Origin: Bacteroidales bacterium
Lineage (GTDB): Bacteria > Bacteroidota > Bacteroidia > Bacteroidales > F082
DNA: 63,830 nucleotides
NCBI GenBank assembly: GCA_030683155.1
Contig: JAUXMV010000096.1
Span: forward strand, 1 to 63,830
Direction of reading: 5' to 3'
A program made the translations under genes and the position numbers. A model generated the notes under the pieces. That model made no database searches. It was not told the DNA's origin and saw only the letters and a program-made list of their open reading frames with translations. Within the stretch, counting starts at the first letter, position 1, and every line of letters starts with the position of its first letter. This document shows positions 1-63,830 of this stretch, in pieces.

Positions 1-119
1 ATAAGGACAGTTCCTTTTCCCGATCCTCTTTTAATAATCAGCGTTTCATTGTTATTCTCAACTTCGTCCAGAAATTTTTTAAGTCCTGCTCTGAATTCGG
101 TATAATTTGCAGCTATCAT
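1..119 (-). CDS. Phd/YefM-type antitoxin, N-terminal part (runs off the window)
   Basis: The reverse strand from an ATG at 117-119 reads MIAANYTEFRAGLKKFLDEV and continues to the window edge without a stop. A short N-terminus of the form 'xAANYTEFRxxLKxFLDEV' followed by 'ETLIIKRGSGKG' is typical of Phd/YefM antitoxins. These bind operator DNA as dimers and neutralise a RelE/YoeB-type or Doc toxin. The toxin would lie beyond position 1 and cannot be seen. A Bacteroidetes promoter overlaps a short palindromic stretch just upstream, which fits autoregulation. The assignment rests on about 39 residues. Confidence 0.72.
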   Translation of the reverse strand, partial: MIAANYTEFRAGLKKFLDEVENNNETLIIKRGSGKGTVL

Positions 120-149
120 GATTTTATTTTTTAAGTTCCTATTTGCGTA

Positions 150-180
150 CAAATATACGTACTTTATTAATACAAATCAA
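150..180 (-). promoter_or_regulatory. promoter (and possible operator) of the Phd-like antitoxin
   Basis: On the minus strand TTG (178-180) and TATATTTG (150-157) are separated by 20 bases, which matches the Bacteroidetes sigma consensus TTG/TAnnTTTG. GTAC repeats sit on both sides of the -7 box (147-150 and 158-162), a plausible operator for an autoregulating antitoxin. The operator role is inferred. Confidence 0.5.
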
Positions 181-330
181 TAGTATTGTTGTCCCGAGAG
201 AAGCATGGATTCTTCGTTAGATTGTTATAAGCCCCATGTCCCGATGGAAGGGTTTCCAATTGCTTTCGAATCAAATTTTTGAATCTTTGTCCGCCGTAGC
301 CGATCAAATCTTCAAATAAAATATTAATCC

Positions 331-597
331 AACGAAAAATATCCGTTCAAACAAGCGCGTGAGCCCGCCCAAACACGGTGCCGCCGAGCCTGTGAGCCAT
401 CGTTTGGGCAGATGGTTTTCGTCCTTTTGCCGAAACAAAAGGACAAAAAAAGCCAAGCCTGTTCCTTACAAGGAAATTCACAATAGCTTTTGAAGCAATC
501 TTGAAATTCTCAATTTGAGAAGTAGTAACATATTGAAAACTACGCTGAACAGGGGGTCAATATCCCGGAATGAAGGTCAGTATGATACGGAATTTAC
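331..597. repeat. dispersed repeat family A, copy 1
   Basis: This fills most of the gene-free stretch 120-679. It shares blocks with copies near 2726-2905, 5546-6000, 7473-7660 and 34326-34495. The shared blocks are a GTTCAAACAAGCGCG start, a CATCGTTTGGGCAGATGG block, and the hairpin GTCCTTTTG-CCGAAA-CAAAAGGAC with nine perfectly paired bases. The end block is AATATCCCGGAATGAAGG. No credible coding frame runs through it. It is probably an intergenic repeat or MITE-like relic. Confidence 0.7.
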
Positions 598-679
598 ACA
601 ACAAACATTGTTTTCGTGCCGAAACCCCAATTGAAATATCGTTGTTTGTTGGCAGTTTGTGCTTCTTTTCGATCTTTTT

Positions 680-1186
680 TTAAGGCAAGGAACATTGGAA
701 TCTGATGTCTAACTCATCAATAAATTGGAAGTCATTTATCCATCTGATTCCCATATTGTCACATACGTTAGGGATTTTTATTCTGTTAGAATTTGAGGCT
801 GTCACCTTTTCTTCTTTTGTTACTACAGTGGCATTTTCGTGCAGGGCGTGTGCAATTACCCAAGGGTCAGCTAATGACCGAGCCTTAGTATTGTCAACCA
901 AGTTTTTATGTATTGGATTGGTTGAATAGATTTCACGTAAGCAGATAGTAACAGCTTCACTAATTTTTTTGATTGGGATTTTGCTTTCCTTTAACCATTT
1001 TGAAAGGTTGTCTTCCGTTCTCGTTATTTCTTCGTAAACCAATTCGGGAATGAAAATTTTATCTTGTTTACCAAGTTCTGTCAATAATTTCCAATAGTCG
1101 GGGCAAAATTTTGGATTGTAGTATTTTTGCCATGCCTGGATTAACACGTTGGCATCCAAACAATATTTGTTTGCCTTCGTACTCAT
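680..1186 (-). CDS. DUF4411 family PIN-domain protein, predicted toxin RNase
   Basis: This 168-residue protein opens with YCLDANVLIQAWQKYY, the PIN-domain first acidic motif (Asp about 10) in the form typical of DUF4411. A second acidic motif ADPWVIAHALHE lies near residue 107 and is followed by VVTKEEK. PIN proteins are Mg2+-dependent endoribonucleases; VapC-like ones cleave tRNA or mRNA to arrest growth. Its start codon overlaps the last four bases of the upstream XRE-ImmA gene, so the two are translationally coupled. That partnership is common for DUF4411 and suggests a toxin-antitoxin-like pair. The RNA target is unknown and no promoter lies between the genes. Confidence 0.82.
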   Translation of the reverse strand: MSTKANKYCLDANVLIQAWQKYYNPKFCPDYWKLLTELGKQDKIFIPELVYEEITRTEDNLSKWLKESKIPIKKISEAVTICLREIYSTNPIHKNLVDNTKARSLADPWVIAHALHENATVVTKEEKVTASNSNRIKIPNVCDNMGIRWINDFQFIDELDIRFQCSLP

Positions 1187-2361
1187 CTAAATAGTTGTGA
1201 TTCGAGTTTTTGAAACTTATTTACTTGAACATTCAATAAATAGCTTGCCAATGTTGGCTCGATAAAACCGCCACGAAATGCATCCAAAACCGTTTGGGTG
1301 AATAATCTACTGTTTCTGTTTAATTGTAGCAAAAAGTAGTTTGGTCCACCTGACTTATCTTTTTCTTTTAGTTTAGCTTTTTTTTGCGCTTCTTTTTTTA
1401 AGTATTCTGCATAATCAATGTCAGCTTGTTTTTTCAGCTTCTGATAAGCCGGGGTAGAAATGATATTAAGGTTTAGAGCCCTAACTAAAAGAGCAAAAGA
1501 ACTTATTCCCAATTGTTTGGCGACCTTGAAAACATCTTTAGAAGTTTGAAATGATGATGAGTCAAAACTCAAAACAATTTCTTTTGGCATCAAAGCATTT
1601 GCCGCTACTTCATTGCAGAACAACTCAACAGGATGAAATTTGTCTTTTTGTTTTAAGTCAGGTTCAATTTCATTTGAAATACCGGTCTCGGCAATCCAAA
1701 TATGCGCTAATTCATGTACAAGTGTAAAAAGCTGTGGTGCATTCCAATCATCAGAATTTACGAAAATGAAAGGAGCGTGTGGGTCAGCAATTGCAAAACC
1801 TTGTAACTCTTCCGAATCTAATTTCAGTCGGGAGTGGGTAAAACTTGTTCTTGAAACGAAAATCCCGTTTTTCTCTGCCGCATCAATCCACTCTTTAATT
1901 GGATTGTCTGTTTTGTATGATGCAGGATTAATTTTTAATGTGTTAAGGATGTCTTTCGCAACGCTTTGGGGATTGTCTTTTAAAGAGAAGCGACCTACAA
2001 AAGCTAATTTTTCTTCTTGATTTTCTATATTTACATCACTAATCCAAGTTTGTTTTTGTTGGATTTCCCTGATTATGAAAATTGAAGAAGTTGTCAATGC
2101 TTTTGACCCTGATTTTCTAAAGTCTTGTAACGGCTGAAAGTCATGAGGAATTTCGGGCAAAAAGAACAATGCAAAAGGTCTTTTAAAAGCTTTAGCTAAT
2201 GTTTGTGCTTGTTTTACTGTTGGCTGACTTGTCCCGGCTTCCCACTCTTTAAATTTCTCAATTGTCACAGAAACTTTGGCAGCAGCAGTTTCTTCGGTCA
2301 TTCTTGCCGATTCTCTGGCCCATTTCAGAACATTTGGTGTTATGGATGCTTTGTCTGCCAT
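1183..2361 (-). CDS. XRE-family HTH regulator with ImmA/IrrE (M78) metallopeptidase domain
   Basis: The 392-residue protein has an N-terminal helix-turn-helix (about residues 8-62, with the typical WEAGTSQPT). An ImmA/IrrE-type zinc peptidase domain follows, containing HELAH at residues 216-220 after FTLV. The Lys-rich tail (about 325-350) may be a linker. ImmA-like peptidases cleave repressors or antitoxins, often after a stress signal. Here the HTH and protease are in one chain and the PIN toxin gene overlaps downstream by 4 bp. The expected role is DNA-binding antitoxin/regulator of the PIN protein. Whether it cleaves itself, the PIN protein or another factor is not visible. Confidence 0.85.
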   Translation of the reverse strand: MADKASITPNVLKWARESARMTEETAAAKVSVTIEKFKEWEAGTSQPTVKQAQTLAKAFKRPFALFFLPEIPHDFQPLQDFRKSGSKALTTSSIFIIREIQQKQTWISDVNIENQEEKLAFVGRFSLKDNPQSVAKDILNTLKINPASYKTDNPIKEWIDAAEKNGIFVSRTSFTHSRLKLDSEELQGFAIADPHAPFIFVNSDDWNAPQLFTLVHELAHIWIAETGISNEIEPDLKQKDKFHPVELFCNEVAANALMPKEIVLSFDSSSFQTSKDVFKVAKQLGISSFALLVRALNLNIISTPAYQKLKKQADIDYAEYLKKEAQKKAKLKEKDKSGGPNYFLLQLNRNSRLFTQTVLDAFRGGFIEPTLASYLLNVQVNKFQKLESQLFR

Positions 2362-2368
2362 TTGGTTT

Positions 2369-2376
2369 CAAAAATA
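2369..2376 (-). promoter_or_regulatory. -7 box of the XRE-ImmA/PIN operon
   Basis: The minus strand carries TATTTTTG, with TTTTGAC about 22 bases further upstream. The box ends only 8 bases before the ATG, so the transcript would have an extremely short leader or be leaderless. Confidence 0.4.
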
Positions 2377-2725
2377 CAATTTTTATGGATGGTTTTGTCA
2401 AAACACTGTTGTTCGAATGCGATAACGTTTTTTTTAGCATGGTAGCCCACGTTAGTCTTTCGAAATCCTGGCGCCTAAACAACTCCAATAAGACATGACT
2501 TTAGAACTCAAATCCGTAAAGAATATCCTGCCCTTTTTAATGTGGGGTTAATATCCCGGAATGAAGGTAAGTATGATGCGGAATTTATACCAAAGTGAAT
2601 TATAGATGAATCCAAAAGCTGTAATGGATAATGCAGATGGCTAGAAATGCTAGGCCAATTGAGTGAGCGATAATTGGACTATTACATTTCACCTTTCGGT
2701 ATTGCACATCATCCTCCAAAAAATG

Positions 2726-2905
2726 TTTATCCCAACGAAAAATGTCCGTTCAAACAAGCGCGCGAGGCCTCCCAAACGCGGTGCCGCTGAGCCTGTGAAT
2801 TTGAAAACACATAGAAATCCGGCAAAAACGGTTTTTTGAATACAACAGTCTGGAGACCGGCAGATTGCAGTGTCGTGTTTGAAAACTACGCCAGACGGGG
2901 TACTT
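2726..2905. repeat. dispersed repeat family A, copy 2
   Basis: It contains the family A start (GTTCAAACAAGCGCG), the block AATCCGGCAAAAACGG and the block CTGGAGACCGGCAGATTGC, then an ACTACGCC end. The central hairpin is missing, so this is an internally deleted copy. A detached end block (AATATCCCGGAATGAAGG) lies at about 2545-2590. The rest of the gene-free stretch 2362-2921 shows nothing recognisable. Confidence 0.65.
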
Positions 2906-2921
2906 CAGACCGCTCAGAGTC

Positions 2922-3416
2922 CTATTTATTTTGTGACATGTTTTTTATCATTGTGTAAGCCGTCTCCTGCTCATCAATTATCTGAAAACCAAGCTTCTTA
3001 TAAAACGATACTGCACGACTTCTTTTATCAACACTCAATGATATTCTTGAATATCCTTTCTCATCTGAAAGCTGCATCAATCTTGTCATTAATTCACTTC
3101 CATATCCTTGACCACGATATTTAGGCATAATCGCAATGGACATTTCAGGAGTTTTATCGTCAACATATCCGTAGCTTTTAATTGTTTTAGAAAACAGTCG
3201 ACACCATGCTGCTCCAACATATTCCTCTTTATCAAAGGATAAGAATCCTAAATCTCCAATTCGCCCCCAATTATCTACATATTTTGAAATATCCGGCGAA
3301 TCAATAATTGATCTATCAAATGGAACTTCTCCTTCTGGAGCAAACAATGCTTCATAGAGAGAAATCCTCAAATATCCGATGTCTTCTTTCTCTATAAAAC
3401 GATACGTAAAAGCCAT
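2922..3416 (-). CDS. GNAT family N-acetyltransferase
   Basis: The 164-residue protein shows the GNAT acetyl-CoA site: MSIAIMPKYRGQGYGSEL (around residues 92-110, fitting R/Q-x-x-G-x-G/A), then the SLSVDKRSRAVSFYKKLGF motif near the C-terminus. GNAT enzymes transfer an acetyl group from acetyl-CoA to an amine. The substrate cannot be told; the length and motif spacing match single-domain RimI-like members. It stands alone between repeat A and the small membrane-protein gene and could be accessory cargo. Confidence 0.85.
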   Translation of the reverse strand: MAFTYRFIEKEDIGYLRISLYEALFAPEGEVPFDRSIIDSPDISKYVDNWGRIGDLGFLSFDKEEYVGAAWCRLFSKTIKSYGYVDDKTPEMSIAIMPKYRGQGYGSELMTRLMQLSDEKGYSRISLSVDKRSRAVSFYKKLGFQIIDEQETAYTMIKNMSQNK

Positions 3417-3564
3417 AATAGTACGATTTTAACATGTCACAAAACGGATGGCCGCCAGCCGCTGGTGCAGATTTACTTGTTGCTTCTTATCCTATACGTT
3501 GTCCTTTCACAAACTTGTTTAATGTCAGCTTCCAGGAAACCGCCCGCATCGCGGCTGACGGCAT

Positions 3565-4022
3565 GTTAGGTGCCGCTTGTTTCACTTTTTGAAACAAAGT
3601 TTTCTTTTAAAATAATTTGAATCAATAAATTCAATAGTGATATCAATTTCATCAATTAATCTTTGTGCTGTATTTCCTTGGACATTCCATTGTTGTTTCA
3701 ATCCTGTAAGTATTCGTTTCGTAACTTTATAATACTCAGGAAAATTTCGAAATTCATACACAATTGTAATTTGTCTATCCAACATGGCTGCACCTTTGGC
3801 ACCAACCAAAATATCAATTAGTTTATGATATGTTTCAAATCTTTTATCCCTCCTTTGATTTTTTTGAGATTTGATGTAGTCATACAATGGTTTAAAAATG
3901 GTATAGTAGCCAAGAATAATTGCTACAATAATAGCAATTGTCTGCATCAAGCCTTCATTGCTATGATAAAATGATTCAATTGATAAAATTATCATGTTCT
4001 CTTATTTTAAGTTGCACCTAAC
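3565..4022. repeat. 9-bp inverted repeat enclosing one gene (possible cassette borders)
   Basis: GTTAGGTGC at 3565-3573 and its exact reverse complement GCACCTAAC at 4014-4022 bracket the 3582-3995 gene closely on both sides. A second inverted pair (GTCAGC / GCTGAC) lies just outside at about 3526-3558. The layout recalls a gene cassette with integron-like border cores. No integrase is present in the window and the attC fold has not been tested. Confidence 0.4.
3582..3995 (-). CDS. small protein with N-terminal membrane helix, unknown function
   Basis: I do not recognise this 137-residue protein. Residues about 17-36 (TIAIIVAIILGYYTIFKPLY) form one hydrophobic helix. A basic segment (KSQKNQRRDKRFETYHK) and a mostly helical cytoplasmic domain follow. 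The arrangement resembles many single-pass 'DUF' proteins of accessory regions. It is enclosed by exact 9-bp inverted repeats, which suggests it moved as a unit. It has no obvious partner gene. Confidence 0.55.
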   Translation of the reverse strand: MIILSIESFYHSNEGLMQTIAIIVAIILGYYTIFKPLYDYIKSQKNQRRDKRFETYHKLIDILVGAKGAAMLDRQITIVYEFRNFPEYYKVTKRILTGLKQQWNVQGNTAQRLIDEIDITIEFIDSNYFKRKLCFKK

Positions 4023-4214
4023 GAATATATACCCGCAATACCTCATCAATTTTCATCTTGTGTTTAAGTCCCATTTTCTGAACTTTTTTCAAGACATAAA
4101 GATAAAAAACAAAACCGTCCACCTTTATGCTCTTCCGGATTTTTATAGAAATAGAATTGAGATCAAAGAACGTTCGTTCAACTTTTTATTAAAAATCACC
4201 GAAAGCCGTTGAAA
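4019..4214 (+). repeat. dispersed repeat family B, copy 1
   Basis: This occupies most of the gene-free stretch 3996-4424. Shared landmarks are TAACGAATATATACCC, then GCAATACCTC, CCCATTTTCT, CAAGACATAAAGATAAAAAA, a CACCTTTATG block and TTTTTATAGAAATAGAA with a trailing GAAAACC. Copies recur near 5405, 13686, 18924 and 31745. They sit between defence modules and carry no consistent reading frame. Confidence 0.7.
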
Positions 4215-4424
4215 ACCACATTGTAACGGCCGAGGCTAAGCGCTGGCTGGCACTTTTGAATTTGCATCCTTCCCGTCAGCAGGATTTTCAATAAATGCAC
4301 AATCTTTCTCCTTTCAACCATTTGCCCAATAGCGTTTAGACACTGCTGGCGTTTCGTTGTTTTTCTATTTTGTTGTTTAGCTTTTCATTTTTTCGTTGTG
4401 CGCTACCCCTTTATTCCGTTATTT

Positions 4425-5306
4425 TTAGTCATTTTCTTCGTAGTAATATGAGTAGTCAATTCCTTTCATAAACATTTCGCGGTCGTTTATTTTGGAGGTA
4501 AGTGCATTATTCAAAAGAGTTTTAAGAACACTGCTTTTTGTTGGACTTAGCATCATTGCATTCATGTAATCACGCTTGCTTATTTTACTCCAATCCACGC
4601 ATTTTTTGAGACGTTTTTTCAATATCAAATCCAACCATAAGCGGGCGCTTCTGCCGTTGCCTTCCATAAAAGGGTGTGCAATGTTCATTTCTACATATTT
4701 GTTTACGATTTCGTCAAATGTAGTTTCGGGCATTGCATCAATTTGCCTTAATGTGTTGTCTAGAAAACGTGATATGGCAAATTGAAAACCACCTTTTGAA
4801 ATATTTTTTTGTCTGATTTGTCCCGCAAAATCATACAATCCGCCAAATAAATAAGCATGTATTTGCTGCAAACCTATGGTTGTGCCAACTTCTATGAAGT
4901 TGATAAAAGAACTTTCAAATATGGCATACGCTTTTGTTTTGCTTTTTCCATCGATGCTTTCATCGCTGTAGGTAAACCATTCTATAAATCGGTTTGCTTT
5001 TTTGCCCGGAAATTCTTTGCCTAAAGCAATAATGCCAGTGTAATCCAACATATCGGCTAAACGCTTTTTACCATCCGGTGCAAGGAATTTCAACTGGGTA
5101 GTGGCACTAACCACTTGACTGTTTTCTTTCTTTAACTTCGCTTTAAGATATTTCCAATAGTTGCGGGTTTTGTTGTAGTCGTCCTGGTCGGTAAGCAAAG
5201 CTACAATATCCAACACACTAAACCACCACTTGGCGTTTTGCTCGTCCCAAACGGCTCGCACTTCGCGGTCGTCAAAAAAACGTATGGATATTTTTGCACT
5301 ACTCAT
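4425..5306 (-). CDS. BRO-N domain fused to Fic (adenylyltransferase-type) domain
   Basis: The 293-residue protein begins with a BRO-N-like domain (about residues 1-112: [20 protein letters not shown], then a region ending FIEWF), a DNA-binding module found in phage anti-repressors. The C-terminal half has the Fic core [16 protein letters not shown] (about residue 213), giving the catalytic His, the phosphate-binding EGNGR and downstream Arg. Fic enzymes usually transfer AMP or another nucleotide part to target hydroxyls, and many act as toxins. I see no inhibitory (S/T)xxxE(G/N) helix and no adjacent antitoxin gene. The BRO-N part may supply DNA targeting or control. Function in defence is inferred. 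Confidence 0.8.
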
Positions 5307-5348
5307 AATCTTAACGTTATCTAATCAGTCACTCTTTAATTATCCGAG

Positions 5349-5356
5349 CAAAGTTA
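5349..5356 (-). promoter_or_regulatory. -7 box of the BRO-N/Fic gene
   Basis: The minus strand reads TAACTTTG (TAnnTTTG) 43 bases before the start codon. No clear TTG is present at the -33 position. Confidence 0.4.
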
Positions 5357-5404
5357 TCATAAATTAACTTTTAGTTGAATTCTGCGGTTTCACGTTACAA
5401 TGAG

Positions 5405-5540
5405 CGCCAAAGTGAAAATACCCGCAATACCTCATCGACTTTCACCTTATGTTTATCTCCCATTTTCTATCGTTTTTATCAAGCATAAAGATAAAAAACA
5501 TATTCGTCTACCTTTATGTTATTCCGTATTTTTCAAGAAA
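5405..5540 (+). repeat. dispersed repeat family B, copy 2 (short)
   Basis: It contains AATACCCGCAATACCTCATC, CCCATTTTCTATCG, AAGCATAAAGATAAAAAACA and CTACCTTTATG. It stops at ATTTTTCAAGAAATAAA, where family A copy 3 begins, so the two repeat families are directly joined here. Confidence 0.65.
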
Positions 5541-5545
5541 TAAAA

Positions 5546-6000
5546 ATGTTTATCCCAACAAAAAATATCCGTTCAAACAAGCGCGTGAGCCCGCCCAAAC
5601 GCGACGCCGCTGAGCCTGTGAATTTGAAAACACTTAGAAATCCGGCAAAAACGGCCCAAAGGCCGTTTGGGCTCGCACGCAGGAGAGCCCACTTTTTTGC
5701 CAGGATTTCTTGTATTTTCAAAGAGTGCGCGGGCCATCGTTTGGGCAGATGGTTTTCGTCCTTTTGCCCAAACAAAAGGACAAAAAAAGCTAAGGCCGTA
5801 ATAATCCGAAATTTTTTGATATCAACGGTCTGGAGACCGGCAGATTGCGGCGTTGTAGTTGCAAACTACGCCGAACAGAGGGGGTTAAATGCACCATGAT
5901 TTCAAAATGTTTCCGAATTCAAATCCAAAAAAAAGATGATTCTGCCCTTTTCAAAGGGGGGTCAATATCCCGGAATGAAGGGCAGTATGATGCAGAATAT
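5546..6000 (+). repeat. dispersed repeat family A, copy 3 (most complete)
   Basis: This is the longest copy, about 450 bp. Its parts are the GTTCAAACAAGCGCG start, an inner segment with the palindrome AAACGGCCCAAAGGCCGTTT, the TTTGGGCAGATGG block and the GTCCTTTTG/CAAAAGGAC hairpin. The CTGGAGACCGGCAGATTGC block, a GGCGTTGTAGTT/AACTACGCC imperfect hairpin and AATATCCCGGAATGAAGG complete it. A frame open across 5516-5899 is a by-product of the repeat. Confidence 0.72.
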
Positions 6001-6010
6001 GCACAACCAA

Positions 6011-6105
6011 TTGAACATATATTTCAATAAACATTCAATCAAATGTGCAAAGTGTTTTTTTGTTTTGCGTTAAAGAGCTTATACTCTGGAATACCCCGCC
6101 TAATT
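6011..6105 (+). repeat. direct repeat, downstream flank of the ATPase gene
   Basis: This segment shares about 95 bp with 7362-7455, including TTCAATCAAATGTGCAAAG followed by a T-run and GTTAAAGAGCTTATA. The two copies flank the DUF4143 ATPase gene in the same orientation. They could allow precise loss of the gene by recombination. Confidence 0.7.
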
Positions 6106-6144
6106 AATCCTTGTGCTTATGTTCCCTATTTCGGGTTTAAATTT

Positions 6145-7314
6145 TTAGTAATTTAATCCAAAAGCCCAAAGTGGAATTACATTGAGATACCCAAATTCAA
6201 TATCATCTTTTACCACAAATGAATTGGCATCTTTCTCAATTTGCTTCTGCTGTTTGTTTTTTCCACCAATTTCAAACGTATAATTATCAATAACGAAATC
6301 GGCTTTTTCTGATGATATTATTTCATTTTTTAGTCGCATTTGATTGAAGAAGAATGTTTCTCGTATATTTCCTGTATTTGATTTCTCTCCAACCAGGTTA
6401 AAAATAATATTTGTATTATCCAGATACACTTTGTCAACTTTCCCTAATCCCCGTATTCCGCTTGTTTCATTGCGTAACTGACCAATAAGTCCGGCTTTTT
6501 CCATATATGTAAAATAATCGTCCAGGGAGTTCCGGCTTACGCCAATTATTTCTGATATTTTGGAGAAATTTGGTTTAAAAGGAACACTTTCTGCGATAAT
6601 GGAAAGTAGGCGTTTCAATTTACGACTTGTTCCAACATTTAGGTTGGCATATTGCGGAATATCAGTTTCCAATGTTTGAACAATGATTTGTCCTAAACGT
6701 ATATCCATTTCATTTTCAAGCCCGAAAGGATAGTAGCCCCGTTTCAAATAATCATTAAACAATGGTAAAGGATGTTTAATATCTGTAAGCTTTACTTCAT
6801 TGTTGACTATTTGTTTTAGTGAATAAACTTCTGTTTCGTAATTATGAAATAGTTTTAGATATTCCCTGAATGAGAGTCCGTGTAGTTTGTAGATGATAGC
6901 ACGGCGGCTCAAATCTGCTGAACCTTTAAGGATATCAAGTACAGAAGAACCAGTGAAAACAATTTTTAAGGCAGGAAAAGAATCGTAAATATTTTTTAAT
7001 TCACGAGACCAATCCGAATATTTGTGTATTTCATCAATAAATAAATACTCTCCTGCATTCTTGTAAAAATCATCAGCTAAATCAAAAAGTTTGTTTTCAC
7101 CAAAATACATATCGTCTGCTGATACATATAAGGCTTTTTTGCTGCCTAAATTTTCCTTTATGTGTTGCAAAATCAAGGTCGTTTTACCGACACCACGCGC
7201 ACCAATTATCCCAATCATTCGGTTATCCCAGGAGACTTTTTCGTGTAAGTAGCGTTTAAAGTCTGTTGTCGTATTTTGTAAAAGTGTTTCAAATTTCTGG
7301 TAAAGTGTTCTCAT
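6145..7314 (-). CDS. AAA+ ATPase with DUF4143 C-terminal domain
   Basis: This 389-residue protein has Walker A (GIIGARGVGKTTLI, about residues 35-48), Walker B with the FIDEIHKY signature (about 92-99), and sensor motif FTGSSVLDI. A winged-helix region and the DUF4143 C-terminal domain end in a nuclease-like fold (FVIDNYTFEIGGKNKQQKQ). DUF4143 ATPases are very common in Bacteroidetes accessory DNA. Their C-terminus resembles PD-(D/E)xK nucleases, but their biological role is not settled. The gene is monocistronic with a good promoter and is flanked by 95-bp direct repeats, so it behaves like an independent insert. Confidence 0.85.
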   Translation of the reverse strand: MRTLYQKFETLLQNTTTDFKRYLHEKVSWDNRMIGIIGARGVGKTTLILQHIKENLGSKKALYVSADDMYFGENKLFDLADDFYKNAGEYLFIDEIHKYSDWSRELKNIYDSFPALKIVFTGSSVLDILKGSADLSRRAIIYKLHGLSFREYLKLFHNYETEVYSLKQIVNNEVKLTDIKHPLPLFNDYLKRGYYPFGLENEMDIRLGQIIVQTLETDIPQYANLNVGTSRKLKRLLSIIAESVPFKPNFSKISEIIGVSRNSLDDYFTYMEKAGLIGQLRNETSGIRGLGKVDKVYLDNTNIIFNLVGEKSNTGNIRETFFFNQMRLKNEIISSEKADFVIDNYTFEIGGKNKQQKQIEKDANSFVVKDDIEFGYLNVIPLWAFGLNY

Positions 7315-7337
7315 TATTTCTATCCGCTAATTTTTCA

Positions 7338-7370
7338 CAAAGATACAAAATGCACAACGAAATGAACAAA
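7338..7370 (-). promoter_or_regulatory. promoter of the DUF4143 ATPase gene
   Basis: On the minus strand TTTG (7367-7370) and TATCTTTG (7338-7345) are separated by exactly 21 bases, a near-perfect Bacteroidetes promoter. It ends 24 bases before the ATG and begins right at the edge of the direct repeat. Confidence 0.65.
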
Positions 7371-7455
7371 TATTTCAAAAAATATTCAATCAAATGTGCA
7401 AAGTGTTTTTTTGATTGATGTTAAAGAGCTTATACCCCACAATACTACGCCTGTT
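7362..7455 (+). repeat. direct repeat, upstream flank of the ATPase gene
   Basis: Partner of 6011-6105 (TTCAATCAAATGTGCAAAG, T-run, GTTAAAGAGCTTATA). It continues into a family B-like fragment (ATACCCC...ACTTTGTGTTTAC) and then family A copy 4. The stretch 7315-7692 therefore holds only promoter and repeats. Confidence 0.68.
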
Positions 7456-7472
7456 TTTACTTTGTGTTTACA

Positions 7473-7660
7473 AAGTTGCGCGAGCCATTGTTTGGGCAGA
7501 TGGTTCTAATGCCGACTGCTTTCAGCATTGCCGAAACAAAAGGACAAAAAAAGCCAAGGCTGCAGCAACTTGAAATTTTTTGATTACAACGATCTGTAGA
7601 CCGGCAGATTATGGCGTTGTAGCTACAAACTACGCTGAACGGGGTACGTAGCGTTTTTCT
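7473..7660 (+). repeat. dispersed repeat family A, copy 4
   Basis: It carries GCGCGAGCCATTGTTTGGGC, then a variant centre in which the hairpin arm reads GCCGAAACAAAAGGACAAAA. The AGACCGGCAGATTATGGCG block and ACTACGCTGAACGGGGTAC follow. It lies directly behind the stop codon side of the type I R-M locus. Confidence 0.65.
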
Positions 7661-7692
7661 TTGAGGTTGCATTTTTTTTGAAAAGATTTCTC

Positions 7693-10335
7693 TTATTTTA
7701 ACTTTTCATACACAGTTTCAGGCTCGGCAGCCATACTTAATGGTTCTTCTTTTGATTTATCTACTCCCCAAACCTTCGCAATCCTGTCCTTTATCTTCTG
7801 CTCAAAAATTTCAATCAGTTGCTTGTTGGCATTCACCAATGCCTGCTCTTTTTCAATTTGAGCTACGATTTGGCGTTGGTTTTCGATTGATGCAAGTGGA
7901 ATTAATATGCTTTCGATACCTTTATTACTAATGTTTGATTGTCTCACACCACCTGATGAATTAGCAAATAATTGCTTTCTAAAACTGTCTGTTTGTGCAA
8001 CATAATAAAGGTATTGTTTGTCTAAATCCTCTGTTTTAATCTCGAATTTGCCCACACGCTGATTCAATAGGAATTTATCTTCAACATCAATTTGGCAAAC
8101 ATTTCCATAATCTTCTTTGCCAACTGTACCAGTCATTGAAATCAATAAATCCCCTTTTTCAAGTACATAATTTGGATGTTCTTCTAAATAGGAAATTGGC
8201 AAAAAAGAAGGCGAATTGTCTTTGTCAAAAAACATTTGCTTTACATTCCCCATTCTAATTAGTTGTACTCCTTCATCAATATAATCGGTACTTTTAAAAG
8301 CATTTCCGCCTTTTATTTTGCAGTGAGTGCCCAACTCCACCATTTCCCAATCAGGGTCAATATCAATTTTGGGTTTGTAGTTGGTTACTACGGCTTTGGC
8401 GCCATCTATGATTTTTTGATAGCCTTCTATTTCAATAACAATTTCTTCCTGAATGGATAAGGGGGGAAGGGGGATTTCTCTCGCCTCAATTCCTCCTTTT
8501 GTAATATGGATCATTGCAATCCCGCGACCACCTTCAGCTTTTATAGATTCAGTTTCCCTATTTAAAACGTGATAAAGAAAATATTTATTAATTATTTCCT
8601 CATCAGGCACCATTTTCCAAATATGATAATGATAGATACACTTTTCTCCATCCCATATTTTGGGACCGAATGAGGCAGACCAAGCATACAATAAATCGCC
8701 ATTTTCGCAATATTTATCTTCATCTAGTTCTAAATCTGAGTAATACCAACTTCGGTTTGAAAAGAAATTTCCAACTCGTAAAACTGGATATTTCCCATTG
8801 TCCAAGAGTTCATCCTGTTTATATGCCCGACCATTGATAACTCTGCAAACTTCGCCAAGCTTAACGGATTTGTATTTTGTAGAAAGTACTCCAACTGACT
8901 TATACCGCTCCCCACTCAAATTAAAATCCCCATTCTTCGCTATTTCAGCTTTCGGAACAAGATGGGCAATCGAAGTTTCTTCAAATTCACCTGTTTCAAC
9001 AAATTTGTGTGCAAGTTTTATTGCCTCTTCTAACTGACCGCCTTTTACAGCAGTGCGTTGTGCACCAAGATTGTAACCGTCATTGTCAATTTTGATAAAC
9101 AGGATTTCCTCTCGCTTTTTAGCCACTTCTTTATCCATTAACAGAATGGAAGTTTTTACACCGCTGTATGGATTGAAAACACCTGCGGGCAAACTCACAA
9201 CCGCATACAAATGGTTCTCTACCAACATTTTTCGCAAATCCTTGTAGGCTGTGCCGCTTTGGAAAATGATACCTTCGGGCACAATGATGCCCGCCTTTCC
9301 ATTGGGGTTCAGGTGTTCGGCTATATAATCTACAAACAGCACTTCACTTCGGTTGCTGCTGATGGTAAACTTCTTGTGCGGTCTTATGCCTCCTTTTGGA
9401 CTCATAAAAGGCGGATTTGCCAAAACCACATCAAAATTTTCGTTCCACCTGTCTTCGCTGCTTAGCGTGTCGTATTCGTGAATATTTGGCGTATTGAATC
9501 CGTGCAGATACAAATTCACCAAACTCAACCGCACCATGTCGGGCGAAATATCATAGCCTACAAAATTTTGAATCAGTTTTTTGCGGTCGTCAGGGGTTAA
9601 AAAATCAAAGGTTAAAGGAAATTTTTCATTATCGGGCAATTGATTGTATTGAAAAATATTCAAGCCTTTTTTGTTTCCCTTAGAGTGTTTGAGCAGAATA
9701 TGTTTGTAGGCCGAAATTAGAAAACCCGCTGTTCCGCAAGCTGGGTCAAGTATTGTGGCTGTTTTGTCAGGGTCAACAATGGCTACTAAAAAATCAATAA
9801 TATGTCGTGGCGTTCTGAATTGGCCCGCATCACCCTGCGAGCCCATTACCGAAAGCAGGTATTCAAAAGCATCACCCAATTTTTCGCTGTGCGTGTATTC
9901 AAATTCGCCTATGGTTTTCAGAAACATCTTCAGCGTTTCGGGGTCTCTGTAAGGCAAATAGGCATTGTTGAAGATGTCACGAAACAGTTGTGGAATGTTT
10001 GGGTTTTTCTCCATTCCTTCAATGGCTTCCGAATAACGCGTAAGCATTTCAGCAGCAGTAACTTTAGGATGCATTAACTTATCCCAGGCGTATTTGCTGA
10101 ACTCAATTACTTTATCCTTATTTCGGTCATTCGGAAATTCAGGGTCTGGTACTTTGTAATCGGAAAAAAATTTTGTTGTGCCGCCCAATTCAACCGCTTC
10201 TTTGTCCATGTCATCCATGAACTTGTAAATTAACCCAATGGTTATTTGCTCAATCTGTGCTTTAGGGTCGGGCAGTTTACCTACCAAAATATCTCTGCAA
10301 TCGTCTATTCTTCTTTTTGTTTGTGTATCTAACAT
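7693..10335 (-). CDS. type I restriction-modification: fused HsdM methyltransferase and HsdS specificity subunit
   Basis: At 880 residues this is far longer than a lone HsdM. The N-terminal part is an N6-adenine methyltransferase: SAM-binding LDPACGTAGFLISA near residue 200 and catalytic NPPF (VLANPPFMSP) near residue 310. From about residue 490 it becomes a specificity subunit with two target-recognition repeats, VKLGEVCRVINGRAY and WEMVELGTHCKIKGGNAF, each followed by a helical IPLPPL or IPLASI spacer region. The two TRDs read a bipartite site; the sequence cannot be predicted here. M-S fusions are known but less common than separate genes. It is co-directional with hsdR, with a GIY-YIG insert between. 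Confidence 0.93.
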   Translation of the reverse strand: MLDTQTKRRIDDCRDILVGKLPDPKAQIEQITIGLIYKFMDDMDKEAVELGGTTKFFSDYKVPDPEFPNDRNKDKVIEFSKYAWDKLMHPKVTAAEMLTRYSEAIEGMEKNPNIPQLFRDIFNNAYLPYRDPETLKMFLKTIGEFEYTHSEKLGDAFEYLLSVMGSQGDAGQFRTPRHIIDFLVAIVDPDKTATILDPACGTAGFLISAYKHILLKHSKGNKKGLNIFQYNQLPDNEKFPLTFDFLTPDDRKKLIQNFVGYDISPDMVRLSLVNLYLHGFNTPNIHEYDTLSSEDRWNENFDVVLANPPFMSPKGGIRPHKKFTISSNRSEVLFVDYIAEHLNPNGKAGIIVPEGIIFQSGTAYKDLRKMLVENHLYAVVSLPAGVFNPYSGVKTSILLMDKEVAKKREEILFIKIDNDGYNLGAQRTAVKGGQLEEAIKLAHKFVETGEFEETSIAHLVPKAEIAKNGDFNLSGERYKSVGVLSTKYKSVKLGEVCRVINGRAYKQDELLDNGKYPVLRVGNFFSNRSWYYSDLELDEDKYCENGDLLYAWSASFGPKIWDGEKCIYHYHIWKMVPDEEIINKYFLYHVLNRETESIKAEGGRGIAMIHITKGGIEAREIPLPPLSIQEEIVIEIEGYQKIIDGAKAVVTNYKPKIDIDPDWEMVELGTHCKIKGGNAFKSTDYIDEGVQLIRMGNVKQMFFDKDNSPSFLPISYLEEHPNYVLEKGDLLISMTGTVGKEDYGNVCQIDVEDKFLLNQRVGKFEIKTEDLDKQYLYYVAQTDSFRKQLFANSSGGVRQSNISNKGIESILIPLASIENQRQIVAQIEKEQALVNANKQLIEIFEQKIKDRIAKVWGVDKSKEEPLSMAAEPETVYEKLK

Positions 10336-10347
10336 GTTTGTTTTTTA

Positions 10348-10580
10348 TCGTCATGCCGAACTTGTTTCGGCATCTGTTTATATTTTCGTTCTTTCCGGCA
10401 GACCCCTGAAACAAGTTCAGAGTGACTGCCTCCAGTCATTCCGAACCTGATTCGGCTTTTGTTCTTTTAATCGTCATGCCGAACTTGTTTCGGCATCTGT
10501 TTATATTTACGTTCTTTCCGGCAGACCCTGAAACAAGTTCAGAGTGACTGCCTCCAGTCATTCCAAACTTGTTTCGGAAT
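10348..10580 (-). repeat. two tandem hairpin-rich repeat units downstream of the GIY-YIG gene
   Basis: Two units (10348-10470 and 10471-10580) each carry the hairpin ATGCCGAA-cttg-TTCGGCAT and the hairpin CTGAA-acaag-TTCAG, plus a CCGAACCTGATTCGG or similar hairpin. All loops carry CTTGTT/AACAAG-like sequence. The second unit overlaps the 3' end of the GIY-YIG gene. A third unit lies on its other side. Confidence 0.75.
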
Positions 10581-10905
10581 CCATTTTCATTTTTTTAAAT
10601 TCTTCAATCTCTTCTGTTGTATACCAATCAATGGCTAAATCTTTCAATTCTGGATTTTCTTGCTTTATCAGATTCCATTTCCATTCCTTATGCCAATTTT
10701 TCAAATGTTTTTCCCTGTCAATGGCGTTTTGCATTCCACTTATCGACTCAAAATAAATCAAGTCATGTAGATTGTATCTTTTGGTAAATGAAGAGCCAAA
10801 TCCAGATTTGTGTTCAAGAACCCTTCTCTCTATATCATTGGTTACACCAATGTATGTGGTTGTCCTGTTCTTGTTGCTCATTATATATACAAAACCCTGT
10901 TTCAT
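10558..10905 (-). CDS. small GIY-YIG nuclease-family protein
   Basis: The 115-residue protein starts KQGFVYIMSNKNRTTTYIGVTND, giving the GIY-YIG core (VYI...YIG). The catalytic Arg lies in ERRVLEHK, and a later acidic segment (FESISGMQNAIDREKHLKNW) contains the expected Glu. This is the short URI-like form that is abundant in Bacteroidetes. It sits between hsdM-S and hsdR but is embedded in hairpin repeats on both sides. It is therefore better explained as a hitch-hiking repeat-associated nuclease than as an R-M subunit. Nicking of the hairpin repeats is a hypothesis. Confidence 0.85.
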   Translation of the reverse strand: MKQGFVYIMSNKNRTTTYIGVTNDIERRVLEHKSGFGSSFTKRYNLHDLIYFESISGMQNAIDREKHLKNWHKEWKWNLIKQENPELKDLAIDWYTTEEIEEFKKMKMDSETSLE

Positions 10906-10908
10906 AGT

Positions 10909-11026
10909 GTCATTCCGAACCTGATTCGGCTTTTGTTCTTTTAATCGTCATGCCGAACTTGTTTCGGCATCTGTTTATATTTTCGTTCTTTCCGGCAGAC
11001 TCTGAAACAAGTTCAGAGTGACTGCT
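10909..11026 (-). repeat. third hairpin-rich repeat unit, upstream of the GIY-YIG gene
   Basis: It repeats the units at 10348-10580 almost exactly: GTCATTCCGAACCTGATTCGG, then ATGCCGAACTTGTTTCGGCAT, then CTCTGAA-acaag-TTCAGAG. It ends 2 bases before the hsdR stop codon, so it also forms the hsdR 3' end. Confidence 0.75.
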
Positions 11027-11027
11027 T

Positions 11028-13556
11028 TTAAGCAGCGAACCGCTCTAAATTGATGTAATCCTTAATGTAAACAGGAATCACTTCCCTGTACTTGCTGGCA
11101 ACTGCTTTGAATTGTGAAATGGTTAGCGTTGGATGTGTTTGCAAGGTCTGAAAATCTTTGGTTTCAATGATTTTCCGGACGTCCTGGTCAACGATGTACG
11201 CTTTAAAAAAGTACTTCAATGCTCTTAAATTAACATCTTCCTCTGGTGGATAGATAGAGATAAACTTGTCAAATTCTTCTTCCAGCAATTCGTCTTTTGA
11301 CTTGAACTTTGGAATGATGCCAAAAATCTTTTCAACGAGCTCACGAATGGAAACCTTTCTGTCAATCTTAGCTGCTTTCCTGATTTTCTCAAGGTTAAAG
11401 TATTCTTCCGGCTTATCAAAAATCTCCTGTTGAATATGACTTACCACATGTTCCCAGTTTCCTAATTCGACATTTTTCTTGATGATGTCATCCATCATAA
11501 TCCGGTTTTCAAACTTTCTGAAAAGCTCTCTGTCAATTCGCATACCTTCCGGACCAATTGGTTCTTCAACCAGACTCAATAAAGGGTCAAGTTGGTATGT
11601 AGTGTATTTGTCAATATCAACGCCGCCACCACCGCCTTCACCGTTTCCTTTCTTCGGTTGGGGTAGTTTTAGTTTTTCATCGTAGTCGAATTTTTCTTCG
11701 AAATACTCGCAGTTGGCAAAAAAGTCGAACAACTTGAAAAATTCCTTATCATGGCGAATTATTTCTTCTTCGTTCAACTCATTTTTGAATTTATATTCAA
11801 AAGTATTCCTGCGCGTACCTCTCCCTTTAATTTGAACAAAATCAGTAGGGCTAAAAATGGGTCGCATCATGCAGATGTTCAACAAATCGGGGCAATCGTA
11901 ACCTGTTGTCATCATGCCAACCGTAACGCAAACCCTTGTTTTACAGGATTTATAACCCTCAAGCCAGGTTGTTTTACCGCTTAAATTGTTGTTTGTAAAG
12001 TTGATGGTCATTTGCTGGGCATCACCAACTTGTGAAGTTACCTGTACCGCAAAATCAGAATTATACTTAGCAGGGAAAAGTTGGTCTGCAAATTCATTCA
12101 ATTGTTCTGTCAGCTTGCGGGCATGATTTTGACTTACGGCGAAAATGATGCTTTTGCCAATCTCATTGGTAATGGGGTCACGCAAAGCGTTTTCCAGAAA
12201 GGTCTGGCAAAAAATACGATTCGTTTTTTCAGAGAAGAACTTCTTTTCAAAATCACGGGATACGAAAGTTTCAGTATCTTCTCCTTCTTCTGTTGGTATA
12301 GTCACTGCATAACCCTTATCAGATAGCAACTGGGTAGTGATTTCAGTTCTGGCATCTAAAACTCTTGGATTTTTAAGAAAGCCATCTTTTACGCCATCAA
12401 CCAAAGAATACCGAAAAGTAGGGTCGCCACCTTCACAGCCAAAGGTTGAGTAAGTGTCGCGCAACATTCTGCGTTCAATTTCTCTGGGGTCATTTTCTTT
12501 TACCTTATCTGGGTCAACGCCTTTTAAATAGTCTTTCGGGGTAGCGGTTAGGCCCAATTTGTAACCGTGAAAATATTCAAAAACCGCCCGTGCATTTCCG
12601 GAAATTGAACGGTGTGCTTCATCAGAAATCAGAAGGTCGAAGTCAGTCGGCGAAAAATCATAGCGGTATTTGTCATTGTGCATCAGCGATTGAATGGTCG
12701 TAACCAAAATATCCGCTTTTCTCCAGTCGCTTTTATGTTCTTTGAAAATGAAAGTCGTATAATCGGGCTTTAAGTATTCTGTAAATGCTTTCCAGGCTTG
12801 GTCTTCCAATTCCAGACGGTCAACCAAAAACAAAACTCGTCTTGCGTTTTGGGTTCTCAGAAATAATCTGATTACAGCTGCAGAAGTCAGGGTTTTACCC
12901 GTTCCGGTTGCCATTTCGAAAAGAAATCTGTCTTTTCCTTCGGCAACAGCAGCTTGCAAAGCATGAATTGCATTTAGTTGGTAATGTCTTAAAAACCTTA
13001 GTCCGTTTGACCAGATAAAATCCTTACTTGCTTCAATGCTTCCTTTCCATTCAGGTCTTTCGGCCTAGTCTGGCATTTGTACTTTTACGATGTAGTCAGC
13101 AGTTGCTTCTTCATCAGCGAGTGAATCTCTGTCGGGATTCCAGTTTTTGATTGCTCCGATTTCTTCGGGTGAAGGAAATTTGTAGATCGGTTTTGGATTT
13201 CCTTTTGTCGTGTCCCAGAAATAATGGACAATTCCATTGGAAAGAATCACATATCTCGCACCAACTGTCTTGGCATATTTTCTGGCCTGTTCTTTTGCAA
13301 CAAGCGGATGAAGGCTTTCCTTTTTTGCTTCAAGCACACAAATTGGTTTATTGTCACTGTCGACGAGTAAAAAGTCTAAAGAACCATTCCTGGTTTTCTC
13401 ATAGTCATTGCCCCATGCGTCAATTTCTTTTTGTGTAATCTTCACATGATTTTCAAGCAGAATGCTTGCTTTTCCTTCCTCATTGTCAAAGAATCTCCAT
13501 CCTGCCTCTGTCAGCAGTTGGTTTATTTTAATTCTTGCATGAGCTTCATTTTTCAT
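11028..13556 (-). pseudogene. type I restriction endonuclease subunit R (hsdR), interrupted by an in-frame TAG
   Basis: Both halves are in the same frame: 13556 to 13065 and onward to 11028, about 842 codons with one TAG at 13065-13067 after KVQMPD. Reading continues AERPEWKGSIEASKDF without a frame break. The N-terminal part has the nuclease core (SLDFLLVDSDNKPICVLEAKKES). The rest has Walker A (MATGTGKT), DEAH box (SDEAHRS) and motif VI (GRGTRR). All motifs are intact, so the only visible lesion is the nonsense codon. Unless it is suppressed or a sequencing error, restriction would be lost while methylation by the fused M-S protein continues. A separate translation restart at 12959 would lack the nuclease. 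Confidence 0.88.
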
Positions 13557-13685
13557 TTTTCAAATTTATTCATTTTTGGTTGAGCGTTTGAAAAAATCTA
13601 GCCGGTTTAGTTTTTTTTGTTTGGGATTTGCATTTCGACAAGAACTAAGAGTGCTTGAATGTGCGCTGGCTCTGCAATTATGAGC

Positions 13686-13990
13686 CCTAACGATCATATT
13701 CCTGCAATACCTCGCGTCTGGTTAAACCTTGTGTTTTAATCCCATTTTCTATTGTTTTTTTCAAGAAATAAGGGTAAAAAACATAATCGACTATCTATAT
13801 GTTTTGCTGGATTTTTATGGAAAGAAAGTTGAGGGCAAAGAAGGGATGTTTAACTTTCTGTTGAAAACCGTTGATGAGTGCGTTGCGGTAATTTGGAGGT
13901 TGGGGGGGATACGGTGGATTGAGCGTGTTCGGATATAGTTCAATCCTGTGAATGGGGGAATTTATGGCTGGGTTTTGGGATTAGTGGAAG
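13686..13990 (+). repeat. dispersed repeat family B, copy 3 (long form)
   Basis: It fills much of the gene-free stretch 13557-14210. It begins CCTAACGATCATATTCC, has CAAGAAATAAGGGTAAAAAA and AATCGACTA. It extends through GGAAAGAAAGTTGAGGGC to a hairpin GGATTGA...TCAATCC and a GGGTTTTGGGATT end. This long form is shared in the same orientation with 18924-19240, on the other side of the methyltransferase/kinase operon. At about 14040-14125 (minus) a short frame reading SFKDRDAEWLSKRKPPTID may be a gene relic. Confidence 0.7.
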
Positions 13991-14210
13991 GGGCTTTGCA
14001 GGGTGCTTTGAGTCATGTTTATTAACTGATAGGCGTTCTTCCTGTTTATCAATGGTCGGAGGTTTTCTTTTACTTAACCATTCTGCATCTCGGTCTTTAA
14101 AAGATTTAATTAAATTATCAACAAGTCAGCGGTGGTAAACATACAATCGCTTTTGCAATTTTTGGATTGAGGATTAGCTCATGGGAATTGCGGTTGTCTG
14201 TGTGAGCTTG

Positions 14211-14837
14211 CTAAAAATCCTCAATTGTCAATCCAGTATTTCCATGCAAAACTAAAGCGTCTCTATTTTCCATAAATAATGTTGCTGTTAACATGTCTTT
14301 CAAATAGAAATCATCAATACATTCTGTATATTTATCTTTCATCATGATTAATGCTTGACCTGTTGTACTTCCTTCAACTAAGGCTTCAATACCACATACA
14401 GCACATTCGATAAATGCATCTTCAGCTCCAAAGTACTTTTGAATTGTTACATTTTCTTTATATCCAATAAAACACAATGCACCATTTGCACACAATTCTT
14501 TTCCCAAATTCTTTCCTGCTTTACATGCATAACAATAAGCAAATGAATTTTTAAGAGAGTCTATATTAAGATCGATTGATATAAATGGATTATTTCCATT
14601 TTTAAGTAATTCATTTTCTGTGCCATGTGTGTATGACACGAACAGATATGGATTTGAATTAATGGAGTTAGTAATCAATGGAATAGCAACCTCGAACGCT
14701 GCATTTCCTGAAATCTCAATATTTTTAACCTCGAAATCAGAAGAATCAAGCAAACGTACAGTTTCAAATTTACATTTCTCAAAAAAATTCCCCAAACTGG
14801 AGTCGTTTTTATCACAAACAAGCAATGCGTTAATCAT
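14211..14837 (-). CDS. predicted caspase-like (clan CD/CHAT-type) cysteine protease, last gene of the operon
   Basis: I know no named family for this 208-residue protein. It shows the two-part pattern of caspase-fold proteases. A hydrophobic strand ends in SYTHG (His about 71). A second strand ends in YCYACKAG (Cys about 102 and 105), followed by a helix and GALCFIGY, as in CHAT and gingipain-like domains. The small residue context around both differs from classic GHG/CxG motifs, so the catalytic pair is predicted only. It overlaps the receiver gene by 8 bases. Most likely it is the effector released by the upstream kinase-receiver pair. ATG at 14837 is preferred over the TTG three bases before it. 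Confidence 0.55.
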   Translation of the reverse strand: MINALLVCDKNDSSLGNFFEKCKFETVRLLDSSDFEVKNIEISGNAAFEVAIPLITNSINSNPYLFVSYTHGTENELLKNGNNPFISIDLNIDSLKNSFAYCYACKAGKNLGKELCANGALCFIGYKENVTIQKYFGAEDAFIECAVCGIEALVEGSTTGQALIMMKDKYTECIDDFYLKDMLTATLFMENRDALVLHGNTGLTIEDF

Positions 14838-15447
14838 CAAGTTTTTCCTTGTTTCTGGTTAATAAATCAATGGTTAGTTTGGCTAAATTCTTTGAAAAGT
14901 ATTTACCGGTATTAGATTGCATCCTAATTTCATTCAACAATTCATTAAGAGATAGTTGTCTGCCATCAACATTAAGCAAATACGGTTTTTGCTTTTGTTC
15001 ATCAGAATGAGCATTAATCCATTCTTCTAAAGCAATGCTAATATCATTATCAGCATAATTGTAAGCCTCTTTCAACTTCTCGATTATTTCTTCAGTTGAT
15101 GCATTTTTATTTAAAAAGGCGTAAGCTCTGTTGTTTATTAAATCTGCAAAAGACTCTTTGTCTTCATCTACTCCACTCCATATCAAAACGGGAATAAGAA
15201 ATGAAACTTCTCTTATTGATTCTAAAATTTCATGACCACTTGGTGTTCCTGAAGGAAAACCTAGGTCTAACAATACTATTAATCTTTTATCCAGATTATT
15301 CTCGATAAATTCTAATCCATCTTCTTGGTTATAAAAAAACCGAATAGATTCAAAATTCATATTTAGCTCAATCATTAATCCTGAATCAGGATTATTTAAA
15401 GCCTTATCATCGTCAATAATTACAATTGTTGAATCAAGTTTATCCAT
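14830..15447 (-). CDS. receiver-domain (CheY-like) protein with helical C-terminal region
   Basis: The 205-residue protein has a REC domain at residues 6-125: acidic pocket IIDDDKA (12-14), phospho-acceptor Asp61 in VLLDLGFP, Ser91 in LIWSG and Lys114 in AFLNKNAS, all canonical positions. The remaining 80 residues are helical and contain no DNA-binding motif, so it is not an obvious transcription factor. It is 2 bases from the kinase gene and overlaps the caspase-like gene. It should take phosphate from the double-GHKL kinase and pass a signal by protein contact, perhaps controlling the protease. Confidence 0.82.
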   Translation of the reverse strand: MDKLDSTIVIIDDDKALNNPDSGLMIELNMNFESIRFFYNQEDGLEFIENNLDKRLIVLLDLGFPSGTPSGHEILESIREVSFLIPVLIWSGVDEDKESFADLINNRAYAFLNKNASTEEIIEKLKEAYNYADNDISIALEEWINAHSDEQKQKPYLLNVDGRQLSLNELLNEIRMQSNTGKYFSKNLAKLTIDLLTRNKEKLDD

Positions 15448-15449
15448 AA

Positions 15450-17576
15450 CTATTGTTTAAATGGTAATTCAATTTTAAATGTTGCTCCAGTAGGTTTAAA
15501 TTCATTTTCCACAACTTGGATTGTTCCTTTTAAAGCTTCAAGCCTTGATTTAATAATAAACAAACCTAACCCTGCACCTCCTTGCTCAGAAGTAGTAGTA
15601 ACAAAAACATCAAAAATTCGATACTTATTATCCTCAGGGATTCCATAACCATTGTCAGAAAATAATATTACAAATTTATCATTTTCAACTATGGCACTAC
15701 ATCTAATGAGTTTTTCTCCAGAATTATTTCCTACTGCTTTAAATGAATTACTAATAAGATTATCAAAAATATCTTCAAATGACTTTAGATTATAATTGAT
15801 GAGAAGGTCACGATTAATTTCCAAAGAAGCCTTAATCCCACGTTTTTCAAATTCATCAATATATATCTTATTAAAAATTCTTTCGAGAGTCTCTTTGACA
15901 TTTATTTCTTCAAATTTTTGGTCGTCTTTGGCATACTTCAATAAGAAGTCAACTGCATCGCCCAAATGATTCATTTCTGTAAAAACATTTAATCCCATTT
16001 TCTTGTAACTGTCATTAAATCGAGGGTCAGGAATCCATTTGTGAATAAATTCAGCATCTCTCTTAATTTTCCCTATTGATGTTCGGGTAATATGGGAAAG
16101 CATACCAGCATAGGTTTGTAGCGACACTAGGCTAAAAAATAGATTTTCTTGCTGATGCTTTTCTTTCTCTAATTTTTGATAATCTGCTAAAGAACGTTGA
16201 ACAGTTGCTTGGGTTTTTGCAAGTTCTTTTTCAACTCTAATTATTGTTTGCTGTACTTCCGGTGACTCAGCTTTATCTTTTACTAAGTTTAGTTGTTTGC
16301 GTATATTGCCTATTTCATCCTTCGCAACTTTAAACTCTGATTTTGTTTTTTCTTTTTCTGTGTTTTTTTTCTTCTTTAAGTATGACTCTATTTTACTGAG
16401 TTGTTCTATTGTGAAATCCTTCAATTCTTTCCATGCATCATTCTCTACAAAGCTTTGACGATTAGTAGCATCAATAATATTTGGATTATGTTCCTCTGAG
16501 ATTTCAATCCATCCTAATAAATCACGAGTACTCAGTTTATCAAAGAATCCCGAATAACGCCTTTTGTCAATGCCAAGTAAATCTTTTTGCTCATTTTGAG
16601 AAGCTGCATATTCTGCAAATGGTGTTGCAATTATTCCATCACGATACACTTTTACTCCATCAATTTCAGCTCCAACAAAAGACTTCTTAAATTTATTTTT
16701 TGCTTGTTGGTCAAAATAGTACAATGTCATACCAACATATCCACATTTTCGCTCTGGCACATTTATTTTTTTTAATTCTCCATTTTGAACGATCAATATC
16801 TCTTGAGAATTCTTTTCAGTGTCAAAACCTAATTCAACTTTAAGTGTAGCTAACTCAATAGCTGCTGTTTTTACTTTTTGTTCTTTAAAATCAGGATATT
16901 CAGCAGCATCAACAACTATATTGAAGGGATATTTTAATTTATTACTGGGGGATATGAGTTTTGATAATTCTTTAATTGAGCGTATAATATCATTTTTAGT
17001 CCAAACATCACTTACCATTGAAATTTCAAGCATCGTTCCGGAACTATCCTTTTCAATAGATTCTGTCCAATATTTGTTTTCAATATCTGTGAAGAATTTA
17101 TTTTCACCAGAAAAATCAAGAGTTAATTGTTTATTTTCCTCGTCTGCATAGTATGACCAGTCGGTTTCCAAACAAAGAAGTTCATCTGAGCCTTTTTTGG
17201 TAGTTTTAAGTAACAATTTAGCACCAAGTTTATCAACTGCAAATCTACCAACACCTTTTTTACCAACAACTTTTCTATTATATGGAGGTGGAGATTGTTT
17301 TGCTTTTCGTTTACTGCTCGTACCAATTACCATCCATTTATCACGAACATCCTCAAAACTCATCCCAATCCCATCATCAATAATCAAAATCTTACTCCTA
17401 TCAGAGCGTGGATTTATATCTTCGAATTTAACTAATACATTTTCGGCATTGGCATCATAACAATTCTTTACCAACTCAAAGAGTGCTGTTATTCTATCGG
17501 TAATTAATTCTCTACCGAGCAAACGATAAGCACTAACGTCAAATTTGAATTTTAAAGTTTTTATTTGCTCTGACAT
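15450..17576 (-). CDS. double-GHKL protein: MORC/Hsp90-like ATPase fused to histidine-kinase core
   Basis: The 708-residue protein carries two GHKL ATP sites. The N-terminal site is Hsp90/MutL/MORC-like: N-box ELVKNCYDA (34-42), DDGIGM (67-72) and GKKGVGRFA (105-113). It is followed by a transducer-like region (to about 370) and a long Lys/Glu coiled coil (about 385-480). A dimerisation-helix-like segment follows with His495 (MLSHITRT). The C-terminal histidine-kinase ATPase has N-box DNLISNS (605-611), DNGYGIP (641-647) and GGAGLGL (666-672). There is no membrane segment, so the sensor is cytoplasmic. It overlaps the methyltransferase gene by 16 bases. ParaMORC-type ATPases are known from R-M loci; the addition of a kinase and receiver is unusual. 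It probably senses DNA state or phage components. Confidence 0.85.
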   Translation of the reverse strand: MSEQIKTLKFKFDVSAYRLLGRELITDRITALFELVKNCYDANAENVLVKFEDINPRSDRSKILIIDDGIGMSFEDVRDKWMVIGTSSKRKAKQSPPPYNRKVVGKKGVGRFAVDKLGAKLLLKTTKKGSDELLCLETDWSYYADEENKQLTLDFSGENKFFTDIENKYWTESIEKDSSGTMLEISMVSDVWTKNDIIRSIKELSKLISPSNKLKYPFNIVVDAAEYPDFKEQKVKTAAIELATLKVELGFDTEKNSQEILIVQNGELKKINVPERKCGYVGMTLYYFDQQAKNKFKKSFVGAEIDGVKVYRDGIIATPFAEYAASQNEQKDLLGIDKRRYSGFFDKLSTRDLLGWIEISEEHNPNIIDATNRQSFVENDAWKELKDFTIEQLSKIESYLKKKKNTEKEKTKSEFKVAKDEIGNIRKQLNLVKDKAESPEVQQTIIRVEKELAKTQATVQRSLADYQKLEKEKHQQENLFFSLVSLQTYAGMLSHITRTSIGKIKRDAEFIHKWIPDPRFNDSYKKMGLNVFTEMNHLGDAVDFLLKYAKDDQKFEEINVKETLERIFNKIYIDEFEKRGIKASLEINRDLLINYNLKSFEDIFDNLISNSFKAVGNNSGEKLIRCSAIVENDKFVILFSDNGYGIPEDNKYRIFDVFVTTTSEQGGAGLGLFIIKSRLEALKGTIQVVENEFKPTGATFKIELPFKQ

Positions 17577-18631
17577 TCGTAGTTCATGATTTGTTTGAAA
17601 ATTGCCTCTGCTAAAAGAGGGGGAACTGCATTACCAATTTGTTGTTGAATGTGCATTAATGAACCCACAAAAATAAAATCATCTGGAAAACTTTGAATTC
17701 GAGCAGCTTCTCTAACTGATAATCCCCTGTCTTGCTCAGGATGTATCAACATGTTTTTTCTATAATTTGAAATAACAATTGATGGAGCTTCAGGATTTAA
17801 TCGTTTGTATATTCCACTATGACAATTATTCTTGTCTTTATAATTTTTCATTAAATGGTCTGGTATAGCTTTCCAATTTTGACCCGGCTTAATATGTCTA
17901 TAGCGTTCTATTACCAAATCATTATTTCTAGAAACATAATTTTGTAATGCCTTTTGATTGCCATTTCGCAATCGTTTTGCGTATTCTGAAGGTGAACTTT
18001 TATAAGGTAACTCTTCTTCAACCTGTCCATTTGATAAAAGAGGAAGGTCTCCAATTGCATCTATAACCGATACTTTTTTTTCTTGCTTTTCAGGAAACTC
18101 AAAGCAGATGCCTTCTTTATTACCAACTAAAAAAAATCTATTTCGGTCTTGAGGAACACCATAATCAGATGCTGTTAAAACTTGGTGATTTACAGTATAA
18201 CCTAACTCTTCAAAGTTTTGCCTTATTTGCTTAATTGTGGCACCTTTATTGAAGCTTACTATACCTTCTACATTCTCAAACAGAAACCATTTCGGTTTTA
18301 ATTCTTCAATGAATCGGATAAACTCCTGATAAAGTTTATTATTTTCATTTTTTTCATTCCTTGTTTTTGAATTAGATAGAGAGAATCCTTGACATGGAGG
18401 ACCTCCAAAAACAATTAAGGGATTTGTAATATTAAGTGAGTGTGGATTTATATTTGAAATGTTCTCTGTAATAACTTTAGAATCAGGGTGATTTGTCTTA
18501 AATGTTTTTGCGGCATTTGGGTCTTTCTCGATTGCAATAGGAATAATAATTCCAGCGCTTATTGCTCCTAGACTTAGTCCTCCAGCACCCGAAAAAATGT
18601 CTACTCCTATATGTTTTTGTTCAAAATCCAT
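17561..18631 (-). CDS. DNA (cytosine-5-)-methyltransferase (Dcm-type), first gene of the operon
   Basis: It is a complete C5-cytosine methyltransferase of 356 residues. The SAM-binding motif I is DIFSGAGGLSLG. Catalytic Cys80 lies in GGPPCQGFS, motif VI is ENVEG, and motif VIII is QDRNRFFLVG. Motifs IX-X are RGLSVREAARIQSFPDDF and IGNAVPP. The target-recognition region (about 185-280) is short, so the target site is probably simple. No restriction nuclease accompanies it. Instead the operon continues with a sensor kinase, a receiver and a caspase-like protein, so methylation may mark self DNA for a signalling system. ATG at 18631 was chosen over an upstream TTG at 18640. Confidence 0.93.
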   Translation of the reverse strand: MDFEQKHIGVDIFSGAGGLSLGAISAGIIIPIAIEKDPNAAKTFKTNHPDSKVITENISNINPHSLNITNPLIVFGGPPCQGFSLSNSKTRNEKNENNKLYQEFIRFIEELKPKWFLFENVEGIVSFNKGATIKQIRQNFEELGYTVNHQVLTASDYGVPQDRNRFFLVGNKEGICFEFPEKQEKKVSVIDAIGDLPLLSNGQVEEELPYKSSPSEYAKRLRNGNQKALQNYVSRNNDLVIERYRHIKPGQNWKAIPDHLMKNYKDKNNCHSGIYKRLNPEAPSIVISNYRKNMLIHPEQDRGLSVREAARIQSFPDDFIFVGSLMHIQQQIGNAVPPLLAEAIFKQIMNYECQSK

Positions 18632-18693
18632 AACTAGCAAAAATAGAATAATTATTTAAGACATTGAAGTGGTTTTTATCCTTTTTTTTGTTT

Positions 18694-18701
18694 CAAATAT
18701 A
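18694..18701 (-). promoter_or_regulatory. -7 box of the methyltransferase/kinase/receiver/protease operon
   Basis: The minus strand reads TATATTTG about 63 bases upstream of the methyltransferase ATG. It is the only promoter-like site seen for the four overlapping genes, so they should be one transcript. Confidence 0.45.
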
Positions 18702-18923
18702 AAATCGTCTATGAGAAAGAAAAATTGCACTCCTTTGCAAATTTCGGTTTGTGGGTCGGTATTATTATGGACTTGCAAATAGTGCACTATGTTGGCTTCC
18801 AATAATTCTTCAAAGGGCAAAGGCGCGTTGGCAAAACAAAATCAATTCGGAGCAATCAATTTATACTTTAGTTAGTTTTTAGTCAATTTCGGTTTGTTCT
18901 TAGCTATTTCGCTTTTCAGGTAA

Positions 18924-19240
18924 CGATTATATACCCCATCTGCGTCTATTTTTATCTTGTGTTTACATCCAATTTTCCGTTTTTTTCAAAACATAAAGAT
19001 AAAAAACATAATCGACTACCTTACTAATCTGCTGAATTTTTATGGAAATAAAGTTGAGGGCGAAGGAATGGATGTTTAACATTCTGTTGAAAATTGCCAA
19101 AAACTGTTGATGAATGTAATGCGGCTTTTTAGATTCTGTTAGGGAGGCGTTGGATTGAGCGTGTTGAGATGTAGTTCAATCCTGTGAATGCGGGAAGTTG
19201 TGGAAGGGTTTTGGGGTTGTGGGACAGATTGATTAGAGAA
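18924..19240 (+). repeat. dispersed repeat family B, copy 4 (long form)
   Basis: It starts GTAACGATTATATACCCC, has CAAAACATAAAGATAAAAAA and CATAATCGACTACCTT. It continues GGAAATAAAGTTGAGGGC and GATGTTTAACATTCTGTTGA, with a hairpin GGATTGA...TCAATCCTGTG. It forms a same-orientation pair with copy 3 around the 4.4-kb methyltransferase operon. The remainder of the gene-free stretch 18641-19273 shows nothing else. Confidence 0.7.
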
Positions 19241-19273
19241 CTTTTTTTGGTTACTGAGCTTTGTTCTGTTCGT

Positions 19274-21043
19274 CTAATCACTTATTGCTTCAATTTCTTC
19301 GTCAAGTTTTACTATAGTTTCAGGACTTTCTATTGACCTGTCACTCCACCATCGTTCAGAACAATATTCAGCCAGAATCTTAGTACGAGCTTTTAAATCA
19401 ATTTTGTTAAATCCTTTATTTGTGTCAATTGAGGAACCGAGTTTCTTTGTCATTGAAAACAGGCTTCTTCCGTAGCCATCAATTTTATCAATTGCATTTT
19501 TATTCTGAACGCTTGAATTTAGACCTTTTTCTAAAACGGTCAAGTTTCCGATATTATGCTCATAATCAATAAAGTCCTCTTTGTTGACAAATCCCAATGA
19601 ATTTGGTTCAAAAGTTGGAGTTTGTGAAAGTATGTGCTCAATATTTGGGGTTTTACTTACTATATCTTTCATTTCTGATATGCCAAATTCCTTGCAATTA
19701 ATATGCTCACAGTAAGTAATGAAAATGTGATTTAAAGCACGGTTTCCATAAATTCCTCTTGATAAGTTTGATTGAAATTCTTCTTTAGGCATCCAGCGAT
19801 TATTAAACCAAACAAGCCAATTTTCTATATCATTAGCATTTTTATGGTCTATATCAAAAACGAGTCTTGAAATGTCAGCTTTTGGGTCAGTTCCTCGTGT
19901 TTTATATACACGGACTTCAATAAGTTCAACTAAATCAAAGAAATTAAATTTCTCTCTTCCTTTCCCTGCAAGACCTTTATCAAGCAAGTCAAGTTTTTCC
20001 AATTTTATAATTAATGGATAAAGGGTAGCTGATAAGTTTAAGACAACAAATAATTTGAAATATTTTGCGTCTGACTTGGCACGTTCAATAACGTTTTTAC
20101 AATTTTGAAAAAACTCTTTTAAGCTAGAAATATATGAATTGATAAATGTTTCAATTTCTTCATAATTGCCATCTGTTATCCCATTTCTATGTTTTGTCAG
20201 TTGGTTTTTTAAATATTGAAGAACATAGTTTGCTGTTGGGTCATAATTCTCATTGCTGTAAGTTACAAAATGATAACGCATCAAATTATCTTCACTGAAA
20301 TCTCTATTTTTTATTAGGTTAATTCCTAACTCTTCTCCAAGATGCTTTATGTCGTCATAAATCTCAAAAATATCACTAAAGTGATCATTTATTGAGTTGT
20401 CGAGTTTCTTGTTTAAGTAACGATTTGAAAAATATATCAAAAGACTTTTTGCTTTTTCCATGTTTGAGAGAGGTTTCCCTCTGTCATTAACTGTTTGAAA
20501 AATTCTTATTGCATCACCTTCTGAATTCTCAACAAACTCCATAACTTCAAGTTTCTCCACTGATTTAAGAAATTTTAATTTGTCGTCAATTTGGTCAACT
20601 TTAAACTTGATTTCTTCAATCGCATCTTTTAAAAATCTCTGACTTTTATTTTGAGGTTCGCCAACTTTGCCTTCAATTAAATCTATAAAAAACTGTTGGT
20701 CTCTGTTTAAAGGCGTTATTCGGTATCTATCGTCCTCTTTCAAATAGAATCTCTCATAATATGAAGCATCTTTTTCCGATAGCTTTTTGATTAAAGAACT
20801 AATTATCAGGGTTGCAGTTGTCGTTCTTTGTTGCCCGTCAACAACATAAAACTTTTCATCATCGTCTGCGGATTTGGATAAAACTATTGTTCCAATATAA
20901 TGGTTAGAGTTTGATTCTATTGATTCAATTATATCGTCAAATAGGTCTCTAATATTTTGAACCTCCCAAGCATATCCTCTTTGATATTTTGGTATTTCAA
21001 GAAATCGCCCATTAAAAAAGTCTTTTATTTTAATACTAGCCAT
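19274..21043 (-). CDS. GmrSD-like DUF262/DUF1524 nuclease (predicted type IV restriction or defence enzyme)
   Basis: The 589-residue protein opens with the DUF262 signature: IPKYQRGYAWE (about residues 17-27) and FYVVDGQQRTTTATLI (about 65-80), a ParB-like NTP-dependent module. The C-terminal third has DUF1524: DIDHKN, then IEHILSQTP and YEHNIGNLTVLEKGLNSSVQNK, the His-Me/HNH-type nuclease with conserved His and Asn. The GmrSD family restricts DNA with glucosylated hydroxymethylcytosine, and BrxU-like relatives have broader range. The modification read by this protein is unknown. It lies 79 bases downstream of the PRTase operon on the same strand and could be co-transcribed. Confidence 0.9.
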   Translation of the reverse strand: MASIKIKDFFNGRFLEIPKYQRGYAWEVQNIRDLFDDIIESIESNSNHYIGTIVLSKSADDDEKFYVVDGQQRTTTATLIISSLIKKLSEKDASYYERFYLKEDDRYRITPLNRDQQFFIDLIEGKVGEPQNKSQRFLKDAIEEIKFKVDQIDDKLKFLKSVEKLEVMEFVENSEGDAIRIFQTVNDRGKPLSNMEKAKSLLIYFSNRYLNKKLDNSINDHFSDIFEIYDDIKHLGEELGINLIKNRDFSEDNLMRYHFVTYSNENYDPTANYVLQYLKNQLTKHRNGITDGNYEEIETFINSYISSLKEFFQNCKNVIERAKSDAKYFKLFVVLNLSATLYPLIIKLEKLDLLDKGLAGKGREKFNFFDLVELIEVRVYKTRGTDPKADISRLVFDIDHKNANDIENWLVWFNNRWMPKEEFQSNLSRGIYGNRALNHIFITYCEHINCKEFGISEMKDIVSKTPNIEHILSQTPTFEPNSLGFVNKEDFIDYEHNIGNLTVLEKGLNSSVQNKNAIDKIDGYGRSLFSMTKKLGSSIDTNKGFNKIDLKARTKILAEYCSERWWSDRSIESPETIVKLDEEIEAISD

Positions 21044-21122
21044 GCTATAATTTTTTATGTCGTAAGTTTAGTGTCTGGATGTTTTTTGTCTTGTTGCCAG
21101 CAAGCTTAGACCGAACCAGGCT

Positions 21123-22805
21123 TTATGTCTTTATAAATTTACTTACTCGTAAATCTAAACGAGGTGGAACAATTACTTCGTCTGGAATTTGATTAATTAA
21201 TAATACTGGAGTTCTTAAATCAGAACAAAAAGTAACTATTTCCTTAAATTCATCCAAATTAGAGTCTCTGTTCTGTTCTCTATCAGCAATAATACTAACA
21301 ATAAACCAATTTTGAATTTTCTTACCTAAAAGATCCTCAATTTTATTTTTCTTTCTACAAACGGTATCTCCCGTAGCAATTACATCTGTAAATAAAATAA
21401 TATTTTCGACTTTAATGAAATCATTTTTTTTGTACTTTAAATAGTTTACAGACTCTTTATACGTATGATGGTTAGCACCAGCTTTTGATGCGATACAATA
21501 ACTTTTAACATTAGTTCTGATTGATACCTGGCTTGCAATTATTGCTCCCCAGTAATCAACCCCTATAAAAGCATATTTATCTTTTGCATCAGTTTTAAAA
21601 ATATTCTCAATAAACCATATAAATGCTCTATTAGTTATTTGTGACAAAATATTTGAATCACTTAATAGCCTGTTTGTATATATCCAACTTAATGAAACTT
21701 TTGTATCTGAGGTTGCATACCTGTCTAAGGAATAAAGTCCTTCAATTGCAATTCTATTAATTATCTTATCCTGAATGCTTTTACTTATTACAATAGGTGT
21801 CTTTGAAACTTTGGATTCGGTAATAAATTCTGTTTCTTTTTCAGAATTTGACATCACTAAAGAATTACCTTTATCAAGTCTTATCTGACTTTCTGAGTAC
21901 TTCCAATCACCAATTAATGGATTATCAGAATATCCTCTCATTTTAAATTGTAGAGTATAAATCTTAGGCTGCTTTTCTGGTTCAATTTCAACTATTTTAG
22001 CCTCACGTGCAATTTGATTTGGTGTAGAACCAACGCCAGAACCAAACATAGCTGATAGAATGAAATGATTTAATTCATCATAAGAAGTAAAGTCAGGAAT
22101 ATGACCATCTCCAAAAAAATAGATTGTATGTTGCTTTCGACGTATTTTATACAGTCTTTCTACAATATAATAGGCATCTTTCCATTCATGCTTCTCTGCC
22201 CAATCGTTTTCCTCAATATACATTAAAGCTCTATGAAAATGTATCATTGGATAATGTGAAAGGATAGTTAAAATATCTGTATTTGGAACTATATCACTAA
22301 TAAAATCACTAATAATGTTATCTATTTCATCACTTGTTAAACTTCGAGGTTTATTTGAAAAGCCAGTTCCCCATGTCGAATCTAAAGACAAACACCAAAT
22401 ATCTTTTAATTTGTACAATATTGCATAATCATTCTGTTTTACAATATTATTCATTGAGAAATTACAACTAAAACTATTAAATTCCTTACGGGCTTCAATT
22501 CTTCTATCCATAGAATCAAGGCTTTGACTAAAATCGTGATTACCAATACATACGCAAATAGAATCTGTGGTGACATTAAGTTTTTGAGATAGATAAGTCA
22601 AAATTGTTTTTGCATGATCAAAGTTTTGTGTTTTGAATCTATTAACAAAATCTCCTGTTGCAAAGATGTAATCTATTGTTCCAATATTAGAATTGATTAA
22701 TTCAGACAATTCATTCAAATACTCTTTATAGTTTTTTAAACGAAGGTGTTCATTTGTATTGGTAAGATCATCAAGATGAAAATCAGTAATCTGTAATATT
22801 CTCAT
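21123..22805 (-). CDS. calcineurin-like phosphoesterase fused to a phosphoribosyltransferase domain
   Basis: Two enzyme folds share 560 residues. The first 290 residues form a metallophosphoesterase with all signatures: ITDFHLDD, ATGDFVN, GNHDFS, LSHYPM and FGDGHIPD, so two metal ions should be bound. After a linker rich in charged and Ser residues (about 300-350) comes a PRTase-like Rossmann domain. Its PRPP-binding loop IILFTDVIATGDT lies at about 469-481, close to the classic VxxVDDVxxTGxT. PRTases use PRPP or nucleotide-ribose phosphates; MPPs hydrolyse phosphodiesters. Together with the next two genes this suggests nucleotide-based signalling or NAD/nucleotide breakdown. I know of no characterised protein of this layout. 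Confidence 0.8.
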   Translation of the reverse strand: MRILQITDFHLDDLTNTNEHLRLKNYKEYLNELSELINSNIGTIDYIFATGDFVNRFKTQNFDHAKTILTYLSQKLNVTTDSICVCIGNHDFSQSLDSMDRRIEARKEFNSFSCNFSMNNIVKQNDYAILYKLKDIWCLSLDSTWGTGFSNKPRSLTSDEIDNIISDFISDIVPNTDILTILSHYPMIHFHRALMYIEENDWAEKHEWKDAYYIVERLYKIRRKQHTIYFFGDGHIPDFTSYDELNHFILSAMFGSGVGSTPNQIAREAKIVEIEPEKQPKIYTLQFKMRGYSDNPLIGDWKYSESQIRLDKGNSLVMSNSEKETEFITESKVSKTPIVISKSIQDKIINRIAIEGLYSLDRYATSDTKVSLSWIYTNRLLSDSNILSQITNRAFIWFIENIFKTDAKDKYAFIGVDYWGAIIASQVSIRTNVKSYCIASKAGANHHTYKESVNYLKYKKNDFIKVENIILFTDVIATGDTVCRKKNKIEDLLGKKIQNWFIVSIIADREQNRDSNLDEFKEIVTFCSDLRTPVLLINQIPDEVIVPPRLDLRVSKFIKT

Positions 22806-22815
22806 ATTTTATAAA

Positions 22816-23829
22816 TTAAATATTTTCTTCAAATAAAGCAAATTTGGCTCCTTCATTAAGCCCTTTAAGGTCTATCAATGAGGAAAGATTGAAACAATCA
22901 CTAAATGATTCAACAGGAAATAAACTACCTATAACAAGAGCTTTTTCCAATTTACAACCTGTTAGAACGGCATATGCTTGAGCTATTTTAACTTCGGTAC
23001 CTCCAAAAATAAAATCACCAATGTAAATATACTCTTGATATTGTTCCGTCCAAAAAATGTTTTGAAGTTCTTCAATATCAAAAATTTTATTTTTAGGACC
23101 TAAATGATCAATTACATCAATCTCAATTTTATTTAGTAAGCCAATTGCTGCTGCAAAAGGACTTGATCTTAAACTTACCGACAAAAGTTTTATGGTATTT
23201 AAATTTTTATCTTTTGCCAAAGTTTCTTTTAGAAAGCTATTTAATTTGTCCGATAGTTTAATTGATATCCACATAAATGATTTAGGATCAGAAATCAAAT
23301 TGCTTGAATTAAAAACACCATTTGCTGCTATTGGAGTAGAAGGAAGTCGTAAGATTAAGTCATCGTTAAATTTTTCAAAGCAATTATAAACAAATTCTTT
23401 AATAAGATCATTTTCCAATATTTCACAACTTGGGTAAAGTTCTTCAGCATCAAGTGCTTTACGCTTAAGTGAGATAATAAAGGTTTTTTTGTCTGGCTCA
23501 TTAACATTAAAATCGCCTTTGATGAATTCATCTCTCAGTCGGCGAAAACGTATAATTAGATGATTAGAATTCAAGAAGTAGATTGGTCGCTTAATTTCAT
23601 CAATTAAACTAAAAATTGGAGAAAAACCATGATCATCGTTATCTATAATTCCATTACAGTTAATTATTAGAGGAAACCTCTTTTCTTCTTCTCTGTATAT
23701 TGTCGATAATACACCTCCTGTTATAGTATCAAGATTGAAGGAAGTATTTAAACCATTTGTTTCCCAAATTAAGCCTTGAAGGCGACAATATAAAAAATGC
23801 TGATGAATTAATATGCTATTATATATCAT
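22816..23829 (-). CDS. phosphoribosyltransferase-like protein with uncharacterised N-terminal domain
   Basis: Residues about 269-281 of 337 read YIGDFIFGGTEVK, a degenerate PRPP-loop in the same place relative to the C-terminus as in the partner protein. It is followed by a helix and ALVIGSLFP strand typical of the fold. One expected acidic residue of the DD pair is replaced (IGDF), so activity may be altered or lost. The N-terminal 200 residues (LIINCNGIID, FLNSNHLII) look like an alpha/beta domain I cannot name. It is 2 bases from the STAS-GHKL gene and 10 from the phosphoesterase gene, so the three are certainly one operon. Confidence 0.6.
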   Translation of the reverse strand: MIYNSILIHQHFLYCRLQGLIWETNGLNTSFNLDTITGGVLSTIYREEEKRFPLIINCNGIIDNDDHGFSPIFSLIDEIKRPIYFLNSNHLIIRFRRLRDEFIKGDFNVNEPDKKTFIISLKRKALDAEELYPSCEILENDLIKEFVYNCFEKFNDDLILRLPSTPIAANGVFNSSNLISDPKSFMWISIKLSDKLNSFLKETLAKDKNLNTIKLLSVSLRSSPFAAAIGLLNKIEIDVIDHLGPKNKIFDIEELQNIFWTEQYQEYIYIGDFIFGGTEVKIAQAYAVLTGCKLEKALVIGSLFPVESFSDCFNLSSLIDLKGLNEGAKFALFEENI

Positions 23830-23831
23830 GG

Positions 23832-24911
23832 TTAATTATGTATTGGAATTTCAAATACGAAACGAGAACCTCTAATATAATTATCAAATTTTTGCCAATA
23901 ACCGGTTTTTTTATCTTCTAGTTGAATCTTATATTCAATTGGTTCTCCGATCAATTCATTTGGATGTATTACACTTTCAAATATATTATTGTTGTCTACT
24001 GTGCTAAGTACTTGTAACCAATTTGACTTTTGCCAACGAATTTCTGTATCATATGATGAAACAACAAGCCATCCATCATTTGATAAAATGTCTTTATATA
24101 ATATACTTTCTAGATTTAGAATATCATTAAGCGCTAATCTAATTCCGTGTTCATTTGTTTGAATGATACAGCCTAATAGTAAACCTTGAGTGTGATCAAG
24201 TAAGTCTTTATTCTTTAATTCCGGAAAATTATTTTGAAGTGATTTTGGAAATCCAATTCCACTGTCACTGATCGCTACAGTTACTCGTTTTGAGGTCCTT
24301 TGCAATCCAACAAAGACTATTGATTTACCGTGGACTAAAGAATTTACAATTAGTTCGACCGCAGTTTTCGAAACTGTATTTTCTAATTTTATGTCTAGTC
24401 CTTTAAATATTTCACTACATCTTAAATTAAAATTAGGCCTAATTTTAGTTTTTAAATGATTTTTATGAATCACAAATTCTTTTGGATCTAGGCTTTCTCT
24501 GATTACATCAGCATAATATATAATTTTTGTATTTGGATTTGTTTTTTCAGTCAAAATTCCACCAATTCTTTCAGAATCAAATTCAAATACATTTAAATTC
24601 TTTGAGATTTCGACAAATGACACATCTCTTAAGAATCCCAATAAATCTGGTTTCCAGTCAAATATTATTTTTTGTGGTTGTCCAATAAAGCTGGAAATAT
24701 TATGGGCTATTGAAATAAAAGCAGTAAGTCCAGCCATTGATACTTGACCATATGTAAGTTGACTTGCATCCCAGAGAACTTTTGGACTCTCTCCTTTTCT
24801 ATAAGCTGCTCTAAGTTTTGCTAACCTAGGTGCGATATATTTATGCAAACTATTGATACTTGTTAAGGGCCCAATATCTATTTCTATAATTTTATACATG
24901 GTGTTTGTCAT
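23832..24911 (-). CDS. STAS-like domain fused to GHKL (anti-sigma-type) ATPase
   Basis: Residues about 40-115 of 359 (VLWDASQLTYGQVSMAGLTAF, then IIFDWKPDLLGFL) resemble a STAS/anti-anti-sigma fold. Residues about 180-345 are a GHKL ATPase with N-box ELIVNSLVHG (186-195) and G1 box ISDSGIGFP (214-222). There is no membrane helix and no phospho-acceptor His segment, so it is more like SpoIIAB/RsbW-type switch kinases than a sensor histidine kinase. It heads the PRTase operon and probably controls it or senses the trigger. An alternative start is Met5 (24899). No Shine-Dalgarno decides between them. Confidence 0.72.
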   Translation of the reverse strand: MTNTMYKIIEIDIGPLTSINSLHKYIAPRLAKLRAAYRKGESPKVLWDASQLTYGQVSMAGLTAFISIAHNISSFIGQPQKIIFDWKPDLLGFLRDVSFVEISKNLNVFEFDSERIGGILTEKTNPNTKIIYYADVIRESLDPKEFVIHKNHLKTKIRPNFNLRCSEIFKGLDIKLENTVSKTAVELIVNSLVHGKSIVFVGLQRTSKRVTVAISDSGIGFPKSLQNNFPELKNKDLLDHTQGLLLGCIIQTNEHGIRLALNDILNLESILYKDILSNDGWLVVSSYDTEIRWQKSNWLQVLSTVDNNNIFESVIHPNELIGEPIEYKIQLEDKKTGYWQKFDNYIRGSRFVFEIPIHN

Positions 24912-25873
24912 TAGAAGGAATACTTCAGATAATTCTTAATTGTATAAGTAATATATTATCATTCTGAATTTTATTAGCCTTAGCAAGGTAAAAAAATGTC
25001 TAGTTGAAAGCGACAATGAAAAAAATATGCAGTTTCTTTAATCTTTCCCTTATCTTCTGTCTTAACATACCATATGGTATCTCTCTAACCACTCCCAAAA
25101 ACCAAACCCAGCCAGACAAATAAAAACCCAGAGGATCACTCACATTCCCTTTATCACCTATCAGTCAAATACTTTTATTGTAGTCTATCAGCATCATTCA
25201 AAACCATTTATCACGTTCAACATTAATTTTCTTAAATCCATCACGCGCCACTATCAACAATTTGTATTTTTCGTTTGCCTTACGGGCAAAACATATGCCT
25301 TGTAAGGGTCATCACCCGCCATCAGCCACAGGCTTTCGGAAGGATCATTTATATTTTAGCAGCCCAGTAACAGATTCAAGCCCCGGGAAGGAAAAGCAGG
25401 GGGGTGAGGACAGGAATCTTTTTCGCCATCGTTTCGGTTTGCGGCACTTAAGAAACCTTGCAAAAAGCTGGTTCACAAGCCCCCACAAAACACCCGAAAC
25501 AGATTGGGCGTAAAATTATGGAACAGCTTTTACATACACAAGCTTTTTTAAGAAAAAATTAACAAAAAAAATTATTTTGTTAGAAAGTTTAGAAAGTTAG
25601 AAAGATTTTATCACCCGTTTCTGTAATCTGTAATCTGTGACCTCTGATTTCTGACCTCTGATCTCAGATCTCTGATTTCTCACCTCTCATCACTCACCTC
25701 TCACCTCTCATCTCTCACCTCTCATCACTCACCTCTCATCACTCACCTCTCATCACTCACCTCTCATCACTCACCTCTCATCACTCATCTCTCATCACTC
25801 TCCTCTCATCTCTCACCTCTCACCTCTCATCACTCATCTCTCATCACTCACCTCTCATCACTAAAAAAAACAC
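24912..25873. other. gene-free stretch with a C/T-rich tandem repeat
   Basis: No credible gene was found. The frame at 25262-25513 has odd composition (PSATGFRKD, SPGKEKQGG) and no homology I recognise. From about 25640 to 25862 the plus strand is a degenerate tandem array whose best unit is the 14-mer CTCATCACTCACCT, mixed with CTGATTTCTGACCT. The same vocabulary reappears at 36540-36635. It shows no unique spacers. It separates the minus-strand defence block from a plus-strand operon. Confidence 0.7.
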
Positions 25874-25905
25874 TTGACAACTACCGCATGCCTGTATTAC
25901 CTTCG
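25874..25905 (+). promoter_or_regulatory. promoter of the lipoprotein/amidohydrolase operon
   Basis: TTG (25874-25876) and TACCTTCG (25898-25905) are separated by 21 bases and approximate TTG/TAnnTTTG. Transcription would start near 25911. That favours the ATG at 25950 over the one at 25914 for the first gene. Confidence 0.45.
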
Positions 25906-25949
25906 TTCTTTTTATGCGTATTCAGTTAACAATCAACCTTACTGTCAAT

Positions 25950-26450
25950 ATGTTGCAAAGAATTAAAGAACAGCAAAATCAAATCGCTTACCGGCTATTG
26001 CTGTGTTTCATGCTCATTGTTCTGGCATTGTCTTCTGCATCCTGCAGGATTCAGCTGCTGCCGGCCTACGACGAAAAAATGATTGATGCCATTGAGCAAA
26101 CAGCCCGCAAGGTGGACCTTTTGTATATCCTGCTCCTCGACCAAGATGCCGCCGACAGCCCAGGCCGGCAATATTCACAATGGATGGATGTTTATGCCGG
26201 CATCGAAGCCGACCTTGGCCTTTTGCAGCTGAAAAGCGCCGGCAAACCGCTCAACCAACATTCGGAGAGGATATGCGAACTCACGCTGGAGACATGGCAG
26301 AAATACAAGCAGCAGCACAAAAAGGACGGAAACATTTCCGACGAAACTATTACCCTAAACCGCATGTATATGAGCGAATTCTTTCATACCATGCTCGTTG
26401 CAGAGAAAGCAAAAGAAATGACCAACAGCACTTCAGTAAAAAAACAATAG
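25950..26450 (+). CDS. small predicted lipoprotein, unknown function
   Basis: From ATG 25950 the 166-residue protein has a basic start, a hydrophobic stretch (LLLCFMLIVLAL) and the lipobox-like SSASC, which predicts a lipoprotein signal. The mature part is helical (DEKMIDAIEQTARKVDLLYILLL). Starting at 25914 would place the codon almost on the promoter. The gene ends 3 bases before the next one and is the first of a three-gene operon leading to an amidohydrolase-like protein. I do not recognise the family. Confidence 0.6.
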   Translation: MLQRIKEQQNQIAYRLLLCFMLIVLALSSASCRIQLLPAYDEKMIDAIEQTARKVDLLYILLLDQDAADSPGRQYSQWMDVYAGIEADLGLLQLKSAGKPLNQHSERICELTLETWQKYKQQHKKDGNISDETITLNRMYMSEFFHTMLVAEKAKEMTNSTSVKKQ

Positions 26451-26453
26451 CCC

Positions 26454-26786
26454 ATGAAAGCAGATTTCAATATGGAAGAAGTGGCACTCAGTATGCTTTC
26501 TGCCCTTCAGGGGGAACTGAAAAAAGACTGGCCTGCTGCGAAAGCAACAATGGAAAGCTTCATGCGAAGGCATCAAAAAATTATGGAGGTTGAAGCCATT
26601 TACCGCATTAACGGTCAGCTTGATGAAGAAAATTACAAATCACGCCTTGAGGACAAAAAGCGTTTGATGGAAGCCCAGCTCGAAGCCGTGAAAGTTGTTA
26701 CAAAGGCAATGGCGCAGAAAGCCGCCAATGCCGCCATCGAAGTCCTTGAAAGTGCAGTGCTTCTTGCATTGAAAGGATTGATTTAG
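26454..26786 (+). CDS. small helical protein, unknown function
   Basis: The 110-residue protein appears all-helical and amphipathic (MLSALQGELKKDWPAAKATMESFMRRHQ, split by short linkers), with an Ala-rich C-terminus. It has no signal peptide. It lies 3 bases after the lipoprotein gene and 28 bases before the amidohydrolase gene, so it probably forms a complex with one of them. I do not recognise the family. Confidence 0.55.
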   Translation: MKADFNMEEVALSMLSALQGELKKDWPAAKATMESFMRRHQKIMEVEAIYRINGQLDEENYKSRLEDKKRLMEAQLEAVKVVTKAMAQKAANAAIEVLESAVLLALKGLI

Positions 26787-26814
26787 AATCATACCCAACC
26801 TAAAAAACAACATT

Positions 26815-28113
26815 ATGGAAAATCGCTTTTTTAATGCCCACACCCACATTTTCACTTTGCAGCAGGTACCTGATCAATTTGCAAAGGGATACTTTTCCAT
26901 TTTCGCAAAAACAATCTCTATCTCCTGGCTGAGAAAAGTCGGGGCTTTGGCATGGCTCATCAAAACCATTCCCAAACTTTACCGCAACAAAGACGATGTG
27001 TCTATGGCCGAAAGGCTTATCAACCTCGTAAAGCATGGCGAGGAAAGGAAAGACCGGCCAATCAGTCAGCAGGCAATTTTTGATACGCTGAGGGCCTATT
27101 ATCCGGCCAAAACTGCTTTTATAGTGCTCCCGATGGACATGGAATATATGGGCGCTGGTTCCATTCCGGAAGGCTATATGACACAGATTGAGCAACTTGA
27201 AAAGATAAAATTGCAGGCAGTTTATACGGATACCTTCTTTCCTTTTCTTTTTGCCGATCCGAGAAGATTTGTTGCTGACCCTGAATATCTTTCTTTTGTG
27301 AAGACAAAACTCGGTTCAGGAATATTTTCCGGCTTAAAAATGTATCCCGCTTTGGGCTATTGGCCGTTCGACAAAAACCTGAAACCATTGTATGACTTTT
27401 GTATTCAGTACAATATTCCTCTCATGACACATTGTGCTGCAGGCGTGGTACATAGCAGAAGTCCGCGACCGAAAACTTTCAGCACACATCCCATGAATCC
27501 GGACATCCGTCTGCAAGGGAAAAAGCCTAAACACTACACAGTCCATTTTTCAAACCCTCTCAGTTTTCACTGCCTGATGGACAGCAAGCTTTTGGCTGCC
27601 TACTGGAAAGTTCCGGAAGAGGAAGTCAGTGCCTATGAAAAGTTGAAGGTCTGTTTCAGTCATTTTGGCGGAAGCAGCGAATGGAAACGTTATCTCAAAA
27701 TACCCTGGGTTCCCGACAGAGACGATGCAGAAAGTGAGGGCGAATTCAAATCCCTTCAAATCAAAAACTGGAACTACAACCTGAAACCCAAAGATTCGGA
27801 TTACTCATGGTTCAGCATCATTCGCGAGATGATGGAACGCTACGAAAATGTGTATGCCGACATCAGTTTCATGCTTCACGATCAGGAAACATGGCCGCTG
27901 CTAAAGGTTTTGCTTGCCAACAAAGTCTTGAAATTCAGAACAAGGGTGTTGTTTGGAACTGATTTTTATGTAGTTGCCCAAATGGGCAGCGAACGTGAGC
28001 TCAGCCTCGGTCTGCGTGCTTATCTGGGCGAAGAGTTTTTCATGCAAATTGCGAAAACCAATGTAGAGAATTTCCTGAGTACAAAAATCCACGAACCTAC
28101 TGTCGAAAGCTGA
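26815..28113 (+). CDS. amidohydrolase-superfamily (TIM-barrel metal hydrolase) protein
   Basis: The 432-residue protein starts with NAHTHIF, the N-terminal HxH metal motif (residues 6-10). It continues with MTHCAAG (about residue 203), CFSHFGGSS (about 280) and LFGTDFYV (about 380), giving the remaining His and terminal Asp of an amidohydrolase-2-type barrel. The insert with EWKRYLKIPWVPDRDD is unusual. The substrate is unknown; relatives include decarboxylases and hydrolases. Its co-transcribed neighbours are a lipoprotein and a helical protein, a combination for which I know no pathway. Confidence 0.75.
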   Translation: MENRFFNAHTHIFTLQQVPDQFAKGYFSIFAKTISISWLRKVGALAWLIKTIPKLYRNKDDVSMAERLINLVKHGEERKDRPISQQAIFDTLRAYYPAKTAFIVLPMDMEYMGAGSIPEGYMTQIEQLEKIKLQAVYTDTFFPFLFADPRRFVADPEYLSFVKTKLGSGIFSGLKMYPALGYWPFDKNLKPLYDFCIQYNIPLMTHCAAGVVHSRSPRPKTFSTHPMNPDIRLQGKKPKHYTVHFSNPLSFHCLMDSKLLAAYWKVPEEEVSAYEKLKVCFSHFGGSSEWKRYLKIPWVPDRDDAESEGEFKSLQIKNWNYNLKPKDSDYSWFSIIREMMERYENVYADISFMLHDQETWPLLKVLLANKVLKFRTRVLFGTDFYVVAQMGSERELSLGLRAYLGEEFFMQIAKTNVENFLSTKIHEPTVES

Positions 28114-28277
28114 TGTGTATAAAGGACAGCACTCAACAAATGTCGGACACATTATGCCAATTGTAATTTTAAATAATCCGAAACCATTGTAAAATTACCT
28201 TCAATCAGAATGAATTATTTCTAATAAAAAAATTATTACACTTAATATCAAGTTATTAATCAACAAAACCAATTCAA

Positions 28278-29030
28278 ATGAAAACAGATGAACCTCCCTC
28301 AAAGATCAATCCCAAAAACATTATTGCCATCAGCATTGCCGGTCTGGCAGTGGTTACAACCTTATGGATCACAGGTAATGCGATGATTTGCAAGAATGTT
28401 GGCGGGATGGACATTGTGACCAAATCCATTCTGCCGCTTGTAGCCACCTGGATGGGTGCGATCATTGCCTACTATTTTGCCAAGGACAATTTCAATGCAG
28501 CGGCAGACCGTTATGACAGTATGATCGACAAACTTTCTCCGGAGGACAAGATGCGGTCGAAAAGCATTGAAAAGGAGATGATTCCGATCAAAGACATGAA
28601 AACTTTCCAGCTCAATGATATGATAAACAAATTAATCTTGAAGGACATACATAATGCGCCAGTGATGGAAGGGCTGCATCGATTTATTTTCCTTGAAGCA
28701 AAAAAATGCCGCTACATCATCCACCGGAGCATCTTCGACCGTTTCATCAGCAAAAAACTTATACAGTTTGAAACCATGAATGATAATATTAACAGCAACA
28801 TAAGAACACTTACCCTTAGCAACCTTATTGAAGAGAAGGATGAAGCAATCTTCAATTTTGTTCACCGCAGCATCGTTTACCTCCCTGTTACAGGCAACCT
28901 TCTTGATGCAAAGAAAGCGCTCGAAAGCAATAAGTTCAGTCAGGATGTAGTCATTACTAAAAACGGAAGATCCGACGAAGAAGTGCTTGGCTGGATTCCT
29001 GACACCCTCCTGCTGAGCGACTATAACTGA
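28278..29030 (+). CDS. membrane protein with two helices and a CBS-like cytoplasmic tail
   Basis: Two hydrophobic helices near the N-terminus (IIAISIAGLAVVTTLWI and ILPLVATWMGAIIAYYF, residues 12-68) precede a soluble tail. The tail ends in VYLPVTGNLLDAKKALE and DVVITKNGRSDEEVLGWIPD, a pattern like one half of a CBS pair, which binds adenine nucleotides in other proteins. The assignment of the tail is tentative. It is 164 bases from the amidohydrolase gene and seems separate. Confidence 0.55.
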   Translation: MKTDEPPSKINPKNIIAISIAGLAVVTTLWITGNAMICKNVGGMDIVTKSILPLVATWMGAIIAYYFAKDNFNAAADRYDSMIDKLSPEDKMRSKSIEKEMIPIKDMKTFQLNDMINKLILKDIHNAPVMEGLHRFIFLEAKKCRYIIHRSIFDRFISKKLIQFETMNDNINSNIRTLTLSNLIEEKDEAIFNFVHRSIVYLPVTGNLLDAKKALESNKFSQDVVITKNGRSDEEVLGWIPDTLLLSDYN

Positions 29031-29280
29031 GCCGGTCTCTTAGGTGGACAATAAGTTGCCGGGCATTTAAAGTCTAAAGGCGAGTGTGAATGTGTAATCT
29101 GCACTAAATGCTCCAGTCATCAATTTTAGCCTCAAGAAGATGTTTTTGTCATTCAAAACGTCAATTCAATGCATTACGCAGCCATCTTTTGTGCAAATGG
29201 TTTTGGTTAAATGCCAGCCATGATTTTAAAAAAGACCTCCCAAGTTATATCTGTTTAGATGATCCTGCCTTTTCAAAGGG

Positions 29281-29424
29281 GGGTCAATATCCCGGATTGT
29301 AGGTTTGATGTGATCAGGGAATTGCACTGTGCTGCCTGTCATCTAAGCTGTATTTGAAAATCGTTTACTTTTCTCCATACGGCAGCCTGTCACTCCGCTT
29401 TTCATTGAACAGCAAATAGACCAA
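29281..29424 (+). repeat. 144-bp direct repeat, first copy
   Basis: This stretch is nearly identical to 31966-32109, both starting GGGTCAATATCC and ending AATAGACCAA. It covers the last codons of the truncated GHKL gene on the minus strand. The two copies flank the AbiE pair and the truncated gene in the same orientation. It begins with the family A end block. The rest of the gap 29031-29401 holds nothing recognisable. Confidence 0.85.
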
Positions 29425-29827
29425 TCCTTTTTTGACCAGCTCGTTTTCTGTTAAAAATTTCAGAATATGGATTTTGAATTTTATCTGTTGAAGATATTCT
29501 CATAAACCCATTTACCAGTTGATCCCTATTCATTCCTTCTCCATTGTCAGAAACAATAAGTCTTCCCCCAATATCAGCAGAGTTTATAAAAGTATGACTT
29601 ACTTCCACAGCATCTGCATCATATGAATTCTTAACTAATTCGGAAACTGCTGTTTCTTGACGAGCAACAAGCTCATTTCCTAATCTATCTATCACACCAG
29701 CATCAACAGTGAAACGGATATTATCATTGTCAAAACTTGCAAGTTTTGAAGAATACTCCAATATTTTGCTGTAATTGGTGAGATCTTCAGTTAAAGTTTT
29801 AGCCAACTTCCCTGATGTTTTTTTCAT
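29402..29827 (-). pseudogene. truncated GHKL (Hsp90/MORC-like) ATPase gene, N-terminal 141 residues only
   Basis: The frame carries the N-box ELVKNSYDADA (about 82-92), VSDNGEGM (about 112-119) and the start of the G2 loop, AGQKRIGLFAVQ, then stops. In full-length relatives such as the 708-residue protein above, this loop reads GKKGVGRFA and 500 or more residues follow. The break lies inside the 144-bp direct repeat, and the second repeat copy also retains IGLFAV codons. The gene was therefore cut by a rearrangement at that repeat. Confidence 0.75.
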
Positions 29828-29872
29828 CCATATTATCCAGCATTAATTCTGATGTTAAAATTCACGATAATA

Positions 29873-30676
29873 TTATAAATTCATCTTACGAAGGTGTCTC
29901 AGAACTTCTCTTTCCGCTTTATCAAAATCGGGCAAATCCTTTATTTGATCATTCATTGATTTTTGCCAACGACCTTTGTACTGCGGCATTCGTTGTTCTA
30001 ACTTTTTGTGAAAATCAGAAGCCTTAAATCCTTTACTTTCACATTTAGCTCTAAATTCATTGACATAAAAGTCCACATCCATCCTATGAACTTCTAACAA
30101 ATACCAAATATCGTAAAAATCACGTGCTTGCATGCGCTGCATCACAGATCGTAATTTTTCCACTAAAACCTCCTCCAGTGGATAGCATAATAGCTTGTAC
30201 TCTTCCTGATCGGAATAATTTAGAATCATATTTTGCCAAACGGGAGCAAATACGAGTTTCTCTCTTCTCGAAATATCTACTTTAACACGTTTATTGTTTC
30301 CTTGTCCACCTAAAGGCCCTATATAACTGATATAAAAGTTAATGCCCCCATCTTCATGCTCATTATTGTCAATGATTTCTAAAGGAATGTTAGCCTCTTC
30401 CCGTATATATCCAAATATCTCTTCAAACCATTGAAAAATCTGGTCATTTGAAATTTCATCATTTAATAAGGTGAAATCAAGATCCTCTGAAAAGCGGTAG
30501 TCTTTGAAATACGCTTTTTTCAAAACTGTTCCTCCCTTAAATACAAGAGTTTTTGCCAAATTTTCATTTTCAGCAACCCCTTGTAAGATCCATGAAAGGA
30601 TATAATCCTTTTCAATTTGTTGGTCACGCACAACAATTGCACGTGCTTTATTTTGTATTTCGCTTGGTTTAATCAT
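29873..30676 (-). CDS. AbiEii/AbiGii-type nucleotidyltransferase toxin
   Basis: The 267-residue protein has the nucleotidyltransferase core FKGGTVLKK (about residue 43) and SEDLDFTLL (about 58-66), the GG...DxD pattern of AbiEii. Lys/Arg-rich C-terminal helices include MQARDFYDIWYLLE. AbiEii toxins add nucleotides to tRNA or other RNAs and stop growth on phage infection. The start overlaps the antitoxin gene by 4 bases, as usual for type IV-like AbiE operons. Confidence 0.9.
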   Translation of the reverse strand: MIKPSEIQNKARAIVVRDQQIEKDYILSWILQGVAENENLAKTLVFKGGTVLKKAYFKDYRFSEDLDFTLLNDEISNDQIFQWFEEIFGYIREEANIPLEIIDNNEHEDGGINFYISYIGPLGGQGNNKRVKVDISRREKLVFAPVWQNMILNYSDQEEYKLLCYPLEEVLVEKLRSVMQRMQARDFYDIWYLLEVHRMDVDFYVNEFRAKCESKGFKASDFHKKLEQRMPQYKGRWQKSMNDQIKDLPDFDKAEREVLRHLRKMNL

Positions 30677-31494
30677 GTGTAAATAGCCGATTTAATCGTT
30701 TCAATATCAATGTTCAGCATAATACTCCATTTGCTCAACAGCTTTCCATCCTTTGGTAATTCAGTATCGAGAACAACATACGATGCTGTTTTTATATTTT
30801 GCAGATCGTTAACAATCGGATTATTAATTTCCAGAGTTTCCAATAAAAAACCAAGTCTTTTAATGACTGCCTGAGAATTAAATTTTCGGGCATACTCAAG
30901 TAATTTGTCAAACTGTATTTTATCTTTTGATATGTAGATTGCTCTTGCAATTTCTACAATACCACCAGCATAGTCTGGTTTAAAAAGGCAGTCGATAAAC
31001 GTTTTTTCTAAATCTGAACATTTCACTTTGTGAAAGTTATCAATCCACATTTTTTTTACTCCAAAAAAGTGATCTAAATTATGGTAGATAAACTGAAAAG
31101 GAACATCTTTTACATTCATTGTCGAAGGCCGAATTTGTTTGGCTACGACAATTTGTTGCTTTAATGAAGGTTGAGTTATTAGGTTGTGAATTTGAAGTGC
31201 GGAATAGTATCCAATGTAATGATCTACTCCATTTACAAGATTCTCTGTCAGTAAGTGCCAATCAGGCATAAAACTTTCCGGGTCTTTCTCATAGGGAATG
31301 ATATAATAAACTCCATCTTTTATTCTCATCAATAAACCTCGCTTTGTCATGTCGCTCAAAAGCTGATTTACAGTTGGTTTTGACGACTTAGACAGAACTT
31401 CAAATGCTTCTGAACTTTTAAAGCAATGTTTCTCAATCCCGATAAAATGAGTCAAAAGTTCGTTGGATTTCGTTGAAATATTTTTACTTCTCAT
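30673..31494 (-). CDS. AbiEi-type antitoxin and transcriptional regulator
   Basis: The 273-residue protein has an N-terminal winged helix (FEVLSKSSKPTVNQLLSDMTKRGLLMRIKDGVYY, about residues 27-62) that binds operator DNA. The C-terminal AbiEi antitoxin domain follows (GYYSALQIHNLITQPSL, then CLFKPDYAGGIVEIARAI). AbiEi represses its own operon and blocks AbiEii indirectly. The 4-base overlap with the toxin gene and lengths match known pairs. No clear operator palindrome was seen upstream. Confidence 0.88.
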   Translation of the reverse strand: MRSKNISTKSNELLTHFIGIEKHCFKSSEAFEVLSKSSKPTVNQLLSDMTKRGLLMRIKDGVYYIIPYEKDPESFMPDWHLLTENLVNGVDHYIGYYSALQIHNLITQPSLKQQIVVAKQIRPSTMNVKDVPFQFIYHNLDHFFGVKKMWIDNFHKVKCSDLEKTFIDCLFKPDYAGGIVEIARAIYISKDKIQFDKLLEYARKFNSQAVIKRLGFLLETLEINNPIVNDLQNIKTASYVVLDTELPKDGKLLSKWSIMLNIDIETIKSAIYT

Positions 31495-31744
31495 AGTTCT
31501 AATGTCAGATTAAATCTCACTACAATGATACAAATAATAATTTATTAACCATCAGATTTTTTCAATAAATACTTTTTCATAGCTTATTTGTCAGCATTAA
31601 ACTTATTAAACTGATACAAATGATAAATGCTGCATACGGAGGGAAAATTTAAGTGCTTTAGGTTTTCTGAGGATTGAATTGTGTATCGGAGAAAATCAAA
31701 TGTGCTGAAATGAATGGCATGCTTCTAAGCATGGCACAAAATGA

Positions 31745-31900
31745 TTTTACATAGGCTATACCCCAATATATCTTCTCCCTGAGTGTACATCCCATTTTCT
31801 ATCGATTTATTCAAGACATAAAGATAAAAAACAGAATCATCCACCTTTATGATTTTTCGGAAATTTATTGGACATAAAATTGAAATCAAAGAACGACCAT
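31745..31900 (+). repeat. dispersed repeat family B, copy 5
   Basis: Landmarks are GCTATACCCC, CCCATTTTCTATCGATT, CAAGACATAAAGATAAAAAA and CCACCTTTATG, in the same order as the other copies. It lies next to the second 144-bp repeat. The gene-free stretch 31495-32329 is otherwise empty apart from that repeat. Confidence 0.65.
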
Positions 31901-31965
31901 TAAATCCTTGCGAAAAAACATCTTACGCTCCTTTGGATCTTTGAATCATTGACCTATTGTAAATG

Positions 31966-32109
31966 GGGTCAATATCCAGGAATGTAGGTTTGATGTGATC
32001 AGGGAATTGCACTGTGCTGCCTGTCATCTAAGCTGTATTTGAAAATCGTTTACTTTTCTCCATCCGGCAGCCTGTCACTCCGCTTTTCATCGAACAGCGA
32101 ATAGACCAA
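31966..32109 (+). repeat. 144-bp direct repeat, second copy
   Basis: It matches 29281-29424 base for base except a few substitutions. Its 3' edge retains codons for IGLFAV of a GHKL G2 loop on the minus strand, although no GHKL gene is present here. This indicates that the copy was made after or during the truncation of the gene at 29402-29827. Confidence 0.85.
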
Positions 32110-32329
32110 AAAACCATTACACTTCAGCAGGTTAATGACTCAATTTCTTGGACATTCGGTTATTCGGCTTAGTCTTGCTGGATGTACTACTATCTATCCA
32201 AATATTTGGGCATCAAGCCTGCAAACACATTTTCAAAGCGATTTTCATCAGAAAAGGTCACTTTACGTCAATGCCTAAAGCCCCTGCGGTTGGAAAAATG
32301 AATCTGTAATAAATGAAGAGATGGATTTC

Positions 32330-33450
32330 TTATTCATTCGTTGGATAAAGTAATTTGATTGTATGAAACCAATAAAAGAGGGCTTCTCCCTGTGACACAA
32401 ATTTTAATCGCTTGTTCAAATAATTGGAGTCTGCTTTTTTTATCAAATAGTCCGCCAATGGAATTTCTTTGCTGAACATCATAAATTCTTCCTTGTAATC
32501 TGTCAATATGATTGCAGCTAAATAAGCGGCTTTTGCACTGGCTACTTGTGCTTCCAATATGTCAAACCTGCCAAGAAAAACAAAATGTCTGAATTGGTTA
32601 ATGCCTGTATTTATCTCAACATATTTAGTTTTTTCATCCTCAGTTTTTAAGATGTCCTTTCTGGCAATGAGTAATGCGGTTTCAATGGTGTCTCTTAGAA
32701 CATGCTCTACTGATTCTATATTCCTTTCCGGTCGGTAAGCGATCTCTCCTATTGCTGATTCTGTATATGATTTTTTGAATACTTCCATATCAGTCAGCAA
32801 GTTAAACAAGCAACCAACATCAAACAGTTGCTTCATTATTTCCTTTTCCTTATCCATTTTATATGGAACACCTGTCGTATTTGGAGCAAATGCGGTAAGT
32901 TTATCCCCTGTAATTGAATTGATGTCAGGAGTTCTAACAATCACTGGCTCATTGGTTTGTAAAAGCCACTCTGTTACTAAGGCTTTTTCAATAACTGTTG
33001 GATAATGGTTGTCGGCAAAGAGAACATCAAGCAAAAATTCTCTTTCAGGATTGGAAATTACATTTCCCACCTTGTTTCTATTGGCAAATTTGAATTGAAG
33101 AAAAACTGGTAATGTGCTTTAGGAAGACCTCCATTGTAACTCCTTATTTCATCTAATTTCATTCGCGTGAACACACTTGATTCAACAATTTTTGAAAGAT
33201 ATTTTTCCAACTCCTCACGACTGATTTTCGGGCTTATGATAATGTCAATGTCAAAGGAGAACCTTTTAGGTTTTTCTAATAGAAGAATCAAACTTGTTCC
33301 ACCTTTGAAAATAAAATCCAAGCCCGTTAACTGCTATTGCTCTAACAAATACAAAGCATAAATCATGCTTTCCATCAAGTGAGGGTCTCTGCTGTATCTA
33401 TTTTTTTTCTCGGCAATCCATTCTGCTGAGAGTGATTTAATGTCAATCAT
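32330..33450 (-). pseudogene. decayed AbiEii-like nucleotidyltransferase (one stop, one frameshift)
   Basis: The intended start is ATG at 33448-33450, reading MIDIKSLSAEWIAEKKNRYS. An in-frame TAG follows LYLLEQ, then DFIFKGGTSLILLL and FSFDIDIII give the GG...DxD core. Near 33058-33070 the frame shifts by one base. The rest (LDVLFADNHYPTV, DKLTAFAPNTTGVPY, to the end) continues in a new frame. It aligns along its length with the intact gene 35389-36477. Two independent lesions make loss of function likely. Confidence 0.85.
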
Positions 33451-34198
33451 TCAATATACTATTTGGAATATCTGTTTTGTCTGAAAAAAATTCTACAAGT
33501 TCAGCGTCCTTGCTTCTTCTTTTTGCATAGTGAAAAAGTTTGGTGAAGTCAATTGAATATCTTTTGTATGCATTGTTGACGATGTGAACAAGTTCGCTTC
33601 CCTGAAAAGCGGCGAATAATTTTTTGTCGCAATACAAATCCACTATCAACTTTTCAAGCGTTGTTGTTGCAACAGTGTTTACTTTTTGAGTTGGCGATTT
33701 GGAAACCAATGACTTTAATACAATTGCTGTTTCCGATTCATAAATGTAGCGTTCAATTTCTTTTTCCTTTGGCTCAATAAAGACATTCGGGAAATTTTGG
33801 TCTTTAAGAAAACTGTAAACAGACTCTATTGCTTCCTTTTCAACCTGTAAAATCGTTATGAATTTTCCGGGAATATGTAACATAAACTCATTGGCTATTT
33901 TGGTTGACCAAATGCAGATTTTAAGTGATGGAAATTGCTTTTCAAGTTTTGAAAATATTTTTCTTTCGGCATCTTCAAGATCAGGTATGAAAACAGGCTT
34001 GAATGAAAGCGTAAATTGCCCTCTTGAAATTGGAGTAATTACCTGCTTGCTCTTGAGATGGTATATTCTCCATCTGAAGGTTGTCTCTTTCAACTCTGGT
34101 TCAAAATATCGGTAGAAGTCAAGAAGTTCCTCTCTTAAAAATGATTCTCTTCCTTCAAACTCCTTTTTAAGTCGTTCTATTATGAAATCTTTTGCCAT
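33443..34198 (-). CDS. AbiEi-like antitoxin of the decayed pair
   Basis: From the internal ATG 34198 the protein is 251 residues, matching its 253-residue paralogue at 34631. The -7 box at 34220-34227 lies just upstream of this ATG but inside the longer frame that starts at 34291, so the longer start is wrong. It has a winged-helix-like N-terminus (RWRIYHLKSKQVITPISRGQFTL) and a C-terminal part with LEKLIVDLYCDKKLFAAFQGSEL, shared with the paralogue. It overlaps the decayed toxin start by 8 bases. The antitoxin remains open although its toxin is broken. Confidence 0.75.
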   Translation of the reverse strand: MAKDFIIERLKKEFEGRESFLREELLDFYRYFEPELKETTFRWRIYHLKSKQVITPISRGQFTLSFKPVFIPDLEDAERKIFSKLEKQFPSLKICIWSTKIANEFMLHIPGKFITILQVEKEAIESVYSFLKDQNFPNVFIEPKEKEIERYIYESETAIVLKSLVSKSPTQKVNTVATTTLEKLIVDLYCDKKLFAAFQGSELVHIVNNAYKRYSIDFTKLFHYAKRRSKDAELVEFFSDKTDIPNSILND

Positions 34199-34219
34199 TG
34201 TCTTGTTTCCTTTAGATTG

Positions 34220-34227
34220 CAAAGATA
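34220..34227 (-). promoter_or_regulatory. -7 box of the AbiEi-like gene on the minus strand
   Basis: The minus strand reads TATCTTTG. It places the transcript start near 34213 and thereby fixes the start codon at 34198. Confidence 0.5.
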
Positions 34228-34325
34228 ATGAAAAATCAAACAAAAGACAGTAAATAGATAAAAGTGTCAAATGTTTGATTTTTTGAATCACAATAAGCTT
34301 ACTTAAAAACGTAACTTTCAGAGTA

Positions 34326-34495
34326 GTTCATTCAAGCAAGCGCGAGCCATCGTTTGGGCAGATGGTTTTAGTGCCGAAAGCTTTCTGCATTGCCGAAACA
34401 AAAGGACAAAAAAAGCTAAGGCCGTAATAATTTGAAATTTTTTGATTTCAACGGTCTGGAAACCGGCAGATTATCGTGACCTTATACAACTACGC
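34326..34495 (+). repeat. dispersed repeat family A, copy 5
   Basis: It carries CGCGAGCCATCGTTTGGGCA, the variant centre with GCATTGCCGAAACAAAAGGA and a CGGTCTGGAAACCGGCAGAT block. It resembles copy 4 more than copy 3. It lies exactly between the two divergent AbiE-like pairs. Confidence 0.7.
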
Positions 34496-34558
34496 CAAAC
34501 CAATAATCACAATAAATCCTCAAATCAGAAATCATAAAAGAATAATGACAATAAGGTT

Positions 34559-34599
34559 GGAATATTTGCCACTTTAAGTGTGATAGTGGCAAATATTCC
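34559..34599. promoter_or_regulatory. perfect 15-bp inverted repeat: predicted operator of the AbiE-like operon
   Basis: GGAATATTTGCCACT (34559-34573) and AGTGGCAAATATTCC (34585-34599) are exact reverse complements separated by 11 bases. The palindrome ends just before the -7 box TATCTTTG, covering the -33 region. A winged-helix antitoxin bound here would block transcription. No second copy is present at the decayed pair. Confidence 0.75.
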
Positions 34600-34600
34600 A

Positions 34601-34608
34601 TATCTTTG
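34601..34608 (+). promoter_or_regulatory. -7 box of the intact AbiE-like operon
   Basis: TATCTTTG matches TAnnTTTG and lies 23 bases before the ATG at 34631, directly abutting the palindrome. Confidence 0.6.
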
Positions 34609-34630
34609 CATCGTTAAAATGTAAGGTTCA

Positions 34631-35392
34631 ATGAAAGCGGATAAAGAAGATTTATTACTGGAACACTTTAAAGATTCGGATGTTATTACAAGGAGTGATA
34701 TAACGATGTTTTATATTTCACATTTTGATGAGGCAGACAGCAATAGATTAGATGCAAGAGTCAGTAAACTTATTTACAGGCTTAAAAGTAAAGGACTTCT
34801 TTTATCCCTGAAAAGTGGGGTTTACAAAATAGAAACAAAAAATAATTTTCTCCCTGCCAAGGATAAGCTGATTCAAAAGCTGGATACTGCATTCAGCAAG
34901 CAATATCCCGATATCTTTTACTGTGTTTGGTCAACTCAAAGTCTGCATCAATTTATGAATTTGCAGCCATTCAGGCATTTTTACGTGTTCGAAACAGAGA
35001 AAGATCTTTTGGAATCAGCTTTTTACTTGTTTAAAGAAAAAAACATAAATGCCTATCTCAATCCCGATAAAGAAATTACGGAAAAGTACATTTCAGAAAG
35101 TAAAAATGCAGTGGTTATAAAAAAAATAACCAGCCGCTCACCATTAATCGAAACCTCAAAAATCAAAACACCCATGCTTGAAAAGATTCTTGTAGATGTG
35201 TTTTGTGATTCAGATATTTTCTTTTTTTATCAAGGCAATGAATTGAAAAATATTTTTGATATTTCATTCAAAAATTATCATATCAATTATTCAAAATTAT
35301 TGAATTACGCTGAAAGACGAAAGCAGAAAGCTAAAATTATACAGTACTTGAAAGAGAATATCCAAAACGTAAATCCAGTTCTTTTAGCATGA
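34631..35392 (+). CDS. AbiEi-like antitoxin (intact pair)
   Basis: This 253-residue protein has an N-terminal winged-helix segment (SDITMFYISHFDEADSNRL, then KLIYRLKSKGLLLSLKSGVYKI). The conserved central part includes FYCVWSTQSLHQFMNLQPF, and the C-terminal antitoxin-like domain LEKILVDVFCDSDIFFFYQGNEL. It is paralogous to the 33443-34198 product. It sits behind a palindromic operator, and its last four bases overlap the toxin start (ATGA). This is the layout of AbiE systems, although the sequence is far from the AbiEi at 30673. Confidence 0.78.
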   Translation: MKADKEDLLLEHFKDSDVITRSDITMFYISHFDEADSNRLDARVSKLIYRLKSKGLLLSLKSGVYKIETKNNFLPAKDKLIQKLDTAFSKQYPDIFYCVWSTQSLHQFMNLQPFRHFYVFETEKDLLESAFYLFKEKNINAYLNPDKEITEKYISESKNAVVIKKITSRSPLIETSKIKTPMLEKILVDVFCDSDIFFFYQGNELKNIFDISFKNYHINYSKLLNYAERRKQKAKIIQYLKENIQNVNPVLLA

Positions 35393-36477
35393 TAGCAGCC
35401 GAAACTTACACATCAGAATGGATAAATAGTTTTAAAAAAACAAAAGAATTCAACCGAATAAATCCACCTGTTTTAGAGAAAATGATTTTTGCCCTTGGCT
35501 TACTCGAAAAATTGGCAGAAACCGGATTCGAGTTTATTTTCAAAGGAGGGACATCGCTTGTTTTATTGCTCGATAATTTTAATCGGTTGTCTACAGATAT
35601 TGATATTATTACTACCAAATCCGATGAAGAATTGGAAAAAGTTTTATCAGATATTGTGAATTCTTCACAATTCACATCATTTGAGGTAAATAAAGTCAGA
35701 GCCAAATCATCCACTGTTCCAAAAGCGCATTATTATTTAAGGTATGACTCAGCTTTTCAAAAGCAAGCTCATATTATTCTGGACGTCTTGTTTGAGGAAA
35801 ACCCATACCCGCTTATTGTAAAAACAGAAATAAAAAACCGATGGTTACAAATAAGCGAACCAATTACAAAAGTCCTGACTCCGGATATTAATTCAATTCT
35901 TGGAGATAAACTAACCGCTTTTGCCCCTAATACAGTTGGGGTGCCCTATTATCGAAATTCAAATAGCATGAGTACCGAAATCATTAAGCAGCTTTTCGAT
36001 ATAGGTATTTTAATCAACCATGTCACAAATATTGAAATTACCCATCAGGCATTTAAAAATACCTGCCAAAATCAATGGAAATACAGAAATTTAGACTTTT
36101 CGTTTGAATTAGTGTATCAGGATGTTTTTAACACAGCTTTGATCCTTGCAAAAAGAGAAAAGAATGTTGAGATTCAGGATAAAAACAACTTTACAGATCT
36201 TCAAAATGGAATTATCAGCTTCAATGCATTTCTTTCAAATGGAAGTTTTAGAATTGAAAATGCAATTTCAGCATCCGCAAAAGCCGCATGGTTCAGCACA
36301 ATCCTTAAATCAGGAAGGTTTGAATATTTTATTTATTACAACCCAGAGCACGATGTTGTGGACTTTGAAATAAAAAACGTTGATTTTAATTTTCTTAATC
36401 GGTTCAGGAAGACCAATAAGGAAGCATTTTACTACTGGTATAAAACACTTGAATTATTAAATCTCGTAAATCATTAA
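35389..36477 (+). CDS. AbiEii-like nucleotidyltransferase toxin (intact pair)
   Basis: The 362-residue protein has FIFKGGTSLVLLL (about residue 49) and LSTDIDIIT (about 66-74), the nucleotidyltransferase GG...DxD core. ILDVLFEENPYPLI and DKLTAFAPNTVGVPYY follow, both shared with the decayed copy. It is longer than classical AbiEii because of a C-terminal helical part. Expected activity is nucleotide transfer to an RNA. The overlap with the upstream antitoxin gene shows coupling. Confidence 0.83.
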   Translation: MIAAETYTSEWINSFKKTKEFNRINPPVLEKMIFALGLLEKLAETGFEFIFKGGTSLVLLLDNFNRLSTDIDIITTKSDEELEKVLSDIVNSSQFTSFEVNKVRAKSSTVPKAHYYLRYDSAFQKQAHIILDVLFEENPYPLIVKTEIKNRWLQISEPITKVLTPDINSILGDKLTAFAPNTVGVPYYRNSNSMSTEIIKQLFDIGILINHVTNIEITHQAFKNTCQNQWKYRNLDFSFELVYQDVFNTALILAKREKNVEIQDKNNFTDLQNGIISFNAFLSNGSFRIENAISASAKAAWFSTILKSGRFEYFIYYNPEHDVVDFEIKNVDFNFLNRFRKTNKEAFYYWYKTLELLNLVNH

Positions 36478-36649
36478 CCGTTATAAATTTTCTTCATCTC
36501 AACAAGAAAAACCTCCTCTGATACAAGACAAAGGTTGTCTCTTTATCGGAAGTCCGACTGACCTCCGATCTCTGATCTCTGATCACATTACGCACCTCTC
36601 AAACACATAACTCATCACTGACCTTCGACCTCCTAACCCCATTTTGACT

Positions 36650-36657
36650 TACTTTTG
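36650..36657 (+). promoter_or_regulatory. -7 box of the FMN/Fe-S protein gene
   Basis: TACTTTTG (TAnnTTTG) ends 41 bases before ATG 36699. The upstream 36530-36640 region is the same TCTGATC/CTCATCACTGACC simple repeat as at 25640. Confidence 0.45.
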
Positions 36658-36698
36658 CGGAAATTTGATGACACTATTTGTTGACTACATCCAATACT

Positions 36699-37877
36699 AT
36701 GCATAAGATACGGCTCCATGCAGCACTTTATCACTATTACCTGCTTTTTGTGCTGTTGGCCGCCATTGCCATCAGCGGAGGAAGGAATTTTCTGTTTACC
36801 AAAGATGCCGTTGAAGTCAAGGTGGGTTTGCCCGAAATTCAGGAGATTTATCCTGCAGCAACGCTTTTCGAGATAAACAGATTCGGCGTTTATGAGGTTT
36901 ATGCTGCAAACGGACAACAGATCGGCACTGCATTGCTCTCTTCCAACTATTCACAGCAGTTTGGATATGCCGGTATTGTTCCCCTTCTGATCGGGGTGGA
37001 TCAAAACCTGATCATCTCAAAGATTGTGGTCTTGCCAAACAATGAAACAGGCGACTATGTGGAAGCCATTTACAGCGATAAATTTATCGGCAGATGGCAG
37101 GGCGTCAGCCTTGAGGATGCCATGCAGATGCAGGTAGATGGCGTTTCGGGTGCGACACACACTAGCAGGGCTGTCATCGCAGGCGTGAGGCATAGCGCTT
37201 CCCATGTGATGAAGGCAGATGTCTCGGTTGTTGGTGAAACAAAGCTATGGTCTTCCGTCAAAAACATCCTGTTTCTGGCGATGATTTTAGCATCAGTGGT
37301 GATGGCCTATAAGAAAGGCAGGGCGAGATTCCGGACGGTTTACCTTTTGTTCGTCTTGCTGATCATGGGATTGATGCTCAACAACCTGCTTTCGGCCCGC
37401 TTACTGAATGGGTGGCTGCTGGAAGGCTTTGTCTGGAGAGTCCATTGGCAGAGCATTGTTGTGTTTGGTCTGGCATTGTTACTTTCACTGGCCGGAAAAC
37501 GCAAATTTTATTGTAATTATCTTTGTCCGATGGGTGCATTGCAGGAACTGACCAACAAAATCTCACCCTTCAAAAAAAGAAAACTGCCGGGCCGCTTTTG
37601 GGGTATCAGCACAAGGGAGCTCTATCTTACCTTTATTGCCGGCGCATTGCTCACAGGTTTCAGGCCGGAGCTGGCCTATCTGGAGCCATTCATGTTTTTT
37701 TCATTCAATATCATCGGCATTGGACTGATCCTGTTTGGAGTGGCAGTCGTTGTGCTGTCACTGTTTTTCTACCAACCATGGTGCTCAGTCTGCCCAACAG
37801 GCTGCCTGATGGATACCATCCCCTTCAACAAAGCAAAATATACTGAATCAAAGCCCATTGACCATGCAGAAAAGTAA
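36699..37877 (+). CDS. NosR/NapH-like membrane protein: FMN-binding domain plus 4Fe-4S polyferredoxin part
   Basis: The 392-residue protein has an N-terminal helix, then a periplasmic FMN-binding domain with the flavinylation motif DGVSGATHTSRAV (about residue 140; FMN would attach to Thr). Several transmembrane helices follow, with cytoplasmic cysteine motifs FYCNYLCPMGAL and PWCSVCPTGCLMD for Fe-S clusters. This resembles NosR/NirI and related quinol-linked electron carriers. Electrons may pass to the downstream reductase. An upstream TTG (36678) is possible. The 3' end overlaps the next gene by 14 bases, so the pair is coupled. Confidence 0.82.
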   Translation: MHKIRLHAALYHYYLLFVLLAAIAISGGRNFLFTKDAVEVKVGLPEIQEIYPAATLFEINRFGVYEVYAANGQQIGTALLSSNYSQQFGYAGIVPLLIGVDQNLIISKIVVLPNNETGDYVEAIYSDKFIGRWQGVSLEDAMQMQVDGVSGATHTSRAVIAGVRHSASHVMKADVSVVGETKLWSSVKNILFLAMILASVVMAYKKGRARFRTVYLLFVLLIMGLMLNNLLSARLLNGWLLEGFVWRVHWQSIVVFGLALLLSLAGKRKFYCNYLCPMGALQELTNKISPFKKRKLPGRFWGISTRELYLTFIAGALLTGFRPELAYLEPFMFFSFNIIGIGLILFGVAVVVLSLFFYQPWCSVCPTGCLMDTIPFNKAKYTESKPIDHAEK

Positions 37878-39135
37878 ATTTTTAAACATCGTGCTGGCCA
37901 CAGCAGTATTGGTGCTGACAGTACTTTTATCAACCAAAAATGATAAGTCCGTCATGAAAAGTAGTAAAAATGCAGCCGAATCTACTGATAACAGACCTTC
38001 AGATTCTGCTTTTATTCCGTTTAAAAAGAGATCGTTGGGTGTGAGGGCCGAACTCCATCCAAAACCAGCTGCGGTGATCGGCACCTACGATAAGGCCGGC
38101 AAACCCAACATCATGACAGCCGCCTGGATTGGCATCTGCAACTCCAATCCGCTCAGTATTGCTGTCTCCATGCGTCCTGCCACCTACTCCTATGCCAGTG
38201 TTACTGAATCGGGAGCCTTTACAGTCAATATTCCTTCAGCTGAACTGGCCAGGTATGTGGACTATGCCGGAAGGCTTTCAGGCATGGATGTGGACAAATT
38301 TAAGGAAACAGGACTTACACCGCTAAGGTCAGAATTTGTTAACGCGCCCTTCATCAAGGAGTTTCCGCTCGTGATCGAATGCGAGCTCACAGAATATCAC
38401 GACCTTGGTTCGCACCGCATGTTTATCGGTAAGGTAATCGATGTGAAGGCGGATGAGGCCATACTTGACGCTGAAGGCAGGGTGGATGTTTCACTGCTGA
38501 ATCCGCTGATTTATGCCGGAAGAAATTATTATGAAACCGGAGCTTTTGTTGCTGAAGTGGGCGAGTCGCTGCATGAGATTGATGGGAAGCCTTTTGTTCC
38601 TGACTACCGCAGAAAACACAGGAATGAAACCCTGAAAGTGATTCACAACCGCAAAAGCGTGCGTAGTTTTACCGATCAGGCCGTTTCCAAAGAACAGATT
38701 GAGCTTTTGCTGCAAGCGGGCATGGCAGCCCCCACAGCAGTCAACAGGCAGCCCTGGGCTTTTTATGTGGTGACCGCACGTGAAACCCTGGATTCACTCA
38801 GCGAACGGCTGCCTTATGCAAAGATGCTTTCTCAGGCACAGGCCGCCATAGTGGTATGCGGCGATATGGACAAAGCCGGCAATCTGAAAGACAAGGCCTA
38901 TTGGGTGCAGGATTGCTCAGCAGCCACGCAAAACATACTTCTCGCGGCAGAGAGCATTGGTTTGGGGGCTGTCTGGACGGCAGTATTTCCCTATGATGAC
39001 AGATCTAAAGTGGTCATAGAAACCCTGAAACTCCCCGCGAATCATATTCCCTTAAACGTCATCCCGATAGGTTATCCCACCGGCGAAGACAAGCCAAAAG
39101 ATAAATGGAAACCGGAAAACGTATTTTGGAAATAA
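37864..39135 (+). CDS. flavin reductase-like domain fused to a nitroreductase domain, membrane-anchored
   Basis: After an N-terminal hydrophobic segment (FLNIVLATAVLVLTVLLS), residues about 55-240 are a flavin-reductase-like fold (AELHPKPAAVIGTYDKAGKPNIMTAAW). From about 260 the chain is a nitroreductase (IHNRKSVRSFTDQAVSKEQIELLLQAGMAAPTAVNRQPWAFYVV), both FMN-binding families. The N-terminus suggests an exported or anchored location. Its coupling to a NosR-like FMN/Fe-S membrane protein suggests that the pair forms an electron-transfer chain from the quinone pool to an unknown acceptor. Such fusions are uncommon. ATG 37864 is preferred to TTG 37858. Confidence 0.82.
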   Translation: MQKSKFLNIVLATAVLVLTVLLSTKNDKSVMKSSKNAAESTDNRPSDSAFIPFKKRSLGVRAELHPKPAAVIGTYDKAGKPNIMTAAWIGICNSNPLSIAVSMRPATYSYASVTESGAFTVNIPSAELARYVDYAGRLSGMDVDKFKETGLTPLRSEFVNAPFIKEFPLVIECELTEYHDLGSHRMFIGKVIDVKADEAILDAEGRVDVSLLNPLIYAGRNYYETGAFVAEVGESLHEIDGKPFVPDYRRKHRNETLKVIHNRKSVRSFTDQAVSKEQIELLLQAGMAAPTAVNRQPWAFYVVTARETLDSLSERLPYAKMLSQAQAAIVVCGDMDKAGNLKDKAYWVQDCSAATQNILLAAESIGLGAVWTAVFPYDDRSKVVIETLKLPANHIPLNVIPIGYPTGEDKPKDKWKPENVFWK

Positions 39136-39310
39136 CAGATGATTACAGAATTCGCTGGAGATAATAGGTGAATTGTCCGGCTTATCATCCGGGGTTATTG
39201 ATATTCAACCCTTCTGTGGGTTGGCAGTTCAGGTTTTATCAATTCATTGCAATGCATTTTTGCAACAAATCATCAGCCGGAATATAAAAATGATTTGTAA
39301 AACCAAACCT

Positions 39311-39994
39311 TTATTTCCCCAACCTCATCGAGATACCAAGCAGGAATGTGGTGAGGTTGGTTCTGACATTAGGGTCGCCTCCAAACAGATACTCCTTCGT
39401 AAGTTTGACATCCGACAAACCGCGGTTGTTGCGGATTTCTGCCGTTAATTCAAGCTGTTTGTGCAAAGGCACTTTGACACCAATGCCGTTGACCAGTCCA
39501 AACTCATAATCAGGAACAAAAGAGGTATAATCGTAACAAATAGGTCCCCAGAAATTTCCTATGGGAGTCAGCATCATGCTGTGAATACGTGCCACAAAAA
39601 TGCCAGTGTTTATATACAGTTTAACCGGTTGAAAAAATGATGCTCTGATAACCAATGGCAAGCTGAAGTAATCATAATTCAAATTAAAATGTTCACCTAC
39701 AAAATTCGATTGGCCAAACCATTCAGCCGGATACTTACTGTTTTTTCTATCGAAAGACAGACCTGTATGCACAGAAAAAATCTGATTGATCCTTATATCC
39801 GTAAAGAGACCAACCTGAAATCCTGTACCGTCAGGAATGCTGCTCACTGACATGCCTCCACGAAGAAATGAAAAGCCGGGTCCGCCCGCTACTTCAAAGC
39901 TTGCACGACTTGTTTGCGCATAAACCGCTGTAGTTAAAACATATAGAAAGATAACTGTCAGCGAAAAAATCCGAAAATGATTAAATGCTTTCAT
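39311..39994 (-). CDS. PorT-like outer-membrane beta-barrel protein
   Basis: From ATG 39994 the 227-residue protein has a clear signal peptide (MKAFNHFRIFSLTVIFLYVL, cleaved near VYAQ) and alternating beta-strand sequence ending NLTTFLLGISMRLGK. The upstream frame to 40105 would place the signal 37 residues inside, so it is not used. It resembles the PorT/outer-membrane-beta-barrel family of Bacteroidetes, which insert into the outer membrane. Function of this member is unknown. A decayed second copy of its 3' end follows at 40250. Confidence 0.75.
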   Translation of the reverse strand: MKAFNHFRIFSLTVIFLYVLTTAVYAQTSRASFEVAGGPGFSFLRGGMSVSSIPDGTGFQVGLFTDIRINQIFSVHTGLSFDRKNSKYPAEWFGQSNFVGEHFNLNYDYFSLPLVIRASFFQPVKLYINTGIFVARIHSMMLTPIGNFWGPICYDYTSFVPDYEFGLVNGIGVKVPLHKQLELTAEIRNNRGLSDVKLTKEYLFGGDPNVRTNLTTFLLGISMRLGK

Positions 39995-40249
39995 TGGTTT
40001 GGGTATTGATGGCTCAAAGGTAAAGATTAAAGAAATCATTTCAAACAGAAATGATGATTGGAATAAAATAAAGATTCTGTTGTGAAATAATGAAGAAGAA
40101 AACATAAGAATATCAACGATTCACGATCATTCCTTTGAGGAATTTTGTAATTCCGACAGTTGTTTGAATTTTGGCTTTTTGTGCAACAGCTATGAACCAT
40201 CAAGAGTCCGCAGCATTCTTTCACATAAAAATTGGAAGTTAACCCTATT

Positions 40250-40440
40250 GCGAGTTGGCAGTTCAGGTTTTATCAATTCATTGAAAAGCATTTTCGCAGC
40301 AAATCATTGCTGAAGTAAAAAATGAATTCTATAACCGAAAGTTTATATCCTCAACCTCATCGAGATACCAATCAGCAGTGTTGTGAGATTGGTTCTGGCA
40401 TTCGGACAGATTGAAAACATATCCGCACCCGTTAGATTTA
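40250..40440 (-). pseudogene. 3' remnant of a second PorT-like gene
   Basis: The minus strand here encodes PNARTNLTTLLIGISMRLR then a stop. That matches the C-terminus of the gene at 39311 (NVRTNLTTFLLGISMRLGK). The DNA after the stop (GTTGGCAGTTCAGGTTTTAT) is also shared with 39219-39245. The upstream part is unrelated. It is a relic of tandem duplication. The rest of the gap 39995-40534 has nothing else to note. Confidence 0.75.
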
Positions 40441-40546
40441 CATCCGACTGAGGGAAGGTAAAAAAACTTAATATTTAATTATTGCATGAGTTAAAAAAGA
40501 GACACTAAGTTTATATAATATTGCACCCTCAATTTTGCAATCTAAA

Positions 40547-42760
40547 ATGGAAACTATATATCTGATTTTCATCATTGTTTTGTTTCTTCTTGCCATTTCC
40601 GACCTAATTGTTGGTGTGAGCAATGATGCAGTTAATTTTCTGAATTCGGCAGTTGGTTCAAAGGCGGCACCGTTGAAAATTGTAATGCTTGTGGCAGCAG
40701 CAGGGGTTCTTGCTGGAACTGTTTTTTCGGGTGGTATGATGGAAATCGCAAGAAGCGGGATTTTTTATCCTGATCAGTTCACTTTTGCCGATATAATGCT
40801 CATTTTTCTAGCGGTTATGATCACCGATGTGGTTTTGCTTGACACTTTCAACACCATAGGTTTTCCTACTTCAACAACGGTTTCATTGGTTTTTGAACTT
40901 ATGGGAGCAGCTGTAGCCATCGCTTTTTTTAAGATTGCCGGAGAAGGTGAATATGCCCGGCTTGGCGAATACATCAATTCGGCAAAAGCTTTAGCTGTTA
41001 TTTCGGGAATATTGCTTTCTGTTGTCATTGCTTTTACTGTCGGTTCCTTTATTCAGTTTTTAACCCGATTGATTTTCTCATTTAATTACGAGAAGAAGCT
41101 TAAATACCTTGGAGGACTTTTCGGAGGAATCGCTATTACAATCATCGTCTATTTTATTCTGATAAAAGGTTCAAAAGATGCCGCTTTTATGACACCCACC
41201 AACTATAATTGGGTTAAAGAAAACAGCACGCAAATCATTTTTTTCTGTTTTGCAGGCATCACCTCGCTGCTTTACCTGATTAACTTCTTTTTCAGAATTA
41301 ATGTACTGAAAATTGTTGTACTTGCAGGAACCTTCGCGCTGGCAATGGCTTTTGCGGGTAACGATCTGGTGAATTTCATCGGTGTACCGCTGGCCGGATA
41401 TGAGTCATATTTAACCTATATCAACAGTCCCGAATTTAGTGCCGACACTTTGTCAATGGAGGCACTCAATGGTGCAGTAAAAACACCACTTATATTTCTG
41501 CTTTTGTCTGGTGTAGTCATGGTTATTACACTTTACACATCGAGAAAAGCCCGCACTGTAATTATGACTGAAGTAAATCTTAGTCGTCAGGAGGAAGGTG
41601 AAGAAAGGTTTGGCTCTACAGCATTATCACGAAGTATAGTAAGTATTGGACTTCAATTAAACAAGTTTGTTTCAGGTATCCTGCCGGAAAGCACGAAAGA
41701 ATGGATATCAGAAAGGTTTGTTCCTCTTCCACGAAAGAAAAAGGAGAAAAACCTGCCTGCATTTGATCTGCTCAGGGCATCGGTGAATCTGGTGGTGTCA
41801 AGTGCGCTTATTGCACTAGGAACATCATTTAAACTCCCGCTTTCAACTACATATGTAACATTTATGGTGGCTATGGGTACGAGTCTTTCTGATGGAGCGT
41901 GGGATAGAGACAGCGCTGTTTACAGAATAACTGGCGTATTTTCTGTCATCGGAGGATGGTTTTTTACGGCCATTTCTGCTTTTACAATTTCATTTATTTT
42001 GGCGACATTGTTTTACTTCGGTGGAACAATAGCCATTTTTGCAATGATTTCAGTTGCAGCATTCATGGCCTACCGGACCCACAGAATACATCTGAAAAAA
42101 GAAGAAACAGGAAAAGCAATAAAAGCGAAAGAGGAGGCTGTAAACCCCGAAAACTTAATAGAATTCTGTGTCAAAAATTCAACAGAGGTTTTTTCAAAAG
42201 TTTCCACATTTTACAAACAGATTATTGCAGGAAATGAAAATACTGGCACTGGTGAATTAAGAGATCTTAGAAAGAATATTACATCTCTGCAAAAAGAAGC
42301 CAGGATGCAAAGAAAAATTATTACCCAGTTGCTGAAAGGAAATGTTGACCAAAAGGCGGATCAGGCCTATTACGCCATCAGAACACAGGATAATATTCTG
42401 GAGATAATTAATTGTATTGGTATTATGGCAGGTGCTTCACTCATTCATTTGACAAATCACCACAAGCCTTTAAACGAAACACAGATTGATGAACTTAAAG
42501 CAATTAATTACAGACTCTCGCTACTCATGAAGGGAATTACTCAGATGGTGATGCCAACTGAAACTACATTTGTGACGAATCATGATTTACTGAAGATCTC
42601 AGTGGAACATGAAATTGAGAAGAGCAGCAAAAACGAAGTACAAAGAATACGTGAAGAGGCTTCAGGTAACCGAAACAGCATTTTATTTATGAGCTTGCTG
42701 CAGGAATCAAGGAATATAGTGTACTTTTCATCACAGGTTATGCAGAGTCTTCTTAAATAA
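40547..42760 (+). CDS. inorganic phosphate transporter (PiT family) with PhoU-like tail
   Basis: The PiT signature occurs twice: GVSNDAVNFLNSAVGSKAA near the N-terminus and FAGNDLVNFIGVPLAGY in the middle, between about ten transmembrane helices. These form the Na+- or H+-coupled phosphate pathway. After the last helix the chain continues for about 200 residues (ENLIEFCVKNSTEVFSKV, later LLQESRNIVYFSSQ), a helical region like PhoU. PhoU-like domains control phosphate uptake, often as separate proteins. The total of 737 residues is much longer than a bare PiT permease. ATG 40547 is used; the upstream TTG is 12 bases away. Confidence 0.88.
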   Translation: METIYLIFIIVLFLLAISDLIVGVSNDAVNFLNSAVGSKAAPLKIVMLVAAAGVLAGTVFSGGMMEIARSGIFYPDQFTFADIMLIFLAVMITDVVLLDTFNTIGFPTSTTVSLVFELMGAAVAIAFFKIAGEGEYARLGEYINSAKALAVISGILLSVVIAFTVGSFIQFLTRLIFSFNYEKKLKYLGGLFGGIAITIIVYFILIKGSKDAAFMTPTNYNWVKENSTQIIFFCFAGITSLLYLINFFFRINVLKIVVLAGTFALAMAFAGNDLVNFIGVPLAGYESYLTYINSPEFSADTLSMEALNGAVKTPLIFLLLSGVVMVITLYTSRKARTVIMTEVNLSRQEEGEERFGSTALSRSIVSIGLQLNKFVSGILPESTKEWISERFVPLPRKKKEKNLPAFDLLRASVNLVVSSALIALGTSFKLPLSTTYVTFMVAMGTSLSDGAWDRDSAVYRITGVFSVIGGWFFTAISAFTISFILATLFYFGGTIAIFAMISVAAFMAYRTHRIHLKKEETGKAIKAKEEAVNPENLIEFCVKNSTEVFSKVSTFYKQIIAGNENTGTGELRDLRKNITSLQKEARMQRKIITQLLKGNVDQKADQAYYAIRTQDNILEIINCIGIMAGASLIHLTNHHKPLNETQIDELKAINYRLSLLMKGITQMVMPTETTFVTNHDLLKISVEHEIEKSSKNEVQRIREEASGNRNSILFMSLLQESRNIVYFSSQVMQSLLK

Positions 42761-42799
42761 ATGATGCTTTACACTTGTCTTAACAATTAAGCCAATACA

Positions 42800-43429
42800 A
42801 TGAATGAGGTTTTTTCTGAAATTACCTTATGGTATTTCAGTAATATTAATTATTACACCATTACATTGCTTATGGTGATTGAGAGTTCGTTTATACCCTT
42901 CCCATCAGAGATTATAGTTCCTCCGGCTGCCTTCAAAGCTGCATCAGGTGAGCTGAACATCTTTCTGGTAGTATTTTTTTCAACCCTCGGAGCCTTGATT
43001 GGCGCATTATTCAACTATTATTTTGCGTTATGGATAGGCAGGTCTGCTGTGTATGCCTTGTCTGAAACAAGATTGGCAAGGATGCTAATGATTCAGCCTG
43101 CTTCCATAAAAAAAGCAGAGGATTTTTTTATAAGTCACGGCAATTCCTCAACTTTTATCGGCCGACTGATTCCGGCAATACGTCAGTTGATTTATATCCC
43201 CGCAGGACTGGCAAAGATGCCTTTGAAAAATTTTGTTGTGTACACCACATCCGGCGCATTGTTGTGGAACATTATTCTTGCTGCAATCGGTTACTATTTT
43301 CCAAAAGAACTGATAGATAAGTACTACCATCAGATAAATATCCTTATGATAATAGCAGGAGTGTTTTTTTTGATTTATCTACTTTATCTGGGCTTTTTCA
43401 GTAAGCCTGCCAAAAAATCCACCATATAA
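42800..43429 (+). CDS. DedA family membrane protein
   Basis: This 209-residue protein has the DedA/VTT pattern: SSFIPFPSEIIVPPAAF near residue 30, then SHGNSSTFIGRLIPAIRQLIYIPAGLAKM around residue 115-143, with four to five hydrophobic segments. DedA proteins are proton-coupled scramblases or flippases of lipids such as undecaprenyl phosphate. It lies 39 bases after the phosphate permease and 38 bases before the antiporter, so the three are probably one operon of ion/lipid transport. Confidence 0.9.
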   Translation: MNEVFSEITLWYFSNINYYTITLLMVIESSFIPFPSEIIVPPAAFKAASGELNIFLVVFFSTLGALIGALFNYYFALWIGRSAVYALSETRLARMLMIQPASIKKAEDFFISHGNSSTFIGRLIPAIRQLIYIPAGLAKMPLKNFVVYTTSGALLWNIILAAIGYYFPKELIDKYYHQINILMIIAGVFFLIYLLYLGFFSKPAKKSTI

Positions 43430-43467
43430 CTTAAGCGTTAACGTTAACAAACCAAAACAATTTAAAA

Positions 43468-44421
43468 ATGGTAGCTCAAATATTATTATTGATACTTGGA
43501 TTTGTAATTTTGATTAAAGGTGCTGATTGGCTTGTTGATGGAGGGTCTGCATTAGCAAGGAAGTACAAGATATCAGAATTAGCGATAGGTCTGACTATAG
43601 TTGCATTCGGTACATCGATGCCTGAACTGGTAGTAAATACTTTTGCTGCCTATCAATCACATGCTGACATTGTTTTCGGCAATATTATCGGTAGCAATAT
43701 TTTTAACTTATTTGCAATACTAGGCATTGCGGGATTGATTGCTCCATTGGTTGTTCAATCAAGCACAGTTTGGAAAGAAATTCCTATTTCTTTTCTTGCT
43801 GCTCTATTATTGTTGCTCCTTACCAATAGCTTTGTATCTGAAAACGAAATTCTTACAAGGATTGATGGAATAATTCTGTTGGTTTGCTTTGGCATGTTCC
43901 TTTATTATGTCTTTCTGCAAATGAAAAGTGATATTACACTGTCTGATATAAACCGAAAAGAGTTGTCGAACTTTAAAATAGGGCTGTTTATTTTTCTTGG
44001 CCTCGCATTTTTAATTATTGGCGGAAGACTTGTTGTTATCAACGCTGTAGAGATTGCTGGTTCTTTGGGTATCAGCGAGACAATAATCGGATTAACGATT
44101 GTAGCTGCAGGTACATCTTTGCCTGAACTTGCAACATCTGTTGTAGCTGCAATTAAAAAAAATAATGATATTGCTGTTGGTAATATTATTGGGTCCAATA
44201 TTTTTAATATTTTCTTTATTCTCGGAGTAAGTGCCCTGATAAAACCGGTTGATTTTAATATCAAATTCAACTTCGATATTTATCTATTAGGAGCCGGAAC
44301 GCTAATGGTATTTCTTGCCATGTTTTCGGGAAAGAAAATGAAATTGGACAGATGGGAGGCCGGAATTTTGTTGATGATTTACATCGGATACAATATATTA
44401 TTGATTTATAGAGAAGTATAA
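43468..44421 (+). CDS. calcium/sodium antiporter (CaCA family, YrbG-like)
   Basis: The 317-residue membrane protein contains the two inverted alpha-repeats of the Ca2+/cation antiporter superfamily. They are FGTSMPELVVNTFAA followed by GNIIGSNIFNLF, and AGTSLPELATSVVAA followed by GNIIGSNIFNIF. The paired Glu residues bind Ca2+. It likely exports Ca2+ in exchange for Na+ or H+. Its 5' leader holds a GTTAACGTTAAC palindrome (43437-43448) of unknown use. Confidence 0.93.
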   Translation: MVAQILLLILGFVILIKGADWLVDGGSALARKYKISELAIGLTIVAFGTSMPELVVNTFAAYQSHADIVFGNIIGSNIFNLFAILGIAGLIAPLVVQSSTVWKEIPISFLAALLLLLLTNSFVSENEILTRIDGIILLVCFGMFLYYVFLQMKSDITLSDINRKELSNFKIGLFIFLGLAFLIIGGRLVVINAVEIAGSLGISETIIGLTIVAAGTSLPELATSVVAAIKKNNDIAVGNIIGSNIFNIFFILGVSALIKPVDFNIKFNFDIYLLGAGTLMVFLAMFSGKKMKLDRWEAGILLMIYIGYNILLIYREV

Positions 44422-44581
44422 AATCATCATGCAAACAAGCAAATCCTTAATCAGACAGCCATTAATATCTCCGCTCAGCTATGTCTGTGACCACATCGCT
44501 TTAAATCTCTCATCCCTAAGTTCTGATATAAAAGCCCTAGCAGTTAAATTCAATTCAAAAAAAAAACGAAATTTAGAACAC

Positions 44582-44830
44582 ATGAATCAGGATGAACTAT
44601 CTCAATTATCCGACAAAGAATTGCTCGAGGCAGCAAAAAACAACAAGCCATCACCCATAATTGATGCATTTTTTATTGGGTTTTTAGTTGGAATAATAAT
44701 TTATAGTGTGGCTGCCAGCACATGGGGGTTTCTTACCTTAATTCCATTGTATTTAATTTACATATTCTTGAAAAAACCAAAGAAATATGAACGACTGAGA
44801 AGGGAATTGAAAAATCGAAACTTAGAGTAG
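44582..44830 (+). CDS. small two-helix membrane protein, unknown function
   Basis: From the ATG at 44582 the protein is 82 residues: a charged N-terminus (ELSQLSDKELLEAAKNN), two hydrophobic helices (AFFIGFLVGIIIYSV and LTLIPLYLIYIFL) and a basic tail. It lacks similarity I recognise beyond small Bacteroidetes membrane proteins. The longer frame from 44429 has low-quality coding. The stop codon lies at the border of an inserted TIR element, whose target duplication restored the same TAG. Confidence 0.6.
   Translation: MNQDELSQLSDKELLEAAKNNKPSPIIDAFFIGFLVGIIIYSVAASTWGFLTLIPLYLIYIFLKKPKKYERLRRELKNRNLE
44823..44829. repeat. target-site duplication, left copy (TAGAGTA)
   Basis: TAGAGTA directly precedes the element end GGGCTTGCT. 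The same 7 bases follow the other end at 47073-47079. Confidence 0.8.
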
Positions 44831-45023
44831 GGCTTGCTAAAAAAATACTAATCTATTGTATTATAAGAAGTTACTTCGAATATTTCTTATTTCTTGTGCA
44901 AGGATTTGGCAGGTATTGGTTAAAAAACCTTGCATCAGATATTTCGGTGCGCTGCACCTTTAAACCCACCACCGGATATAATTCTAATCGGGTAGGAAGC
45001 GGCTTTCGCCGCTGTCCCCCCAC

Positions 45024-45057
45024 ACCACCTGGCATACGTACTCCGTACCAAGGCGGT
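45024..45057 (-). ncRNA. group II intron domain V
   Basis: On the minus strand ACCGCCT-t-GGTACG-gagta-CGTATGCC-AGGTGGT folds into the 34-nt two-stem hairpin typical of catalytic domain V, directly followed by domain VI. It lies 14 bases after the maturase stop codon. Confidence 0.78.
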
Positions 45058-45070
45058 TTCTATTAATCTT

Positions 45071-46483
45071 TTAAACCGACATACGTACTTTTAGAGATAA
45101 TAGTCCTTGTTTTGCGAACCAAAGGTTGTCCATTGCTGTTGCTACAACTACTTTTTTCGACATCTCCCACCAGCCTTGACTGTACATTACCACATTCCAG
45201 CTCTTATGTTTCGGGATACCCATCCCTGTTAAAAGCTTTACGATGGTGTATCGTCGTCCACATTGTTTGAGTCGGTAGCAGCGTAGCTTCCTGCGTATCC
45301 ATCCATCAATTGCCGTGAACTCGGATAACCAGCTGTTTGCCAGCATGAAATAGTTCGTCCATCCTCTGATAACAAGGTTTAGCTCTTTGATGAGTTGATC
45401 AAATCTTACCCCTCTGTTTCTTCGCGTGATCTCTCTGACCTTGTCTTTTAATCGGTTGATGGTTTTGTCGGATACGCGTATGCCTCCATTGGGAAGACAG
45501 GTGTAGCCCAGAAATTTAACTTCTGAACAGTGTCTGACTCCGCTTTTCTCTCTGTTTACCTTGAGCTTGAGTTTGCCCTCAATAAACTTGATGAGTGAGG
45601 CTAATATGCGTTCTCCGGCTTTACGACTCTTTACGAAAATGTTGCAGTCGTCTGCATAGCGGCAGAAGCTATGTCCGCGCTTTTCCAGCTCTTTATCCAG
45701 CTCGTCTAAGACAATATTGGATAGTAGTGGGGATAGCGGACCTCCCTGTGGCGTGCCTGCCGTGCGTTGTTCTACTAGTCCGCCTTCCATCATTCCAGCT
45801 CTAAGGTAGGCATGGATAAGTCGCAATAGTCGCTTGTCTCCTATGCCTTTGCTTAGTCTCTGCATTAATCGGTCGTGGTTGATTTTGTCGAAGAATTTCT
45901 CCATATCAATGTCCACTACCCATTCTTTACCCGATTTGATGAAGTTTGAGGCTTGCTGAACCGCTTGTTGTGCACTCCGTCCTGGTCGGAATCCATAGCT
46001 GTTCTCGCTGAACATCGGATCGTAGTGTTGGCTTAGCTTCTGATGGATTGCCTGCTGGACTAATCGGTCTTTGACCGTTGGGATGCCAAGCATGCGCTTG
46101 CCTCCGCCTGGTTTGGGTATCTCTACTTTACTTACCGGGCTTACCTGATAGCTTTGCTCAAGTATTTCCTTACGCAGGTTGTTGATGTTCTTACCCATCC
46201 ATTGGCGCAGTTCTGCTATATCCATCTTGTCTATGCCTGCACTGCCTTTGTTGGCCGATACTTGTTTATAGGCCTTGTTTAAGTTCACATATTCTACTAC
46301 CTCCTCTAAAATGTTTGTGGTTAAGGTACGCTGTCTTTCCAATTGCGAAAGATCTTCAACTCCTTTGTCTTGACTCCTGATAGTGCCGCCTTCGGTGTCA
46401 TGGCAAGGTGCATTGGTCTGCTTATCAAATAGTCTTAACTGATAGCCTTCCTGATTTTTCTGTTGCTCTTCTCTTTTACGCAT
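45071..46483 (-). CDS. ltrA: group II intron reverse transcriptase/maturase
   Basis: The 470-residue protein has RT blocks in order: GSAGIDKM, RMLGIPTVKDRLVQQAI, SYGFRPGRSAQQA, DIDMEKFFDKINHD, GTPQGGPLSPLLSNI, and catalytic CRYADDCNIF (about residue 270). The thumb and maturase X domain follow (LIKELNLVIRGWTNYFMLANS, then WIRRKLRCYRLKQCG). There is no HNH endonuclease domain, so insertion would use nicked or replicating DNA rather than second-strand cleavage. All catalytic motifs are intact, so the intron may be active. Confidence 0.93.
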   Translation of the reverse strand: MRKREEQQKNQEGYQLRLFDKQTNAPCHDTEGGTIRSQDKGVEDLSQLERQRTLTTNILEEVVEYVNLNKAYKQVSANKGSAGIDKMDIAELRQWMGKNINNLRKEILEQSYQVSPVSKVEIPKPGGGKRMLGIPTVKDRLVQQAIHQKLSQHYDPMFSENSYGFRPGRSAQQAVQQASNFIKSGKEWVVDIDMEKFFDKINHDRLMQRLSKGIGDKRLLRLIHAYLRAGMMEGGLVEQRTAGTPQGGPLSPLLSNIVLDELDKELEKRGHSFCRYADDCNIFVKSRKAGERILASLIKFIEGKLKLKVNREKSGVRHCSEVKFLGYTCLPNGGIRVSDKTINRLKDKVREITRRNRGVRFDQLIKELNLVIRGWTNYFMLANSWLSEFTAIDGWIRRKLRCYRLKQCGRRYTIVKLLTGMGIPKHKSWNVVMYSQGWWEMSKKVVVATAMDNLWFAKQGLLSLKVRMSV

Positions 46484-47072
46484 TGTTTAAAGTGCTTCCC
46501 TTGATTAATAGATTCAGGCCTTCGATAGTTTGTGAGTCCTCCAGCTCTCTTTGCTGGCTCGTTTCATTATCTACTACGCCTTCTGCTGACTTCTCTGCGG
46601 TGTTCGCTCGCAGGTTTCCCATTGAACTATCTGATCTCTCAGATCCCGCAGAGATCTCCCGGGGGAAGTAGTATACCTTTCACTTTGATGTGCCGGATTT
46701 ACCCCTCTTTCCTCCGGATGACTATCGGGCTTGCTGATTTATGGGTCAGTTACCCGGAAAGACAGGCCTCATATCCGATTTCTGTTCGTCACATCAAAGT
46801 TTTGTCTAGGGCTTCCTTCAGATTCACAATCGCTCGTGACACCCTTGCCTTCGACTATGGAATTCCCGTCATCAGGGCTCCCTTGGGACTTGTGGGTTAA
46901 CCCTCGCACCCTTTAGGTTTACTACATGCCCGGCACACCAAAGATTACCGGTGCGCTGCACCTGAAAACTGAGCCACAGAGTGGCGATAATCTTTGTAGA
47001 ATATACAAACAGAATTGAAACGAGAGGTGCAGCGCACCGAAATATCAACATTCTGAGTTTTTCAGCAAGCCC

Positions 47073-47079
47073 TAGAGTA
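47073..47079. repeat. target-site duplication, right copy (TAGAGTA)
   Basis: Second copy of TAGAGTA, immediately outside the right element end CAAGCCC. Confidence 0.8.
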
Positions 47080-47248
47080 GATGATGTCGGGAATCTGTAA
47101 AAAAACGCAAATCAGAGCAAAAAAATTACTACTCTCTTTAACTCACAGCCCTGGACGGTCTGCGCCTTAGTCGCTTTCCACTGCCAAGTCTAACCGTCGC
47201 TCAGTAGACCCATCGCTTCGTTCGCTAAAATCGCTAAGTTCGCTTAAG

Positions 47249-48223
47249 TTATTCATAAATCAATCCGATTTCTTTTTTAACGCGATCGATCAAAGTAATT
47301 AAATGGATACTCATGCTTAATGGCAATTTCGTGCTCTCGGTTTCATAGTTCAAAAGGCATTTATTTACTTCTTCGATTTCATAGCTATAGCCATTTCCTT
47401 GATACTTTATATCCAATACTTCTTTTTCACCGTTTCGTGAAATGGTCATTTTTTCGGTATGATGAAACCTGGTGTGAAGTTGTATGCTGCCGTTTTCGCC
47501 ATAGATAAAAGCTTCAGTGGGTGTATCTGCTTCAATGGTAGATTCAAGACTCGCTTTGGCGCCATTATCGTAATCGAACAGCATTGAGCAATAAGCGTCA
47601 ACATCCGTTGGTGTCATGCGTGCCATCACCTTCATTTCGCTTGGAATTCCCAACGTTAAAAGACTAAAATAAATGGGATAAATGCCTATATCCAACAAAG
47701 AGCCTCCTCCTAATTTTTTATTGTACACCCTGCCTTCGGGATTTGTGTCTGCTTTGAATCCAAAATCAGCACGAATGAACCTCAGCTCTCCTATTGTTTT
47801 CTTGTTCAGAATTTCAATCAATTTCTGGGTTGCAGGAATGAATCTTGTCCAGATGCCTTCCATTAGAAACACATTCCGCAACTTTGCTTCGGCGATCATC
47901 TGTTTTACTTGCTTAGCATCGATGCCCATTGGTTTTTCGCACAGCACTGCCTTGCCCTTTTTTAAACACATTATTGTATTTTCGTAATGAAAGCTATTGG
48001 GTGTGGCGATGTAAATGACATCTATTTCAGGATCATCGGCCAAAGCTTCGTAAGAGTCAAAATATTTGGTTGAATTGTAGTGTGTAGCGAAATTTTCAGC
48101 TTTGGCAATATCCCGGGAGGCAACGCCATAAAGCTTTGAGATTGTTGACAATTGCAAATCAGCTGCAAACTTATTGGCGATTTTGCCTAAACCTATGATA
48201 CCCCAATTAATTTTTTTCTGCAT
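47249..48223 (-). CDS. Gfo/Idh/MocA family oxidoreductase
   Basis: The 324-residue protein has an N-terminal Rossmann NAD(P)-binding site (WGIIGLGKIANKFA), VIYIATPNSFH near residue 71, and the family's EKP motif (VLCEKPMGIDA) near residue 95. The C-terminal catalytic half (SLLDIGIYPIYFSLLTLG) contains a conserved His/Asp region. Members oxidise or reduce sugars, polyols or dihydrodiols; the substrate cannot be told. It is transcribed alone. Confidence 0.9.
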   Translation of the reverse strand: MQKKINWGIIGLGKIANKFAADLQLSTISKLYGVASRDIAKAENFATHYNSTKYFDSYEALADDPEIDVIYIATPNSFHYENTIMCLKKGKAVLCEKPMGIDAKQVKQMIAEAKLRNVFLMEGIWTRFIPATQKLIEILNKKTIGELRFIRADFGFKADTNPEGRVYNKKLGGGSLLDIGIYPIYFSLLTLGIPSEMKVMARMTPTDVDAYCSMLFDYDNGAKASLESTIEADTPTEAFIYGENGSIQLHTRFHHTEKMTISRNGEKEVLDIKYQGNGYSYEIEEVNKCLLNYETESTKLPLSMSIHLITLIDRVKKEIGLIYE

Positions 48224-48493
48224 TATTTCAATTTTGTTTATGCTTGCCTGAAAACTGATTATAAAAATAAGATTTTTAATGATTCATGATAAAAGATTCC
48301 AGATTCATCCCGCTGCGGCAGGACCAGATTCTAGAGATTTTGTGATCAACTTATAAATTTTTACAGTTCACTATTCACTATTCACTCATCATGTTCTTGA
48401 AGTTTAGACTTTTCTTTGCGCCAAAGACCATTATTCAAAAATATTTTCGCTGGAGCGCAGCCCCATTCCTCCAAATTTTAAATAGTCAAATTG

Positions 48494-49135
48494 TTAATCC
48501 TTCAGGCAACGAACAGAAAAACCGCAGCGCTTATTATCGTAGCCCCTGACGATTTCACCGTAGCCCAGGCTGCGATACCAGGCAACCGTGGTAAGGGCCT
48601 CCGTTGAACTCCACCAGTTAGCGTTGGCGCCAATACCGGAGAAAGTCCCGCCGCTGCTACGGTTGCCGCCCGGCAGACCTGTGAAACCGCTGCTATTAGT
48701 AGATCCGGTGTTTGGGATTGTCCAATGTGCGGCACCTGTTTCTTTCATTTTATTCGGTGCTGCTGCATCCCCGCCTAAACCCGATGATAATGCAGTCCAT
48801 TCTGCATCTGTAGGTATATGATAGCCGGCAGGTGCTAAACCTCTTGGATCATTAACAGCATACCAATTGTATAGCTTGCCATATGTTGCACCATAAGTTG
48901 CAGAATCATTATTATACCAGCACCATGCACCGGTAGTTAATTCAATCCAGGCATTCTGGTCGGATACGTATTGTATAAGTTCACCATTTTTATAAGTGCT
49001 CACATCCAGATTTTTAAGCATCCATACCTAAGTACCAATTGTAACAGTAGGTGTCGGGTCCGGTTCCGGGCTGGGACTTTTTTTACAGGCAACAATGCAT
49101 ATCATCACTGCAAGTATAGAAATCATCCTTTTCAT
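48494..49135 (-). pseudogene. FISUMP-domain lipoprotein with an in-frame TAG at codon 36
   Basis: From ATG 49133-49135 the protein starts MKRMISILAVMICIVACKKS, a lipoprotein signal. It runs through VTIGT to a TAG (49028-49030), then VWMLKNLDVSTYKNGE. In relatives this linker reads VTIGTQVWMxxNL, so the TAG probably replaced a Gln codon (CAG to TAG). The downstream domain is complete: LYNWYAVND, GYHIPTDAEWTAL, SSGFTGLPGGNR, WWSSTE and SVRCLKD are fibrobacter-succinogenes-major-paralogue signatures. Only one base change is needed to restore a 213-residue product. Confidence 0.85.
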
Positions 49136-49229
49136 TCTGTTTCATTCTGAATGAGTTATTTATTGGCAAATATACATTAATTAAAAAGGTAGTAATTGTC
49201 AGGTGGACGCTAAGTTTCACTTAAGTCTC

Positions 49230-49330
49230 AAAGTTTGAAGGTCTGAAGGTCTGAAGGTCGGAAGGTCTGAAGGTCTGAAGGTCAGAAGGTCTTAAGGTCT
49301 GAAGGTCTGAAGGTCTGGGGGTCGGAAAGT
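49230..49330 (+). repeat. simple repeat, 8-bp unit GGTCTGAA
   Basis: About twelve degenerate copies of GGTCTGAA or GGTCGGAA lie just 3' of the epimerase gene. The reverse complement form appears at 50258-50330 on the gene's other side and at 60659-60718. No transcription role is visible. Confidence 0.8.
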
Positions 49331-49335
49331 CTCGC

Positions 49336-50229
49336 TCACTCCCACTTCAAATACTTCCTCCAACTATGTTGTTCCTTAAACCCCAGCACTTCACGAATTT
49401 TTCGATTGGAAAACAAGGCTTCATGTTCCTCCAATTCACGCCTAAGTGGCACACCGGGGAAAAACTTTTCAGCCAGTTCTTTGCTGGGAATAATGGCGCC
49501 GTTATGATCGTTTCCGGCATTGAAAACCTGATATCCAAGGCCTTCTTTTTTCAAACATAAATTCACGATCTGTCCGAGGTCGCGTGCATCGATATAGCAG
49601 AAAGCATTCCTGCGACGCACCTCAGGGTTTTTGAAATAATGCGGAAAAAGTTCAGCATATTCGTGCGGCTCAATCACATTTCCGATACGCAGGGCATAGA
49701 TATCATAGCCCGACCTGCGTTGGAAACTGCGCGCCGTTTGCTCGTTCACAACCTTCGACAATCCATAGCTATCCATGGGATCAACATCATAATCCTCCTC
49801 CAAAGGCAACACATGCGGATTGGTTTTGCCATCAGAAAAACAGATGCCGTAGGTGGTCTCCGATGAAGCAATTATAATCTTCCTGATTCCAAGCTTCACG
49901 GCTGCTTCAATCACATTGTATGTTCCAATGGTGTTGACACGAAAAGTTTCGTTGTCGGGCTTGATCAGGATTCTGGGTATGGCAGCAAAATGCACCACAG
50001 CATCAAACTTTGGCACGCCACTACCATGCTCCAACTCATCAAAACCGGCGTAGGAACTCATGGCATTAAACATTTGACCTGAATCTGTAATATCGGCAAC
50101 CAGATTATCCACTCCCGGACAATCCAAAGGCACCAGGTCAACATTCACAACTCTGTGACCTTGATTCAAAAGGAAAGGTATCACGTGTCTTCCTGCTTTT
50201 CCTGATCCTCCTGTAAAAAATATTCTCAT
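49336..50229 (-). CDS. NAD-dependent epimerase/dehydratase (extended SDR)
   Basis: The N-terminus MRIFFTGGSGKAGRHVIPFL has the GxxGxxG cofactor motif. ASSETTYG follows, and the catalytic YxxxK is SYGLSKVVNE (about residue 160). The family acts on nucleotide sugars or related substrates, often removing or inverting a C4 hydroxyl. The substrate is unknown. ATG 50229 gives the usual N-terminus; ATG 50238 or GTG 50256 would only add a few non-conserved residues. The gene is bracketed by inverted GGTCTGAA/TTCAGACC simple repeats. Confidence 0.85.
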   Translation of the reverse strand: MRIFFTGGSGKAGRHVIPFLLNQGHRVVNVDLVPLDCPGVDNLVADITDSGQMFNAMSSYAGFDELEHGSGVPKFDAVVHFAAIPRILIKPDNETFRVNTIGTYNVIEAAVKLGIRKIIIASSETTYGICFSDGKTNPHVLPLEEDYDVDPMDSYGLSKVVNEQTARSFQRRSGYDIYALRIGNVIEPHEYAELFPHYFKNPEVRRRNAFCYIDARDLGQIVNLCLKKEGLGYQVFNAGNDHNGAIIPSKELAEKFFPGVPLRRELEEHEALFSNRKIREVLGFKEQHSWRKYLKWE

Positions 50230-50257
50230 GTTATTCATTTTTATGCTGTTTGACACC

Positions 50258-50330
50258 CTGACCTTCAGACCTTAAGACATTCAGACCCCCAGACCTTCCA
50301 GCCTTCAGACCCCCATTCTCTCCGTCCCTC
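50258..50330 (-). repeat. simple repeat, reverse-oriented GGTCTGAA units
   Basis: It reads TTCAGACC/TTAAGAC in the plus strand, inverted relative to 49230-49330. It lies between the epimerase start and the REC-histidine kinase stop, so it may be an intergenic boundary. Confidence 0.7.
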
Positions 50331-51585
50331 AGTCTATCGTAAAATAAAACGTCGCTCCCTTATTTGGTTCAGATTCAAACCAGATAGCTCCGCCATGTCG
50401 TTCTACAACTCTTTTGACAGTGCTAAGCCCTACTCCTGTTCCCTGAAATTCCTGGTTGGAATGCAGTCTGATAAATGGCCTGAAGAGCGTGTCAGCTTTT
50501 TGCATATCGAAGCCTGCTCCATTGTCGCGAACAAAAATGACATTTTTTCCGTTTGATTCAAAACTACCTATATGTATGGCCGGTGCCGCTTGCTTTTGGC
50601 TGTATTTAAGCGCGTTTCCGATCAGGTTATTCAATGCCACATGCATCATTTTGGGATCAGCATTTACAATAATACCATCATCGATTTTTACGTCATATTG
50701 CGCAACATAATTCATTGCACGCAGATCTTTGCAGATTGACGCAGCCATTTCACTCAAATTTATTTCTTTTGGAACAATTTCAACCCTTCCCGATTGGGAG
50801 AATGCCAGCAGGTCTTCAATCAACTGGGCCATGTTCCGTCCTGCCTGAATGATATAGTCAAGATACGACTGACCGTCCTCATCGAGTATACCTTCATAAT
50901 CGATTTTTAGCAGATCAGCAAATCCTATCACCGCATTGAGCGGCGATTTAAGATCATGTGAAACAGTATGAGAAAAAGCTTCAAGCTCCTTGTTGGCAGC
51001 GTTCAGATTTTCATTCATCATTTCCAGCTGTCTTTGCGCTTCGATCAAATGGGTATTTTTGTTCACGGCGGCTTCATACACGGAAAGCAGCAGGTCGAGA
51101 ATTTGCTTTTTGTCAGAATTGATAAGAAATTTCTGGTTTTGGAAAACAATTTCAATGCTCATGTCGCCCGATCCCATTTTGCGTATATGCCTGTTGGCAA
51201 TCAGATAATTGATCCGAGACAAAAGGTAGTCAGAATCGTAGGGTTTGGTGATAAAATTGTCTGCTCCGGCCTGTAATCCCTTGATGATATCAAGCTGATC
51301 ACCAAGTGAAGTCAGGAGAATAAACGGGATATCAAAAAGCTCGGGGTCTTGCTTGATTTTTTTGCAGAGCTCATAACCATCCATCACAGGCATCATGATA
51401 TCACTGATAATCAGCACAGGCTTCTTTTCTTTGGCCGCTTCATAAGCTTCTTTTCCATTCGAACAAATGACTGAAGGTATGTCATTCTGATCGAAAAAAT
51501 ACTTGATCTTTTTTGCCTGCACAAGCGAATCTTCTACGGCAAGTACATGGCCATTCTCAAAACTGACTTGAAATAGATTTTTCAT
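50329..51585 (-). CDS. receiver-histidine kinase hybrid, output of the chemosensory cluster
   Basis: The 418-residue protein has a REC domain (phospho-acceptor in LIISDIMMPVMDG, about residue 60), a coiled-coil linker, a HisKA segment with HTVSHDLKSPLNAVIGF (about 210-225) and a HATPase (NNLIGNALKYS, VRDNGAGFDM, GTGVGLSTVKR). There is no membrane or input domain, so REC is likely the input, phosphorylated by the cluster CheA. Wsp systems end with a REC-GGDEF cyclase; here a kinase fills that place. The next partner in the phosphorelay is not in this operon. The start abuts the cheB stop (shared base). Confidence 0.88.
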   Translation of the reverse strand: MKNLFQVSFENGHVLAVEDSLVQAKKIKYFFDQNDIPSVICSNGKEAYEAAKEKKPVLIISDIMMPVMDGYELCKKIKQDPELFDIPFILLTSLGDQLDIIKGLQAGADNFITKPYDSDYLLSRINYLIANRHIRKMGSGDMSIEIVFQNQKFLINSDKKQILDLLLSVYEAAVNKNTHLIEAQRQLEMMNENLNAANKELEAFSHTVSHDLKSPLNAVIGFADLLKIDYEGILDEDGQSYLDYIIQAGRNMAQLIEDLLAFSQSGRVEIVPKEINLSEMAASICKDLRAMNYVAQYDVKIDDGIIVNADPKMMHVALNNLIGNALKYSQKQAAPAIHIGSFESNGKNVIFVRDNGAGFDMQKADTLFRPFIRLHSNQEFQGTGVGLSTVKRVVERHGGAIWFESEPNKGATFYFTID

Positions 51586-52670
51586 TATGCTTTTTGTTTT
51601 AATAAGATTTTCTTTATCTCTGTAATAATTTTATAAGGCGGCAGAACAGCACAAGCTCCGCCAAGTTTTACAGCTTCGCCGGGCATTCCAAAAACCAGAC
51701 AGGATTCTTCGTCTTGTGCAAAAGTGACTGCACCAATGTCTTTAAGATATTTTAAATCCTGAGCGCCATCAGTTCCCATGCCGGATAATAACACGGCGAT
51801 GATTTGATTTTGGTAGATTTTTGCTGCACTGCTGAATAAGTAACTTACTGAAGGTCGGTGGCCTTTCACAGGTGGCAAAGAGCTAACAGTAACGATTCCA
51901 TCTGCTTTCACCACAAGATGTTTGTCGCCAGGAGCCAGATAAGCCTTTCCTCGTTGCAGTGCCATATCCTCACCTGTCATGATGACGGGCATACTGGTAT
52001 GGGTTTGAAGCCATTGTATGTAAGCTTCAGCAAAATGGTGGTCGATATGCTGCACAATAAGTATTGGTAGGGGAAAATCTGGACCGACTTCATTCAGAAT
52101 TGCTTTCAAACCTTCAGGGCCACCCGCTGAAGCACCAATTACCAAAAGTTTAATGTTTCCGCTTTTTTCTATTTCTGGTAACACATGATTGTTTGAAGCA
52201 TAAACAGTTTTGCTGGCATCAGGTTTTGTATTTGATTTTCGTCTGACTACTTTTACTTCTGACATTGATGCCAAAGCACTAAGATATTGCCTGACTGAGC
52301 GAGTATGATTTGCATGGGCAGGGCCTTCAGGTTTTGGCATGATGTGCACTGCTCCAGCTTCGAGCACCTGTATAGCCATTTCCTGCTGTGAAATATCATA
52401 AAGGCTGCTCACAACAATGACGGGTACAGGATGCAGATGCATGATTTGGCGTGTTGCCTCCATGCCGTCCATGCGTGGCATGTTGAGATCCATGCTTATG
52501 ACATCAGGTTTCAATGTGGCTGCAAGCTCAACAGCCTGCTGTCCGTCGGCGGCAATGCCAACCAGTTCAAATCGCTCATCAGCGGTAATAATCCGCTCGT
52601 AAAGCCTTTGACTGACCCTGCTGTCATCGACGACCATTACTTTGATTTTATCTCGTTTATTTTCTTGCAC
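51585..52670 (-). CDS. cheB: chemotaxis response regulator protein-glutamate methylesterase
   Basis: It has an N-terminal REC domain (VMVVDDSRVSQRLYERI, phospho-acceptor in VISMDLNMPRMDG) and a C-terminal methylesterase with catalytic Ser in VIGASAGGPEG. His lies in VQHIDHHF and Asp in LLSGMGTDGAQD. The 361-residue length is typical. It removes methyl groups from MCP glutamates, opposing CheR. The start is GTG 52670, six bases after the CheA stop. In a Wsp-like scheme it is the WspF counterpart. Confidence 0.93.
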   Translation of the reverse strand: MQENKRDKIKVMVVDDSRVSQRLYERIITADERFELVGIAADGQQAVELAATLKPDVISMDLNMPRMDGMEATRQIMHLHPVPVIVVSSLYDISQQEMAIQVLEAGAVHIMPKPEGPAHANHTRSVRQYLSALASMSEVKVVRRKSNTKPDASKTVYASNNHVLPEIEKSGNIKLLVIGASAGGPEGLKAILNEVGPDFPLPILIVQHIDHHFAEAYIQWLQTHTSMPVIMTGEDMALQRGKAYLAPGDKHLVVKADGIVTVSSLPPVKGHRPSVSYLFSSAAKIYQNQIIAVLLSGMGTDGAQDLKYLKDIGAVTFAQDEESCLVFGMPGEAVKLGGACAVLPPYKIITEIKKILLKQKA

Positions 52671-52676
52671 TGTGCG

Positions 52677-54977
52677 CTATATTAGTCTTTTTATAGTATC
52701 AATAAGATTGCTTCTTTCGAAACTGCTTTTAATGATATAGGCATTGGCTCCGGCTTCCATCCCTCTCTTGCGGTCGTCTTGCGATTCAAGTGCTGTGACC
52801 AAAACAACCGGCAAATGATTAAATGCTGAACTCTCTTTTATTTTCGCGGTAAGCTGAATGCCGTTCATCCTTGGCATTTCAACATCTGTAACAACAATAT
52901 CGAAGCTGTCGGATTGCAAATGCTCAAAGGCCTCTTGTCCGTCAACGGCAGTCACAACTGCAAAGCCCGCCGTTTCAAGGTAGTTTCGCATCATATTTCT
53001 GATTGTGATGCTGTCTTCAGCCAATAATATCCGGGGCGGCTCGTCCTTGGCTGTATTTTCATTTTTTTCCTCTGAATCCAGGACAACGGTATAGCTTTTT
53101 CCAATGGCCGATCCAATGAGTTCTGAAATTTGAAGGACAGGTACAATTTTTCCATCACCAAGCAGCGTAGCTCCTGCAATATTCTTTACATGTTTTAACT
53201 GCGGTCCAAGCGATTTAACAATGCCTTCATGCTCGCCCAAAACCTCATCCACAATAAATACAAGTTTTTTTTGTGCCAGCTGAAGCACAAGGCCTTGCAT
53301 AAAGTTGTTTTTTTGTCCTGTGTGTCTTTTTCTGATTCCGAGCACATCAGCCAGACTCACAATTCCAACAATTTCATTGTTTATTCTGACTGTGTTTTTT
53401 GATTCAACAGTGCTGATGTCGGCTGGCGCAATTTTGAGTGCCTTGAAGATAGCAGGTGTCGGTATCATGAATAAGCTTTCTGAAGCTTTTACCAGTATGC
53501 CTTTAAAGGTCGCCAAAGTTTGCGGAAGGGTGATGGTAAATTTTGTTCCCTTATGTTTCACAGATTCAACTTCAATATTACCGCCCAACCCAGTTATCTT
53601 TTCCAGAACGATAGCCATACCCAATCCCCTTCCTGAAACATCAGTAATAAAAGGACTTGTTGAAATTCCGGAAGCAAATATCAGCATATTGATTTCCTGT
53701 TCAGTCATTGAATCAGCCGCTTCTGCTTTGATTATTCCGGATTTTGCGGCAGCGATGATAAGCTTTTCACGATTGATACCATTGCCGTCATCCTCCAGAA
53801 TGATTTTAATTTTCTGATCAGAATCACTTAATATGCTGATGGATAATGTGCCGGATTCACTTTTTTTCAGCTTTCTTCTTTCATCTTTAGATTCTAAACC
53901 ATGATCGATGCAGTTACGGACAAGATGCACGATAGGATCTTTCATGGCCTCAAGAATTCGGCGGTCAATTTCTGTTTCAGCACCTAAAATATTGAGTTCT
54001 ACTTCCTTGTTATATTCTTTTGATAAATCTCTGACAATGCGTGGCACAACAGCAAGCAAAGAAGAGAAGGGTTGTAAAAGTGTTTTTTTAAGCCCAAGAA
54101 TCATTTCATCGATCGTCCGGCCGGCGTCATATTGAAGTTTTTCAATGTTTTTTACAGCGTCAGTAAGCTCTTCATCATACTTTTTGAGAAGCTCCTTCTC
54201 CTTCATTTCTACCTCTTTATCAAAAGATGCCGCTTCGTTGAATTTCCTTTTCCAGTTGGTAATATTACTGCTATATACCTGTAATTGATCTGAATGAAAC
54301 TTCAACTTGTTTTTCATCGTGATCATTTCTTCTGCCAGGCGCAAAGAATCATAAAGCTTGGCTGTATCAATGCGTACGGTTTCTTTTTCACTGGTTTTGC
54401 CCTCATGTTTTATAGCCGGCAATGCTTCAGTCTGAGTGGATTTTTCTGCAGGAATTGAAGTTATCTTTTCTTCAATTGTATTGCTTTCAATCAGATTAAC
54501 TGGCTCTCCGCTCTTTTCCCTGAAGGTTTCTTTCACAGGAAAATCAGTTGTGGGGTACATGGCTTTTTTTAAGGACAAAGCCTTAAGTCTAACGCCAAGC
54601 TGGTTGATGTTATTCTCAGAAACAGATTTGTTGGGGTTGTCTATTTCCTGCAACATTATCGCTAGTGTGTCTGTTGCCTGAAAGAAAACATCGAACATTT
54701 TTATTGACAGTTCTAACTTGCCATTTTTGATTTCATGAAAAACACTCTCAAGATTCATGCAAAGCCGTTCAATCTGCATGAGGTTGACTGCCCTTGAAGC
54801 ACCTTTCATGCTGTGCATTTCGCGAAAGACAGCCTCAATAATCATTTTCTTTTCCGGACTGTTGAGGTTTTTTTCCAACTCCAGCAGCCCACTAACCATT
54901 GCCTGAAGATGCTCAGCACCTTCAATTTTGAAATCATTGAGCAATTCTTTCAGAAAATCATCTTGGTCTTTGCTCAT
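52677..54977 (-). CDS. hybrid CheA histidine kinase with C-terminal receiver
   Basis: The 766-residue protein has an Hpt domain with phospho-His in REMHSMKGASRAV (about residue 53), a helical linker/dimerisation region, and an HATPase (HLVRNCIDHGLES, then DDGNGINREK, GRGLGMAI). A CheW-like domain follows (TFKGILVKASESLFMIPTPA), then a REC domain at the C-terminus (ILLAEDSITIRNMM, TDVEMPRMNG). The fused REC marks it as WspE/FrzE-type rather than flagellar CheA. It phosphorylates CheB, the downstream REC kinase and its own REC. Confidence 0.93.
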   Translation of the reverse strand: MSKDQDDFLKELLNDFKIEGAEHLQAMVSGLLELEKNLNSPEKKMIIEAVFREMHSMKGASRAVNLMQIERLCMNLESVFHEIKNGKLELSIKMFDVFFQATDTLAIMLQEIDNPNKSVSENNINQLGVRLKALSLKKAMYPTTDFPVKETFREKSGEPVNLIESNTIEEKITSIPAEKSTQTEALPAIKHEGKTSEKETVRIDTAKLYDSLRLAEEMITMKNKLKFHSDQLQVYSSNITNWKRKFNEAASFDKEVEMKEKELLKKYDEELTDAVKNIEKLQYDAGRTIDEMILGLKKTLLQPFSSLLAVVPRIVRDLSKEYNKEVELNILGAETEIDRRILEAMKDPIVHLVRNCIDHGLESKDERRKLKKSESGTLSISILSDSDQKIKIILEDDGNGINREKLIIAAAKSGIIKAEAADSMTEQEINMLIFASGISTSPFITDVSGRGLGMAIVLEKITGLGGNIEVESVKHKGTKFTITLPQTLATFKGILVKASESLFMIPTPAIFKALKIAPADISTVESKNTVRINNEIVGIVSLADVLGIRKRHTGQKNNFMQGLVLQLAQKKLVFIVDEVLGEHEGIVKSLGPQLKHVKNIAGATLLGDGKIVPVLQISELIGSAIGKSYTVVLDSEEKNENTAKDEPPRILLAEDSITIRNMMRNYLETAGFAVVTAVDGQEAFEHLQSDSFDIVVTDVEMPRMNGIQLTAKIKESSAFNHLPVVLVTALESQDDRKRGMEAGANAYIIKSSFERSNLIDTIKRLI

Positions 54978-54983
54978 TTTCAG

Positions 54984-56477
54984 TTACAATTTATAGCGAA
55001 GAATAACTTTTTTCAAATCTTCGCCCAGTTGCTGCAAATCTTTCAATGCCTGCTGTGTTTGTCTGATGCCGGCAACATTTTGCTCACTTGCCTGCCTGAT
55101 GTTTTCCATTGCGGGGACGATCTGGTCCATGCCTGCAATTTGTTGCTGACTTGATGATTTTATTTGAATGGCAGCTTCGGCAGCTTCACTGATGCTGTCG
55201 ATCAAAGTCTCAACAATGATGCGGTCTTCCGTAACGGTTTTTCCACCATCTTCAACCGTTCTCATGCCTTGATTGATTACTTCTACAGCCAAAGAAACTG
55301 ATTTCTGGATTTCATTCAGAATATCTTTTACCTGTGTGGTAGATTTCTTTGATTGTTCTGAAAGACTTCTTATCTCCTGGGCCACAACAGAAAATCCTCT
55401 GCCATGTTCACCTGCCTTAGCAGCTTCAATGGCAGCATTAACAGCAAGAAGATTCGATTGATCCGCAATATCAGCAACGGTTGAAGTGATTTCGCCAATC
55501 GACCGGTTCTGCTCAGCAAGTTTGGCGATTGTGCTTTGAATAACTTTCATTTGTGTGTCTATCTTGCGCATGGCTTCTACCATCATTGCAGATGAATCCA
55601 AGCCCTGCTCCCCGGCATCGGAGGCTTTCTGTGAGCTTTCGAGCAGGTTCTTTGCTTTTTGGCCCGATACAATGGAGGTTTGCCTTATTTCTTCAACAGT
55701 GGTAGTGGTTTCAGAAATTGCTGTTGCTGTCTCAGCCGCACCGGTGGCTACTTCCGCAACCGTGGTTTGTATCTCTGCAGAAGAAGTGCCCAAAACAGCC
55801 ACGCCTTCCTTGATGTCGCGTGATATGCGCGCAATCATTCTAAAAATGCCTATAATGATAATAGAAATTATTACAATGAGTATTAAACCTATTGCCATCA
55901 TTGAATTATAACTTGATGAGATAGTTGCGTTGGTTTGAACAAACAGGTCTTCTGTATACGTACTGATTACACGCTGTAGCTCGAAAATTTTCTGACGCAG
56001 ATCTTCAGAATAGGGTCGCACTTCCTGCTTAAAAAAGAATTGTGCCGCATCTGATTGTCCACCTTTGTTTATCTCAAGAAATCGGTCATGCTGCTTTTTT
56101 AAATCATTAATAAATGGAACTAACGCTTTAAATTTCATCAAAGCGTCTTGATTGATTTGCAAGTCAATTTCCAATCCAATCAGGATTTCATCTACATCTT
56201 TCCATAGTATAGCGTACTCTTCGATAAGGGCAGCCGATTCCGTACCATCTTTCTCAAGAATGACAGAAAGCAACAACGCATTAATTCTGTTTTGATGCGC
56301 CCTTATTTGGGTTAGTTCATTTACGCTTCTAAGTGCTGTGTCAAGGGATTTTTTTGAGGTCATTATATGGTTCAGATTGAACAATATAATAGTGAGCGCA
56401 ATAATAATTCCAATAATAATCGCTGAAAATCCAATGATTAATTTATTTCGGGAACTGATTCTGTTCAAATATTCCAT
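54984..56477 (-). CDS. methyl-accepting chemotaxis protein
   Basis: The 497-residue protein has two transmembrane helices (LIIGFSAIIIGIIIALTIILF and AIGLILIVIISIIIIGIF) around a periplasmic four-helix-bundle sensor of about 150 residues. No long HAMP is clear. The signalling domain contains the conserved hairpin tip region NAAIEAAKAGEHGRGFSVVA and EIRSLSEQSKKS. The periplasmic ligand or surface signal is unknown. It is 6 bases from CheA and 22 from the CheW gene. Confidence 0.92.
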   Translation of the reverse strand: MEYLNRISSRNKLIIGFSAIIIGIIIALTIILFNLNHIMTSKKSLDTALRSVNELTQIRAHQNRINALLLSVILEKDGTESAALIEEYAILWKDVDEILIGLEIDLQINQDALMKFKALVPFINDLKKQHDRFLEINKGGQSDAAQFFFKQEVRPYSEDLRQKIFELQRVISTYTEDLFVQTNATISSSYNSMMAIGLILIVIISIIIIGIFRMIARISRDIKEGVAVLGTSSAEIQTTVAEVATGAAETATAISETTTTVEEIRQTSIVSGQKAKNLLESSQKASDAGEQGLDSSAMMVEAMRKIDTQMKVIQSTIAKLAEQNRSIGEITSTVADIADQSNLLAVNAAIEAAKAGEHGRGFSVVAQEIRSLSEQSKKSTTQVKDILNEIQKSVSLAVEVINQGMRTVEDGGKTVTEDRIIVETLIDSISEAAEAAIQIKSSSQQQIAGMDQIVPAMENIRQASEQNVAGIRQTQQALKDLQQLGEDLKKVILRYKL

Positions 56478-56499
56478 ATCTTAAAATTATTTATTTGGT

Positions 56500-57009
56500 T
56501 TAATGATTTACTATTAATGATTCGCTATCGAGCAATTGTGAGCCATTGAGCAGAATGGCACCGTTTGCAAGCACGCCGCTAATAAATGAAGCACCTGCGG
56601 TGCTAATATTTATCGGCGCTTCAGAAATTTGGTCAAACTGTATTTCAGTTGAGCCAAAAATGCCATCGGCAACAAGGCCAAACTCCATTTTGCCATTCGA
56701 CAGCAACAAAACCTTGTTCATCTCTGTCAAGCCTCTTTCCTTCAGGCCCAACAATACTTTTAGGTTTATGACCGACAAAATTGATCCGCGATAATTTATT
56801 ACACCAAGCAAATATTGTGGTGTGCCGGGTATTTCAGTCACTTCAGAGATGGTAAGAACTTCACGCACATAAACTGATTCTATGGCATATCTTTCAGGGA
56901 AAAGCAAAAACTCGATAAGACGGATTGCTTCTGAAGCATGATCGGTCTCGACTAGTTTTTGAGCTGTTAATCTGGCTCTGGCCTTCAAAATTTGTTCTTC
57001 TTTTGTCAT
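56500..57009 (-). CDS. CheW-like coupling protein (first of two)
   Basis: A 169-residue CheW domain: FLLFPERYAIESVYVREVL and PEIPGTPQYLLGVINYRGSILSVINLK, the hallmark INYRG-x-xxxVINL. It links MCP and CheA. The operon has another CheW gene at 58520, as in Wsp systems where one may serve as a regulatory or scaffold form. Confidence 0.92.
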   Translation of the reverse strand: MTKEEQILKARARLTAQKLVETDHASEAIRLIEFLLFPERYAIESVYVREVLTISEVTEIPGTPQYLLGVINYRGSILSVINLKVLLGLKERGLTEMNKVLLLSNGKMEFGLVADGIFGSTEIQFDQISEAPINISTAGASFISGVLANGAILLNGSQLLDSESLIVNH

Positions 57010-57020
57010 CGTCTATCCTT

Positions 57021-58523
57021 TCACGAAAAAAACTGAGCCATTTGCCTGAGTCTTCCTGCCGTCAAACCATCAAGCCCGGGTATGGCTTCATAATCATCGT
57101 ATACGTCAATATCACTTAACAGATTTTCCATTTCTCTTTTCGACTGTTCATTTTTATTAAGATGCGTTAGCACACGGCTCCGGCTCAATCTCGCTGCCAG
57201 CAGGCCAGGCTCAAGATATAAGGCTTTTACCAGGTTTTTATCTGCCTCATCCCATTGTTTTTGTTCCATCAAAATCGTGGCAAAAAAATAGTAATGCTCA
57301 GCATTATCGCTATGAGCAGCAATAAGGGATTTCAGTGTTTTTTCGGCTTCATCAAGCTTGCCGGCATTGGCATAGGCTTTTGAAAGCAAAAAAGTGATTT
57401 CAGTATTGGAGTTTTCTTTTGTCAGCAGCCTTTTGCAAAAAATGATACAATCCTGATAACTACCCCTTGCAAAAAGTGTTTCTGCTTCAGAAATCACATT
57501 CTTTTCGTTGAATTCAGTATTTATTTCCAGCTTCTTATCAATTGCGTAAGGCTCTTTTATTGTTTTCTTCTTTTGAAGCAAAGGCTTTACTTGCGGGATG
57601 TTCTTTTTCGCCTTATTGGGCTTCCCATTTGTTTCAGAAACTGAAAAGTTGTTTTTATAAAAATCCTGTTGCAGTTCACGCGAAGATTTTCGATAAAAAA
57701 TGCCTCCTTCAAAAACAATCCGCTGAAAAATCCCAAAATACTGATCGTTGAGTTCCACCTGACTCGTTATGAACCAGGCATCTTTTTTCAGTGTCTGATA
57801 GAATTTTCCGGCAATATTTATTATCACTTCCGGCGAAAAATACATCAGAACGTTGCGGCAGAAAATAACATCCAAATCTGAAAATCCACCAGCTTCTGTT
57901 GGAAAAACATCACTTGCAAGATTAACTCTTGAGAAATTGACCATTTTCCTGATTTCTGGTTTAAGCTCAAAAGTCTTCCCGTTTTCGATAAAATACTTTC
58001 TCTTGATGTTTTCAGGTGTATCTCTGAAAGACCATGCTGTATATTTTCCTTCTCTTGCTTTTTCGAGGGCAATGGTATTGATGTCTGTGGCAAGTATCTT
58101 GATATCCCAGTCTCCGATATCAGGAATTATTTCCTTCAGCAGCATGGCAATGGAATAAGGCTCTTCGCCTGAGCTGCATCCGGCACTCCATATTTTCAAG
58201 CTTTTACTGCCTCCATTTTCCTTTTGGGCATCTTTGATGGCAGAAATAATTTTTTCTTGTAAAAGGTTGAGCGCAATCTTTTCCCTGAAGAAATATGTCT
58301 CGCCGATAGTGAGATGATTTGCCAGGATTTCAAGCTCTTTGGCCGGGATTTCTGATTGCATGATCCATTGCAGAAAGCTCTCCTGACTGTATTTGAAATT
58401 CAGCGTTTTAAATGCAAGTTTCAGATTGGTTTCCAGGTTTTTCCACTGACTTTCAGCGAAATTCAGCCCGACCAAGGCATTGAGTCTTTGGTTGATAATA
58501 TCCATATTTTCCTCGAAACTCAT
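57021..58523 (-). CDS. CheR-type MCP methyltransferase with TPR tail
   Basis: The first 270 residues are CheR: GETYFFRE near residue 73, SAM-binding KIWSAGCSSGEEPYSIAML near 110, ILATDINTIALEKAREGKYT and VIFCRNVLMYF. The second half (about residues 345-460) has TPR repeats (AKAYANAGKLDEAEKTLKSLI, YFFATILMEQKQWDEADKNL). This combination is the WspC architecture. It methylates Glu residues of the MCP. Its end overlaps nothing; it is 11 bases from CheW. Confidence 0.92.
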   Translation of the reverse strand: MSFEENMDIINQRLNALVGLNFAESQWKNLETNLKLAFKTLNFKYSQESFLQWIMQSEIPAKELEILANHLTIGETYFFREKIALNLLQEKIISAIKDAQKENGGSKSLKIWSAGCSSGEEPYSIAMLLKEIIPDIGDWDIKILATDINTIALEKAREGKYTAWSFRDTPENIKRKYFIENGKTFELKPEIRKMVNFSRVNLASDVFPTEAGGFSDLDVIFCRNVLMYFSPEVIINIAGKFYQTLKKDAWFITSQVELNDQYFGIFQRIVFEGGIFYRKSSRELQQDFYKNNFSVSETNGKPNKAKKNIPQVKPLLQKKKTIKEPYAIDKKLEINTEFNEKNVISEAETLFARGSYQDCIIFCKRLLTKENSNTEITFLLSKAYANAGKLDEAEKTLKSLIAAHSDNAEHYYFFATILMEQKQWDEADKNLVKALYLEPGLLAARLSRSRVLTHLNKNEQSKREMENLLSDIDVYDDYEAIPGLDGLTAGRLRQMAQFFS

Positions 58524-59008
58524 GTGGATTCCTCTTCTTTCAGCATTTCGGTCAGTTGTTCCAATTGTGTTTCAAGGTCACTGTTTATGAGCAGTTCAAG
58601 ATCATATATGATAATGATTCCATTTTCGGTACGCATAAATGACTTCATATTGGAATCAGTTTTCTTTATTTTTTCAATGGCAGGAGACAATATTTCTATT
58701 TCACTGATGTCGTGCTGTGTAATTTTTTTTATCTCGTTCACATGGTCAACGACGATGGCAAAAGAATGTTTTTCGGTGTGAAAAATGAGAATATGATCAC
58801 TGACATTTATCTTCTTTAAGGGCAGAGAAAACCGTTTTCGCAGGTTTATTACAGGCAACACTTCGCCGTGATAGTCGAATACTCCATGAATAACCTCATC
58901 TGAATCAGGAACATGGGTTACTGCAACTGCCCTGATTACCTTGCTGAGTTGATTCAGTGGCAAAGCAAACAAATGCTCGTCGATAGAAAAAGTGATACAT
59001 TCAAACAT
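58520..59008 (-). CDS. CheW-like coupling protein (first gene of the operon)
   Basis: A 162-residue CheW domain with FSIDEHLFALPLNQL and GVFDYHGEVLPVINLRKRF. It overlaps the CheR-TPR start by 4 bases. Together with the six following genes it forms an unbroken minus-strand operon from 59008 to 50329. A -7 box (59055-59062) precedes it. Confidence 0.9.
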   Translation of the reverse strand: MFECITFSIDEHLFALPLNQLSKVIRAVAVTHVPDSDEVIHGVFDYHGEVLPVINLRKRFSLPLKKINVSDHILIFHTEKHSFAIVVDHVNEIKKITQHDISEIEILSPAIEKIKKTDSNMKSFMRTENGIIIIYDLELLINSDLETQLEQLTEMLKEEEST

Positions 59009-59054
59009 TACATTGCCCAGATTAGAAACAAAAAAATATGCCGCAGCTTTTACG

Positions 59055-59062
59055 CAAAGATA
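59055..59062 (-). promoter_or_regulatory. -7 box of the chemosensory operon
   Basis: The minus strand reads TATCTTTG, 47 bases before the first start codon. It is the only promoter-like site found for the seven-gene operon. Confidence 0.55.
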
Positions 59063-59217
59063 GTATACCCTACTTAGAAAAAAAAGTTTTGAAACACTTT
59101 TACGAAACTAAAATGCTTTTTTGAAACAAGTCAATTGCCCATTTACCCAGTCACAGTAACTCATACCTCAGTCCCTCAGTCTCCCCCTCGCTTAAGTTGC
59201 TTCGTTCGCCCCTTCGC

Positions 59218-60393
59218 CTAAGTCGCGCAGGTCGAAAACCTCCTCCCCATCGCATCAGCAGCAATCATCGCAAACAACACCTTTTCAGGATTGATTGCAA
59301 CAGCCTCATGATGAATACCTTCCTGAGGCGCGCAGGCTTTTATTGCAGCAAGCATCAGTTTGTCACGGCTACAGGCCTTAAGACCAATATCGGCCAGGGT
59401 AGTTGGCAAACCAATCTCTTCGCAAAAACGGTAAACTGTATTCATCTCTTCCGGCAGAGCATCCGTAAGATGCAAGCCCGTCAGCACCCCGAAAGCAACT
59501 TTTTCACCATGAAAGTAGGCATGTGTCTCTTCCAGTGCCGACAAGCCGTTATGCACCGAATGCGCTGTTGCAAGACCGGAACTTTCGAAGCCGATGCCAC
59601 TGAGAAGTGTGTTTGCTTCCACCACATGGTTCAAAGCCGCTGTGATGATTTTGTTTTCGCTTGCCAGTTTCGCAGCAACGCCGTATTGAAGAAGAATGTC
59701 GTAACACAGCTTTGCAAGATGCAAGCCTGCCATCGTGCTGTGGCCGCCGCATTCATTCATGGATTGTGAGGCAGCGCATGACCTTGCTTCAAACCATGTT
59801 GACAAGGCATCGCCCATGCCCGAAACAAGAAAGCGTGTGGGCGCATTGGCCATGACCTGCATATCAACAAGGACAACCTGCGGATTCATTTTCTGGTAAT
59901 AAACTGATTCAAATACGCCATCATCTGTATAAATGACCGCGCAGCCGCTGCAAGGCGCATCTGTCGAGGCGATTGTTGGGACAATAATCACCGGAATGCC
60001 AGCCTTGTCAGCAACAATCTTGGCTGTGTCGATCACTTTTCCGCCACCCATGCCGGCCAATACTTCAATCTTTCGTTCTGAAGCAATCGACAGACATCTT
60101 TCTATTTCGGTTTCACAACATTCTCCCGAGAACTTTTCCAGATAGATATCTTCCTTTTCAAAAAGGGCTGTATGCTCCGAAAGTATTGTTTTTATTACCG
60201 TTGGCGAACTAAGAATCATGCCCTTTTTTCCAAACGATTTCATCAAATCCGGCAATTCTTGGATCAGGCCCTCTCCCTGAATATACTTCCCCGGAAACAC
60301 TGCCTTGTTGGCTTTATGAAGATTGGAGCTGTGTGTTTTTGTGCTTTCGGTCATAGAACCTTCTTCACCCGAAAATATTTTCTTTTCTGACAT
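59218..60393 (-). CDS. iron-containing alcohol dehydrogenase / glycerol dehydrogenase-like enzyme
   Basis: The 391-residue protein has the GldA-type layout: FPGKYIQGEGLIQELPDLM, GMGGGKVIDTAKI (NAD-binding, about residue 115), VPTIASTDAPCSGCAVIY, then metal-binding AHSVHNGLSALEETHAYFHGEKVAFG with two His. Members oxidise glycerol to dihydroxyacetone or act on similar polyols, with Zn2+ or Fe2+. The extra N-terminal 25 residues are unusual but basic, perhaps non-essential. It is monocistronic, opposite to nothing recognised. Confidence 0.87.
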   Translation of the reverse strand: MSEKKIFSGEEGSMTESTKTHSSNLHKANKAVFPGKYIQGEGLIQELPDLMKSFGKKGMILSSPTVIKTILSEHTALFEKEDIYLEKFSGECCETEIERCLSIASERKIEVLAGMGGGKVIDTAKIVADKAGIPVIIVPTIASTDAPCSGCAVIYTDDGVFESVYYQKMNPQVVLVDMQVMANAPTRFLVSGMGDALSTWFEARSCAASQSMNECGGHSTMAGLHLAKLCYDILLQYGVAAKLASENKIITAALNHVVEANTLLSGIGFESSGLATAHSVHNGLSALEETHAYFHGEKVAFGVLTGLHLTDALPEEMNTVYRFCEEIGLPTTLADIGLKACSRDKLMLAAIKACAPQEGIHHEAVAINPEKVLFAMIAADAMGRRFSTCAT

Positions 60394-60555
60394 ATCGAAT
60401 GATATTAATTTTATAAAAGATTATACTGTAATGCATTAAAAGATGTAGAAGTATAGTACAGCATTTGTAAAACACTATAAAAATACCATCATAACTTTCT
60501 AAATTCAATCATGACAAAAATAATTTGGCTGAATTACTGCTATTAATATTGGTTC

Positions 60556-60561
60556 TAAATA
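60556..60561. repeat. target-site duplication, left copy (TAAATA)
   Basis: TAAATA directly precedes GGGCTTGCT and is repeated at 62383-62388 after the other end. Confidence 0.65.
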
Positions 60562-60893
60562 GGGCTTGCTGATAAACTCAAAATGTCGATATTTCTGAGC
60601 GCTGTACCTCTCATTTTAATTCTATTTGATCTTTGCAAAGATTATTGACTCGTTCAATTTCTGACCTTAGGACCTTAAGACCTCCCGACATTAAGATTTT
60701 AAGACCTTCAGACCTTTAACAAACGCAATAGCATAGCGCATTACATCATACATTCGCTGAGTAAAGTGTTTGATTTGCAATTCGCAAATAGAGCATATCG
60801 CATATCGCAATCCACGATAAATTTTTGTAAAAACCTGCTTCAGTACAGGATTATTTTGTAATATTGCAAATCGCGATACACAATATACATGAT

Positions 60894-61418
60894 ATGAAGT
60901 CACAAAATCAACAACTTAAACCGCAGGATGTCGTGCTCTTACTTAAAATTATAAGCGACAACGATCCTGCATGGAACCAAAAACCGGTAGCAGAAGCCTT
61001 GGGTTTGAGCCAGTCGGAGGTAAGTGAAGCGGTAGCCCGGTGTAAATATTCCGGCTTATTGGCTCCCAATGGCAAAACGGTGATGAAAATGGCCTTGCTC
61101 GAGTTTTTGCAATACGGATTAAGGTATGTGTTTCCCATTAAACCAGGCGCTGTAGTACGTGGGGTGCCTACCTCACATTCGGCTAAACCACTAAGCGATG
61201 AAATTCAAAGTACAGAGGCTTATGTATGGCCGTATGGCAAAGGAACCGTTCGCGGACATGGCATTGTGCCTTTGTACCCTTCGGTACCCGAAGCGGCCTT
61301 AAAAGATGAAAAATTACATGAACTATTGGCTTTAGCAGATGCCTTGCGGGTAGGCAGAGCAAGAGAAAGGGAGTTAGCAATGAAGGAACTAAAAAAACGC
61401 CTGGAACTTGGAGAATAG
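60894..61418 (+). CDS. small HTH protein, partner of the nucleotidyltransferase gene
   Basis: From ATG 60894 the 174-residue protein has an N-terminal helix-turn-helix: ALGLSQSEVSEAVARCKYSGLL (split here as ALGLSQSEVSEAV and ARCKYSGLL), with a MarR/winged-like context. A C-terminal half of unknown fold follows (AYVWPYGKGTVRGHGIVPLYPS). The gene overlaps the next one by 11 bases, so the two are coupled like antitoxin and toxin. The longer frame from 60864 has no sign of coding. Family not recognised. Confidence 0.65.
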   Translation: MKSQNQQLKPQDVVLLLKIISDNDPAWNQKPVAEALGLSQSEVSEAVARCKYSGLLAPNGKTVMKMALLEFLQYGLRYVFPIKPGAVVRGVPTSHSAKPLSDEIQSTEAYVWPYGKGTVRGHGIVPLYPSVPEAALKDEKLHELLALADALRVGRARERELAMKELKKRLELGE

Positions 61419-62094
61419 AACCATCAATATTGCCGTAGTAGCCGAAGTGGCCGAAGCCCTGAAGGATATCAAAGAACAAATGGTATTTGTCGGTGGTGCA
61501 GTGGTGAGTTTATACACCAATGATCCGGCAGCCGATGAAATTCGCCCAACCCAGGATATCGACATGACCTTAAATATTGTCAACCTCAGTCATTGGGCAA
61601 AGCTACAAGAACAATTAGGAGCCTTAGGTTTTCATCCCGATCCCTTTGGTCATGCCATTTGCAGTTACAAATACAAAGACATTCCGGTAGATATCATGGC
61701 CACCGAAGATGGTCCTCTAGGCCCTGCCAACCGTTGGTATAAAATAGGCTTTGAAAATTTATGGACAGCAAAAGCAAAAGATCAGGAGATAAAAATTCTT
61801 TCGGCACCTTGTTATTTGGCCTCCAAATTTGAAGCGTTTAACAATAGAGGTTCTGATTATCGCAGCAGTCACGATATAGAAGACATCATCTATGTATTAG
61901 ATAATAGAATTGGAATTGTAGAGGAAATAGAAAAAGATGATCACCGTATCGCCAACTTTATCAAGAAGCAATTACAAAACATCACTGGTAAAGGCATGAT
62001 GCAAGAAGTCTTAATAGCACACATTCATCCGTTGATGTTAGAAGAACGTTTGCCGGTTGTAGAAGAAAAAATCACCAAAATACTCAACCAATAA
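61408..62094 (+). CDS. nucleotidyltransferase-fold protein (AbiEii/MNT-like), predicted toxin
   Basis: The 228-residue protein uses TTG at 61408 as start, inside the end of the HTH gene. It shows FVGGAVVSLY (about residue 27) and TQDIDMTLNIV (about 48-58), the nucleotidyltransferase GG...DxD core. Further acidic DIMATED and basic helices follow. Similar proteins pair with HTH genes next to type I R-M loci. The likely function is nucleotide transfer to RNA or protein. The HTH partner and the cargo position fit a mobile toxin-antitoxin-like or defence unit. Confidence 0.7.
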   Translation: MENRTINIAVVAEVAEALKDIKEQMVFVGGAVVSLYTNDPAADEIRPTQDIDMTLNIVNLSHWAKLQEQLGALGFHPDPFGHAICSYKYKDIPVDIMATEDGPLGPANRWYKIGFENLWTAKAKDQEIKILSAPCYLASKFEAFNNRGSDYRSSHDIEDIIYVLDNRIGIVEEIEKDDHRIANFIKKQLQNITGKGMMQEVLIAHIHPLMLEERLPVVEEKITKILNQ

Positions 62095-62096
62095 TT

Positions 62097-62171
62097 ATGG
62101 CCTTCAACGAACTCAGTAGCGTAGAGCATTACTTCATCCACCAACTCAGTGGGCTGAACTTGAATGCCAAA
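62097..62171 (+). pseudogene. 5' fragment of a gene (possibly type I restriction subunit)
   Basis: ATG 62097 begins MAFNELSSVEHYFIHQLSGL and continues for about 25 codons. It then runs into the element's right half, where the frame closes at TAA 62229-62231. The start resembles some type I R subunits or helicase-like proteins (FNELxSVEHxIIHQL), a tentative recollection. The rest of the gene is missing. Confidence 0.5.
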
Positions 62172-62382
62172 GGGTTATCGCCACGGTCTGCCTCAGTTTT
62201 CAGGTGCAGCGCACCGGTAATATTTATATAATTTTGTCCGAGAGTAAGCTTAAAGGTGCAGCGCACCGAAATATCTGATGCAAATATTTTAACCAATATC
62301 TCCCAAATCCTTGCACATGAAATAAGATAATATTAAAATAACTTCCAATAATCCAATAGATCAGGATTTTATCTGCAAGTCC

Positions 62383-62388
62383 TAAATA
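62383..62388. repeat. target-site duplication, right copy (TAAATA)
   Basis: Second TAAATA, just after the end GCAAGTCC. Confidence 0.65.
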
Positions 62389-62459
62389 AAAATTCCTTTG
62401 TTTTTACTGGCACAATAAGAAACTTTATCAGACAAATCAAGCATGAAACCTTGAACTTA

Positions 62460-62467
62460 TATTTTTG
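62460..62467 (+). promoter_or_regulatory. -7 box upstream of the CopD-like gene
   Basis: TATTTTTG, 29 bases before ATG 62497. It lies outside the TIR element. Confidence 0.4.
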
Positions 62468-62496
62468 TATTTTCGCCAAAATTTAAAATCAAGGAA

Positions 62497-62994
62497 ATGA
62501 TTCATAACCCTATACTACAGACAAGTCTGGATTTTCTGCATCTCATGGCCACAATAGCGTGGATCGGCGGAATGTTTTTCAATTTTCTCGTTGTGATGCC
62601 AACGGTAGCCAAAGTTCTTGACCCGGCAACGGCAGGTCGTTTTGTAGGCGCCTTGATGAAAAGGGTTCGCGTTGTCGTTTATGTTTCCTTGCTCATCCTG
62701 TTCGTGACAGGCATCCCCATGAAAATTGCTAACGAAAATTATGTCGCCATCATCAGCTTCGAAAACGCATGGCAGATAGCAGGCTTCATCAAACATGTTT
62801 TTGTAGGTCTGATGGCCGTTCTGGCATTTTATTCATTTGAGATTCTCACCCCTTCAGTGGTAAAACTTTCAGCACAGGGACCTTCACCCGCCATCACTAC
62901 CCTTAGGAAAAGACAAATGATGATCGCTGCTGCCACCACCTTCCTTTTTGGCATCATCGTCATCTTCCTGTCTGCTGTAATGAAATATCTATAG
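62497..62994 (+). CDS. CopD-like integral membrane protein
   Basis: The 165-residue protein has four hydrophobic helices: ATIAWIGGMFFNFLVVM near the N-terminus with the HLMATIAWIGG motif, VVVYVSLLILFVTGIPM, FVGLMAVLAFYSF and ATTFLFGIIVIFLSAV. The motif HxxAxxxWIGG at the start is typical of CopD/DUF4149-type proteins that may bind copper or haem near the membrane. Its function here is unknown. It is monocistronic. Confidence 0.65.
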   Translation: MIHNPILQTSLDFLHLMATIAWIGGMFFNFLVVMPTVAKVLDPATAGRFVGALMKRVRVVVYVSLLILFVTGIPMKIANENYVAIISFENAWQIAGFIKHVFVGLMAVLAFYSFEILTPSVVKLSAQGPSPAITTLRKRQMMIAAATTFLFGIIVIFLSAVMKYL

Positions 62995-63494
62995 AGATTA
63001 GATCTTTTCGTGGCTTTTAGCCGTTGGCTTTTGTTTACAATGTCCTGAAATTTAATATACACCCTTCATAAAACGAAAATCTGTAGCACAAATCTGAACT
63101 CGAAAATTGTCTTTTCATTGAAAAGCAATATAGCTGTTCGGATTAGCTGCAAGTTAGGCAAAATAGATATTCCGTTGGTGGACAGTTTTTTGTAACTTTG
63201 AAAAAAGGGAATTGAAATTAGTTTTTTTTGGAGCAAAGAATTAATTTTGGATCGCGAATCAAAGAGGGTTGTGACAAAATTTGATCGTCGACAAGTGCCA
63301 GAACATATTTCATGAATTTGAAACAAAAAAAAGAATAAACAGATTAGAGCGCGACATAAACCGAACGCTGAGGTCAACAACAACGTATGCCATTTGCCTG
63401 ACACAGACACAGCACGTGCAAAAGGCTCATAGGATGGGCGTTAGCGTTTATGTAAACATAGATATCTCTTTTAAAACATAATGAAGTATAAATT
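62995..63494. other. gene-free stretch
   Basis: No supported gene. Frames at 63066-63410 and 63281-63481 are antiparallel to each other, have random-like composition and no family similarity I can see. No repeat of families A or B occurs here. Confidence 0.6.
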
Positions 63495-63701
63495 ATGACT
63501 ATTTTAAAATTTGGATTCTTCTTGTTTCTGAGAACTTTTACATATGGGATTGGATTTTTTATAACAGTCATATTTTTCTTAATGTCTGGGTCAGATAATT
63601 CAATTATTAAAGCAAGTCCTTGGTGGCCTGTATATGGACTTTTAGCAAATTTTTTATGTTTTATTATTCTCAGAAAGCAACTTAATAAGGAAAGGCTCTA
63701 G
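63495..63701 (+). CDS. small membrane protein, unknown function
   Basis: The 68-residue protein has two hydrophobic segments (FLFLRTFTYGIGFFITVIFF and WWPVYGLLANFLCFIIL) and a basic tail (RKQLNKERL). The composition is convincing for a membrane protein, but the family is not recognised. It may be a full small protein or a remnant of a larger one. It lies 47 bases from the next gene. Confidence 0.5.
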   Translation: MTILKFGFFLFLRTFTYGIGFFITVIFFLMSGSDNSIIKASPWWPVYGLLANFLCFIILRKQLNKERL

Positions 63702-63723
63702 TTAAGATTAGCGATTAAAATTG

Positions 63724-63731
63724 TACCTTTG
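63724..63731 (+). promoter_or_regulatory. -7 box of the last, partial gene
   Basis: TACCTTTG (TAnnTTTG) ends 17 bases before the ATG at 63749. Confidence 0.5.
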
Positions 63732-63748
63732 GAAAAAATAATCACAGT

Positions 63749-63830
63749 ATGAAACTTACTAAAGAAGATATTAAGTCATACCTGCTTACATTGCCAAAAC
63801 TAGAGCTGGATTCTCTGATAAAAGAACTCC
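63749..63830 (+). CDS. start of an unidentified gene (runs off the window)
   Basis: ATG 63749 reads MKLTKEDIKSYLLTLPKLEL and continues open to the edge, helical and charged. A good -7 box precedes it. The family cannot be told from 27 residues. Confidence 0.5.
   Translation, partial: MKLTKEDIKSYLLTLPKLELDSLIKEL

What the first reader, a model, noticed from the sequence alone, without database searches (positions are those of the whole stretch)
14211..18631. Operon joining a C5-cytosine methyltransferase, a double-GHKL sensor kinase, a receiver protein and a caspase-like protein
Four overlapping or nearly touching genes read as one pathway: Dcm marks DNA; a soluble protein with a MORC/Hsp90-like ATPase plus a histidine-kinase core senses something; a receiver with intact Asp61/Lys114 but no DNA-binding domain relays; and a small protein with SYTHG and YACKAG motifs looks like a caspase-fold effector. 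ParaMORC ATPases with methyltransferases, and phosphorelay-type defence with other effectors, are known separately. This combination is not one I know. The model is that loss of self methylation or phage DNA triggers phosphotransfer and protease-driven abortive infection.
Basis: partly seen in the sequence, partly recalled or inferred. Interest (0 to 1): 0.87.

Follow-up and report, generated by a model that had tools for sequence, protein, structure and literature searches.

The report
Methylase–kinase–relay–caspase four-gene defence cassette
Four neighbouring bacterial genes form a conserved unit that seems to mark the cell's own DNA, watch it with a sensor kinase, and pass an alarm through a relay protein to a caspase-like protease, probably as an anti-virus suicide switch that has not yet been tested in the laboratory.

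Summary

C102 is not catalytic. A related Dcm–kinase–receiver trio was published in 2021 (HEF_HK/Response_reg_2) without a caspase; this cassette fails those Pfam models. Seven literature searches found no caspase-bearing version.

Most likely function: methylation-licensed abortive defence. Gene unit, folds and catalytic residues are shown; trigger, direction of control, substrate and phage defence are untested.

The parts
17561..18631 (-). Dcm: C5-cytosine DNA methyltransferase, 356 aa
   Evidence: PF00145 E 8.5e-76; TIGR00675 over its cut-off; clade C1 of the cassette Dcms
15450..17576 (-). Sensor kinase, 708 aa, soluble by composition: MORC-type ATPase module plus histidine-kinase core
   Evidence: PF13589 and PF02518; model pLDDT 79.6
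16371..17546 (-). MORC-like GHKL + transducer module (kinase residues 11-402)
15456..16127 (-). DHp + catalytic domain (kinase residues 484-707)
16092..16094 (-). Codon of H495, predicted phosphoacceptor
   Evidence: H in 80 of 81 kinase rows, one gap; opposite HK853 H260 if ungapped from the aligned ends 484/249
14830..15447 (-). Receiver protein, 205 aa, no Pfam output domain
   Evidence: PF00072 E 4.4e-8, residues 8-125
15265..15267 (-). Codon of D61, predicted phosphoryl acceptor
   Evidence: D in 79 of 80 receiver rows, one gap
14833..15060 (-). Conserved C-terminal part of the receiver (residues 130-205), inferred effector contact
   Evidence: E141, W143, L171, R175, G181 kept in 74-79 of 80 rows
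14211..14837 (-). Effector, 208 aa, caspase-fold (clan CD-like) protein
14625..14627 (-). Codon of H71, predicted catalytic His
   Evidence: invariant in 79 of 79 effectors, 80 of 80 with L139
14523..14525 (-). Codon of C105, predicted catalytic Cys
   Evidence: invariant in 79 of 79 effectors, 80 of 80 with L139

Best explanation
The operon is a methylation-licensed suicide defence system. Step 1 (inferred from homology): Dcm methylates a cytosine motif and so marks self DNA. Step 2 (inferred): the MORC-like ATPase module of the kinase clamps on or scans DNA and is kept quiet by the cell's own methylation, or by Dcm itself; unmodified phage or plasmid DNA, or loss of Dcm, changes its ATPase state. 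Step 3 (folds and residues shown, chemistry inferred): this switches the fused kinase core, which autophosphorylates at H495 and passes the phosphoryl group to D61 of the receiver. Step 4 (inferred): the receiver, probably through its conserved C-terminal part, turns on the caspase-fold protein, by binding it or by releasing it. Step 5 (fold and His/Cys pair shown, activity inferred): the H71/C105 protease cleaves a host or phage protein and ends the infection by cell death or dormancy. In effect it is a restriction-modification system whose nuclease output has been replaced by a phosphorelay and a protease.
For: Effector: caspase fold, only H71, G72, C105, G125 invariant of 208 columns in 79 sequences. 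Kinase: MORC3-like N-terminus and HK853-like C-terminus. Phosphorelay residues kept. Restriction link: kinase N-terminus matches the BbrUII/HgiDII REase family; in a 69-row tree cassette Dcms of clade C2 group (100/99) with C5 methyltransferases found beside GHKL proteins of that search. Receiver has no known DNA-binding domain. Dcm is present in every one of the 78 kinase loci in which it could be seen, while in L092 a Dcm persists with a truncated kinase and no receiver or effector.
Against: No experiment. No control rate was computed for defence genes near the cassette. The window's own Dcm is in clade C1, which holds no REase-linked methyltransferase in this sample, and 3 of the 4 fetched loci whose GHKL protein passes the REase cut-off (L094, L095, L097) show no Dcm in the flank held. 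The residue after H495 is never acidic in the alignment (A, I, M, V, Q or L), unlike usual HisKA kinases. K114 is replaced in 33 of 79. No DNA-binding or methyl-reading part was identified. No relative was found in phages or viral contigs. The decayed locus is a single case.
Confidence: 0.5

Rival explanations
1. Addiction module. Dcm acts as the antidote; the kinase, receiver and protease kill cells that lose the cassette or its methylation. The unit maintains itself or its host element, and phage defence is a side effect.
For: Dcm is always with the death arm where it can be seen (78 of 78 loci); a Dcm survives alone with a truncated kinase in L092; sporadic distribution (5 of 395 phylum genomes hold a kinase relative at E 1e-30); plasmid location of the Stenotrophomonas copy.
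Against: Most loci here are on large contigs in RM- and Abi-rich surroundings; the same data fit defence equally well.
Confidence: 0.2
2. Guard of a classical restriction system. The cassette sits beside a separate nuclease and fires only when restriction is breached or its methylation is lost.
For: Of 44 immediate downstream genes, 11 are C5 methylases (one of them L090's own cassette Dcm), 6 AAA_5, 4 HNH_2, 2 Vsr, 1 MutH, 1 GIY-YIG; the window lies beside a type I RM locus and a GmrSD-type gene.
Against: 33 of 77 loci have no such same-strand neighbour within 250 nt, and the neighbours are of several unrelated kinds.
Confidence: 0.15
3. A regulatory two-component system: the kinase reads methylation state and the protease cleaves a regulator, changing gene expression without killing.
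For: Two-component systems are usually regulatory (general knowledge); the trio without caspase was proposed as a signalling system in PMC8011034.
Against: The receiver has no known output domain; no conserved substrate gene lies beside the cassette, the largest neighbour cluster covering 21 of 77 loci; RM and Abi surroundings.
Confidence: 0.1

Closest known systems
HEF_HK / Response_reg_2 two-component-like systems (PMC8011034; parts 1-3 of 7 of the text read, the rest by passages)
   Same: C5 methyltransferase next to a soluble GHKL-type kinase with HATPase_c_3 and a receiver-like protein; proposed paraMORC kinship.
   Different: The window kinase and receiver do not match PF19191 or PF19192. 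In 7 sampled HEF_HK loci the kinase is 966-1001 aa and the receiver 525-575 aa, and no caspase-like gene was recognised.
paraMORC families of Iyer 2008 (PMC2292703; passages)
   Same: N-terminal GHKL plus S5-like module, methylase neighbours, interchangeable C-terminal outputs.
   Different: The outputs in the passages seen are RE-fold, TIR or unknown domains; receiver and caspase have no occurrence in the text.
BbrUII/HgiDII-type restriction enzymes (NCBIfam NF050001)
   Same: Kinase residues 9-132 match the GHKL part, E 8.1e-20; C5 methyltransferase neighbours in 7 of 12 fetched loci of that search.
   Different: 70.9 bits against a cut-off of 550; no nuclease part, a kinase core instead.
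Detocs, defensive two-component system (glossary entry seen in PMC11249213; gene details recalled)
   Same: Phosphorelay-type defence ending in an enzyme effector.
   Different: Detocs is described as a three-gene system with a PNP effector; here the effector is a separate caspase-fold protein and the operon carries a Dcm and a MORC module.
Prokaryotic caspase-fold effectors (SAVED-CHAT; gasdermin-linked caspases)
   Different: Those known are triggered by cyclic nucleotides, CRISPR complexes or other sensors (recalled); here the input appears to be a phosphorelay.

Membership tests
Clan CD-like caspase fold | Caspase-type alpha/beta fold | tested here: met
Clan CD-like caspase fold | His and Cys after adjacent core strands | tested here: met
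   H71 after strand 64-69, C105 after strand 98-103; invariant in 79 of 79. The clan CD rule is recalled
Clan CD-like caspase fold | Proteolytic activity | not testable with these tools
   needs an assay
Named Pfam peptidase families (C14, C25, CHAT) | Match to the family model | tested here: not met
   Window protein: no family at E<=1. Of 70 family members 3 match PF01364 Peptidase_C25, best E 6.2e-4, among other chance-level families
Two-component system | Phosphoacceptor His in a DHp helix plus HATPase_c | tested here: met
   H495 in helix 439-514; 80 of 81 rows, one gap; PF02518 E 3.6e-22; HK853-like fold. The acidic residue after His is lacking
Two-component system | Receiver acceptor Asp | tested here: met
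   D13 and D61 in 79 of 80 rows, one gap
Two-component system | Phosphotransfer | not testable with these tools
   needs an assay
MORC/paraMORC | GHKL ATPase plus S5-like transducer with intact motifs | tested here: met
   MORC3, MORC4 and SMCHD1 rows over residues 11-402; E34 in 79, N38, D67, G69, G71 in 80 of 81 rows, G105, K107, G110 in 81 of 81
HEF_HK / Response_reg_2 | PF19191 in the kinase | tested here: not met
   no match for the window kinase at E<=1; none in G000 at 1e-5 while 7 of 296 genomes match
HEF_HK / Response_reg_2 | PF19192 in the receiver | tested here: not met
   window receiver matches PF00072, not PF19192; no positive control was run for PF19192
HEF_HK / Response_reg_2 | Adjacent C5 methyltransferase | tested here: met
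BbrUII/HgiDII restriction enzyme | Score over the NF050001 cut-off | tested here: not met
   70.9 against 550 bits
Detocs | Three-gene system with the known components | not tested
   No Detocs sequence was fetched; PADLOC-DB 2.0.0 showed none, but whether it holds such a model was not checked
Anti-phage defence system | Protection against phage | not testable with these tools
   Only context and domain logic; no PADLOC model for the effector at E<=0.1

The most novel reading that the evidence does not exclude
A new class of bacterial immunity: an epigenetically gated, apoptosis-like pathway in which a MORC ATPase reads self versus non-self DNA methylation and, instead of cutting DNA, drives a His-to-Asp phosphorelay that switches on a caspase-fold executioner. 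The MORC sensor would be a general platform with interchangeable outputs (nuclease, TIR-like, HEPN-like, or a kinase relay ending in caspase, HNH or HEPN-like effectors), placing MORC, DNA methylation and caspase-like death in one ancestral prokaryotic module.
Probability: 0.35. Interest if true: 0.92.

Novelty: new variant of a known kind. Interest (0 to 1): 0.82.

Why it matters
It would be a caspase-fold protease commanded by a two-component phosphorelay, and a restriction-modification-like system that acts by proteolysis instead of DNA cleavage. It gives the open question of what the methyltransferase/paraMORC-kinase/receiver operons do a concrete output enzyme that can be tested by point mutation, and it offers a compact bacterial system for asking whether a MORC ATPase can read DNA methylation.

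Tried and rejected
Single-sequence searches with the effector found only itself: 395 phylum genomes, plasmids, phages, viral contigs. Its Stenotrophomonas homologue found only its own two plasmid records and nothing in viral contigs. Receiver in plasmids: no match. The kinase was the productive handle. A profile search of solved structures by sequence gave 29 rows at E 0.049-0.86, mostly galectin-type lectins and DOA1, with caspase-6 and caspase-8 pieces at E 0.27-0.73; I treat these as chance level. Receiver by phmmer against solved structures: none at 0.001. The effector profile in 390 phylum genomes gave the window's own genome plus two weak rows: L138 proved to be a divergent cassette (L139); L137 has one stop inside and lies among unrelated genes, and I discarded it. 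A conserved fifth gene that could be the protease substrate was sought; the largest neighbour cluster covers 21 of 77 loci and is not universal. Promoter and terminator scans gave no more than shuffles. Viral structure library: caspase-like viral proteins, nothing bearing on function. Whether Dcm identity tracks the kinase N-terminus more than its core: at core identity 0.45-0.6 the N-terminal identity is 0.58 with the same Dcm family (309 pairs) and 0.48 with a different one (17 pairs); this is not independent of descent and I do not rely on it. Rejected: C102 as catalytic; filing as HEF_HK/Response_reg_2 or as BbrUII-type REase (tested features not met).

Rows dropped or specially handled: the genome scan kept the best 80 of 357 relatives, so 73 of 80 describes the closest kinase clade only. 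L084 and L093 effectors and the L090 receiver were assigned by position and motif, not by BLAST at E 0.01. L056, L079 and L092 contribute no effector. The L078 receiver ORF was called short and causes the gap rows. A4 holds the window and 69 of the 77 genome-scan effectors; A6 holds the window and 56 of the 77 kinases listed. A5 aligns unrelated neighbours only so that each could be scanned; its count of 11 C5 methylases includes L090's own cassette Dcm.

Full report
What is there. On the minus strand the window holds four genes in the order Dcm, kinase, receiver, effector, overlapping by 16 nt, 2 nt apart, and overlapping by 8 nt. Pfam finds a C5 methyltransferase, two GHKL ATPase domains in the 708-aa kinase, a receiver domain, and nothing in the 208-aa effector at E<=1. 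PADLOC-DB has nothing for the effector at E<=0.1.

The four genes are one conserved unit. It gave 357 confirmed relatives, of which the best 80 were kept. In 73 of 80 loci all four genes are present with Dcm directly upstream. The other seven: L024 has Dcm upstream but its kinase start was called late; L062 has Dcm convergent downstream; in L090 Dcm follows the effector; L046 begins inside the kinase; L056 ends inside the effector; L079 ends inside the kinase; L092 is decayed. By record title most hosts are Bacteroidota; exceptions are L041 and L048 (Spirochaetota), L062 (Thiomicrorhabdus) and L089, L090, L093 (Paenibacillus, Lachnospiraceae, Brevibacillus). Median spacings are -11, 4 and -4 nt for 75, 78 and 77 junctions.

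Link to restriction-modification. Kinase residues 9-132 match the BbrUII/HgiDII restriction enzyme family (E 8.1e-20; 70.9 bits against a cut-off of 550). That family is matched at E 1e-30 in 12 of 296 phylum genomes (4 over the cut-off). Of 12 fetched loci, 7 carry a near full-length C5 methyltransferase in the flank held; of the four whose GHKL protein passes the cut-off only L096 does. In a tree of 69 methyltransferases the 13 sampled cassette Dcms of clade C2 form a 16-row group (100/99) with three of these neighbours (L096, L099, L102); none of 29 background methyltransferases falls inside it. The Campylobacter kinase-linked Dcm (L008) pairs with another (L098, 100/100). The window's Dcm is in clade C1 (13 rows, 100/100), which contains no such neighbour, so for the window itself the restriction link rests on the kinase module. 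M.HgiDII methylates GTCGAC (PMC5867850, passages); I do not claim that motif here. Proteins from that search carry different C-terminal parts: Shedu-type SduA_C (L105), Hypoth_Ymh (L101, L103) and a weak HSDR_N_2 match (L098) by Pfam; a TIR-like tail in L102 by eye only. Dcm families and kinase N-terminal families are concordant over 75 rows.

Other outputs in the wider kinase family. A Deinococcus plasmid has N6-type methylase, kinase, receiver and an HNH protein (PF01844 E 3.8e-10). The published HEF_HK systems, sampled at 7 loci, have kinases of 966-1001 aa and receivers of 525-575 aa; no ORF met the effector motif, and the lowest effector-profile E-value was 0.0095 for a 495-aa ORF outside the trio in L150.

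Context. 44 of 77 loci have a same-strand gene of at least 300 nt starting within 250 nt downstream. Pfam over these 44 finds 11 C5 methylases (one is L090's cassette Dcm), 6 AAA_5, 4 HNH_2, 2 Vsr, and one each of MutH, AbiH, GIY-YIG, HD-CE and several without defence meaning. No control rate was computed. In the window the cassette lies between type I restriction genes and a GmrSD-type gene.

Literature. Seven searches of the open-access library were run. The nearest report is PMC8011034: parts 1-3 of 7 read, the rest by passages; caspase, CHAT, peptidase and abortive have no occurrence. Seen by passages only: PMC2292703, PMC12137116, PMC11249213, PMC7159879, PMC5867850. A search for papers with at least five of defense system, caspase, DNA methyltransferase, GHKL, two-component and MORC returned none. 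Most subscription papers are outside this library, so absence here is not proof.

Mechanism and confidence. Shown: gene unit, folds, invariant residues, kinship of the sensor module to a restriction-enzyme family. Inferred, with my odds: phosphotransfer 0.85, protease activity 0.8, role in defence 0.65, sensing of unmethylated DNA or of Dcm loss 0.45. Whether the receiver activates or releases the protease is open.

Verdict. A real, conserved system whose caspase-bearing form I could not find described: a new variant of the methyltransferase-linked paraMORC two-component kind.

Noticed in passing
   Followed up: partly
L011 9339-10253, L012 9625-10554, L013 10162-11160: Receivers of 304-332 aa beside related kinases end in a region with an invariant RNxxAH motif, HEPN-like by eye; the effector may be fused to the receiver there.
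   Followed up: partly
L092 6980-7573 (also L010 4796-5389): Decayed cassette in Flavobacterium ichthyis: intact Dcm, kinase ends after 197 aa, receiver and effector absent.
   Followed up: no
L102, L101, L103, L105: GHKL proteins with other C-terminal outputs next to or near C5 methyltransferases: TIR-like by eye, Hypoth_Ymh, SduA_C.
   Followed up: partly
L009 6541-11508 (Deinococcus gobiensis plasmid): Eco57I-type methylase, double-GHKL kinase, receiver and HNH protein in a row: another methylase, another effector.
   Followed up: partly
window 21123-24911: Three nearly touching genes: metallophosphoesterase with a weak phosphoribosyltransferase match (PDC-S60 E 1.5e-13 over residues 1-126; NF053862 E 3.2e-11), a 337-aa protein without hits, and a GHKL-like 359-aa protein; possibly another defence operon.
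   Followed up: no
window 19274-21043: GmrSD-type restriction protein (PF03235 and PF07510) directly upstream of the cassette.
   Followed up: no
window 11028-13556: Type I restriction HsdR appears as two ORFs, 13065-13556 (HSDR_N) and 11028-12959 (helicase part); cause not examined.
   Followed up: no
L089, L090, L093: Bacillota effectors of 300-316 aa carry an extra C-terminal part; weak TPR match in L089, E 0.0034.
   Followed up: no
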